Assembly: GCA_030531745.1 (NCBI GenBank)
Contig: JAUNMU010000003.1
Span: 1 to 38,574, forward strand
Direction: 5' to 3'
DNA: 38,574 bases
Origin: Synergistes sp.
GTDB lineage: Bacteria > Synergistota > Synergistia > Synergistales > Synergistaceae
Program-made: the position numbers and the translations under genes
Shown here: positions 1 to 38,574 of the stretch, piece by piece
Layout of the letters: each line of letters begins with the position of its first letter
Numbering within the stretch: position 1 is the stretch's first letter
The notes under the pieces: model-generated
Database searches by the model: none
Told to the model about the DNA's origin: nothing
Seen by the model: only the letters and a program-made list of their open reading frames with translations

Positions 1-208
1 CCGACTTGGACGCTCCGCCGCCGCCCTGTATCTCGGTTATCTTCGCAAGTCCGGCTGCCATTGCAGGGGTCGCCGCACATGCAACGAACATCGCAAAGAC
101 GAATAGTGCCGCTGCTTTGCGTATTGCGTCTTTGACACACGATAGACCGTTTCCGTGCCGTTTCGGCACTCTTGCTACGTTGAACATTGTTTGAGTAGAA
201 TTTTTCAT
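1..208 (-). CDS. Exported protein, N-terminal fragment (cut by left edge)
   Basis: An open frame starts at ATG 208-206 and runs off the left edge of the window, giving 69 complete codons. A strong ribosome site (AAGGAGAG) lies about 9 bases upstream of the ATG. The protein begins with a long polar, basic stretch of about 30 residues, then a hydrophobic segment (AAALFVFAMFVACAA), then a plausible signal-peptidase site after AMA at about residue 52. The mature part starts AGLAKITEIQ followed by a run of four glycines. I read this as a secreted or surface protein, because the extended N-region before the hydrophobic core is typical of large exported adhesin or autotransporter proteins. That family link is inference, since too little sequence remains to name it. 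It lies downstream of the repeat-rich gap and probably has its own promoter, which I could not identify. Confidence 0.72.
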   Translation of the reverse strand, partial: MKNSTQTMFNVARVPKRHGNGLSCVKDAIRKAAALFVFAMFVACAATPAMAAGLAKITEIQGGGGASKS

Positions 209-366
209 TAATTCCACTCTCCTTCCATATAGTTTTTTGGTTGCGCTTTATTGTCATTTTCCGCACTCAGACGGTGAATGACGGTGTTTCATTAAAGCCT
301 GTTGTTTTTGGGGGTACAAATGCGGTATGGAGTAGATACCGTACCTAACGTACCTGATTTATTGTC

Positions 367-640
367 TTGTTGCCCCTCCAACAAAATCGCGAATATTCAT
401 TAGTCTTCCTGCGGGACGCGAAGCGTCAGCCTGTGCCCCCTGTGGGTACGCAGGATCCGGTGGCTTTAGTGCGATAAATCAGCAATGCGCGAAAACATAA
501 CACACTACATCGCCTCCACAACACCTAACGACAGCCTCCGGTTTACCCCACTGCACGCCGCGCGTCCTTAAAGACACTGCGCCTCCGCTTCGCTGCGCGC
601 AGAATGACTGATATTCAAGTATTTATTGGATTATCAATAT
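367..640 (+). repeat. AT-rich repeat copy 1, split by an insertion
   Basis: Bases 367-420 match 645-698, and bases 599-640 match 697-738, so this is one repeat unit whose two halves are separated here by about 178 bases (421-598). The shared left half contains CCCTCCAACAAAATCG and GAATATTCATTAGT. The shared right half contains CAGAATGAC and TATTCAAGTATTTATTGG. In copy 2 the halves are contiguous. I see no coding potential in it. Confidence 0.7.
421..598. other. Non-coding insertion of about 178 bp inside repeat copy 1
   Basis: This GC-richer segment interrupts a repeat that is continuous at 645-738. Its left end is a small perfect hairpin (GACGCGAAGCGTC at 415-427). Its right end carries CGCTTCGCTGCGCG, whose reverse complement partly matches the left end, so the segment has short imperfect terminal inverted repeats. 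There is no ORF of note. A small non-autonomous element (MITE-like) or a dispersed intergenic repeat is the likely identity. The termini are read by eye only. Confidence 0.4.
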
Positions 641-644
641 CATT

Positions 645-738
645 TTATTGCCCTCCAACAAAATCGTGAATATTCATTAGTTTCCCTGTGGGACACGCAG
701 AATGACAAATATTCAAGTATTTATTGGATTATCAATAT
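645..738 (+). repeat. AT-rich repeat copy 2 (intact)
   Basis: This is the contiguous copy of the unit split at 367-640. Its right half (699-738) matches 601-640 with only two mismatches in 40 bases. It carries a short hairpin, TCCC-TGT-GGGA. Its right end overlaps the last codons and TGA stop of the DUF2156 gene (732-734), so the repeat supplies that gene's stop codon. Confidence 0.72.
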
Positions 739-1661
739 ATCCTTGCTGCACTTCCGAATTTTATTTTAACGGAATACAATTTAATAAAGTCGTCCGGCAT
801 ATACGACATCTTTGCCGCACGAAGCCCGGGCTCGTTCAGATCTTCTTCTCTGTTCACCCTTTTAAGATCCGGCAACTGCTCAAGTGTGTGCCGGAGAAAC
901 TCCTGATTTATCACCTGATATGCCGCACCGTCTGCGTATTCGTGACTTGCTTTTTCGTAATGAACGATCAGACAATCACCGACCGTTTCGCCAGTAGTAT
1001 ATGCAATTATCCTGCCGTTTGCACGGAGAGCGCCTCCGCAGCGGTTCGGTATCCTGTCCCAATTTGACAGCACATTGCGCACGCTGCGATTTTCCTGCGC
1101 AAGAGTGACACTGTTATGAATGGCATTTGTCCGGTACCATGACTCCTGAAATTCTAAAATCTCGTTAAGATTATTCACCGTGATCGGTTCATATATGTAT
1201 GATACATCTCTCTTGAATTTATTCACATGATTGCGCTTCTTCATGTACTTACGTCCTGCAAGCGAAGCAAGCGCACGAATGTCATAAACGTACTCCCATG
1301 CCCCTCTGTCTTCCGTTGCATTTATCTCCGCAGTACCGCTGAGTGCTTTACACCACATCCGCACAAGCACCTCTGGGACAAGATACATCTCAATTTCATT
1401 GCCGGCGTACTTACGAAGGACATCTGCCCAGTCATTACGCTTCCAATCACCAACGGGCGCGAGATTCTTCAATTTGTTATTGCTCTGGCGTATCCAATAA
1501 AGATCTGCGTCCTCGTCATATACGACCTCTGTGCCAAAGTCGGCAGCCCAACTCCACACAGACGAAAAAGAATAGGCAGCTATCGCCTGACCGCACTTGT
1601 TCCATCGTTCAATATAATGCTCAGCGTCACTCAGCGTAAGTTCTCTGAATTGCAAATCCAT
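732..1661 (-). CDS. DUF2156 family protein (phosphatidylglycerol lysyltransferase C-terminal-like)
   Basis: 309 residues. The start is ATG 1661, with AGAGGG about 9 bases upstream. The family is recognised from its characteristic conserved stretches: GRKYMKKRNHVNKF near residue 136, which resembles the K-K-R-N-H-x-N-x-F motif of DUF2156, and NREEDLNEPGLRAAKMSY near residue 270. DUF2156 has a tandem GNAT/FemAB-like fold, also found as the C-terminal catalytic half of MprF (lysyl-phosphatidylglycerol synthase). Stand-alone members like this one lack the membrane flippase, and their substrate is generally unknown. I see no membrane segments, so it is probably cytosolic and may transfer an amino-acyl group. 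It is separated from metG by 106 bases, and repeat copies lie on both sides, with its 3' end inside one of them. Family assignment is fairly sure; function is not. Confidence 0.78.
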   Translation of the reverse strand: MDLQFRELTLSDAEHYIERWNKCGQAIAAYSFSSVWSWAADFGTEVVYDEDADLYWIRQSNNKLKNLAPVGDWKRNDWADVLRKYAGNEIEMYLVPEVLVRMWCKALSGTAEINATEDRGAWEYVYDIRALASLAGRKYMKKRNHVNKFKRDVSYIYEPITVNNLNEILEFQESWYRTNAIHNSVTLAQENRSVRNVLSNWDRIPNRCGGALRANGRIIAYTTGETVGDCLIVHYEKASHEYADGAAYQVINQEFLRHTLEQLPDLKRVNREEDLNEPGLRAAKMSYMPDDFIKLYSVKIKFGSAARIY

Positions 1662-1695
1662 AGCTCAAACCCTCTTATCATTTGTTATGAAGTGC

Positions 1696-1727
1696 CCCCT
1701 GCTCTGCGGCTGCGCCGTTCGCAGGGG
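1696..1727 (-). other. GC-rich hairpin between metG and the DUF2156 gene
   Basis: Seven-base arms CCCCTGC (1696-1702) and GCAGGGG (1721-1727) enclose a second perfect stem, CGGC-TGC-GCCG (1707-1717). On the minus strand it would form in RNA just downstream of metG. No U-tract follows, so it is not a canonical intrinsic terminator. It could be an mRNA stabiliser or part of the adjacent inverted repeat copy. Confidence 0.45.
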
Positions 1728-1766
1728 ACGGATGGATATTTATGATTTTGTTGGGGAGAGCAATAA
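1721..1766 (-). repeat. AT-rich repeat copy 3 (inverted, diverged)
   Basis: The reverse complement of this segment aligns to the left half of the repeat units at 367-420 and 645-698. It shares AACAAAATC, AATAT, a CAT core, a CCCTG box and a leading TTATTG. Similarity is roughly 70 percent by eye. It begins directly after the metG stop codon, so the DUF2156 gene has direct copies on one side and an inverted copy on the other. Confidence 0.55.
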
Positions 1767-1767
1767 T

Positions 1768-3726
1768 TCAGTTGATCTGACTGCCGGTTGGGATGGTGTC
1801 GTCAATGACGGTCAGCAGTGTGATCGTTTCTTTGCTTTTGTCAGGGCTTGATGCCGCAAGGAGCATACCGTTGCTCTCAACTCCTCTGAATTTTGCGGGT
1901 TTCAGGTTGCAGAGTACGATTATTTTTCTGCCCTGCAATTCTTCCGGCTTGTAAAATTCTTTTATGCTTGAGACAATCGTCCGTTTTTCGCTGCCGAGGT
2001 CAAGGGCAAGTTTATAAAGTCTGTCTGCTTTCGGCACGGACTCAACTTTTTCAATCATAGCAACTCGCAGATCCAACTTCGCAAAATCATCGTATTCTAT
2101 CTGCGGTTTTGCTTCCTCATATTTGTAGTTGGCTTTCGGGTCTGATTTCAGACGTTTTTCTTCATCACGCGCATTTTTCTGCGCTTTCCATTTTTCAATG
2201 TCAATGCGCGGGAAAAGTATGCCGACGCGATTTACTTTTATCTGTTTGTCTGCTTTGCCCCACTGCCAGTTCGCACGCCCAAGGTCAAGCGGAGAGCCGT
2301 CAAGACCTAACTGCTGCCACACACCGCAGGCTGTTTCGGGCATAAACGGAGCAACAAGGACAGCCGACAGACGCAGCGACTCCCACAAGACGCGCAGTAC
2401 GGCATCAAGTCTGTCTTTGTCTCCCTCGCGTCCCAATTTCCAAGGCTCTGTTTCGTCTATGTATTTATTCGCTCTGCCTATGAATGTCCAAAGTGTTTTC
2501 AGTGCTTCGTCAAATGCAAAGCGACCTACAAGGGCGTCCATCTCTTTGAATGTATTTTCCGCACATTCTTTGATTTCATTGTCAATGTCTGCTGCGGTGT
2601 ATGTCATTGGGAGATCTCCGCCGCGATATTTGTCTATCATTTGCAGCGAACGTGACAGGAGGTTTCCGAGGTCGTTTACCAAGTCTGAGTTGATGCGGCG
2701 CACCATGGCAAACTCCGAAAAATCTCCGTCATGACCGAATGGCACTTCACGCAGCAGGAAATAACGGAATGGGTCTCTTCCGTATCTGTCAACCATTTCA
2801 AAGGGGTCTACGACGTTGCCTTTTGATTTTGACATTTTGTCGCCTTCAACTGTCCACCAACCGTGAGCAAATACACGCACGGGCGGAGTGATTCCCAACG
2901 CCATAAGCATTGCGGGCCATATAACACAGTGGAAGCGTATGATGTCTTTTCCGACAAGATGATGTACAACGGGCCAGTATTTCCGCCATTTGCCGTTTTC
3001 TTCGGGGAAGTCAAGCGCCGAGAGGTAGTTTATGAGCGCATCAAACCATACATATATGACATGAGCTTCATCACCCGGGAGCGGTATGCCCCATTTAAGC
3101 GTTGTGCGCGATATTGACTGATCGCGCAGACCGCTCTTTATGAAGCTTACGACTTCATTGTAACGGTTTTTTGGCATTATCGCGTCCGGATGCTCCTCAT
3201 AGTATTTCAGAAGTGGCTCTGTATATTTTGAAAGGCGGAAGAAGTAGGTCTCTTCCGTCATTTTTGTAAGCGCTCTGCCGCAGTCGGGACACGTCTGTCC
3301 TTCACCCATCTGAGCCTCCGGCACGTAGGTCTCGCATGGGACACAGTACCAGCCTTCATATTCGCCTTTGTAGATGTCGCCGCTTGCTTTAAGTCTGCGG
3401 AATACTTCTTGTACTACTTTCTCATGGCGCGGCTGTGTCGTTCTGATAAAGTCGTCGTTATCTATATTCAGCACATCCCATAATTTCTTAAAGTTCTGCA
3501 CGACCTCATCGCACAGTTCTATCGGTGTGATGCCGCGTTTTTCCGCAGCTGTCTGAATTTTCTGCCCGTGTTCGTCTGTGCCGGTCAAGAAATAGCTGTC
3601 TTCACCGCCGGATCTGTGCCAACGCTTCAGCACGTCTGCGGCTATCGTCGTATAGGCATGGCCTATATGGGGCACATCGTTGACGTAATAGATAGGCGTT
3701 GTTATGTAAAAATTGTTCTCACTCAT
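1768..3726 (-). CDS. metG: Methionyl-tRNA synthetase
   Basis: 652 residues, the normal length for the long form. This cytosolic class I synthetase charges tRNA-Met for initiation and elongation. The HIGH signature is at residues 20-23. A four-cysteine zinc knuckle is at C128, C131, C146 and C149. The KMSKS loop (DKMSKSKGN) is near residue 300. An anticodon-binding helical domain follows, and the last 110 or so residues (from FAKLDLRVAMIEKVE) form the EMAP/OB-type tRNA-binding domain used for dimerisation. The start is ATG with GAGGAGG 8 bases upstream. It follows rsmI after 63 bases with no terminator between, so it is probably the distal gene of the smc-trmN6-rsmI group. All key motifs are intact. 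Confidence 0.97.
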   Translation of the reverse strand: MSENNFYITTPIYYVNDVPHIGHAYTTIAADVLKRWHRSGGEDSYFLTGTDEHGQKIQTAAEKRGITPIELCDEVVQNFKKLWDVLNIDNDDFIRTTQPRHEKVVQEVFRRLKASGDIYKGEYEGWYCVPCETYVPEAQMGEGQTCPDCGRALTKMTEETYFFRLSKYTEPLLKYYEEHPDAIMPKNRYNEVVSFIKSGLRDQSISRTTLKWGIPLPGDEAHVIYVWFDALINYLSALDFPEENGKWRKYWPVVHHLVGKDIIRFHCVIWPAMLMALGITPPVRVFAHGWWTVEGDKMSKSKGNVVDPFEMVDRYGRDPFRYFLLREVPFGHDGDFSEFAMVRRINSDLVNDLGNLLSRSLQMIDKYRGGDLPMTYTAADIDNEIKECAENTFKEMDALVGRFAFDEALKTLWTFIGRANKYIDETEPWKLGREGDKDRLDAVLRVLWESLRLSAVLVAPFMPETACGVWQQLGLDGSPLDLGRANWQWGKADKQIKVNRVGILFPRIDIEKWKAQKNARDEEKRLKSDPKANYKYEEAKPQIEYDDFAKLDLRVAMIEKVESVPKADRLYKLALDLGSEKRTIVSSIKEFYKPEELQGRKIIVLCNLKPAKFRGVESNGMLLAASSPDKSKETITLLTVIDDTIPTGSQIN

Positions 3727-3789
3727 TATTTTTCCTCCTCGGCTTTTTCTGAAATTACGCTGCCAAAATCAAAATTGTTGGCGCATATA

Positions 3790-4614
3790 TCAGGAAAGCT
3801 TTTCCAATATGTATTTTTTTACCGCGTTTTTCTGCACTCCGTACTTTTCCGCGATCTCAGAAGCGGTATCTTTTACCGATACACCGGAACGGCAGAGAGT
3901 TTCAACCTCATTTTTCCATACGGTCTCGTCCGCATTTGCGTGAGATGTGTCAGCACCTTCAATTACACAGACAAACTCACCGCGGATTTTTTCTTCTGAG
4001 ATTGTATCACATAGTGTCAAAAGAGTGCCGTGAATTACTTCCTGATGAATCTTTGAAATTTCACGCACAAGAGAGATATTTCTTTCCCCTAAGATCTCGG
4101 CTATAAATGACAGATCTTTCAGCAGTTTGTGTGGGGAGAGGTAAAAGACAAGTGTATCGGGTAAATTTTTTATACTGTTAAGACGTTTGCGTTTTTCCTC
4201 TGTCCTGCCTTCCAAAAATCCGACAAATATAAATGATGTCATATCAAGGCCTGAAAGCAGCAGCGCGGGAAGCAGTGCATTTGCCCCCGGGAGAACGTCA
4301 ACTTCGTACCCTCGTTTTGCGGCCTCATGCACAAGAACAGCCCCTGGATCCGAAAGTCCGGGAGTGCCTGCATCGGATACAACGGCAACTCTTTCCCCCC
4401 TGTTTAATCTGTGTATTATCTCTTCCGTGCGCATTTTTTCGTTATGCTCATGATATGAGATAAGCTGCTTTTTAATGCCAAGGTGGTTCAGCAGTTGCAG
4501 AGTTCTGCGGGTGTCTTCGCACGCAATTACATCTGCCCGTTCAAGTTCTTTTATACCGCGCAGCGTCATATCATCAAGGTTGCCTATCGGAGTCGGTACT
4601 ATAATGACCGGCAT
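3790..4614 (-). CDS. rsmI: 16S rRNA (cytidine-1402-2'-O)-methyltransferase RsmI
   Basis: 274 residues, usual length for the family. RsmI uses S-adenosylmethionine to 2'-O-methylate C1402 in the decoding centre of 16S rRNA. The N-terminus VPTPIGNLDDMTLR and the following ACEDTRRT and GTPGLSDPG segments are the hallmark motifs of the tetrapyrrole-methylase fold used by RsmI. The last 45 residues (from about 230) look like a small helix-turn-helix (KDTASEIAEKYGVQKNAVKKYI), a tail seen in some Gram-positive RsmI proteins. Its ATG overlaps the stop of the upstream TrmN6-like gene by one base (TAATG), indicating translational coupling of two RNA methyltransferases. Confidence 0.95.
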   Translation of the reverse strand: MPVIIVPTPIGNLDDMTLRGIKELERADVIACEDTRRTLQLLNHLGIKKQLISYHEHNEKMRTEEIIHRLNRGERVAVVSDAGTPGLSDPGAVLVHEAAKRGYEVDVLPGANALLPALLLSGLDMTSFIFVGFLEGRTEEKRKRLNSIKNLPDTLVFYLSPHKLLKDLSFIAEILGERNISLVREISKIHQEVIHGTLLTLCDTISEEKIRGEFVCVIEGADTSHANADETVWKNEVETLCRSGVSVKDTASEIAEKYGVQKNAVKKYILEKLS

Positions 4615-5336
4615 TATTTTCCCTCCTCTATTACATAGGCTTTTTTCAATTCTTTTGTCTCATTTCCGTTTTCATCGCGAATGAACAACGGCGGAAGAAC
4701 GGAAAGTCCATGTTTTCCGGCTCTCATCGCCTCAACAAGCACGACCGATGAATTGACATCGCAAGACGGATATACGGCACGCAAAATTTTGGGCGGCGTT
4801 TTGTATCTGTCAAGCAGTGCAAAAAGTTCGCCCAAGCGATCGGACTTCATTATAATATTCAATCTGCCTCTGTTTTTTAAGATATAATGCGCCGCAACAA
4901 TTATCTCTTCCAATGTAACCATTGAGCCATGCTTTGCAGCGGCAAGCGCACTTTTGGGGCTTATCCTGCTTTGTCCTTCCTCACAGTACGGAGGATTTAC
5001 TACTATTCTGTCGCAGCTCTGCGGCATTGCGATGCTTTTGTAATCCCTTATGTCTGCCGTCCGAAATTCCGCGGTAAGACCGTTTATCCGCGCATTCTCT
5101 TTTGCCATTTCTATAAGGTGTGACTGTATATCAATTCCGGTGACATTGAATCCTCTTTTTGCAAGTATCAATGAGACTGCACCATGTGCGCAGCCTATTT
5201 CAAGAATTTTTTCTTCGCGCTGCGGTTTTGTAAAATGTGCAAGAAGTATTGTATCAACATTGACACGCAACCCACCGGCCTCATTGGGCTGAATGAGCTT
5301 GAGCGCACCATACATTATATTGTCGCACTCACACAT
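4614..5336 (-). CDS. tRNA1(Val) (adenine-37-N6)-methyltransferase-like protein
   Basis: 240 residues. A Rossmann-fold SAM methyltransferase with motif I ILEIGCAHGAVSL near residue 44 and the catalytic N-P-P-Y box (VVNPPYCEEG) near residue 113. N-P-P-Y marks enzymes that methylate an exocyclic amino group of adenine or glutamine. The opening GALKLIQPNEAGGLRVNVDTILLA is typical of the TrmN6/YfiC family, which makes m6A37 in tRNA1-Val, and the usual partner of rsmI in this arrangement supports that reading. Its start overlaps the smc stop by one base (TAATG) and its stop overlaps the rsmI start by one base. The family is clear. The exact tRNA substrate is inferred. Confidence 0.87.
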   Translation of the reverse strand: MCECDNIMYGALKLIQPNEAGGLRVNVDTILLAHFTKPQREEKILEIGCAHGAVSLILAKRGFNVTGIDIQSHLIEMAKENARINGLTAEFRTADIRDYKSIAMPQSCDRIVVNPPYCEEGQSRISPKSALAAAKHGSMVTLEEIIVAAHYILKNRGRLNIIMKSDRLGELFALLDRYKTPPKILRAVYPSCDVNSSVVLVEAMRAGKHGLSVLPPLFIRDENGNETKELKKAYVIEEGK

Positions 5337-8300
5337 TACTTCCAGTCCTCCATACGCACTCCGACGATCTGCGAAAGTCCCTGCTCTTGAAGCGTCACAC
5401 CGTAAAGCACATCGGCGCGTTCCATTGTTGCACGTCTGTGAGTCATAGCAAGTATCTGACGGCTTTTTGCGTATTCTTTTGTCAGATCGCTGAATCGTCT
5501 CAGATTTGCCTCGTCAAGCGCAGCATCAACTTCGTCAAGCACCGCGATAGGGGAATCCGCTACTTCCATGGTAGCAAACAGCAAAGAGATTGATATGAGA
5601 GAGCGTTCTCCGCCTGAATACTGATTAAGTACCTGCGTATGTTTACCCGGGAGTCTTGCATCAATCTCCACTCCGCTCTTCCATATTGTCTCTCCTTCGG
5701 TCATTATAAGGTGAGCTTCTCCGCCGCCAAAGAGCACTTTGAAGAGTTGGCAGAACCGTTCATCTACTTTAACGAGAGCATCCGAGAATTGTTTATGCGC
5801 CATCATATCGGCATCTGTAATGAGGCTTTGAATTTCTTCGGAGCTTTTTTTGACATCGTCAAGCTGAGTTCCCAAGAATTGCAGTCTGTCCGCAAGGCTT
5901 TCGTCTTCGGAAAGCACACCCATATTGACATCGCCGAATGATTTGATTTTTCTGTCACCGTCACGTATCCTGCGGCGAAGCTCATCAACATCAACATCTT
6001 TAGGCACGTTCTCCGCGCCCGGGTAGGGGAATTGTTCTTCCCAGTTGCTTTTCAGCTCTTCAATATCGTGTTCGCACGAATTTTTCTTCGCTTCGGCAGC
6101 AGAATATTTTTCGTCCTCGCCTTTCATTCTCTCTTGAGCCTTTTCGCTGCGTCCGGTTATGTATTCCTTTATTTTGGTAAGCTTTGAATAGGCACTGCCG
6201 TATTCTTCCATCTCTGCAAGTATTTCGTTTTTCCTGTTAAAGATCTCAAGGCAGCTGCCGCCCACACGAGCAAGGTTGGATCTCTCGCGTACACATATCT
6301 GATCCAATTCGCTCATCTCTTCGGCAACTTTTTTGAGTTTTTCTTCACGCGACCGAACATCGTTGCGAATACGCTCCATCATGGCAAAGCCCGATGAAAG
6401 ATCCTTCGCCGCAACAGCAGCCCTGCTGCGGCATTTTTCGCGTTCCTCTATCAGCTGTCTGTCGTCCTCAACATCCGACTCGCTGTCGCGTTTTTCTTCA
6501 AGCTCGCGTATTGAGTTAAGCAGAGCCATCCAGTTTTGACCTTCCGATTTAATGGAGTTCAATATCCTCAAGCGCTCACCGGCTGCCCTTTTCCGTTCAC
6601 GAGCCAAGGCATCTTTTTTGTCCTGCATTACAGCAATTTTTCCGTTAAGTTCCCGTATTTTTTTTGTATATTCCTCTTTCTCGTCCGCAGCGGCAATTTC
6701 GTCCGCCTCCGCAGCTTTATATTTTTTTGAAAGAGTATCTGCTTCCCTCTGTGCTTTTTCAGCCTCTTTTTCAAGTTTTGCAACTTGGGCTTTCATTTCA
6801 AGGGCTCTGCCGCTCTTTTGACTTTTACCTCCGCTGACAGTCCCTCCGGGCTGAAAGACATCACCCTCCATCGTGACGATAGGGTTTCTGCATCCGGAAC
6901 GCACAAGTTCTTTGCCGGTCTCATATCTGTCAACTATGAGCAGATCGCCCATTATGTGCTGAATCGCCGCAGTCCAATGTTCTTCTATCTTCATCAGTTC
7001 GGTTGCCCAACCGATTATTCCCCTGTTCGGCAAACGCATTGAGGCATTCGGAAAACGCGGGCGCGCGCGTTCCAATGGCAGGAATGTAGCGGTTCCGGCT
7101 GCGTTCTGTTTCAGTCTGTCAATACATCTGCCGGCCTCTTCCATATCCTCAACAAGAAGCTGAAACTGTCTGCCGCCGAGATAAGCTTCAAGCGCGGGGG
7201 CAAGCTCGGACGGAGCTGTGAACACGTCTATGACCGCACGAGGATTGGCATTCAGTCTTTTTAATTTGGCAGATGAAAGCAAGAACCTGACAGGAGACGG
7301 ATAGACTCCAGCTTGAAGCGCATCGGCGGCATCGTTGAGCTTTGAGCGAAGGCTTGCCGCCTCTCTTTTGCTTTTTTGTGCCTCCGCAGCCAAGGTCTGG
7401 CAGAGAGCATAGATCTCACTGTGTTTTTTCAGCAGTACAGCTTGTTCATTTGTAAGTCTTTCGCGTTCATCGGAAACGATTTTGATTTGAAGATCAAGTT
7501 CTTTGTCGCTCTCCGGCATTGTCTCTTTTTTACCGCGCATATCAAGTATTTCTTTCCCAAGGTATGACAATTTGGCGCGGCATTTCTGAAGTTCTCCGTC
7601 AAGACGCCCCTTTTCGCTGTTCCACTTCTCGCGTTCTTTTTTCGTCCTTTCAAGCCTTTCGTTATATTCTGCCCATTTTTTTTCTATAGCTTTCAGCGCA
7701 CGTTCCGCTTTTTCAACTTCCTCACGTGATTTTTTATTTTCGTCAACATATTTGCTCTGTTCGGAAAGAAGCGTTTTATACTGTTTTCTTGCCTCATCTT
7801 CCTCAATACGGCAATCAGCTATACGGGCACGCGCATTGCGCAGATTTGCCGCCGATGCGTAGCCCGATTTTGTAAGATCATCAAAACGTCTCCTGCACTG
7901 TTCAAGCTCCCACGTTTGCTTGCTTTGGTCGCGTGTGGCCTGATCTATTTTCACCGTGATCTTTTCACACGCACTTTTCCACAGACGCGACCATAAAATC
8001 ACGCCCTTCATAACCGAAGACGCCGCGGAGAGCTCTGCCGTTATCACCGAAATAATATGCTCACATTCCGCTCTTCTCTGCCAATAGAGCATTTTTCTGT
8101 CACTCTCGGCTCTGTCAATTATCTCTTTTTTTTGAAGTGCGCGTTCTACCTCAGGCGCGATCTCTTCTCTACGCTGAAAAAGCTCTCCCATAAGATGGCG
8201 GAGCCGATCATGCTCTTCCATCACAGAAACGAGCCTGTCCTGCGCTTCCATGCGTTTTTTTCTGTAAATGTCAATTCCAAACAGGACCTCAAGATACATT

Positions 8301-8755
8301 CTTCTGTCTGAGGGCGTCTGTTTCAACATTTCCTGCACTTCGCCCTGTCCGATAAACGCAAAGCGCGTCCCAGCAAGCTTCCAATCTCTCTTTACGGAGT
8401 CAAGCTCTATCAGCGTCTTTCTGGAATTGTCCACGAAAAGACTTGTTGTACCGTCAGGTGCGGATACGCGGCGTTTTATCGTGCAAAAGCGCTCATTGTC
8501 ATGCAGCTGCAAAAGCACCTCTGCTTCCGCTGCCTTTTCGCGGCTTGCCGAACCCTGAAATACAAGATCGGACTGTCTGCTGATGCGCAAACGTGCCGCA
8601 TTGCTGTCTCCGAGAGACCAACGCAGCGCATCAAGTAGATTGCTTTTGCCGCTTCCGTTTGGACCCACTATTGCCGTAAATCCCGATGACAATATCAATT
8701 CATGGTTTCCACCGAAGCTTTTGAAACCTTTAAGCTGAAGCCTGCCTATATACAA
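5336..8755 (-). CDS. smc: Chromosome segregation ATPase SMC
   Basis: About 1139 residues, full length. SMC dimers bind ScpA/ScpB and extrude or compact DNA during segregation. The Walker A GPNGSGKS is at residues 31-38. Long coiled coils run from about 160 to 480 and 660 to 980. The flexible hinge lies between, around 495-650. The ABC signature YSGGERSL and Walker [13 protein letters not shown] are near the C-terminus. There is no ATG. I prefer TTG 8755, which gives [14 protein letters not shown] like homologues and has GAGG 9 bases upstream. TTG 8764 is in frame but abuts that same site. The gene overlaps the 3' end of rng by 10 bases, so it is probably coupled to it. scpA and scpB are not in this window. 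Confidence 0.95.
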
Positions 8756-10233
8756 TTCCTGCAACCTCGCGTTTTTCGCAAAACTTCTATTCTGTGTTCA
8801 ACCTGCTGCAATGTTCCCTGACATTCAAGACGATATTTTGTCCATGAAATATCGTCTCTGCCATGGATAAAGATTTTGATCTCAAATTCATCTTCCCATG
8901 CAGAAAGAAAAGTTTCATTTATAAACCCGGCCACATCGCTGTGACATTCAACAAGCAGAGCATCTGAATTTGACGAAAGGACAATTTTCCTGATGAAGCG
9001 CTTAACGTGCATTGCAACGCTTTCTTCACGCGGCACTACTCCCAAACCGCCGCAGAACGGACATCCACGCGCAATGGCGCTTCTTATGTCAGTCCTTGCT
9101 CTTTTGCGCGTTATTTCAACAAGGCCAAGACCTGTAACGCCGTAGACCCGTGCCTTACATCTGTCTGTTCTGAAAAGTGCCTGAAGCTCTCTCACCAAAG
9201 TATCATTGTCATTTTTATTTTCCATATCAATAAAATCAACTACGACTATACCGCCGACAGCACGGAGACGCAGCTGTCTTGCTACTTCAACGGCAGCTTC
9301 AAGATTTGTTTTCAGCACCGTATCGTTCAAATTTTTTGAACCGACAAATTTCCCGGTATTCACATCAATTACAGTCAATGCCTCTGTCTGGTCAATTACA
9401 AGGTACGCACCCGATGAAAGCCACACCTTGCGCTCGGTGAGTTCGGCGATCTGGCTCTCAAGTCCGTAAACGTCAAAGAGCGGCAGTTTGCCGCAGAATA
9501 GATTTACTTCTATGTCTTTTCCCGGGAAAAACCGACGCACACACGCCTCAATATTCTCCTTGTCATCTGCGCTGTCTATAACGATCTCATCTATTTCATC
9601 GGTGAGTTCATCTCTCAGGACACGCTCTGTAACACCTATCTCTCTGTAGATAAGGCACGGCGCACTGTTATGCTCTGTGTCGTAAAGTATCGTATTCCAC
9701 TTATCAAGCAACTCATTAACATCGCTTCGCAATTCTTCCTCGTCGCAATGCTCCGCAACTGTTCTTATTATGATTCCAAATCCTTCAGGTCTTATTTCAC
9801 GCGCAATTTTACGCAGACGCGCTCTTTCTTCGTCATTTTCAATACGCTTTGAGACACCTGCTTCATGCCCATGCGGAATAAGCACCATATAGCGTCCGGC
9901 AAGAGATATGCGCGGTGATACACGAGCGCCCTTGCCTTTGCGCGCACTTTTTACGACCTGCACAAGCATCTCCATGCCCTGCCTGACTTCCATATCTTTT
10001 ACGTCATTGAGGTACAGGAAGCCGTTTCTGCCATCACCCAAATTAAGGAAAGCGGAATTCATGCCTTTCAATACGCTGTCAACTCGTGCTTTATATATTT
10101 CACCTGTTCTTTGATGTTCTATCATTCTTTCAACGAAAAATTCGTAAAGCTTTCCTTTTTCGTCAATAATAGCTATTCTTATCTCTTCGGGGTCAATAAG
10201 GTTAGCTATTATTTTTTTTGACTTGTTTAGCAT
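8746..10233 (-). CDS. rng: Ribonuclease G (RNase E/G family)
   Basis: 495 residues. A single-strand endoribonuclease acting in rRNA 5' processing and mRNA decay. The order is an S1 RNA-binding domain (residues about 30-110, including YKARVDSVLKGMNSAFLNLG), then the DNase I-like catalytic domain with the metal-binding aspartates in LTVIDVNTGKFVG and VVDFIDME, then the zinc-link CPFCGG that joins subunits. There is no long unstructured tail, so it is RNase G-type rather than RNase E. I chose ATG 10233 because AGAGGTGGG lies 6 bases upstream. An in-frame upstream start (10287) would add 18 poorly conserved residues and run into the upstream gene. It sits directly after the radical-SAM/DUF2344 pair. 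Confidence 0.94.
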   Translation of the reverse strand: MLNKSKKIIANLIDPEEIRIAIIDEKGKLYEFFVERMIEHQRTGEIYKARVDSVLKGMNSAFLNLGDGRNGFLYLNDVKDMEVRQGMEMLVQVVKSARKGKGARVSPRISLAGRYMVLIPHGHEAGVSKRIENDEERARLRKIAREIRPEGFGIIIRTVAEHCDEEELRSDVNELLDKWNTILYDTEHNSAPCLIYREIGVTERVLRDELTDEIDEIVIDSADDKENIEACVRRFFPGKDIEVNLFCGKLPLFDVYGLESQIAELTERKVWLSSGAYLVIDQTEALTVIDVNTGKFVGSKNLNDTVLKTNLEAAVEVARQLRLRAVGGIVVVDFIDMENKNDNDTLVRELQALFRTDRCKARVYGVTGLGLVEITRKRARTDIRSAIARGCPFCGGLGVVPREESVAMHVKRFIRKIVLSSNSDALLVECHSDVAGFINETFLSAWEDEFEIKIFIHGRDDISWTKYRLECQGTLQQVEHRIEVLRKTRGCRNCI

Positions 10234-10247
10234 GCAATACCCACCTC

Positions 10248-10853
10248 TTAAACCAACGGCTCTACAGATGAAGTTTCGGTGTTCCAACGACCTGCCGCAA
10301 GGCGTGTCATATTGACATCACTCCACCCGCGGATGACATCTTTTGCTATAAGTGCCTTGACAAGCGTTGCCGCTCCGCAGTGTTCAAGATCCCCCACTGC
10401 AATTTTCAATTTTCCATTTTCAAACGAAGATGAATAAAACGCATTATATTTTTTAGCTTCGTCCGCGGCAAATTTTTCTGCATTAGCGTCAAGGATAATA
10501 CCGGAGCCCTCTATTTCGTAAAGTGCTGCATTCACCGACTTTGCCAATACTCTGTCATCGTATATCACTTTGAATTTAAGTATTTTAAGGCCTGCGGGAA
10601 GTTTTTCGTTCCAATCGCTTATCAGACCATCATGCAATTCATTCAGCCAAAAATCAGCCGGCTCCGCAAGTCCCGTGACCCCTATCGCAAGCGGCGGAGC
10701 AAGGCTTATGCGCGGATGCGGAGAAAATCCCTGCGTAAATTCCTGACTGATGCCTGCTCTCCTTGCCGCACGCGAAAATATCACAGGCAGATCCATGTGA
10801 TTTACAAATGTAATAAGTCCTTTTTTTTCATATAAGACTCTAATTCTTGCCAT
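10248..10853 (-). CDS. DUF2344 protein (TIGR03936, radical-SAM-linked protein)
   Basis: 201 residues from ATG 10853 (AAGG 8 bases upstream). An in-frame TTG at 10868 is a less likely start. The N-terminal block (GLITFVNHMDLPVIFSRAAR, then GFSPHPRISLAPPLAIGV) matches the DUF2344 consensus: a conserved H-x-D, a run of basic residues and a G-F-x-P-H-P motif. The family is defined by being encoded next to, or fused with, the radical-SAM protein whose gene overlaps it here by 14 bases. No biochemical role is established to my knowledge. The H-D and GFxPHP motifs suggest a metal- or nucleic-acid-binding surface, and position before rng hints at an RNA-related task. Both points are inference. Confidence 0.88.
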   Translation of the reverse strand: MARIRVLYEKKGLITFVNHMDLPVIFSRAARRAGISQEFTQGFSPHPRISLAPPLAIGVTGLAEPADFWLNELHDGLISDWNEKLPAGLKILKFKVIYDDRVLAKSVNAALYEIEGSGIILDANAEKFAADEAKKYNAFYSSSFENGKLKIAVGDLEHCGAATLVKALIAKDVIRGWSDVNMTRLAAGRWNTETSSVEPLV

Positions 10854-12627
10854 TAAAACAACCTTCAACTTTCGTCTTTCCCTGCCATCCGCAGCCGTTG
10901 CAGCCTTCGCGGCAGTCTTTTGTGGTTTCGCCGATCATTGCTTTTTCACGTTCACGAATAAGATATTCGCGCGAAACGCCGGTGTCTATTATATCCCACG
11001 GCAACACTTCCGATAAATCTCTTGCACCGGTATAGCACGATGCGTCTATTTCCAGATCTCTGAATACATCAGACCATCTGCCAAAATCAAAATGTTCCGT
11101 CCAACCGTCAAAACGTGCGCCGCGTCTCCATGCCTCTTCAATGGCATCGGCAAGCTTTGAGTCTCCGCGTGCAAATACACCCTCAAGAAATGTCTGTTCC
11201 GGTTCATGATATGACAATGAAATTTTTTTGTTTCTTACCGAATGTTTTAAGCGGCTTCCGCGTTCGCGCAATTCTTCAACAGATGCCTGTGCCTCCCACT
11301 GGAAAGGAGTATGCGCCTTGGGAACAAAACCTGCGACCGAAGCATTCACATCGCCGCGTTTTTTATATTTTTTAGCGATTGACACTGCTCTTTTGCATAT
11401 ATCCTGTATTCCGTTCAAATCATCTTCCGTCTCGGTCGGCAATCCCATCATAAAATAAAGTTTTACCCTGTCCCAGCCGTGTGCAAATGTTGCCTCCAAT
11501 GCCGCATTTATATCATCGTCCGTAACACCCTTGTTTATCACATCGCGCAATCTCTGCGTTCCTGCTTCCGGAGCAAATGTAAGACCGCCCTTTCTCATCT
11601 GTTCAAGACCGGCTGCAAGTGATACCGAAAACGCATCAACTCTCAGACTTGGCAGAGAAAGTTTTATCCTGTTGTCCGCAAGCGCACAGGCAAATTTTTC
11701 CATAGCCTCCGGCAATCCGCTCCAATCGCATGTAGCAAGAGACAACAGTCCTACTTCTTCCCAACCTGTCTTTTCAAGCAAAGTCTCAGTCTGTGTGTAC
11801 AGAGATCCGGCGCTTCTTTCACGAAGCGGCCTGTCTATCATTCCGGCCTGACAGAAACGACAGCCGCGCGTGCAGCCTTTGAATGCTTGAACTGTTACAC
11901 GGTCATGAACAATACCCGTATTAGGCACGATCATTGACGTATGGAAAAACTGTTCATCAAGGTTTTCCGCAATTTGACGCCGAATTTTTCCTGTTCCGTT
12001 GTAAAACATAGGGACATACACGCCGTCAAGTTTGCTCAATGCAGATAATTTTTCGTCTCTCTTTGCGTGTTTTGTCTCATGCAGAACTTTCAACACTCTT
12101 GGGATAAGGATCTCACCGTCTCCGACCATGAAAGCATCTATGAACGGCGATAACGGCTCAGGCGCAACCGCACCGATGCCGCCCGCAAGTATCAAAGGAG
12201 AGTCTTCGTCCCTGTCTTTTGACCTGAATGGTATTCCGGCAAGATCAAGAATTGTAAGAATGTTTGTATATGACAGCTCATATTGAAGTGTAAAACCAAG
12301 TGCATCAAAATCTTTCAGCGGCCTTTTGCTTTCCAATGCCCAAATGGGAGTTCCGCTCATACGCATCGCCGCTTCCATATCCGGCCACGGCGTGTAGACC
12401 CTCTCGGCATCGGCGTACTCTATGCTCTTGGTTAGTGCATAGAGTATCTGGAACCCAAGATAGCTCATACCGACTTCGTACAAATCGGGGAAAGCATAAC
12501 AGAGGCGGACAATGTCTCTTCCTTCCTTTACCGGCCCACTTCCCCATTCGCCTCCAATATATCGCGATGGACGCTTCACGGAAGAAAGAAGAGGACGAAG
12601 TCTTTCTTCGGCTATAATTCCCTGCAT
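10840..12627 (-). CDS. Radical-SAM protein of the TIGR03960 family, B12-binding-like N-terminus
   Basis: 595 residues from ATG 12627, which has AGGGGGGAA 6 bases upstream. An in-frame extension to 12669 lacks such a site. Residues about 45-200 (CYAFPDLYEVGMSYLG onward) resemble the cobalamin-binding-like domain that precedes many radical-SAM cores. The core carries the canonical CxxxCxxC cluster ligand (GCTRGCRFCQAG) near residue 256, and a TIM-barrel follows. The C-terminal tail has further cysteines spaced CREGCNGCG plus one more, possibly a second metal site. The family is widespread in anaerobes, is paired with DUF2344, and has no assigned reaction. The neighbourhood of rng and tRNA/rRNA methyltransferases is compatible with RNA modification, which is inference. 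Confidence 0.9.
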   Translation of the reverse strand: MQGIIAEERLRPLLSSVKRPSRYIGGEWGSGPVKEGRDIVRLCYAFPDLYEVGMSYLGFQILYALTKSIEYADAERVYTPWPDMEAAMRMSGTPIWALESKRPLKDFDALGFTLQYELSYTNILTILDLAGIPFRSKDRDEDSPLILAGGIGAVAPEPLSPFIDAFMVGDGEILIPRVLKVLHETKHAKRDEKLSALSKLDGVYVPMFYNGTGKIRRQIAENLDEQFFHTSMIVPNTGIVHDRVTVQAFKGCTRGCRFCQAGMIDRPLRERSAGSLYTQTETLLEKTGWEEVGLLSLATCDWSGLPEAMEKFACALADNRIKLSLPSLRVDAFSVSLAAGLEQMRKGGLTFAPEAGTQRLRDVINKGVTDDDINAALEATFAHGWDRVKLYFMMGLPTETEDDLNGIQDICKRAVSIAKKYKKRGDVNASVAGFVPKAHTPFQWEAQASVEELRERGSRLKHSVRNKKISLSYHEPEQTFLEGVFARGDSKLADAIEEAWRRGARFDGWTEHFDFGRWSDVFRDLEIDASCYTGARDLSEVLPWDIIDTGVSREYLIREREKAMIGETTKDCREGCNGCGWQGKTKVEGCFNGKN

Positions 12628-12695
12628 AAAATGTTCCCCCCTAAAAGAACCACCGATTATGTGCACCATCAGGTGAACAAAGTAAGCGAATCACA

Positions 12696-12718
12696 CGATT
12701 TGCAAAATCGGCAAATCG
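12696..12718. other. Perfect 8-bp inverted repeat between rodA and the radical-SAM gene
   Basis: Arms CGATTTGC (12696-12703) and GCAAATCG (12711-12718) flank a 7-base loop. It lies in the 210-base gap upstream of the radical-SAM gene. No U-run follows on the minus strand, so it is not a standard terminator. An operator or mRNA hairpin is possible. Confidence 0.4.
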
Positions 12719-12755
12719 GTTCCCTGCTTATAATCAGCGGAAGACGCTTTTGCGT

Positions 12756-12790
12756 TTATCTGCCAAAAACGAATTAATCAGTGGTTCCCC
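12756..12790 (-). repeat. 35-bp dispersed repeat, copy A (downstream of rodA)
   Basis: Matches 29396-29430 at about 28 of 35 positions, in the same orientation (shared cores TTATCTGCC, AAACG, ATCAG, GGTTCC). Both copies lie just 3' of a minus-strand gene: rodA here, mutS2 there. The rest of this 210-base gap also holds the hairpin at 12696-12718, a tandem duplication of CGGCGCACA at 12804-12821, and a very short stem with four Us (12792-12807) that could be a weak terminator for rodA. Confidence 0.55.
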
Positions 12791-12837
12791 TAAAAGCCGA
12801 TAACGGCGCACACGGCGCACATTACACACTACAGAAG

Positions 12838-14013
12838 CTAAAATTTTGACTTTTGTGATACTATATTCACACTCTGTACCAGTGCAAGACCAAGCGATAC
12901 GACAATCAACGAACTGCCGCCATAGCTGAACAGCGGCAGAGGAATCCCCGTTACCGGCGCAAGTCCCATGCTCATAGCCACACTTTCCATAACCTGAAAC
13001 CAAAGCCATGCGGCAATCGCCACGCAAAGCAGCCTCGCCGAGGCATCTTTTGTATGTTCGCCTACGTTCAATATACGGTATATCAATATCCCGAACAACA
13101 GCAACACCGCCACGCAGCCGATAAAACCAAATTCCTCGGCAAAGACGCTGAATATAAAATCTGTATGAGGTTCGGGCAAAAAATGAAGTTTTCCCTGAGT
13201 TCCCTGAAGAAATCCTTTGCCCAGTAATCCTCCGGAGCCGACAGCTATACGCGACTGTATGACATTGTATCCGGCCCCCTGAGGGTCAACAGAGGGATCT
13301 ATAAACACCATCATGCGCATTCTCTGATACGGTTTCATGGCAAACCACAGCAACGGCAATAAAGCAGCTGCTACCCCAATAAGCCCAAACAGAAGTTTTT
13401 TGGGGGCTCCGGCTGCTATAAAGACCGCAAAAAACATAACGGCATAGACAAGAGAACTTCCGAGATCCGGCTGCAGCATGATCGGCAGTATCGCAAGACC
13501 GGCAACACAGAAAGAAAACAACACCCCTTTCAAGGTATCCAACGGGAAAAGAGTGCAAAACTTAGCCAATGCGAGCGCAAAAATAACCTTGCCAAGTTCA
13601 GACGGCTGAAAACGTAAAATCCCCAAATCAAACCACCGCTGCGCTCCCTTCGCGCTGTGCCCCGCCAAAAGCAACAACACAAAGACGATCACCATACCAA
13701 CAAACAGAAACGCGGAAACGCTCATTATGTTTCGGTAGTCCGTCTTGATCACCGCTATATATATTACCGCACTGCCTATTCCCCACACGGCCTGTCTCGC
13801 AAGAGATCCCGAAACAGCCATGTCCCCCGGCGCATAAAACGATATGCTCGCGCTGTGAATCACAGCAAGACCAAACAGAAAAAGTATTGCCGCAGCAAAT
13901 AGCATTACGCAGTCGGTATAACTTCTGATGTCTCTCCAACTCGTACCGTCCGTAAATGCTTCACGACCGTTTGAGATCTGCTGTTCTCCGCCCTTAAGGC
14001 CATTTTCCGCCAT
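12838..14013 (-). CDS. rodA: Rod-shape peptidoglycan polymerase RodA (SEDS family)
   Basis: 391 residues from ATG 14013. A TTG one codon earlier would add one residue. RodA is the membrane glycosyltransferase that polymerises lipid II for side-wall growth, working with PBP2. About ten transmembrane helices are visible, and the SEDS signature is present in the segments AKGAQRWFDLGILRFQPSELGK and GLAPVTGIPLPLFSYGGSS. The nearby mrdA and mreBCD argue for RodA rather than FtsW. A modest ribosome site lies inside the end of minE, whose stop is 9 bases away, so rodA is likely co-transcribed with minCDE. A 210-base gap follows downstream. Confidence 0.9.
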   Translation of the reverse strand: MAENGLKGGEQQISNGREAFTDGTSWRDIRSYTDCVMLFAAAILFLFGLAVIHSASISFYAPGDMAVSGSLARQAVWGIGSAVIYIAVIKTDYRNIMSVSAFLFVGMVIVFVLLLLAGHSAKGAQRWFDLGILRFQPSELGKVIFALALAKFCTLFPLDTLKGVLFSFCVAGLAILPIMLQPDLGSSLVYAVMFFAVFIAAGAPKKLLFGLIGVAAALLPLLWFAMKPYQRMRMMVFIDPSVDPQGAGYNVIQSRIAVGSGGLLGKGFLQGTQGKLHFLPEPHTDFIFSVFAEEFGFIGCVAVLLLFGILIYRILNVGEHTKDASARLLCVAIAAWLWFQVMESVAMSMGLAPVTGIPLPLFSYGGSSLIVVSLGLALVQSVNIVSQKSKF

Positions 14014-14022
14014 CAATGTTAC

Positions 14023-14304
14023 TTACTTACCTCTTGTTCTTGCGCCGCGCTTCATATTTTTTATCGGTATTGAAGCCAAAAGCGCAACGGAGTGATCTTC
14101 TCTGCTGAAATCAAGATCTATACCGTTTTCATCAACATCAAGATATTTTTTTATCGTTTCAATAAGATCAACGCGCAGCGCGGCAAGCATTTCGGGAGAA
14201 ATGTCTGCCCTGTCGTGAATCAGGACAAGCTGCAAACGCTCCTTTGCCACATTACCGCTTTTCTGATTCCCGAAAATTCCGAAGATGCCATCTAATATCC
14301 CCAT
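14023..14304 (-). CDS. minE: Cell division topological specificity factor MinE
   Basis: 93 residues, standard length. MinE releases MinD from the membrane by stimulating its ATPase, driving pole-to-pole oscillation that confines division to mid-cell. The N-terminal amphipathic membrane anchor (GILDGIFGIFG) is followed by the MinD-contact region (VAKERLQLVLIHDRADISP) and the dimerisation domain. The gene starts 10 bases after the minD stop. Having MinE rather than DivIVA is typical of diderm bacteria. Confidence 0.94.
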   Translation of the reverse strand: MGILDGIFGIFGNQKSGNVAKERLQLVLIHDRADISPEMLAALRVDLIETIKKYLDVDENGIDLDFSREDHSVALLASIPIKNMKRGARTRGK

Positions 14305-14314
14305 GATACGCTAC

Positions 14315-15115
14315 CTATTTTCCCGAAAATATACGGCGCAGAGCGGCAAAAAAGCCGCCATTGTCGCTGAAGAGGTCAATAAAAGGCACTTCCTCGCCGC
14401 AAAGTCGCTTTGCAATATTCTTAAACGCAGTCCCTGCCCTTGAATCGGAGCCAAACGCCAGCGGCTCCCCCTTGTTTGCGGATGTTACAATGGACTCATC
14501 GTCGGGAACTATACCAATAAGTTCAACGGAGAGTATATCAAGCACGTCCTGCACTCCGAGCATTTCGCCGCGTTTTACCATTTCCGGACGTATTCTGTTT
14601 ATAACGAGATTGATAGGAGCTTTGCCCATTGACTCAAGCAAGCCTATTATCCTGTCCGCATCACGCACGGCAGAAACCTCAGGCGTTGTAACAACAAGAG
14701 CCTCGTCTGCTCCGGACGCCGCATTTTTGAAGCCTGCCTCTATTCCGGCTGGACTGTCAATCAGGATAAAGTCAAAGTCATTCTCAAGTTCTGCGCATAC
14801 CGCCTCCATTTGTTCTGCTGTTACAGCATCCTTTGTACGCGATTGAGCCGTTGGAATCATATAAAGGTTGTCAAGTCTCTTATCCCTGATAAGAGCCTGA
14901 TTGACGCGGCATGTACCCTCAATAACGTCTATGAGATTATAGACGATTCTGTTTTCAAGCCCCATTATTACGTCAAGATTTCTCAGCCCAACATCTCCGT
15001 CAATCGCTACGACCCTGTAACCTGCGGAAGCAAGAGACGCCGCTATATTTGCCGTGGCTGTTGTTTTCCCGACTCCGCCTTTTCCGGATGTTATAACTAT
15101 TTTTCTGCAAGCCAA
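14315..15115 (-). CDS. minD: Septum site-determining ATPase MinD
   Basis: 266 residues. A membrane-cycling ParA/MinD-family ATPase that carries MinC to the poles. The deviant Walker A GKGGVGKTT has its signature lysine at residue 12 and the P-loop lysine at 17. A C-terminal amphipathic membrane-targeting helix (FFAALRRIFSGK) is present. The start is TTG 15115, the only start giving the conserved RKIVITSGKGG N-terminus, and it is preceded by AGGAGGGG at 5 bases. The 85-base gap to minC contains no clear promoter. Confidence 0.96.
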   Translation of the reverse strand: MACRKIVITSGKGGVGKTTATANIAASLASAGYRVVAIDGDVGLRNLDVIMGLENRIVYNLIDVIEGTCRVNQALIRDKRLDNLYMIPTAQSRTKDAVTAEQMEAVCAELENDFDFILIDSPAGIEAGFKNAASGADEALVVTTPEVSAVRDADRIIGLLESMGKAPINLVINRIRPEMVKRGEMLGVQDVLDILSVELIGIVPDDESIVTSANKGEPLAFGSDSRAGTAFKNIAKRLCGEEVPFIDLFSDNGGFFAALRRIFSGK

Positions 15116-15200
15116 AAGAACCCCTCCTATTATTGTTTATAAAAGTATCTGCGCTGTATAGTACCTAACACATCTGCTTTATTAACACACATACGCGCAC

Positions 15201-15896
15201 TTATAACAAATCAGGCCACGAACAAACCTGTACTTTGTTATCTTCTATCTTAAGTGAAACTGCCTTACGCCAAAACGGCGACGAATCTTCCAACATACTC
15301 ACCTTTGTGCCTATGCGCACCTGTCCTGCTTCAAGAGATCTTGTTATTACAACCTTATTGCAATCCCCTTCGCACCCCGCGTGGACAACGCCGCAGAGTC
15401 TTCCGAGTACCGTCACGTTTCCGCTTGCAATTATCTCAGATCCTGTATTTACATTTCCCAAGACGATTACATCGCACGAGTGTTTTATGCTTTGACCGCT
15501 CCTCAGATTTCCGAAATATACATAACCGGTCCTTGCGGAACAGACTGCACTTTGATCATTCGCCTCATGCGCATCCGAAGCGGAAACATCGTTTTTTCGT
15601 TCCTCCGCATTCGTCTTAAGACCAATGCTCTCAAAGAAAGAACGTGTCTTGTCGTTTGATGTGATCCAACACTTAACGACACACTCCGACGGAGTTATGA
15701 AGTTCTCATGTATTTTCGCAAGCAAATCAAACGAGACCGGCCTTGACTGTAAATCAATCTCTACATTACAGTCTTTGAATATATTACTGCCGGAAGAAAG
15801 AAGCGATGAAAAACCATCAACAGCCTCTTTGTCGCTCATTTCCTCAGGTACGGTGCAGTGAAGCACTCCCCCCTGCTTTCCCTTGAGCTGTATCAT
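15201..15896 (-). CDS. minC: Septum site-determining protein MinC
   Basis: 231 residues. MinC inhibits FtsZ polymerisation away from mid-cell. The C-terminal domain (residues about 120-225) shows the right-handed beta-helix repeats of MinC: GYVYFGNLRSGQSI, VIVLGNVNTGSEI, VTVLGRLCGVVHAG. These bind MinD and septal components. The N-terminal FtsZ-binding domain is more diverged, as is usual, and a low-complexity linker separates the two. The start is ATG with AAGGGGA upstream. It begins a minC-minD-minE-rodA set 107 bases after mrdA. Confidence 0.92.
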   Translation of the reverse strand: MIQLKGKQGGVLHCTVPEEMSDKEAVDGFSSLLSSGSNIFKDCNVEIDLQSRPVSFDLLAKIHENFITPSECVVKCWITSNDKTRSFFESIGLKTNAEERKNDVSASDAHEANDQSAVCSARTGYVYFGNLRSGQSIKHSCDVIVLGNVNTGSEIIASGNVTVLGRLCGVVHAGCEGDCNKVVITRSLEAGQVRIGTKVSMLEDSSPFWRKAVSLKIEDNKVQVCSWPDLL

Positions 15897-15968
15897 ATCA
15901 CATTCCCCTTTGCTTTACATAAGGTCACCAATGAAAATCCAAAATTTCCCATGTCACCCAACGGAACT

Positions 15969-15977
15969 ATTTTACCA
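15969..15977 (-). promoter_or_regulatory. Possible extended -10 promoter for minC
   Basis: The mrdA-minC gap carries TGGTAAAAT on the minus strand, matching the extended -10 form TGnTAnnnT. No good -35 box is seen. It is the only promoter-like signal in the 107-base gap and is weakly supported. Confidence 0.25.
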
Positions 15978-16003
15978 ACATTTACAAAGATATTCATAGT
16001 ATC

Positions 16004-17770
16004 TTATTTATTTTCCTGATTTTCTGTTTTCGTCACAGTGCCATTAAGCAAATAATTGAGCATCTTTCCAACGATAGGGGCAGCCACGGCAGATCCGCCT
16101 TTTCCTGCTTCGGCTATTGCCACAACAGCATACCGCGGTTTATCAACAGGCGCGTATCCGACAAACCATGCATGGTCATCACCGTGAGAGTTCTGCGCAG
16201 TTCCGGTCTTTCCGGCCACATTCACACCATAAGCACTTGCGCGCTTTCCGGTTCCGACGCTTCCTACCTCAACGATTCCCACCTTTAACAATTTTAGCAC
16301 TTCACTTGAAATGTCAAGTGTCTTTTCCTCTGTCGGAGCATCTGCGTAAATTCTCGGTTTCAACATTCTTCCGCCATTCGCGATGGCCGAATAGACCCGC
16401 AAAATCTGCACAGGCGTCATGAGCACATAACCCTGACCTATTGAATAGTTGACCGTATCTCCTCCGTACCAACTTTCTTTTATTCTTTTCTTTTTCCACT
16501 CACGCCCCGCTATAGTACCGGAGGCCTCACCCAAAAGATCTATTCCGCTCTTTGAACCGACACCGAATTTAGCGGCAGTCTCGGTGAGCTTATCAATACC
16601 CATACGACTGGCTAAATCATAAAAATACACATCACATGAATCGCGAAGTGCCTTTATGATATTTTCTTTTCCATGTCCGCTGTGTTTCCAACAGCGAAAC
16701 CGTCTGTCTCCAAGCTCAAAATATCCGGGACAGTTCACTGTTGTATGCGAAGTCGCTATCCCATGTTCAAGCAATGCAGCACCCGTTACCACTTTGAATG
16801 TTGATGCCGGCGGATATGCTCCGGAAATTGCGCGATTCATCATTGGACGCTCTCTTCTGTCAGTCAGATTCATCCATTCTTCGGTGCTTATTCCCCAAGT
16901 AAGGGGATTGGGATCATACGATGGCGATGAATAAAGACATTTTACACTGCCATCATTTACATCCATAGCGACAATACTGCCTCTGTATTTCCCTATAAGT
17001 TCCGCCGCATACTGCTGTGCCTCAAGATCTATCGTGAGCTTTATATTTGCTCCTTTTTTCGGTTCGGTATAGCTTATATCACGTACTTTCCTGCCCTTTG
17101 CGTCAACTTCAATAACTTCTTCACCGGCAGTACCTCGCAGTATATCCTCATACACTCCTTCAATTCCGTTTTTTCCTATTATATCTCCGCCGACATAATC
17201 ACCTTCAGCCTTAGTCTGCAGTTCTTCTCTCGTTATCTCTGAGACATAGCCTACGACATGAGCCGCAAGCGATCTTGCCGGATAGGTTCTTTTCCATACG
17301 ACCATCGGAAACAATGCCTTCTTAAAATCATTGTCCATTATCATCTGCGTAAGCTGAGAAAATGTTATATTTGTCGCCACGGTTATTGACCGATACGGAG
17401 CAGAATACTGTTTTTGAACCAATTTTTCCAATTTTTCTTCGGTCATGGAGACACCGTACCGTGCAAGCAAATCCGCAGTGACTTTCATATTGTTGCCTTT
17501 TTTAAGCTCAATGGGATAACAGCACAGATTAAAAGTCCTCACATTTATAGCAACAGGGGAACCGTTTGCGTCCACTATGTTACCGCGAGGCGGAGAAATG
17601 CGCAGTATCCTCAGTCTGTTTCGTGAAGCAAGATCAACATACTGCCAACTCTGTATAACCTGAAAATTAAATAACCCCGCCGTCAGCAAAAGCAGCGAAA
17701 ATACCACGCACCATTTCAAAAAACGGATACGATAGAAATACGCAATTTTTTTTGTAATGCCTACGATCAT
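16004..17770 (-). CDS. mrdA: Penicillin-binding protein 2 (peptidoglycan transpeptidase)
   Basis: 588 residues. The class B PBP that cross-links peptidoglycan for cell elongation and pairs with RodA. One N-terminal membrane anchor (residues about 18-40) is followed by a dimerisation/pedestal domain with SPPRGNIVDANG near residue 55, then the transpeptidase domain. That domain has the active-site S-x-x-K in PPASTFK near 320, S-C-D (the PBP2 form of S-x-N) in RDSCDVYFYDL, and K-T-G in AGKTGTAQ near 515. Its ATG overlaps the mreD stop by 4 bases (ATGA). All catalytic motifs are intact. Confidence 0.95.
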   Translation of the reverse strand: MIVGITKKIAYFYRIRFLKWCVVFSLLLLTAGLFNFQVIQSWQYVDLASRNRLRILRISPPRGNIVDANGSPVAINVRTFNLCCYPIELKKGNNMKVTADLLARYGVSMTEEKLEKLVQKQYSAPYRSITVATNITFSQLTQMIMDNDFKKALFPMVVWKRTYPARSLAAHVVGYVSEITREELQTKAEGDYVGGDIIGKNGIEGVYEDILRGTAGEEVIEVDAKGRKVRDISYTEPKKGANIKLTIDLEAQQYAAELIGKYRGSIVAMDVNDGSVKCLYSSPSYDPNPLTWGISTEEWMNLTDRRERPMMNRAISGAYPPASTFKVVTGAALLEHGIATSHTTVNCPGYFELGDRRFRCWKHSGHGKENIIKALRDSCDVYFYDLASRMGIDKLTETAAKFGVGSKSGIDLLGEASGTIAGREWKKKRIKESWYGGDTVNYSIGQGYVLMTPVQILRVYSAIANGGRMLKPRIYADAPTEEKTLDISSEVLKLLKVGIVEVGSVGTGKRASAYGVNVAGKTGTAQNSHGDDHAWFVGYAPVDKPRYAVVAIAEAGKGGSAVAAPIVGKMLNYLLNGTVTKTENQENK

Positions 17771-18231
17771 CTTATTTCACGCTTTTCCCAAAAAGCCGCC
17801 GAAAGCAATAATATAATGGGCACAGCAACACACTGCTGTACAATAATAAGGCGCTGCGACACAGCACTCGGAAAAGTCCAGAAAAAATAGTACACTGCGG
17901 ACGACAGTATCTCACAAACAAACGCAAGCGTTGCAAACACTCCGACAGAGCGTCCCTGCGATGGTATCTTATCCCATATAATACACGAGATCCCGACAAG
18001 CATACACGCCACCGCAGAGGTAAGTCCCGGCAAATTGGTCCAACGTAGATCCCACAAAAGCTCACCGATAAAAAGCAGCCATATAAAACGAGACTGCCTC
18101 GTACGCTCCATACGCGGCAACAGCACTGCAAAGAGAGTGCAAAGCATAAAGACGTCCGGAACAACACAGATTCCCATTAGCGTCACTTGGGCAAGATCCT
18201 GAAGAAGCCACAAAACTGCAATGAAAATCAT
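17767..18231 (-). CDS. mreD: Rod shape-determining protein MreD
   Basis: 154 residues, almost entirely hydrophobic with about five transmembrane helices. MreD is the poorly conserved integral membrane partner of MreC in the elongasome. The assignment rests on size, topology and position between mreC and mrdA, with 4-base overlaps (ATGA) at both ends. Sequence conservation alone would not name it. Confidence 0.85.
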   Translation of the reverse strand: MIFIAVLWLLQDLAQVTLMGICVVPDVFMLCTLFAVLLPRMERTRQSRFIWLLFIGELLWDLRWTNLPGLTSAVACMLVGISCIIWDKIPSQGRSVGVFATLAFVCEILSSAVYYFFWTFPSAVSQRLIIVQQCVAVPIILLLSAAFWEKREIR

Positions 18232-19013
18232 TTTGTTATCTTCGCCCCTGTAAATACTTTCACAGAATACAACTGTGTCATGTGCGCTCCGGCGGTTATA
18301 TTTATCACCTTATATCCGTCTTTCTCACCATGTAAGGAGATAATTTCGCCTATAGGTATTCCGGGAGGAATTCTATCGCTTATCAAAGACGTATATACAT
18401 TCATACCTTTCCGTACATTTCTTTCAACAGAGATATAGGACAGTTTAAGTCCACCTTTTCCGTCTCCCTCAATTACACCTAAATCTCTTGTCTGATCTAC
18501 CACAGAAGCCAAAAGAAACGCTGACGAGGTTATCAGTTCAACCCATGAGGATCTGTTTCCGACTTCGCTGACTCGCCCTACAAGAAAGCCATCTGACAGC
18601 ACGGCCGCACCTCTTGTCACACCGTCTTCTGCACCTTTGTCAATGCGTACACTCTGCCACCACTCTTCCGGATAACGCAGAGTTACATTTGCATTGATGA
18701 ACGCTCCTTTAGGCGCAGGAACAGCTATGTTCGCCCTTTGCAGTTTTTCTGCCATTGCGCGGTTCTCAAGCTCCAGCATCTCAACACGTTCGTTCAGTGA
18801 TTTTCGTTCAAGAACCCAACCGCTGCCGAATTTTATGAAATCTCGCACATAAGTTGCCGGCACTTCAGGATATGACAACGCCACACTCACACATTCCGCT
18901 GCATGGAATTTGACATCGCCGTAAGTGTTAGTCAAAAGCAGTATAATACATCCGGCTATTGCGGCAAAAAAACCGCTGATCCACGGATGCGTTTCCCTGC
19001 CGAATGTAAGCAT
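18228..19013 (-). CDS. mreC: Rod shape-determining protein MreC
   Basis: 261 residues. One N-terminal transmembrane segment (residues about 12-30) is followed by a short coiled coil (LNERVEMLELENRAMAEKLQ) and a periplasmic beta-barrel region with the family segments VRIDKGAEDGVTRGAAVL and GFLVGRVSEVG. MreC links cytoplasmic MreB to PBP2 and RodA. Its start overlaps the mreB stop (TAATG), and its stop overlaps mreD. Confidence 0.93.
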   Translation of the reverse strand: MLTFGRETHPWISGFFAAIAGCIILLLTNTYGDVKFHAAECVSVALSYPEVPATYVRDFIKFGSGWVLERKSLNERVEMLELENRAMAEKLQRANIAVPAPKGAFINANVTLRYPEEWWQSVRIDKGAEDGVTRGAAVLSDGFLVGRVSEVGNRSSWVELITSSAFLLASVVDQTRDLGVIEGDGKGGLKLSYISVERNVRKGMNVYTSLISDRIPPGIPIGEIISLHGEKDGYKVINITAGAHMTQLYSVKVFTGAKITK

Positions 19014-20077
19014 TATTCTTTGCCGCTGTTTACATTGCTGCCTACAGGCACATTAGAGATATTTTTGCTGCGCGGCAGCTCAAGAATTTTTCCCAGCCCT
19101 TTCGCTACCGCATAGCGAGGCTCTTCCGCAATGTGAACGGGAACGTTCAATGCGTCTGCGAATCGTATATTGATCCCGCGAAGCTGAGAAAGCCCACCGG
19201 AAAGGACTATGCCCTGGTCAACAATATCACGTACAAGTTCGGGCGGAGTTATCTCCAAAGTTGCGCGTATCGCATCTCCGATTTGCGCTATTATCGGCTC
19301 CATAGTCTCTCTCACTTCGGTGGATGTTACTTGAACGACCTCCGGCAATCCGCTTGTCAAGCCAAGCCCTTTTACGTCAATTTTAAGTTCCTGTTCAAGA
19401 GGCACAACGGCACCGACTGCCATTTTAACTTCTTCCGCGGTGATATCACCGATCGCAAGCATATATTTCTGCCGCATCATAGTAACTATGGCATCGTCTA
19501 TTGATTCTCCCGCGACACGCACAGACTGATTTGTGACTATTCCACCGAGAGAAAGAACCGCCACCTCACAGTTTCCTCCACCCATACTTACTATCATGCA
19601 CCCCTGAGCATCATCTATCGGCAAATCTATTCCGCGCGCTGCCGCAATAGGTTCTTCAACGACAAATGCCTCTCTTGCTCCGGCAGCAAGCGTAACCTCA
19701 ACAACGGCTCTTTTTTCAACTTCGGTCACATTGGCAGGCACACACACAGCAACGCTCGGATGCGAAAATACTCCGCTTTTGGCAGCTTCATTCATGTAAT
19801 GCTCCATCATAGCCTTTGTCATATCAAAGTCGGCTATAACTCCGTAAGATAGCGGTCTGTATGTAGTAATACCGACCGGAGTTCTGCCTATCATTTTTTT
19901 TGCGTTGTGTCCGAACGCTATTATCTCTCTTTCACCTTTACGGTTAACTTTTTTAACCGCAACGACCGACGGTTCGTCAACAACTATTCCCTTTGACTTT
20001 GCAAATATCACCGTGTTTGACGTACCAAGGTCAATTCCTATTTCCTGTTTGAATATATTGGGCTTGAAATTAAACAA
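19013..20077 (-). CDS. mreB: Rod shape-determining protein MreB (bacterial actin)
   Basis: 354 residues. This ATP-dependent filament positions wall synthesis. Actin-fold motifs are visible: phosphate 1 GIDLGTSNT near residue 14, IVSMGGGNCEVAV (phosphate 2) near 166, and the adenosine motif VLSGGLSQLRG near 293. The start is TTG 20077, since no ATG precedes the conserved core, with GTAGG 8 bases upstream. It is the first gene of the mreBCD-mrdA block and begins 31 bases after radC. The phosphate-2 loop reads GGGNC where most MreBs have GGGTT, a mild deviation. Confidence 0.95.
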   Translation of the reverse strand: MFNFKPNIFKQEIGIDLGTSNTVIFAKSKGIVVDEPSVVAVKKVNRKGEREIIAFGHNAKKMIGRTPVGITTYRPLSYGVIADFDMTKAMMEHYMNEAAKSGVFSHPSVAVCVPANVTEVEKRAVVEVTLAAGAREAFVVEEPIAAARGIDLPIDDAQGCMIVSMGGGNCEVAVLSLGGIVTNQSVRVAGESIDDAIVTMMRQKYMLAIGDITAEEVKMAVGAVVPLEQELKIDVKGLGLTSGLPEVVQVTSTEVRETMEPIIAQIGDAIRATLEITPPELVRDIVDQGIVLSGGLSQLRGINIRFADALNVPVHIAEEPRYAVAKGLGKILELPRSKNISNVPVGSNVNSGKE

Positions 20078-20108
20078 AACCTTTACCTACTTTCTGTTGG
20101 CAGTATAT

Positions 20109-20798
20109 TTATGTGTTTTTGATTTTTCGGATTTTAGTATCTTTATTACAGCAGATAGCATACAGTTCACCGTCTGCCGCTACAAAATGTTCTTTAAGCG
20201 CTATTCCTAAGTACTTAAGACCATTTTCAACATAATCGGTCAGTATTCTGTCCTCGCGGCTTGCGTCACAACTTCCGTCCGGATGATTGTGCATAAGCAC
20301 CACACTCGCAGCCCCCAACCGCACCGCCTGTCGGAAAAAGAGTCTTACATCAAAATATGCGCCTTCAAGTCCTCCGTAAGAAATAACGCATTTATCCAAA
20401 AATATATCACTTGCACCTAAAAACAGCGCGTAAATACATTCCCTTTCCATAAACTTTGTCTCCAAAGCCAACGAATTAAGGACGTTTTTCCATTCCACTC
20501 GCTCTGATTTCTCAAGCAGCACCATTCTTTTGCCAAGTTCAAGCGCAGCCGCAAGAGTAGCCGCTTTAGCTTCTTTTAAACCTTTTTCCTGCAGCAGCTC
20601 TGCCGTATTCATCCGTACAAGTCCGTTAAGACCGCCGACCTTTGCAAGGAGCTTCTGCGACAACATTACTACATCTTCTCCCTTTACACCCGTACGCAGC
20701 AATATCGCTATCAATTCAGCTACCGTAAGAGATGCTGCGCCGAACTTAAAGAGTTTCTCGCGCGGTTTTTCGTTGTCGGTAAGAGCAGAGAAGTCCAT
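20109..20798 (-). CDS. radC: RadC family protein (JAB/MPN domain)
   Basis: 229 residues, normal length. An N-terminal helix-hairpin-helix region (LVRMNTAELLQEKGLKEAKA) precedes a JAMM/MPN+ metal-binding domain with the motif H-N-H-P followed by a conserved aspartate (HNHPDGSCDASRED). RadC was named for a DNA-repair phenotype later questioned, and its true biochemical role is unsettled. In many genomes it lies next to mreB, as here, possibly by operon history rather than shared function. It starts immediately after the stop of the upstream hydrolase gene. Confidence 0.92.
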   Translation of the reverse strand: MDFSALTDNEKPREKLFKFGAASLTVAELIAILLRTGVKGEDVVMLSQKLLAKVGGLNGLVRMNTAELLQEKGLKEAKAATLAAALELGKRMVLLEKSERVEWKNVLNSLALETKFMERECIYALFLGASDIFLDKCVISYGGLEGAYFDVRLFFRQAVRLGAASVVLMHNHPDGSCDASREDRILTDYVENGLKYLGIALKEHFVAADGELYAICCNKDTKIRKIKNT

Positions 20799-21428
20799 TT
20801 ATCTTGGCCAATAGGGATTGAAACGTTCTTCTGTACCTATTGTAGTCTCAGCACCATGCCCGGGTAGCACGCGCATATCCTTTGGAAGTCCTACCAACCT
20901 CTTTAGAGAATCATACAACGTATCTTCGTCTCCTCCGGGCAGATCGCTGCGCCCGACAGAACGCGCAAAGAGCGTGTCACCGGAAATAAGCACCGACTCA
21001 TCGGCATCACTCACAACAACACATATTCCCCCGGGGGTATGCCCCGGAGTATGAATCACTTTAAGCTTTAATGTGCCGATCTCAAGCACATCACCATCAG
21101 AGAGCAGTTTTTCAGCTTCCTTGATCGTGAATGGGACATCAAATATTGAGGACAAATTCCTATCCGCATTCGTAAGACAATCAGCATCCTCAACGTGAAC
21201 CGCAACGCCGCACTTCGCAAGGTCTCTTACATCACAGACACCGCCTATATGATCCGTATGACCATGTGTCAGCAATATCAGATGAACTTTTATGCCATTT
21301 AATGCCACAAAGTCCCTTACCTCATCAGCAGAGCCTCCGGGATCAACTATAAACCCGTCTTTATTTTCGTCCCATATAATATAACAGTTCGTCCACAAAG
21401 CACCCAGCGGAAACCTTTTAATATTCAT
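20799..21428 (-). CDS. Metallo-beta-lactamase-fold hydrolase (glyoxalase II-like)
   Basis: 209 residues. The H-x-H-x-D-H metal motif (THGHTDHIGG) is near residue 56. Further ligands are in HTPGHTPGG, SGDTLF and LPGHGAET, so both metal sites look complete. The length and the GRSDLPGGD segment match the short YcbL-like branch of hydroxyacylglutathione hydrolase relatives. Those hydrolyse thioesters in vitro, but the physiological substrate is uncertain, and an anaerobe of this type may not make glutathione. It lies between dtd (25 bases) and radC (no gap). Confidence 0.9.
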   Translation of the reverse strand: MNIKRFPLGALWTNCYIIWDENKDGFIVDPGGSADEVRDFVALNGIKVHLILLTHGHTDHIGGVCDVRDLAKCGVAVHVEDADCLTNADRNLSSIFDVPFTIKEAEKLLSDGDVLEIGTLKLKVIHTPGHTPGGICVVVSDADESVLISGDTLFARSVGRSDLPGGDEDTLYDSLKRLVGLPKDMRVLPGHGAETTIGTEERFNPYWPR

Positions 21429-21453
21429 TCAAACACTCTCCAGTCCCATTATT

Positions 21454-21897
21454 TCATAACTTCGTATCCAACATCAAAGTCACAGGTCCGTCATTGTGTA
21501 TCTCTACGGCCATCACAGCCTGAAATTTGCCATGTTCTGTCTTTATACCGCATTTTTTTACAGCATCAATAAATTTCAGATACATATCTTTCGCAATATC
21601 GGGAGGAGCTGCTTTGCTCCATGAAGGCCGTCTGCCTTTTTTGCATTCTCCGCACAAAGTAAACTGAGAAACTATAAGCATCTCTCCCTTTATGTCAAGC
21701 AGTGAAAGATTCATTTTTCCTTCGCTGTCATCAAATATCCGCAAATTCACGACCTTTTCGGCAAGCCAATCAATGTCATTCTGCGTGTCATCGCAGACAA
21801 CGCCAAGCAACAACATTATGCCTCTGCCTATTTTACCGATCGTTTCGCCTTCAACGGAAACTTTTGCTTCAGTTACCCTTTGGAGAAGTGCTTTCAT
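21454..21897 (-). CDS. dtd: D-aminoacyl-tRNA deacylase
   Basis: 147 residues, exactly the family length. Dtd clears D-amino acids (and mis-attached glycine) from tRNA. The signature SQFTL is near residue 78 and the cross-subunit chiral-proofreading motif (NDGPVT) near 137. The start is ATG with GAGAGG just upstream, lying inside the rel coding region (29-base overlap), so it is translationally coupled to rel. The rel-dtd order is common in bacteria. Confidence 0.97.
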   Translation of the reverse strand: MKALLQRVTEAKVSVEGETIGKIGRGIMLLLGVVCDDTQNDIDWLAEKVVNLRIFDDSEGKMNLSLLDIKGEMLIVSQFTLCGECKKGRRPSWSKAAPPDIAKDMYLKFIDAVKKCGIKTEHGKFQAVMAVEIHNDGPVTLMLDTKL

Positions 21898-24232
21898 TAT
21901 CCTCTCTGCCTCCCAACACTTCCTGTACCTCAGAGATATTATAAAGCCTTTTTACAATTCTATTGATATGCCCCGTATCTTTTACAAGCAGATCCAACGA
22001 AATAAACGTATGAGAATTATCCCTGTTGGATTGACGCATTTCCTTTATCTTGCCGTCCGTCTGCGTAATCGCAAGTTTTACATCACTTACAAGAGAAGGC
22101 TTTTTAACTCCCTCAACTTTAACTCGCGTCAGATACCATGAAGAATCTTTCTGTCTGCCCCACGCAACGGCAACACGTCTTGACTCCGCTGATTTTTTAA
22201 GGCTTGCGCATCCGTTTCTGTGTATTGAAATTCCTCGGCTTTGTGTGGTTACTCCTGTTATTGCGTCTCCGGGGACAGGGTGACAACACTTTGCCAACGT
22301 AACAAGTACATTATCGGCACCCTCAACTATTATTGCGGAATCTTTTTCTTTGGCTTTTGTATTTGTATCTGTTGCATCATTTTTCTTCTGCTCCTTGGGC
22401 AGACGTCCGAGAATACTCGCCGCAGAATGATTTCCCGAAGCGACCGCTATTATCATTTCGTCAAGCGAAGTGTACCCTATTTCTCGCGCAATATGAGCAA
22501 GTTGAGTGGATAGAGATTCAATCCCGTCTTTTTTGCCGGGGTTTCTCTTTGCTAATTCCTTTGTCAGAAGATCCGTTCCCTTTTCAAGTTTAGTTTCACG
22601 TTCTTCTTTCTCCTGCTGCTTGAACCATGCTCGTATCTTGTTCCGTGTTCTGTTTGCCTTTGCGGTATTAAGCCAATCACGCGAGGGCTTAGCCTGTGAT
22701 GAGGTCAGAATTTCAACACAATCATAATTTTTCAGTTCTCTGTCAAGCGGCACAACTATGCCGTTTACCTTTGCACCGGCACATTTGTAACCGATCTCGG
22801 TATGTACACCGAAAGCAAAGTCTATCGGTGTCGCCCCGGGCGGCAAACTTATCACGCGCCCTTGTGGAGTGCGCACCGCAATGGAGTTTGGAAGCACATC
22901 CGTCTTGAAGTTTTCAATAAATGATGTCCCTTCGTCATTTTTATCTGTATTTTCTTTCTCTTTTTCTGTTCTTTGTATAAAATCTTCCAGATCCATTCTT
23001 ATTTCGGCTAATTTTTTATCAAGAGTATCAACCTTATGACCGCCCTCTTTGTAATTCCAGTGCGCAGCAATGCCATATTCTGCCAACAGGTTCATATCTT
23101 TGGTGCGAATCTGCACTTCCAAAGGCGCACCTTTGGGGCCAATCACCGTTGTATGCAGTGATTGATACATATTGCTCTTCGGATTCGCAATGTAGTCATC
23201 AAACTGTCCGGGGATAGGGTTCCAAAGCGTATGAACAACCCCCATGATCTGATAACACTCTCCAATCGTATTCACGACAACACGAAGAGCAAGCAGATCA
23301 AACAGCTGTTCCACCGCAAGATTTTTGCGGCGCATTTTTTCGTATATGCTATACAGATGTTTGGAGCGACCCTTTATGGAAAATTCAATCTTCTCATTCT
23401 TCAGTCTGCGTGTAAGAACATCAATAGCCTCTTTTATCACGCTTTCACGCTCCGGAAGCATCTTTCTCACACGTCTTTTTATATCATAGTACATTTCGGG
23501 CTTGAGCATCTTAAACGACAGATCTTCCAGTTCCCGCTTCATCTGATATATTCCCAAACGACTTGCAAGGGGTGCATAGATTTCCATAGTTTCATGCGAT
23601 ATGCTTTCTTGCTTCATTCTCTTGTGAGATGAAATAGTCCGCATATTGTGTATGCGGTCGGCAAGTTTTATCAGAACCACGCGAATATCTTTTGCCATAC
23701 CTATGATCAATTTTCTTAAATTTTCAGATTGATATGCCTTTACCGACTCAAATTGGAGCTTGCCGAGTTTCGTGACACCGTCAACAAGGTTAAAGACATC
23801 GCTGCCGAATCTTTCTTCAAATTCCTTATCCCCCACTTCGGTATCTTCCAAGACATCATGAAGCAGTGCGGCGTTTATCGTATCGCGGTCAAGTCCCATT
23901 CCGGCAAGAATCGTAGCAACGCTTACAGTATGTACAATATACGGCTCCCCCGTGTGTCTCTTCTGTTTTTCGTGTGCAACAGACGAAAATACAAAGGTTT
24001 CACCTATTGTCTTCATATCCTCCTTTGACATATAAAGACACGCTTTTGCCCATAGATCCTGCCACGCAAGTCTAAGCGACGGCACTCTCTGATCCTGAGC
24101 TATCCTTCCCCAATAGCTTTCCATGAGAGAACGGCTGTCTTTTTCGGCAAAAAGAAATCCTGTCTTGCCGGCAATATCGGAAAGATGTGCAGAGCGTACA
24201 TTCTGAATCACAGGTTTATTTTCTGCCGTCAT
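21869..24232 (-). CDS. rel: Bifunctional (p)ppGpp synthetase/hydrolase (Rel/SpoT)
   Basis: 787 residues. The start is ATG 24232, with GGAAGG 8 bases upstream. A GTG at 24241 would overlap that site. An unusual N-terminal extension of about 50 residues precedes the HD hydrolase domain, which is intact (HTVSVATILAG, HDVLEDT near 122, KLADRIHNMRT). The synthetase domain (about 250-380) has GRSKHLYSIYEKM and YQSLHT. TGS and C-terminal ACT domains follow. Where bifunctional enzymes usually carry R-x-K-D, this one reads QFDD (about residue 340), closer to the E-x-D-D of monofunctional RelA. It makes and degrades the stringent-response alarmone. It lies 15 bases after recJ. Confidence 0.95.
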   Translation of the reverse strand: MTAENKPVIQNVRSAHLSDIAGKTGFLFAEKDSRSLMESYWGRIAQDQRVPSLRLAWQDLWAKACLYMSKEDMKTIGETFVFSSVAHEKQKRHTGEPYIVHTVSVATILAGMGLDRDTINAALLHDVLEDTEVGDKEFEERFGSDVFNLVDGVTKLGKLQFESVKAYQSENLRKLIIGMAKDIRVVLIKLADRIHNMRTISSHKRMKQESISHETMEIYAPLASRLGIYQMKRELEDLSFKMLKPEMYYDIKRRVRKMLPERESVIKEAIDVLTRRLKNEKIEFSIKGRSKHLYSIYEKMRRKNLAVEQLFDLLALRVVVNTIGECYQIMGVVHTLWNPIPGQFDDYIANPKSNMYQSLHTTVIGPKGAPLEVQIRTKDMNLLAEYGIAAHWNYKEGGHKVDTLDKKLAEIRMDLEDFIQRTEKEKENTDKNDEGTSFIENFKTDVLPNSIAVRTPQGRVISLPPGATPIDFAFGVHTEIGYKCAGAKVNGIVVPLDRELKNYDCVEILTSSQAKPSRDWLNTAKANRTRNKIRAWFKQQEKEERETKLEKGTDLLTKELAKRNPGKKDGIESLSTQLAHIAREIGYTSLDEMIIAVASGNHSAASILGRLPKEQKKNDATDTNTKAKEKDSAIIVEGADNVLVTLAKCCHPVPGDAITGVTTQSRGISIHRNGCASLKKSAESRRVAVAWGRQKDSSWYLTRVKVEGVKKPSLVSDVKLAITQTDGKIKEMRQSNRDNSHTFISLDLLVKDTGHINRIVKRLYNISEVQEVLGGREDNESTSPKGN

Positions 24233-24247
24233 ATAGGTCACCTTCCA

Positions 24248-25915
24248 TCAACAAAACTCACGAACAACCATTTTCTCCAATATAAACCGGAGGGAAGTTA
24301 CATTTTTCCATACATCAACCTTCGGTTTATATACAAAGCCCTCTATTTCATGCCTGTCGTTGAACAACTCAGCACCACCGAATGCAAGAAGTTCGCCCTC
24401 AGATGTTTCAACCTTTACATGCTTTCCGTTCTTGCCAAGCGGCAAAACACGTTTGATCCCCGAATATGGAAGATACATCGCAGGCGAAGGGTTTTCCATT
24501 CCGAATGGTCCCAAAAGCTCCGCTTCCGACCATGTATCCATATCAAGCGCGGAGGGTTTCCACAAGATCATATCTTCCTTGTCTTCTTCAACGTTGACGC
24601 ACGATAATTTCTCTTCCATAACATCGCGGAGTTTCTGCCAATTTTCGGTTTTTACGCTGAAGCCTGCGGCAAGCCTGTGCCCACCCCATGTATTGAGATA
24701 CGGATCCAACTCTTTCAAAACCCCTACGGCATCTCCGCCCTTTGGCATACGAAGCGTTCCACGCATAACATCACCCATTGATGCGACAAGAGCAATGGGG
24801 GCATTATTTGCAACGCATATTCTGCTTGCTACACTGCTCAAGACACCGGCCGACCACTGCCGATCCATTCTTACGAATTTATAGCCCGTCTCATCCGATT
24901 TTTCAACTTGCTCAAGTATCTTAGCAGATAATTCGCGCCTCTTCAAATTAAGCTGTATCAATTTTTCAACATTTGCACCGACATCTTTACACGGAAAGAG
25001 GATACTGACGGCAAGATCCGCAATATAAAGCCTTCCTGCCGCATTAAGGCACGGAATAACTTTCATTGCCAGATCGTCTGTATTGACGGCCGTATATTCT
25101 ATTCCAAGCTGCATCATAAGATTGGAAAGCCCTTTGTGTGTACCGGCACGCAGTGACTTTATCCCTTCCCTCACAAGTACTCTGTTGAGATGAGACGCAA
25201 GCGATACGCAGTCTGCAATAGTTGCAAGCGCAACAAGGTCAAGCAGCCCGATAATATTTTTCGTGGGCAAAAGGGAATTTTTCCATATCCATGTCCACAA
25301 AACACCTGTGGCGCACAATCTTTTCGCGTTGGCATCGCCATCAACCTGCGGATTTACCAAAGCCTCACACTGCGCCGATACGCCCTCCACAAGATGATGA
25401 TCAAATATCACGACAGGAATACCGCTTTTCCGCAGAATTTCAATGCTTTCGGCGTCATGCGTTCCGCAGTCAACGATAATAACGAGATTACACTTCTGCT
25501 TAGCTATCATTTTCGCTATTTCGCCGTGGACTCCATATCCCTGATTAAATCTGTGAGGTATATAATATCTCACACGCGCACCGCGCGACATGACAAGTTC
25601 CACCGCTATTGCCGTTGAACAAATACCGTCAACATCGTAATCTCCATAAACGATTACATTTGACGAACGATCAAGCCCAAGAATATAATTTCTCGCCGCT
25701 TGACTTCCGCTGCCCAAATCCACATCGGCAAGCAGTTTTGACATATTTGGCAATAACCAATCCTTTACCTCGGATGCGGGGGTATCCTCAGTAACTCCGC
25801 GCATTTCAAGCAAAAGAGCCTGCAACGGTGAACAGCCGAATTTACATGAAATGTTGTCGGTTCTGATGCTTTTGCTATATATGTTAAAACGATCTTTTGA
25901 ACAAAGTGTAAGCAA
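24248..25915 (-). CDS. recJ: Single-stranded-DNA-specific exonuclease RecJ
   Basis: 555 residues, in the shorter range of the family. This 5'-3' exonuclease acts in recombination and mismatch repair. DHH-phosphoesterase motifs are in order: YGDYDVDG near residue 89, VDCGTHD near 149, DHHLVEG near 173. The DHHA1 domain with GGHRLAAGFS and the C-terminal OB region with LLGPFGMENPSP follow. The start is TTG 25915, because an in-frame stop lies four codons upstream and no ATG precedes the conserved region. The ribosome site is weak, which may mean coupling to the lapA-like gene 17 bases upstream. Confidence 0.93.
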   Translation of the reverse strand: MLTLCSKDRFNIYSKSIRTDNISCKFGCSPLQALLLEMRGVTEDTPASEVKDWLLPNMSKLLADVDLGSGSQAARNYILGLDRSSNVIVYGDYDVDGICSTAIAVELVMSRGARVRYYIPHRFNQGYGVHGEIAKMIAKQKCNLVIIVDCGTHDAESIEILRKSGIPVVIFDHHLVEGVSAQCEALVNPQVDGDANAKRLCATGVLWTWIWKNSLLPTKNIIGLLDLVALATIADCVSLASHLNRVLVREGIKSLRAGTHKGLSNLMMQLGIEYTAVNTDDLAMKVIPCLNAAGRLYIADLAVSILFPCKDVGANVEKLIQLNLKRRELSAKILEQVEKSDETGYKFVRMDRQWSAGVLSSVASRICVANNAPIALVASMGDVMRGTLRMPKGGDAVGVLKELDPYLNTWGGHRLAAGFSVKTENWQKLRDVMEEKLSCVNVEEDKEDMILWKPSALDMDTWSEAELLGPFGMENPSPAMYLPYSGIKRVLPLGKNGKHVKVETSEGELLAFGGAELFNDRHEIEGFVYKPKVDVWKNVTSLRFILEKMVVREFC

Positions 25916-25932
25916 AACAGATCAGCCGTTTC

Positions 25933-26295
25933 TTATACTTCTTCTTTCGTGCTGCTTTGAGCAGTATCATTCATCGGAGCAGTATCAGCAGTGACTTCAG
26001 ACTTATTAAATGCCGCTGCTGCCAATATATCCTTCTTTTCCTGTTCCAACGCAGCTATCTTGGCATCTTTTTCTTCAATCTTTTTTATATATTTGGAGCG
26101 TATCTCCAATCCCGAAAAAATTGAGAAAAACCACATAACCGCAGCGCCTGCGCAGAACAAGACCACCTCCCAAACTCCCTGAGGCATTGTCTTTTCAAAC
26201 AACAAAAAACGTACCGTCACATCACCTATATTCTGATAGGCAAAGAGTGCCGAAAGGAACATCGTCGTAACTATCGCCAAAAAATAACTTTTCAT
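25933..26295 (-). CDS. LapA/DUF1049 family membrane protein
   Basis: 120 residues. Two N-terminal transmembrane segments (about 5-20 and 40-62) separated by a short loop containing FAYQNIGDVTVRFLLF, then a cytoplasmic coiled coil (KKIEEKDAKIAALEQEKKDI) and a polar tail. This layout and the N-Q-N-x-x-x-V-x-V-x-F-L-like loop are characteristic of the LapA (DUF1049) family. In E. coli LapA helps regulate lipopolysaccharide assembly with LapB, but no lapB is visible here. GGAGG lies 7 bases before ATG. It is the first gene after the secF terminator, so a promoter should lie in 26300-26365, though I found no convincing one. Confidence 0.75.
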   Translation of the reverse strand: MKSYFLAIVTTMFLSALFAYQNIGDVTVRFLLFEKTMPQGVWEVVLFCAGAAVMWFFSIFSGLEIRSKYIKKIEEKDAKIAALEQEKKDILAAAAFNKSEVTADTAPMNDTAQSSTKEEV

Positions 26296-26365
26296 TTATA
26301 TTCCTCCAAAGGCGGCGCAGAAAACGCAACACCAAAGATATACGACATATAATACAACAAAAGAC

Positions 26366-26400
26366 AAAAAAAATCTCTCTTGCAATACAAGAGAGATTTT
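26366..26400 (-). terminator. Intrinsic terminator of the yajC-secD-secF operon
   Basis: A perfect 13-bp stem (26370-26382 with 26388-26400) closes a 5-base loop and is followed on the minus strand by eight Us (26366-26373 on the plus strand read as As). It lies 29 bases past the secF stop. It is AT-rich but textbook in shape, and could also work weakly in the other direction. Confidence 0.9.
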
Positions 26401-26428
26401 TAATATGCATGAAGTTTGGCCAAAACAG

Positions 26429-27313
26429 CTAAAAGTTTGGCGAACGCTTGTACCACTCAACAAGCAGCGAACTTGCAACATAAATTGAACTGTATGTACC
26501 TACGCCAATACCGACAAGGAAAGCAAAAGCAAAGTTGCTGATAACTTCGCCTCCGAATATGAACATCGCGATAACGGGAAGCAACGTCGTTACCGAGGTG
26601 TTGATCGTGCGGCAGAGGGTCTGATTGACGGAAGTATTGACCAACTCTTCTATCCCAAGCGAACGGACACGGCTCCAATTCTCACGGATACGGTCAAGAA
26701 CAACTATTGAGTCATTCAACGAATACCCCGCAACGGTCAATATAGCTGCAATAAACGTAACAGAGACTTCCTTGCCCGTAAGGCTGTATGCACCAAGCAT
26801 AATAATTACGTCATGCATAAGCGCTGCAACGGCAACTGCACCAAAACGGAAACGGAAACGGTACGCCATGTAAATAAGTATCCCAATCAACGCCAATACA
26901 AGGGAGACCGCAGCATCGGTACGCAGTTCACTACCTACGACCGGACCTATTTTATCAACGCGCATAACCTTAAGAGGACCGATTTTCTCCTGCAATACGT
27001 TAAGCACGTCTTTCCTGATCTGTTCGTCTTCTGCCTGGAAACGAAGCATTATATCATTGTTGTCAAGAGCCTGAATGGTCGCGCCACCCTGACCGATGCC
27101 GGCAAGCGCCTCTCGTACGGCAGCAACATCAGCCGTCTTTTCTTCAAACTTCACCTGAAGAAGAAGGCCGCCCGTGAAGTCAACACCGAAATTGATGCCC
27201 TTGGCAAGAAGAAGAGCAAACGAAGCTGCTATGAAAAACAGACTGATACCTACAAATATATGTCTGTAATTCATAAATTTAAAGTTAAGTTTGGAAGCGT
27301 CAAATGTAGCCAT
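26429..27313 (-). CDS. secF: Protein translocase subunit SecF
   Basis: 294 residues. An RND-type membrane partner of SecD that uses proton motive force to finish export through SecYEG. The N-terminal segment contains the SecF hallmark (LAKGINFGVDFTGG) near residue 41. Six transmembrane helices and a periplasmic P4-like domain follow, and DSIVVLDRIREN near 202 is the conserved cytoplasmic-side motif. secD lies 17 bases upstream and a terminator lies 29 bases downstream. SecD and SecF are separate proteins here rather than a fusion. Confidence 0.96.
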   Translation of the reverse strand: MATFDASKLNFKFMNYRHIFVGISLFFIAASFALLLAKGINFGVDFTGGLLLQVKFEEKTADVAAVREALAGIGQGGATIQALDNNDIMLRFQAEDEQIRKDVLNVLQEKIGPLKVMRVDKIGPVVGSELRTDAAVSLVLALIGILIYMAYRFRFRFGAVAVAALMHDVIIMLGAYSLTGKEVSVTFIAAILTVAGYSLNDSIVVLDRIRENWSRVRSLGIEELVNTSVNQTLCRTINTSVTTLLPVIAMFIFGGEVISNFAFAFLVGIGVGTYSSIYVASSLLVEWYKRSPNF

Positions 27314-27330
27314 AATTCACTGCCTCATTT

Positions 27331-28713
27331 CTAAAGTTTATGGTTCTTGCGCCCGGAAAGTGCAATACCGAGTATCGTCCGAGTAACCACAACATTGCAG
27401 AATACGGAAGCAACTACACCTACGCTGAGCGTTACGGCAAATCCGCGGATAGGACCACTTCCGAAATAGAAGAGTATCGCCGCTGCGATAAGAGTTGTAA
27501 TATTGGAATCCAATATTACAGCCAAAGCCTTGCTGAAGCCGGCATCAAGCGCCGCCATAATCGTCTTTCCGGAGCGGAATTCCTCTTTCATGCGCTCGTA
27601 GATAAGTATATTGCCGTCAACCGCCATACCAATCGTAAGCACCATACCTCCTATGCCGGGCAGCGTAAGGGTAGATTTCAGCGCTATAAGCGCAGCAACG
27701 ACAAGCAACATCGCAACAACAAGTGCAAAATCGGCTGCAATACCCAACATACCGTAATATACAAGCATGAATATTACGACAAGAGCAGCACCTATCAGCC
27801 CCGACTTAACACCCTGAGCTATTGAGTCAGCACCGAGAGAAGGCCCTATGGAGCGGTTCTCAAGCACCTCAACCCCAACGGGAAGCGCTCCTGCACGGAG
27901 CATAATGGAAAGTCTGTTAGCCTCCTCTGTTGAGAATGACCCTGTAATCTGAGCCTCACCGCCCGATATGCGCTGCTGGACTACAGGAGCGGATATTACC
28001 ATATCGTCAAGTACGATAGCTATCTGTTTTCCGATATTTGCAGCTGTCGCTTCGTCAAACAGCTTTGCACCTTCGTCATTAAATTTCAAAGATACCGCAG
28101 GTTTACCAAACTGATCAAAAGTTGTCTCCGCCTGTTTCAGTTCTCCGCCTCCGACATATTTTCTGCCAAGCAGATATGCACCGCCGGTTTCGTTTTGAGC
28201 AACCATAAGATCATTGTTGCCTTTAGCGGTCTGCTTCATTTCTTCAATGTACCCATCAACTGATTTCTTTGCTTCATCCCAACGCTCTTGGGCAGCATTG
28301 AATTGCTCGTCGTTATCGTAATTTGAACGAATCGGTTTTGCAGGTACACGCGGTGACTCTCCTAAAACCTGACGGAACTGAAGAACAGCCGTGCGGCCGA
28401 TAAGCTCCAATGCTGCCTCAGGATCCTCAACACCGGGAAGATCAATGGCAATTCTGTCCTCGCCTTCACGCTGAAGCACAGGCTCCGCTATTCCATACTG
28501 GTCGATACGCGATCTGAGAACAGCCAAAAGTCTGTCAATGCTGTCTCCGGTAAGCGGACTCTCCGCCGTCGGCTTAGCCCTCAGTATAATATGGACACCG
28601 CCGCGCAGGTCAAGACCAAGACGAACCTTGCCCTGAATCGGGAACACCACGATCGCTGCTATAACGACAACTGCGGCTACAAAAACAAGCCGCCACTTGT
28701 CTCTCCTCAACAT
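27331..28713 (-). CDS. secD: Protein translocase subunit SecD
   Basis: 460 residues. An N-terminal transmembrane helix is followed by LGLDLRGGVHIIL near residue 32 (the SecD signature), the large periplasmic P1 domain including SRIDQYGIAEPVLQ and GEDRIAIDLPG, and five C-terminal helices with VLTIGMAVDGNILIYERMKEE. A lysine- and glutamate-rich insertion of about 60 residues (about 125-185) interrupts the P1 region, a feature of long SecDs. The start is ATG with GGAGG about 9 bases upstream. It lies between yajC and secF. Confidence 0.96.
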   Translation of the reverse strand: MLRRDKWRLVFVAAVVVIAAIVVFPIQGKVRLGLDLRGGVHIILRAKPTAESPLTGDSIDRLLAVLRSRIDQYGIAEPVLQREGEDRIAIDLPGVEDPEAALELIGRTAVLQFRQVLGESPRVPAKPIRSNYDNDEQFNAAQERWDEAKKSVDGYIEEMKQTAKGNNDLMVAQNETGGAYLLGRKYVGGGELKQAETTFDQFGKPAVSLKFNDEGAKLFDEATAANIGKQIAIVLDDMVISAPVVQQRISGGEAQITGSFSTEEANRLSIMLRAGALPVGVEVLENRSIGPSLGADSIAQGVKSGLIGAALVVIFMLVYYGMLGIAADFALVVAMLLVVAALIALKSTLTLPGIGGMVLTIGMAVDGNILIYERMKEEFRSGKTIMAALDAGFSKALAVILDSNITTLIAAAILFYFGSGPIRGFAVTLSVGVVASVFCNVVVTRTILGIALSGRKNHKL

Positions 28714-28797
28714 AAAAATGCGCCTCCTCGCAAAATCGCACAGCGGAATGTCACAGACACGCCATCGTACGGAAAGGTTTGTTAAATTAAGAAGGCG

Positions 28798-29262
28798 TTA
28801 TGCCTCTTCCTTTGTCTTTTCTATTTCAGGCCTTACCTCAGCCTGTCCATCTTCTTCCGAAATTACCTTTTGTGCATTGCTTTCTTCTTCTGCCTCGGAG
28901 CCCTTTGAAGCGCTTGCTTCTATCTCTTCAGCACCGCCATCAGCAGTCTTTTTGCTTTTTTTCTTTTTCTTGGGCTGTGCACTCACATCACTGCCGTCAT
29001 CTTTCTTCATAGAAACAGAACTCTTCAATATACGCGCAACGGTACCCTCATCAAGCTCAATAAGATAGCTGTCGTCAAGCACCTTACGCACTATACCGAA
29101 AAACCCACCTGCGGTGATTACCGTATCACCGGTACTGATACTTGCGAGCATATCATCATGCGCCTTCTGTTTTTTCTTCTGAGGACGCACTATCAAGAAA
29201 TAAAACACAGCCGCAAACATCACCAAAGGCAATACCATGCCCGTAAAACCACCCTGCTGCAA
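28798..29262 (-). CDS. yajC: Preprotein translocase accessory subunit YajC
   Basis: 154 residues. A single N-terminal helix (LPLVMFAAVFYFLIVRPQKKKQK) and the following GDTVITAGGFFGIV identify YajC, which binds SecDF in the inner membrane. Most YajC proteins are about 85-115 residues. This one has a charged extension of about 60 residues, first lysine-rich (PKKKKKSKK) then acidic. The start is TTG 29262 with AAGGAGGAG 5 bases upstream and no competing ATG before the helix. It begins the Sec operon, 84 bases before secD. Confidence 0.92.
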   Translation of the reverse strand: MQQGGFTGMVLPLVMFAAVFYFLIVRPQKKKQKAHDDMLASISTGDTVITAGGFFGIVRKVLDDSYLIELDEGTVARILKSSVSMKKDDGSDVSAQPKKKKKSKKTADGGAEEIEASASKGSEAEEESNAQKVISEEDGQAEVRPEIEKTKEEA

Positions 29263-29315
29263 AATAACTCCTCCTTACGAACTGCAAATAATATGCTTTC
29301 CTACATACGCGAAGT

Positions 29316-29342
29316 ATTCTACCATAATTCAGTCAATTATGG
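29316..29342 (-). promoter_or_regulatory. Candidate extended -10 promoter and dyad upstream of yajC
   Basis: On the minus strand the sequence reads TGGTAGAAT (29324-29316), an extended -10 element without a recognisable -35. Overlapping it upstream is a perfect inverted repeat with arms CCATAATT (29322-29329) and AATTATGG (29335-29342) around a 5-base centre. The geometry suits an operator at a promoter for yajC-secD-secF. It is followed by no U-tract, so it is unlikely to be the mutS2 terminator. Confidence 0.4.
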
Positions 29343-29395
29343 CTATATCCATTTTATTTTTTTGACTGATATTTTTTGCAAAATAACTACCGTAT

Positions 29396-29430
29396 TTATC
29401 TGCCCCAAACGCATTGATCAGCGGTTCCTC
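29396..29430 (-). repeat. 35-bp dispersed repeat, copy B (downstream of mutS2)
   Basis: Shares about 28 of 35 bases with 12756-12790 in the same orientation. It lies 6 bases beyond the mutS2 stop codon in the 174-base mutS2-yajC gap. Besides this and the promoter-like dyad at 29316-29342, I see nothing else in the gap. Confidence 0.55.
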
Positions 29431-29436
29431 AGTCCC

Positions 29437-31788
29437 TTATCTTTTGAATTTAACAACGGTAACACCGTAACCGCCTTCGTGTGGGCCGCCTAAGTTGTGT
29501 TCTTTTATGTATGGCAGACGTTTACAGAGATCCTGCACTTCACGGCGAAGTATGCCTTCTCCCCTGCCGTGTATGACGGTTACGGTGTCGTATCCGGCAC
29601 AATAGGCGCGGTCAAGATATTGTTCAACTATCGGCATTGCCTCATCTATGGTCATTCCTCTGACCATTATGGAAGAGGGAACGTCCTTCGGGCGTGATAT
29701 ATATATGCGACCTTTTGGTGTTTCCTGTTTCTTCTGCTCTGACAATTTCAGTTTTGTAATTGGAACTTCAATCTCCGCAACTCCGGCTCTTATGCGTGCT
29801 TTTTTACCGTTACATTCAACTACGGTCGCAGTTTTGTTTGTCCCTATGAGGGTAACTGTGTCTCCCTCCGTAAGCGTGTGTGTCGTGGCCGCTATTGAGT
29901 TTGCCTTTTCTATTTTTTCTTCGCGCTTTGTCGCAATATCCTCTATTTTGTGGAAGTGGCTGCGTTTTTTTTCAAGTTCACGTCTTGCTTTTGCTTCGCT
30001 TTCGGCATCTTCCATATTTTTTATAAGCGCCTTTGCTGATTCTTCTGCATTTTTTATGATTGAAACTGCTTTTTTGTCCGCTTTGGCTATTATATCATCG
30101 CGTTTTTCTTCAAGAGATTTTATCTTTGCTTCGTAACTGCGTTCAAGTTTCTCTGTCTCTTTGCGGCTTTTGGCAGCCGCCTCTATTTCGTATTCCAATT
30201 TTGTCCGTTTTTCTTGGAGTTCGCCGATAAGATCTTCCATTGATACTTCGTGACCGTTTATCGCTTTCTGCGCACGGTTGATTATTGTGCGCTTCATTCC
30301 GAGTTTGCCCGCTATCAGAATTGCATTGCTGCGCCCGGGTATGCCGACAAGAATTTTGTATGTCGGAGAAAGAGTCGTAATGTCAAATTCAACGCTTGCC
30401 GTTTCAATCTTATCTGTGGCAAGTGCATAACGCTTAATTGGGTTGTGATGCGTCGTTGCGAGGACAAGCGCACCTTTTTCACGCAGCCAGTCAAGTATGG
30501 CAATGCCAAGGGCTGCTCCCTCTTCGGGATCTGTTCCGGCACCGAGCTCGTCAAGCATAACAAGTGAGGAGGATGTAATTTTGTTCAATATTCCGGATAT
30601 CCGCATGATGTGTGCGCTGAATGTTGAAAGGCTTTGTTCAATGCTCTGCTCGTCACCGATGTCCGTAAATATTTCCGTTATGTTTCCTATCTGCGAGCCT
30701 TCCCCCGCAGGTATCGGAAATCCGAGCCAAGCAAAATAAGCGCATACTCCGGCAGTCTTTAACGCAACTGTTTTGCCGCCTGTGTTCGGACCTGTTATGA
30801 CTAATATTCTGAAATCATCGCCGCATTTTATTTCAATCGGCACTGACTTTTCGCCAAGCAGAGGGTGACGCGCCCTTACGAGAGAGAATTTTGCCTTATC
30901 CGAAAGTTCAGGCAGTCTCCATTTGTATATGCGCATCATTTCGGAGAGCGCATAAAACAAGTCTATCGTCCCCATAACATTTTCTGCGGCAAGTATGGCA
31001 TTTTTGCGTTTTATGAGTTTTGCGGTAAATTCACGGAAGATTCGTGTTTCTTCAACCATCTCTTCACCGTAGAGTTTACTGTATTCGTTGTTTGCGGTCA
31101 TAAGTGAGCGCGGCTCCATATAGACGCTGTTTCCCGAACCGGAGCGGTCAACAACGGAGCCCGGGAAGAGCGGCATTGCATCTTGACGCACAAGAAAGAC
31201 GTAGCGCCCGTTGCGCAGTGCAAGAACACGTTCCTGCAGAAGCACCGATACGGAAGGCTCGTTCAGTATCGCGTGCGCTTTTCTTCGTATCGTATCTTTC
31301 AACCCGCGCATTTTATCGCGTATTTGCGCAAGTTTTTCTGATGCACAGTCATACAGATGAGCATCTTCATCTATAACTGAGAGCATTTCTGTTTCATCTT
31401 CAAAGTCGCGCAGTTCGCGCAGAAGCAGCGCAAATTCACAATAATTTTCTTTTTCTTCGTAAAGTCTTGCCTTAATTTTGCCTGCAAGCGCGAGAAGCAC
31501 GCGAATCTTCAAGAGCTCCTCGCCGGAAAGAAGGCCGTTTTCTTCCGCATATTCTAAATAAAAGGCTACGGAAACAAGACCGCTTGTCCATGGGAGATCT
31601 CCGTTTTTGTCTCTGTATCTCTCAACTGAGGAAAAAAGCGACTGCCTTGCTTTAAGTTCCGTCATATCATGCGCGGGCTTAATGTTCTCAGCTACCATCT
31701 CACCGATTTCGCTGCGGCATTTTTTTGCAATAATTTTGTTTATTTTATCTATTTCAAGACTTTTGTAAGCCGTATCGTCAATGTACAT
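29437..31788 (-). CDS. mutS2: Endonuclease MutS2
   Basis: 783 residues from ATG 31788 (AGGT about 11 bases upstream). This start gives the homologue-like opening with SLEIDKI and matches the roughly 785-residue family size. An in-frame ATG at 31848 would overlap cvpA and add 20 unlikely residues. MutS2 has the MutS core and clamp and an ATPase domain with Walker A TGPNTGGKT near residue 315 and DELGAGTDPEEGAAL. A long coiled coil (about 500-620) and a C-terminal Smr nuclease domain with VIHGRGEGILR follow. Members suppress homologous recombination and, in Bacillus, help rescue collided ribosomes. It follows cvpA by 40 bases. Confidence 0.95.
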   Translation of the reverse strand: MYIDDTAYKSLEIDKINKIIAKKCRSEIGEMVAENIKPAHDMTELKARQSLFSSVERYRDKNGDLPWTSGLVSVAFYLEYAEENGLLSGEELLKIRVLLALAGKIKARLYEEKENYCEFALLLRELRDFEDETEMLSVIDEDAHLYDCASEKLAQIRDKMRGLKDTIRRKAHAILNEPSVSVLLQERVLALRNGRYVFLVRQDAMPLFPGSVVDRSGSGNSVYMEPRSLMTANNEYSKLYGEEMVEETRIFREFTAKLIKRKNAILAAENVMGTIDLFYALSEMMRIYKWRLPELSDKAKFSLVRARHPLLGEKSVPIEIKCGDDFRILVITGPNTGGKTVALKTAGVCAYFAWLGFPIPAGEGSQIGNITEIFTDIGDEQSIEQSLSTFSAHIMRISGILNKITSSSLVMLDELGAGTDPEEGAALGIAILDWLREKGALVLATTHHNPIKRYALATDKIETASVEFDITTLSPTYKILVGIPGRSNAILIAGKLGMKRTIINRAQKAINGHEVSMEDLIGELQEKRTKLEYEIEAAAKSRKETEKLERSYEAKIKSLEEKRDDIIAKADKKAVSIIKNAEESAKALIKNMEDAESEAKARRELEKKRSHFHKIEDIATKREEKIEKANSIAATTHTLTEGDTVTLIGTNKTATVVECNGKKARIRAGVAEIEVPITKLKLSEQKKQETPKGRIYISRPKDVPSSIMVRGMTIDEAMPIVEQYLDRAYCAGYDTVTVIHGRGEGILRREVQDLCKRLPYIKEHNLGGPHEGGYGVTVVKFKR

Positions 31789-31828
31789 TGTTAATGTGAC
31801 CTGTTTTTGTATTGTATGTTTGTATCCG

Positions 31829-32395
31829 TCAGTCCCTGCCCGGACCATCGCTTCCGTTGCGATACGGACGCAGTATCTGATTTAGAGTTCCATCCGGAAG
31901 GTTTGTATCATGCGGCAATACGCCGATTCCCACAGCGAGAGATCTCACTTCCGGCCAATATCTGCCGGCAAAGCTGATCGCAGAGGATTCCGAAAGCCAC
32001 ACCGGACTGACCACCGGTGTCAGGAGGAGTCCGCACATTATTATTACATAAATAAAGACAGATGCCTTTATAAATCCCGAAAATGCACCGAGAATCCTGT
32101 TGACTGCACCCAAATGTACAGCTCCGATGAAACGGCTGACTATCATGCGGATTATGGCAAATACAAGCATTACTGCGATCCAGACCAAGACAACGCCAAT
32201 AACCTCCGCAATGTAAATGCTTATATTCATGCTTTGCGCCAACATCCGCCCGACAGGCACAGAGAGCAGAGGGGCAAGGTAAAATGAAGCAAAAAATCCC
32301 ACAAGGGATATTACTTCACCGACAAATCCTCGCATCATGCCTTTTATGACAAAGTACAGGCAAAGTATTGTGAAGAATATGTCAAAGTAATTCAA
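31829..32395 (-). CDS. CvpA family membrane protein
   Basis: 188 residues with four hydrophobic segments (about 3-20, 28-46, 63-85, 105-127). The opening NYFDIFFTILCLYFVIKGMMRGFVGEVISL fits the CvpA/colicin V production family, in which the conserved G-x-x-x-G-F-x-x-E motif is diagnostic. The gene often lies between zapA and mutS2, as here. Its molecular role is poorly known. The start is TTG 32395, overlapping the zapA stop by 4 bases (TTGA), with GAGG a few bases before. Confidence 0.85.
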   Translation of the reverse strand: MNYFDIFFTILCLYFVIKGMMRGFVGEVISLVGFFASFYLAPLLSVPVGRMLAQSMNISIYIAEVIGVVLVWIAVMLVFAIIRMIVSRFIGAVHLGAVNRILGAFSGFIKASVFIYVIIMCGLLLTPVVSPVWLSESSAISFAGRYWPEVRSLAVGIGVLPHDTNLPDGTLNQILRPYRNGSDGPGRD

Positions 32396-32682
32396 ACCAT
32401 TTCCTCGTTCATCATATTTTTCGCATTGGAGAACTTATCGGCTATAGCATCGACCTTTTTACTGATCTCTTCCATTCCCTTTGCCATTGAAAGCAGAGAG
32501 AGAAACAAAATATTATCCTGAGATAAATTTTTCGGGAATCCATCCGACACGGATATTGCTATTTCTGCCGCACGGCGAAAACGCGCTTCGTCAAGTTTCG
32601 TCACGACAGTATAAGTCTTATGCCCTATAAGGACAGAATATTTTCCGCCGCCCAAATTGTTTATTCTTTGAATTTCTTCCAT
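32392..32682 (-). CDS. zapA: ZapA-like cell division protein
   Basis: 96 residues. The N-terminal SVLIGHKTYTVVTKLDEARFRRAAE resembles the globular head of ZapA (I-x-G-x-x-Y-x-I), and the C-terminal half is helical, consistent with the coiled-coil stalk. ZapA tetramers bundle FtsZ filaments. The length and the position between pheT and cvpA-mutS2 fit this family, as the same neighbourhood is common in Firmicutes. The family is weakly conserved, so I keep some doubt. The ribosome site is GGAGAG. Confidence 0.7.
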   Translation of the reverse strand: MEEIQRINNLGGGKYSVLIGHKTYTVVTKLDEARFRRAAEIAISVSDGFPKNLSQDNILFLSLLSMAKGMEEISKKVDAIADKFSNAKNMMNEEMV

Positions 32683-32707
32683 TTTCTCTCTCCGCCGATT
32701 TTTTGAT

Positions 32708-32983
32708 TTATCCGTTATTAACGTCTCCGCCGCGCGAAAGTCTGTTCATTCTTTCAGCGAGTTTCTCAAGGCACTCTCCTATTTCAGCCTTTTCAGCCTC
32801 ATTTGCGGCTGCCGCTTTTTCCGCATCTTCTTGCAGCTGTAAAATTTCAAGCTCTTTGTCATCAAGTTTACTGCGAAGTTCCGCTGCCTCATTTTTCAGC
32901 GTCTCGTTCTCAGATTTCAGCGAAGCAAGCAAGCTTTCAATATTGTCAAGCACCGCGTTCAGCTTTTCAAAATTTTCATTCAC
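32708..32983 (-). CDS. Small coiled-coil protein (unknown, ZapB-like in shape)
   Basis: 91 residues if started at GTG 32983, which has GGGGGTG about 7 bases upstream. A longer in-frame start at 33076 would overlap pheT and add a non-helical head, so I reject it. Almost the whole protein (NENFEKLNAVLDNIESLLASL and on to EKLAERMNRLSR) is heptad-patterned coiled coil rich in Glu, Lys, Ala and Leu. It lies 25 bases before zapA, so it may be a second FtsZ-ring coiled coil, though no sequence motif proves that. Confidence 0.65.
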   Translation of the reverse strand: MNENFEKLNAVLDNIESLLASLKSENETLKNEAAELRSKLDDKELEILQLQEDAEKAAAANEAEKAEIGECLEKLAERMNRLSRGGDVNNG

Positions 32984-33051
32984 ATAAAACACCCCCAAAA
33001 ATATGTCACATAGGGGAAGCTCAGCAAACGCCGTCCTCCCCCGTGTCTGAT

Positions 33052-35487
33052 TTATGCTCCGCGGACACTGCCGCAAAGTTTCTTTGTAAGTTTTTTGACG
33101 ACCTGTTTTGAGACAGTATCAATCTGCTCCGATGTAAGCGTTCCTTTGTCTGAGCCTACGGAGACTCTGAACGACACCGACTTTTTGCCGCAGCCAAGCT
33201 GCTTTCCCCTGTATTCGCTTATAAACTTCACGTCCTGCACGAGATCTGTCTTTCTGACCAATGTTTCTATATCAGACCACTTTACACCTTCATCAAAATC
33301 AACTGAAAGGTCAAATTCAGACAGAGGATATTCCGGCAGATGTACAAACGTGTTTTGTCTTGAAGGCAACGGCTCAAGTTCCTCAACGTTTATCTCAAAA
33401 ACAACCGCAAGGCTACGCTTTATTCCAGCACATTTGCAGGATTTGAGTGAGACGAGAGCAAGATCGCCTATTATTTTATTGCCGCTTACAACATTCACCC
33501 AAAGTGATTCATCAGACCACGACGGTTTTGTATTCTGTACAAATGTGAGAGGCATCATCTGCGAAACTCTGTGCATATATTCAATTACGCCCTTGGCATC
33601 TGCAAAAAGCGACCTCGCATCATTCCCCACAAATGCTCCTGCCAAATGACGAGCCATTTCGGGCAGAATCTCATCTGTGCTTGACGCACTTACGCTTGCA
33701 AAGTTTCTGTTCTTAAATATCTGCGTCAGCTCAAATATTCTGAAATCAGCAAAGTAGCGCAGATTTTCAGATACCGCCTTCAACATTCCGGGAACAAGTG
33801 ATGAACGCAGCCGACTCTCTTCCGGTGCGGGCGGGGTTGAGAGGGAAAGCATATCTTCGTCCGCAATTCCGGCGGCATTGATATATTCATCGCCTATCCA
33901 AGGATAGGTAAATATCTCCTGCATATTACATCTGAATGCAAGATACTCGCGTATCGCGCGCTCCATATCACAGGTACGTTGATTTATTGCTTTTTCCAGC
34001 ACAACGGTTGGGGCTGCAAACTCAAAGTTTTCGTATCCCATAAGACGCGCGACCTCTTCAAGTATGTCATCGGGAAGCGAAATATCTCCTGTTGAACGCC
34101 ATGAAGGTGCGTACGTCACGAGCATATCACCGTGAGCTTCGGTATCAAATCCGAGACGTGCAAGTATCTCAGCCGCATCTTCATACGAAATATCCTTGCC
34201 GAGACGTTTGCGCAGGAAGTCAAGGCTCACTTCAACTCTCGCTCTTTCAAGAGGCCGTGGATAGACGTCAACATAGCCTGTAATGGCAGCCTCAGGGAAA
34301 TACCGATGTATCATACTTACTGCCATTGCTATTGTCTGTTCAGCCCGCTGAGGGTCAATACCCTTCTCCCACCGTGCAGATCCCTCAGTTCTTACATCAA
34401 AGCGTTGGGATGTCTTTCTTACGCCAAGAGCTTGGAAATTTGCGATCTCAAGTACGACATCCGTGGTATCTTCAAGGATAGAATCAAGTTTGCCGCCTTT
34501 GATTCCGGCAAGAGCCATAGGCTTTTCGGCATTGGCGATGACAAGATCATTATCGGTAAGGCTCAGCATCACTCCGTCAAGAAGTTCAAGTTTCTCACCG
34601 GAAGCCGCACAACGAACATGTATCTCACCACCGACATGTTTCTTATCAAATGCGTGAGTCGGAACACCTGTAGCAAACATAAGATAGTTCGTAATGTCAA
34701 CCGGCAGATTGATCGCCCTTGAACCGACGCGCCACAGCATACTCTGCATTTCAAAGGGAGAGGGGATATTTCTGATATTTTTGATAACAAGCGCAGCATA
34801 GCGGTGACACCTGTCCGGAGCCTCAATCGTAACCTTAAGATCATCAGGCACTCCCGGAAGTGTCTGCTGTTCTATCGGCTTCAAATGACATTTATAAATT
34901 GCGGCAAGTTCTCTTGCCATTCCGTAATGCCCCCAAAGATCCGGACGGTTTGTCATTGATTTATTGTCTATTTCAAGAATTACATCGTGCAGGTCAAGTA
35001 CATCGGCAAGCGGCGTGCCCGGCTTTGCGTCAAATGACGTTATATCCATGATTTCGGCATGTTCCTTCGCGGGGAAGAGATCCCCTAAGCCTATCTCGCT
35101 TGACGCACATATCATGCCGAAGCTCATTACACCGCGCAGTTTGGCAGGCTTTATCTCAACAGGCTCGCCCTCTCCGTGCCATTTAACCCATGCCCCGGGC
35201 TTTGCCACAACGACAAGCTGTCCCGCAAAGAGATTTATTCCACCGCAGACTATAACGGACGGAGCAGGATCTCCCGTGTCAACCGTACATATACGCAGCT
35301 TGTCTGCATCGGGATGCGGCTCAACGGCAATAATACGTCCCGCCACAAGACCGGCAAGGCTTTCACTCAAGTCAGTCGCGTCCTCAACCTCAACCGTTGA
35401 CATTGTAAGATCGTATGAAAGTTTTGCCATTGTAAGATCTTCGGGAAGATCAACATATTTTTTTATCCAATTTAATGACAGTTTCAT
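33052..35487 (-). CDS. pheT: Phenylalanyl-tRNA synthetase beta subunit
   Basis: 811 residues, full length. The beta subunit of the cytosolic alpha2-beta2 synthetase. It contains an N-terminal EMAP/OB tRNA-binding domain (VGRIIAVEPHPDADKLRIC-type, residues about 45-150), B3/B4 editing-domain sequence that removes mischarged tyrosine, B5 and a catalytic-like domain. A C-terminal ferredoxin-fold anticodon-binding domain (YPLSEFDLSVDFDEGVKW, then FISEYRGKQLG) closes the protein. It begins with GGAGG 9 bases before ATG and lies 15 bases after pheS. Confidence 0.97.
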   Translation of the reverse strand: MKLSLNWIKKYVDLPEDLTMAKLSYDLTMSTVEVEDATDLSESLAGLVAGRIIAVEPHPDADKLRICTVDTGDPAPSVIVCGGINLFAGQLVVVAKPGAWVKWHGEGEPVEIKPAKLRGVMSFGMICASSEIGLGDLFPAKEHAEIMDITSFDAKPGTPLADVLDLHDVILEIDNKSMTNRPDLWGHYGMARELAAIYKCHLKPIEQQTLPGVPDDLKVTIEAPDRCHRYAALVIKNIRNIPSPFEMQSMLWRVGSRAINLPVDITNYLMFATGVPTHAFDKKHVGGEIHVRCAASGEKLELLDGVMLSLTDNDLVIANAEKPMALAGIKGGKLDSILEDTTDVVLEIANFQALGVRKTSQRFDVRTEGSARWEKGIDPQRAEQTIAMAVSMIHRYFPEAAITGYVDVYPRPLERARVEVSLDFLRKRLGKDISYEDAAEILARLGFDTEAHGDMLVTYAPSWRSTGDISLPDDILEEVARLMGYENFEFAAPTVVLEKAINQRTCDMERAIREYLAFRCNMQEIFTYPWIGDEYINAAGIADEDMLSLSTPPAPEESRLRSSLVPGMLKAVSENLRYFADFRIFELTQIFKNRNFASVSASSTDEILPEMARHLAGAFVGNDARSLFADAKGVIEYMHRVSQMMPLTFVQNTKPSWSDESLWVNVVSGNKIIGDLALVSLKSCKCAGIKRSLAVVFEINVEELEPLPSRQNTFVHLPEYPLSEFDLSVDFDEGVKWSDIETLVRKTDLVQDVKFISEYRGKQLGCGKKSVSFRVSVGSDKGTLTSEQIDTVSKQVVKKLTKKLCGSVRGA

Positions 35488-35502
35488 AAAAACAGACCTC
35501 CG

Positions 35503-36582
35503 CTACTTGAACTGTTTAAGAAAACGCAAATCGGCACTGTGGAAAAGACGCACATCATCAACACCGTAGCGCATCATGACAAGACGGTCAAGACCGATAT
35601 TGATGTAAAAACCTGACCATACGGAAGGATCTAATCCGGCTGATTTAAGCACATTCGGGTGCGGAGTGCCGCCGGGCATAACCTCTATCCAGCCGACATG
35701 CTTGCACACCTTGCATCCGGCTCCGCCGCATACCTGACACTTCATATCTATCTCAAATCCCGGCTCAACAAACGGGAAGAAACCGACACGCATACGCACA
35801 TCAACTTCTCTCCCGAAAACCTTTTCAAGAATTGTCTTAATGAGAAGCATTCCCGAAGCAAATGAGAAATCCTTGTCAACGATCAGTGCCTCATACTGAA
35901 AGAATGCCCTTTCGTGCCTTGCATCTGTCGTCTCATTGCGATATACGCGCCCGGGATAGACAAACCTCGCCGGTGCGCCGTGTTCCCTTAGATACCTTAC
36001 AGAACCGCCCGTAAGATGAGGACGGAGACAAAGACGTTCTGCCCCATGTCCGTTTTCATGACCTTTCAGCCAATATGTATCCATGCTCTCGCGTGCAGGG
36101 TGTTCGGGCGCAAAATTAAGATTGTCAAAGGCATATTTTTCGCTTGTAATTTCAGGCTCGGTAAATATCTCAAATCCAAGAGATCTGAATGCATCGTTCA
36201 AATCATAGCACATCTGCGTTACAGGGTGCAGACCTCCGAAAAACGGCTCTCTGCCGGGAAGCGTAATATCTGCCGTACCCTCAAATGCAGTCGCCGCATC
36301 AAGAAGCTGTGAGTTCCTGTTTTCCACCGCATCCGAAAGTATAATTTTAACTTCGTTTGCAGCCTGTCCAAGTACCTTGCGAAGCTCAGGCGCCGATTTG
36401 CCCACGCTCTTCAAAATCTCCGTAAGCTCTCCCTTTCTTCCGAGGAGATTCGCACGCACGATCTGAAGAGACTCGGGGAGAGAACTCTCTTCAATCATCT
36501 GCAGCCCCTTTGTCTTTATCTCTTCAAGGCGCTTGAAAAATTCATTTTCCTCGCTCTGAGGTGATTTTATTTCTTCGTCCAT
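35503..36582 (-). CDS. pheS: Phenylalanyl-tRNA synthetase alpha subunit
   Basis: 359 residues from ATG 36582, with GGGGG 7 bases upstream. A TTG two codons earlier is possible but poorly placed. This class II catalytic subunit charges tRNA-Phe. An N-terminal coiled coil binds tRNA. Motif 2 (VYRNETTDARHERAFFQYE) and motif 3 (INIGLDRLVMMRYGVDDVR) are intact, and the insertion with CQVCGGAGCKVC is typical of bacterial PheS. It has its own promoter and a leader with a stable hairpin (below). It starts a unit that continues through pheT. Confidence 0.97.
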   Translation of the reverse strand: MDEEIKSPQSEENEFFKRLEEIKTKGLQMIEESSLPESLQIVRANLLGRKGELTEILKSVGKSAPELRKVLGQAANEVKIILSDAVENRNSQLLDAATAFEGTADITLPGREPFFGGLHPVTQMCYDLNDAFRSLGFEIFTEPEITSEKYAFDNLNFAPEHPARESMDTYWLKGHENGHGAERLCLRPHLTGGSVRYLREHGAPARFVYPGRVYRNETTDARHERAFFQYEALIVDKDFSFASGMLLIKTILEKVFGREVDVRMRVGFFPFVEPGFEIDMKCQVCGGAGCKVCKHVGWIEVMPGGTPHPNVLKSAGLDPSVWSGFYINIGLDRLVMMRYGVDDVRLFHSADLRFLKQFK

Positions 36583-36615
36583 AACCAAACCCCCATGGTC
36601 AATTTATCTCCCGAA

Positions 36616-36658
36616 CGGCACGATCAAAGGCAATCGCAAAACATTTTTCTTCGTGCCG
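36616..36658 (-). promoter_or_regulatory. pheS leader hairpin enclosing a 6-codon ORF
   Basis: Perfect 8-bp arms CGGCACGA (36616-36623) and TCGTGCCG (36651-36658) flank a 27-base loop, within the transcript between the pheS promoter and pheS. The loop contains ATG-TTT-TGC-GAT-TGC-CTT-TGA (M-F-C-D-C-L, stop), preceded by a purine-rich stretch. No U-run follows the hairpin, so it is not a classic attenuator. It may be a regulatory leader, or the small ORF may be chance. Confidence 0.4.
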
Positions 36659-36688
36659 AAATACGCCCAAAATCTGTCCACTTCAATT

Positions 36689-36717
36689 AGTATAACAAAT
36701 AACTCTGCTTTTGTTGA
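36689..36717 (-). promoter_or_regulatory. Sigma-70-type promoter for pheS-pheT
   Basis: On the minus strand: -35 TCAACA (36717-36712), 17-base spacer, -10 TATACT (36694-36689) preceded by TG in the extended position. It lies just downstream of the rplT terminator and about 107 bases upstream of the pheS start, leaving a leader long enough for the hairpin at 36616-36658. Confidence 0.75.
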
Positions 36718-36731
36718 TTATTTCTTCATAC

Positions 36732-36776
36732 AAAAAAATACAAAGCTTCCTGCGGCAGTTGCACAGAAAGCTTTGT
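36732..36776 (-). terminator. Intrinsic terminator of the infC-rpmI-rplT operon
   Basis: Arms 36740-36752 and 36764-36776 form a 13-position stem with one mismatch and an 11-base loop. Seven Us follow on the minus strand (36732-36738). It lies 46 bases past the rplT stop. Confidence 0.93.
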
Positions 36777-36822
36777 TAAACGTACCTATTTCAGCCATAC
36801 CGGATCGGAAAATCACCGAAAC

Positions 36823-37173
36823 CTACAGGGCAGCACGAGCCTTTTCTACGATCTGCACAAACGCCTGCGCATCGTTCACAGCAAGGTCAGCAAGCATCTT
36901 ACGGTTAATTGTTATGCCTGCTTTCTTAAGGCCGTTCATCAACGTGCTGTAAGACATCTTGTTTGCGCGTGCCGCAGCATTTATGCGCATGATCCACAGT
37001 TTGCGGAAATCACGTTTTTTGTTCTTCCGTCCCACAAAAGCACTCGTCAAAGCATGCAGATAAGCTTCGCGTGCACGGCGATATACATTCTTTTTACGAC
37101 CCCAAAATCCTTTGGTAATGCTGTATAATTTCTTCTGTTTATTGCGGCTTGCGCTTGAACCCTTTACTCGCAT
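36823..37173 (-). CDS. rplT: 50S ribosomal protein bL20
   Basis: 116 residues, standard length. Highly basic protein that binds 23S rRNA early in assembly of the large subunit. The segments [24 protein letters not shown] and [21 protein letters not shown] are diagnostic. In other bacteria L20 also represses its own operon by binding the leader mRNA. The start is ATG after AAGGAG. It is the last gene of infC-rpmI-rplT, 48 bases after rpmI, and is followed by a strong terminator. Confidence 0.98.
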
Positions 37174-37221
37174 TATATGTCACTCCTTGAAAAATTTTAT
37201 AATTACGCCGAACACAATTCC

Positions 37222-37419
37222 CTAAGCGTAGGGAAGCATTTTTTTGACGTGAGCCTCAATACCCGGAAGCAGTACACCCTTCTTCCTGAGTGAACGCAGA
37301 CGCTTTGAATTTTTCGGCATAAGTTTGTGGGCGCGTCCGCTCTTTTTGAACACAACCTTGCCTGTTCCCGTCAACGTAAAACGTTTCTTTGTCGCTGAGT
37401 GTGTCTTCATTTTTGGCAT
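37222..37419 (-). CDS. rpmI: 50S ribosomal protein bL35
   Basis: 65 residues from ATG 37419, preceded by AGGAGG at 9 bases, giving the usual N-terminus MPKMKTHSATKKRF. An upstream in-frame start (37443) is rejected because it would run over that ribosome site. Very basic, with the conserved AHKLMPKNSKRLRSLRKK core. It lies 49 bases after infC and 48 before rplT, the classic IF3-L35-L20 operon. Confidence 0.97.
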   Translation of the reverse strand: MPKMKTHSATKKRFTLTGTGKVVFKKSGRAHKLMPKNSKRLRSLRKKGVLLPGIEAHVKKMLPYA

Positions 37420-37468
37420 TGTTATTATCCTCCTGTAATTCACGCCCGCTGTGGGGCCTCATATACCT

Positions 37469-38110
37469 CTATATCTTATCTGCGTCAAATACAAAATCCT
37501 TCTTGGATTTTGACGCTTTCTGAGGCATAACTTCTGATTTTTTCTCCGGCTGCGCATTGACCGGTGCTGTTTTCTTAACCGGACCCTCACAAAGAGGCAC
37601 GACAAGCATCCTCATATATGAGCCTTCCATACGCGGCTCAGCCTCTACCTTTCCATACTCCGCAACAGACTCCTCAACTTTCTTTAGGACATCGCGTCCT
37701 CTGTCAAGAAAAGCCATCTCCCTGCCCCTAAAAAAGACCGACACTTTGACCCTGTGGCCATCTTTCAAGAACTCCTGCACGGCTTTTACCTTGAAATCGT
37801 AGTCGTGCTGGTCAATTTTCGGACGCATCTTTATCTCCTTAATAGCCTGATTCTTCTGTTTCTTTCGTGCGTCCTTATCGCGTTTCTGCTGCTGGAAACG
37901 GTACTTGCCGTAATTCATTATACGGCACACGGGCGGCGTCGCCTGCGGCGCCACCTCAACGAGATCCAACTCCGCCGCTTCCGCCATCCTGAGAGCATCC
38001 TGTATCTTAACTACGCCGCGCTTCGCGTTTAACTCATCTATGAGCAACACCTCCGGACAGCGAATCTCCGAATTCACGCGCGGCTCTTCTTCTCTCTGGT
38101 TTGCTATGAT
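37469..38110 (-). CDS. infC: Translation initiation factor IF-3
   Basis: About 213 residues. IF3 binds the 30S subunit, proofreads the start codon and keeps subunits apart. The N-domain (REEEPRVNSEIRCPEVLLID) and C-domain (KEIKMRPKIDQHDYDFKVK) are well conserved. No ATG, GTG or TTG is near the expected N-terminus. GGGAGG is followed at 6 bases by AUC (38110) and at 9 bases by AUA (38107), so translation most likely begins at one of these. Rare start codons on infC are known to allow IF3 to repress its own synthesis. An ATG at 38227 opens the same frame but would translate the leader and its terminator hairpin. The last 35 residues form a lysine-rich tail longer than usual. Confidence 0.95.
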   Translation of the reverse strand: MIANQREEEPRVNSEIRCPEVLLIDELNAKRGVVKIQDALRMAEAAELDLVEVAPQATPPVCRIMNYGKYRFQQQKRDKDARKKQKNQAIKEIKMRPKIDQHDYDFKVKAVQEFLKDGHRVKVSVFFRGREMAFLDRGRDVLKKVEESVAEYGKVEAEPRMEGSYMRMLVVPLCEGPVKKTAPVNAQPEKKSEVMPQKASKSKKDFVFDADKI

Positions 38111-38136
38111 ATTACACCTCCCAATATCCGAGCCAT

Positions 38137-38170
38137 AAAAAAAGCTCGCATGCACAGAACGCACCCGAGC
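38137..38170 (-). terminator. Attenuator-like hairpin in the infC leader
   Basis: On the minus strand, GCTCG (38170-38166) pairs with CGAGC (38148-38144), with four more pairs inside and a 7-base loop, followed at once by seven Us (38143-38137). The CGAGC arm can alternatively pair with a second GCTCG just past the U-tract (38133-38129), so two exclusive folds are possible. It ends 26 bases before the infC start. Position and design match leader attenuation of this operon, as known for L20 control in Bacillus. The ligand here is inferred. Confidence 0.65.
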
Positions 38171-38266
38171 CTGAATTTCTTCTTTGGCTGACCTGACAAC
38201 AGACAACATCGGCAGGTGAGAGTACATCCTCTGCTTATAACCACGTCGGCATCCACCGACTTATGT

Positions 38267-38295
38267 ATGCTAACATAGATTCTTCAAATATGCAA
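38267..38295 (-). promoter_or_regulatory. Candidate promoter for infC-rpmI-rplT
   Basis: On the minus strand: -35 TTGCAT (38295-38290), 17-base spacer, -10 TAGCAT (38272-38267) with a TG extension. This would give a leader of about 150 bases before infC, containing a small stem (GTCGG with CCGAC near 38242-38257) and the attenuator-like hairpin. The match to consensus is moderate. Between this site and the tRNA gene I see only a 12-base palindrome (38365-38376). Confidence 0.5.
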
Positions 38296-38406
38296 GAACC
38301 AATATTCACGACTACAGTATGATCCTCGGTCAGCCGGAAATCAATTTTTAAGGACACACTGATCACATCGCGATGTCCGGTGTAAAACATACCCAAAGCA
38401 AAAATA

Positions 38407-38499
38407 TGGCGGAGAGGGTGGGATTTGAACCCACGTAGCGGCTCAGCACCGCTAAGACGATTTCGAGTCGCCCGCCTTCGACCACTCGGCCACCCCTCC
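38407..38499 (-). tRNA. tRNA-Ser (anticodon CGA), CCA encoded
   Basis: Class II tRNA of 93 bases including the encoded CCA (38409-38407). The acceptor stem pairs GGAGGGG with CCTCTCC. The anticodon stem GGCGA/TCGTC closes the loop CTCGAAA, so the anticodon is CGA (38465-38463), reading codon UCG. A long variable arm (TAGCGG paired with CCGCTA) and the T-arm GTGGG-TTCAAAT-CCCAC are complete. The discriminator base is G, as expected for serine. Confidence 0.97.
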
Positions 38500-38514
38500 C
38501 CGCACGGCACATAG

Positions 38515-38544
38515 ATTATACACTATCAGCAGGAAATTTTTCAA
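38515..38544 (-). promoter_or_regulatory. Sigma-70-type promoter for tRNA-Ser
   Basis: On the minus strand: -35 TTGAAA (38544-38539), 18-base spacer, -10 TATAAT (38520-38515, perfect consensus), 15 bases before the tRNA 5' end. A second -35-like TTGACG lies slightly upstream (38555-38550) but is too far for this -10. Confidence 0.8.
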
Positions 38545-38574
38545 GTACCGTCAACGAAATTTCAGCCGTTTTTT

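Follow-up and report, generated by a model that had tools for sequence, protein, structure and literature searches.

A probable L20 leader of known class, uncalled at the Rfam threshold, upstream of infC in a Synergistes genome, and a candidate permuted form of its L20 site in another family of the order

In Bacillus subtilis, the genes infC, rpmI and rplT are reported in that order (PMC6097659, PMC10931766), and the L20-interacting RNA upstream of them (Rfam RF00558, with elements H1, H2, H3 and H4) is described as carrying the L20 site at the H1-H2 junction, with the terminator H4 forming upon L20 binding (PMC6097659). In the account given by PMC10931766, this leader adopts two alternative folds, of which L20 favours the terminator, and PMC7247131 names two consecutive G-C pairs and an AA dimer as the elements that L20 r-leaders share with rRNA. 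The distribution of the B. subtilis-type RNA is described as narrow, within the Firmicutes (PMC6097659); among our control genomes, the RF00558 model also matched Thermotoga. Here we analysed the RNA upstream of infC in the window, that is, the whole 38,574-nt stretch of Synergistes DNA under study. This RNA, at 38236-38136 on the minus strand, is very probably a homologue of the L20 leader, an attenuator by which L20 limits expression of infC-rpmI-rplT. From the homology to the B. subtilis system, we infer that L20 is the ligand, that it acts on the leader, and that termination occurs in vivo. The L20-type leader is the usual infC leader in the window's group, where the RF00558 cut-off yields none of 149 genomes.

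On its minus strand, the window carries, in order, tRNA-Ser (38499-38407), the leader, infC, rpmI, rplT, an intrinsic terminator, pheS and pheT, the protein genes being named by their NCBIfam matches. As expected of RF00558, the leader precedes infC (IF3; 37469..38107, TIGR00168, E 7.8e-64), rpmI (L35; 37222..37419, TIGR00001, E 1.5e-21) and rplT (36823..37173, TIGR01032, E 5.2e-42), the last of which encodes L20, the proposed ligand; pheS scored 227 bits, slightly below its model cut-off of 237.45. On the 3' side of rplT, a strong intrinsic terminator (36776-36740) is followed by a promoter-like site (36689-36717) ahead of pheS, so that pheST is possibly a transcription unit of its own. The infC start codon is probably the AUA at 38107-38105, which lies downstream of a strong ribosome-binding site, GGGAGG (38122-38117). 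Among 107 infC leaders, the start codons that fitted by rule were AUA in 69, UUG in 29, AUU in four and AUC in three, with two undecided.

The upstream tRNA-Ser gene has a good sigma-70 promoter match (11/12), which would fit another explanation, namely, that a constitutive, unregulated terminator upstream of infC merely ends the tRNA-Ser transcript. We regard this as very unlikely, given that a probable promoter of the infC operon, as judged from its sequence, is located between tRNA-Ser and the leader (38267..38295, minus strand; TTGCAT at 38295-38290, 17 nt, and TAGCAT at 38272-38267 with a preceding TG), and that many genera conserve, before infC, the hairpins P1 and P2, an AAG and a CC/GG element that do not vary, and the antiterminator pairing described below. 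This promoter was absent from the output of a consensus promoter scan; similar TTG...TG-N-TATA boxes were seen by eye at the same place in relatives.

Read in the direction of transcription, a small hairpin, GUCGG-UGGAUG-CCGAC (38245..38260, minus strand; a hairpin listing gives it on the opposite strand), lies near the predicted 5' end of the L20-type leader, and some family-f1 relatives also have a hairpin at this place. Next, with all further parts also on the minus strand, comes the AA dimer (38235..38236) in AAG, the first of two recognition elements for L20. Tandem hairpins follow: P1 (H1; 38219..38232) pairs AGAG (38232-38229) with CUCU (38222-38219) around the loop 38228-38223, and P2 (H2; 38191..38217) pairs ACCUG (38217-38213) with CAGGU (38195-38191) below an upper stem of CGAU/GUUG. 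The other recognition element, two consecutive G-C pairs, is found in P2 (38216-38215 with 38193-38192), and the window thus shows the tandem hairpins, the AA dimer and the G-C pairs characteristic of RF00558; all 31 aligned relatives carry both elements unchanged. Downstream of P2, a linker hairpin (38168..38189; AGCC at 38189-38186 with GGCU at 38171-38168) appears in the minimum-energy nascent fold, its 3' strand coinciding with the terminator foot. The intrinsic terminator itself (38137..38170; stem 38170-38144, U7 at 38143-38137) lies, as in RF00558, between P2 and infC. The 306-nt stretch from the tRNA to infC folds more stably than shuffled versions (z -3.2, 0/100); the 114-nt leader 38245-38132 by itself is no stabler than its shuffles (z -1.1, 26/200).

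Scanning the window with Rfam at its cut-offs returned the tRNA only, with no T-box or riboswitch model reached, on which basis we rejected a T-box or another known riboswitch; matches to the sX4 and plastid models overlap the tRNA, below their own cut-offs, and were rejected as well. In a permissive scan of 675 bases, which the earlier note had recommended, L20_leader aligned over its full length (1-127) at 38242-38132 with 25.1 bits (E 0.013), a score short of the RF00558 gathering cut-off of 58.7 bits. This cut-off is a curator's detection limit rather than an anatomical feature and is the only tested point on which the window falls short, so we file the window as an L20-type leader uncalled by Rfam. 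Relatives behave similarly: under a permissive RF00558 scan, ten of 17 (two of them permuted, see below) match at E <= 1 and six at E <= 0.0014, the best at 47.3 bits (E 2.3e-6) and none above the cut-off. Over the 149 genomes of a phylum sample, none exceeds the cut-off, with a best score of 57.5 bits, and 33 match at E <= 0.001, some of the weak matches lying elsewhere than before infC. Annotation based on the cut-off would therefore miss these leaders, and the window leader is very probably an L20 leader of the known class that the Rfam threshold misses.

A model built from relatives provides the stronger match. IF3 was found in 57 of the 60 genomes searched, and the L20-type layout (AAG, P1, P2 and the downstream stretch) could be parsed in 52 of these 57 infC leaders, the window being counted in both cases; the five unparsed leaders comprise three permuted ones and two of family f2 without a visible L20 site. 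We aligned 31 of the 33 parsed family-f1 leaders (alignment A1, with the window and L040 left out) and derived from A1 the covariance model R1, from which the window is thereby excluded. R1 scores 69.6 bits (E 1.2e-17) on the window leader at 38236-38136, and nothing else in the 38,574 bases matches with E of 10 or less. It also matches all 13 Bacillus-group loci tested (E 6.5e-11 to 1.7e-4), taken from 80 gathered by IF3 similarity, and the covariance search across the phylum that the earlier note called for found R1 matches in 83 of the 149 sampled genomes, including ones used to build the model. Together with the full-length alignment of RF00558, the match of one model to both the window and the Bacillus group speaks against the suggestion in the earlier note of a distinct leader class unlike the Firmicute L20 leader.

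The pattern of substitution supports the same anatomy. On A1, P1, P2 and the terminator together have 96.3% of cells paired, dropping to 37-48% in slid versions, with two-sided changes in 15 of 26 pairs (1/500 shuffles) and a covariation score that 0 of 500 reached. Both sides have changed in five of the nine pairs of P2 and in ten of the 12 terminator stem pairs (31 aligned relatives). P1 is 100% paired, nearly invariant and free of two-sided changes, and because it hardly varies, its support consists of conservation, not covariation.

The terminator hairpin and its seven Us are present ahead of infC where the earlier note had placed them. The hairpin 38170-38144 (GCUCG-G-GUGCG-UUCUG-UGCAU-G-CGAGC, minus strand) folds at -15.6 kcal/mol, whereas its shuffles average -7.1 (z -4.0, 0/200); it was not among the output of a simple terminator scan. 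A terminator hairpin occurs at the equivalent place in 50 of the 52 parsed infC leaders, window counted; L045 and L046 failed the U-run rule, though a hairpin and Us are visible in both.

The earlier note set against this hairpin a further partner of its 3' arm just beyond the U-tract, as the switch of what might be a new kind of leader. Such a partner does exist: GCUCG at 38129..38133 (minus strand) is perfectly complementary to the terminator 3' arm, CGAGC (38148-38144), and in the window this post-U pairing, at -13.2 kcal/mol, ranks fourth in strength among 86 leaders. The 51 nt from 38170 to 38120 fold with this pairing at -16.1 kcal/mol (z -2.0, 8/200 shuffles as good), and when all 306 nt of the leader are folded, it is predicted beside the antiterminator. 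Yet it is conserved no more than chance in relatives: 19 of 86 leaders have at least five Watson-Crick pairs in a row joining the post-U bases to the 3' arm, compared to 15.7 +/- 3.6 once the bases are shuffled, and swapping partners between genera does not weaken the pairing (z +1.2, 86 leaders). Of the two pairings that the earlier note opposed, the terminator covaries and the post-U pairing shows no such signal. Moreover, considering how intrinsic termination works, a partner made after the U-tract, and thus transcribed only past the termination point, would come too late as an antiterminator. We therefore rejected the post-U partner in this role, and with the element matching L20 leaders by both RF00558 alignment and R1, we give scarcely any credence to a distinct class switching through it. 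At most, to judge by its place in the whole-leader fold, the pairing may arise in the window once transcription has read through, and it shows no sign of selection.

What survives of that proposal is attenuation by two exclusive folds, with a different partner. The comparison of leaders supports, as the covarying alternative partner of the terminator 5' arm (38166-38156), the upstream P1 strand and loop (38230-38220). In the window, the first antiterminator strand, AGGAUGUACUC (38220..38230, minus strand), takes in the P1 loop and part of each P1 strand, and the second, GGGUGCGUUCU (38156..38166, minus strand), covers the apical loop of the terminator together with its 5' arm. The pairing was first spotted by eye and then assessed by swapping segments between genera and comparing native with swapped pairing energies. 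For 86 leaders from 48 genera, the native value was -11.38 and the swapped value -8.77 kcal/mol (z -7.7, 0/8000); for 50 leaders from 29 genera, the values were ~ -12 and ~ -9.4, with 0/2000 in each of six draws; and with one leader per family (eight families, five draws), 1 to 38 of 5000 swaps did as well. Shuffling across genera removes phylogeny incompletely, the safeguard being that control pairings in the same test of 86 leaders are flat (P1 loop with the 3' arm, z -0.7; P2 with the 5' arm, +0.2). The linker did not pair preferentially with the terminator 5' arm (z +1.7) or its foot (+1.3) in the 86 leaders, and we rejected the linker-foot pairing, which looks good by eye in family f1, as a general feature.

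A run of five Watson-Crick pairs between the P1 loop and the 5' arm is found in 51 of the 86 leaders, and the two partners change together, as in AUGCGCC/GGCGCAU, UACGCC/GGCGUA and CGCACC/GGUGCG, as well as ACCGAUCC with GGGUCGGU and GAUACGCU with AGCGUAUC. Within family f1 by itself, the covariation is modest (88.5% paired vs 86.5% shuffled, 13/500; 16 to 50 of 500 by other measures), and in some leaders the pairing is weak (in kcal/mol, L047 -4.2, L051 -4.7, L052 -4.9, L146 -2.0 and L187 -2.4). All 80 Bacillus-group leaders have the same complementarity between the P1 loop and the terminator arm, usually GCACCCGC with GUGGGUGU; because the P1 loop there is nearly constant, the swap comparison is confined to the 86 leaders above. 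In family f3, 14 of 50 leaders were unparsed (13 permuted, one with foreign sequence upstream), and G113, where the contig starts 72 bases before the match, was left out of the set. In a few of the rows kept (e.g., L148, L156, L158, L164 and L181), the wrong hairpin was probably taken for the terminator, which should weaken the swap test rather than help it.

Nascent folds, taken as the RNA up to the terminator apical loop, before the 3' arm exists, point in the same direction. The energy model excludes pseudoknots, so that P1 and the loop pairing occurring together are beyond its scope. Within this limit, 71 of the 86 leaders have a minimum-energy nascent fold in which the antiterminator is formed and P1 is open, 11 retaining P1 and four showing neither; once the 3' arm is added, the terminator is present in the full-length fold of 77 of 86. 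In the Bacillus group, the nascent fold includes the P1-loop pairing in 79 of 80 leaders. In the window, 38230-38220 and 38166-38156 form a helix of 11 pairs that closes a junction keeping P2. This antiterminator fold has -25.7 kcal/mol, enforcing P1 gives -19.0, and in these in silico folds the antiterminator excludes both the terminator and P1, as in RF00558. The minimum-energy fold of the full-length window RNA is likewise the antiterminator, not the terminator, implying that termination must depend on L20 or on kinetics.

Since the antiterminator predominates in nascent folds, the operon should be on without ligand. When L20 is scarce, the P1 5' strand and loop would pair with the terminator 5' arm as soon as it is transcribed, leaving P1 open, the terminator blocked and the operon transcribed. 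Surplus free L20 would bind the P1-P2 junction, at AAG and at the CC/GG pairs in P2, and lock P1; the terminator arm would then be freed, the hairpin and U7 would form, and transcription would end before infC. As the antiterminator consumes P1, which is half of the L20 site, L20 binding should block it and cause termination. The same anatomy could in principle answer another ligand, such as IF3 or L35, or act mainly on translation: infC is the first gene of the operon, and IF3 is described as autoregulating in E. coli (PMC10931766). The invariance in relatives of both elements that PMC7247131 assigns to L20 r-leaders, the homology to Bacillus-group leaders, and the presence of a terminator with a U-tract make this exceedingly improbable in comparison with an attenuator responding to L20.

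Some relatives depart from the usual arrangement. At L219 and L237 (L185 being the same place as L237), the infC leader is replaced by foreign sequence, and these strains may accordingly lack L20 control of infC; by eye, the foreign sequence resembles the end of a TnpB-kind transposon gene. In L168 and L169 of family f2 (the same as L056 and L057), pattern search and inspection by eye revealed no L20 site or terminator before infC in either of the two genomes found.

A different departure is seen in genus g23, which belongs to another family of the window's order and supplies three of the five unparsed leaders among the first 57. Judging by sequence, most g23 infC leaders read likely contain a natural circularly permuted L20 site, in which the switch logic is kept despite the changed strand order. 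Here the loop of the P1 hairpin is opened, with the GGCU strand and P2 coming first and the AAGNAG strand after P2; the element order is GGCU-C-U-CC-YG (GGCU-C-N-CC-YG overall), P2, GG, a short linker and then AAGNAGCC. Both L20 elements are retained, and the P1 strand that now lies 3' also serves in the antiterminator, e.g., AAGCC with GGCUU. IF3 was found in 39 of 43 g23 genomes, and among the 40 infC loci read, 32 appear permuted, 29 by script and three more by eye, the eye reading covering the nine that the script left as other. The remaining loci are two canonical by script, three canonical-like by eye, two with foreign sequence upstream and one cut by a contig end. Example permuted loci upstream of infC are L166, L222, L235 and L236, in which the antiterminator is nested, and the g23 permuted leaders, e.g., L055, have a conserved GCAUAUAA stretch in the loop between the antiterminator strands.

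In 15 aligned permuted leaders (the alignment omits L163, which has a long insert), neither the CC and GG in P2 nor an AA varies; L160 and L182 are misaligned at the AAG, their aligned AA adjoining the true AAGCAGCC, which also has AA. Pairing was examined in 29 of the 32 permuted leaders, three being dropped for a missing TCAGG anchor. Their P1 strands are GGCU/AGCC in 22, GGCU/AGCU in five, GGCU/AGUC in one and AGCU/AGCU in one, the last being the one permuted leader with a two-sided P1 change. In all 29, the AAGNAG strand pairs with the terminator region in the nascent fold, and in L235 both antiterminator partners have changed, giving AAGUC with GACUU. The 19 distinct native AAGNAG pairs have -10.3 kcal/mol compared to -7.7 when swapped (0/5000), a test within one genus, the control pairings belonging to the set of 86 leaders. 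On seven permuted leaders, R1 gave any match in only two (best 9.8 bits, E 0.44), and it scored the canonical g23 leader L154 at 47 bits.

From the shared elements, the genus and the position, we infer a common origin of the g23 permuted leaders with the L20 site. The literature that we searched, with most subscription papers outside our reach, described no permuted L20 leader, nor any L20 leader in Synergistota. If the reading is true, the two recognition elements would constitute an L20 site that is independent of strand order, and the g23 form would show that a recognition site can reorder its strands with function kept.

Among described ribosomal protein leaders, several bear on the window. 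Control of rpmI-rplT in E. coli, as presented in PMC10931766, also uses L20 as ligand and rRNA-like recognition, as proposed here, but it is translational, relies on a pseudoknot together with an irregular hairpin, and exempts infC. The B. subtilis rplJL attenuator that responds to L10(L12)4 is described as working by the logic suggested for the window, in that a fold stabilised by the ribosomal protein prevents the antiterminator and gives the terminator (PMC10931766); ligand, operon and RNA all differ, making this an analogy only. A Deltaproteobacteria L20 r-leader candidate shares the two conserved L20 elements with the window on a scaffold that the paper describes as a different one (PMC7247131). 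The closest counterpart is the B. subtilis L20-interacting RNA (RF00558), with which the window has in common the infC-rpmI-rplT operon, the order of elements (AAG, P1, P2, linker, terminator, infC) and both L20 elements. The window differs from it in scoring below the cut-off, in the overlap of its linker hairpin with the terminator foot, in an infC start that is probably ATA rather than the ATT given for B. subtilis (PMC6097659), and in the sequences of the P1 loop and terminator, which co-vary together. The complementarity of the P1 loop to the terminator arm is common to the window, RF00558 and the Bacillus group, and this pairing would offer a reason, testable by mutation, why L20 binding and antitermination are mutually exclusive.
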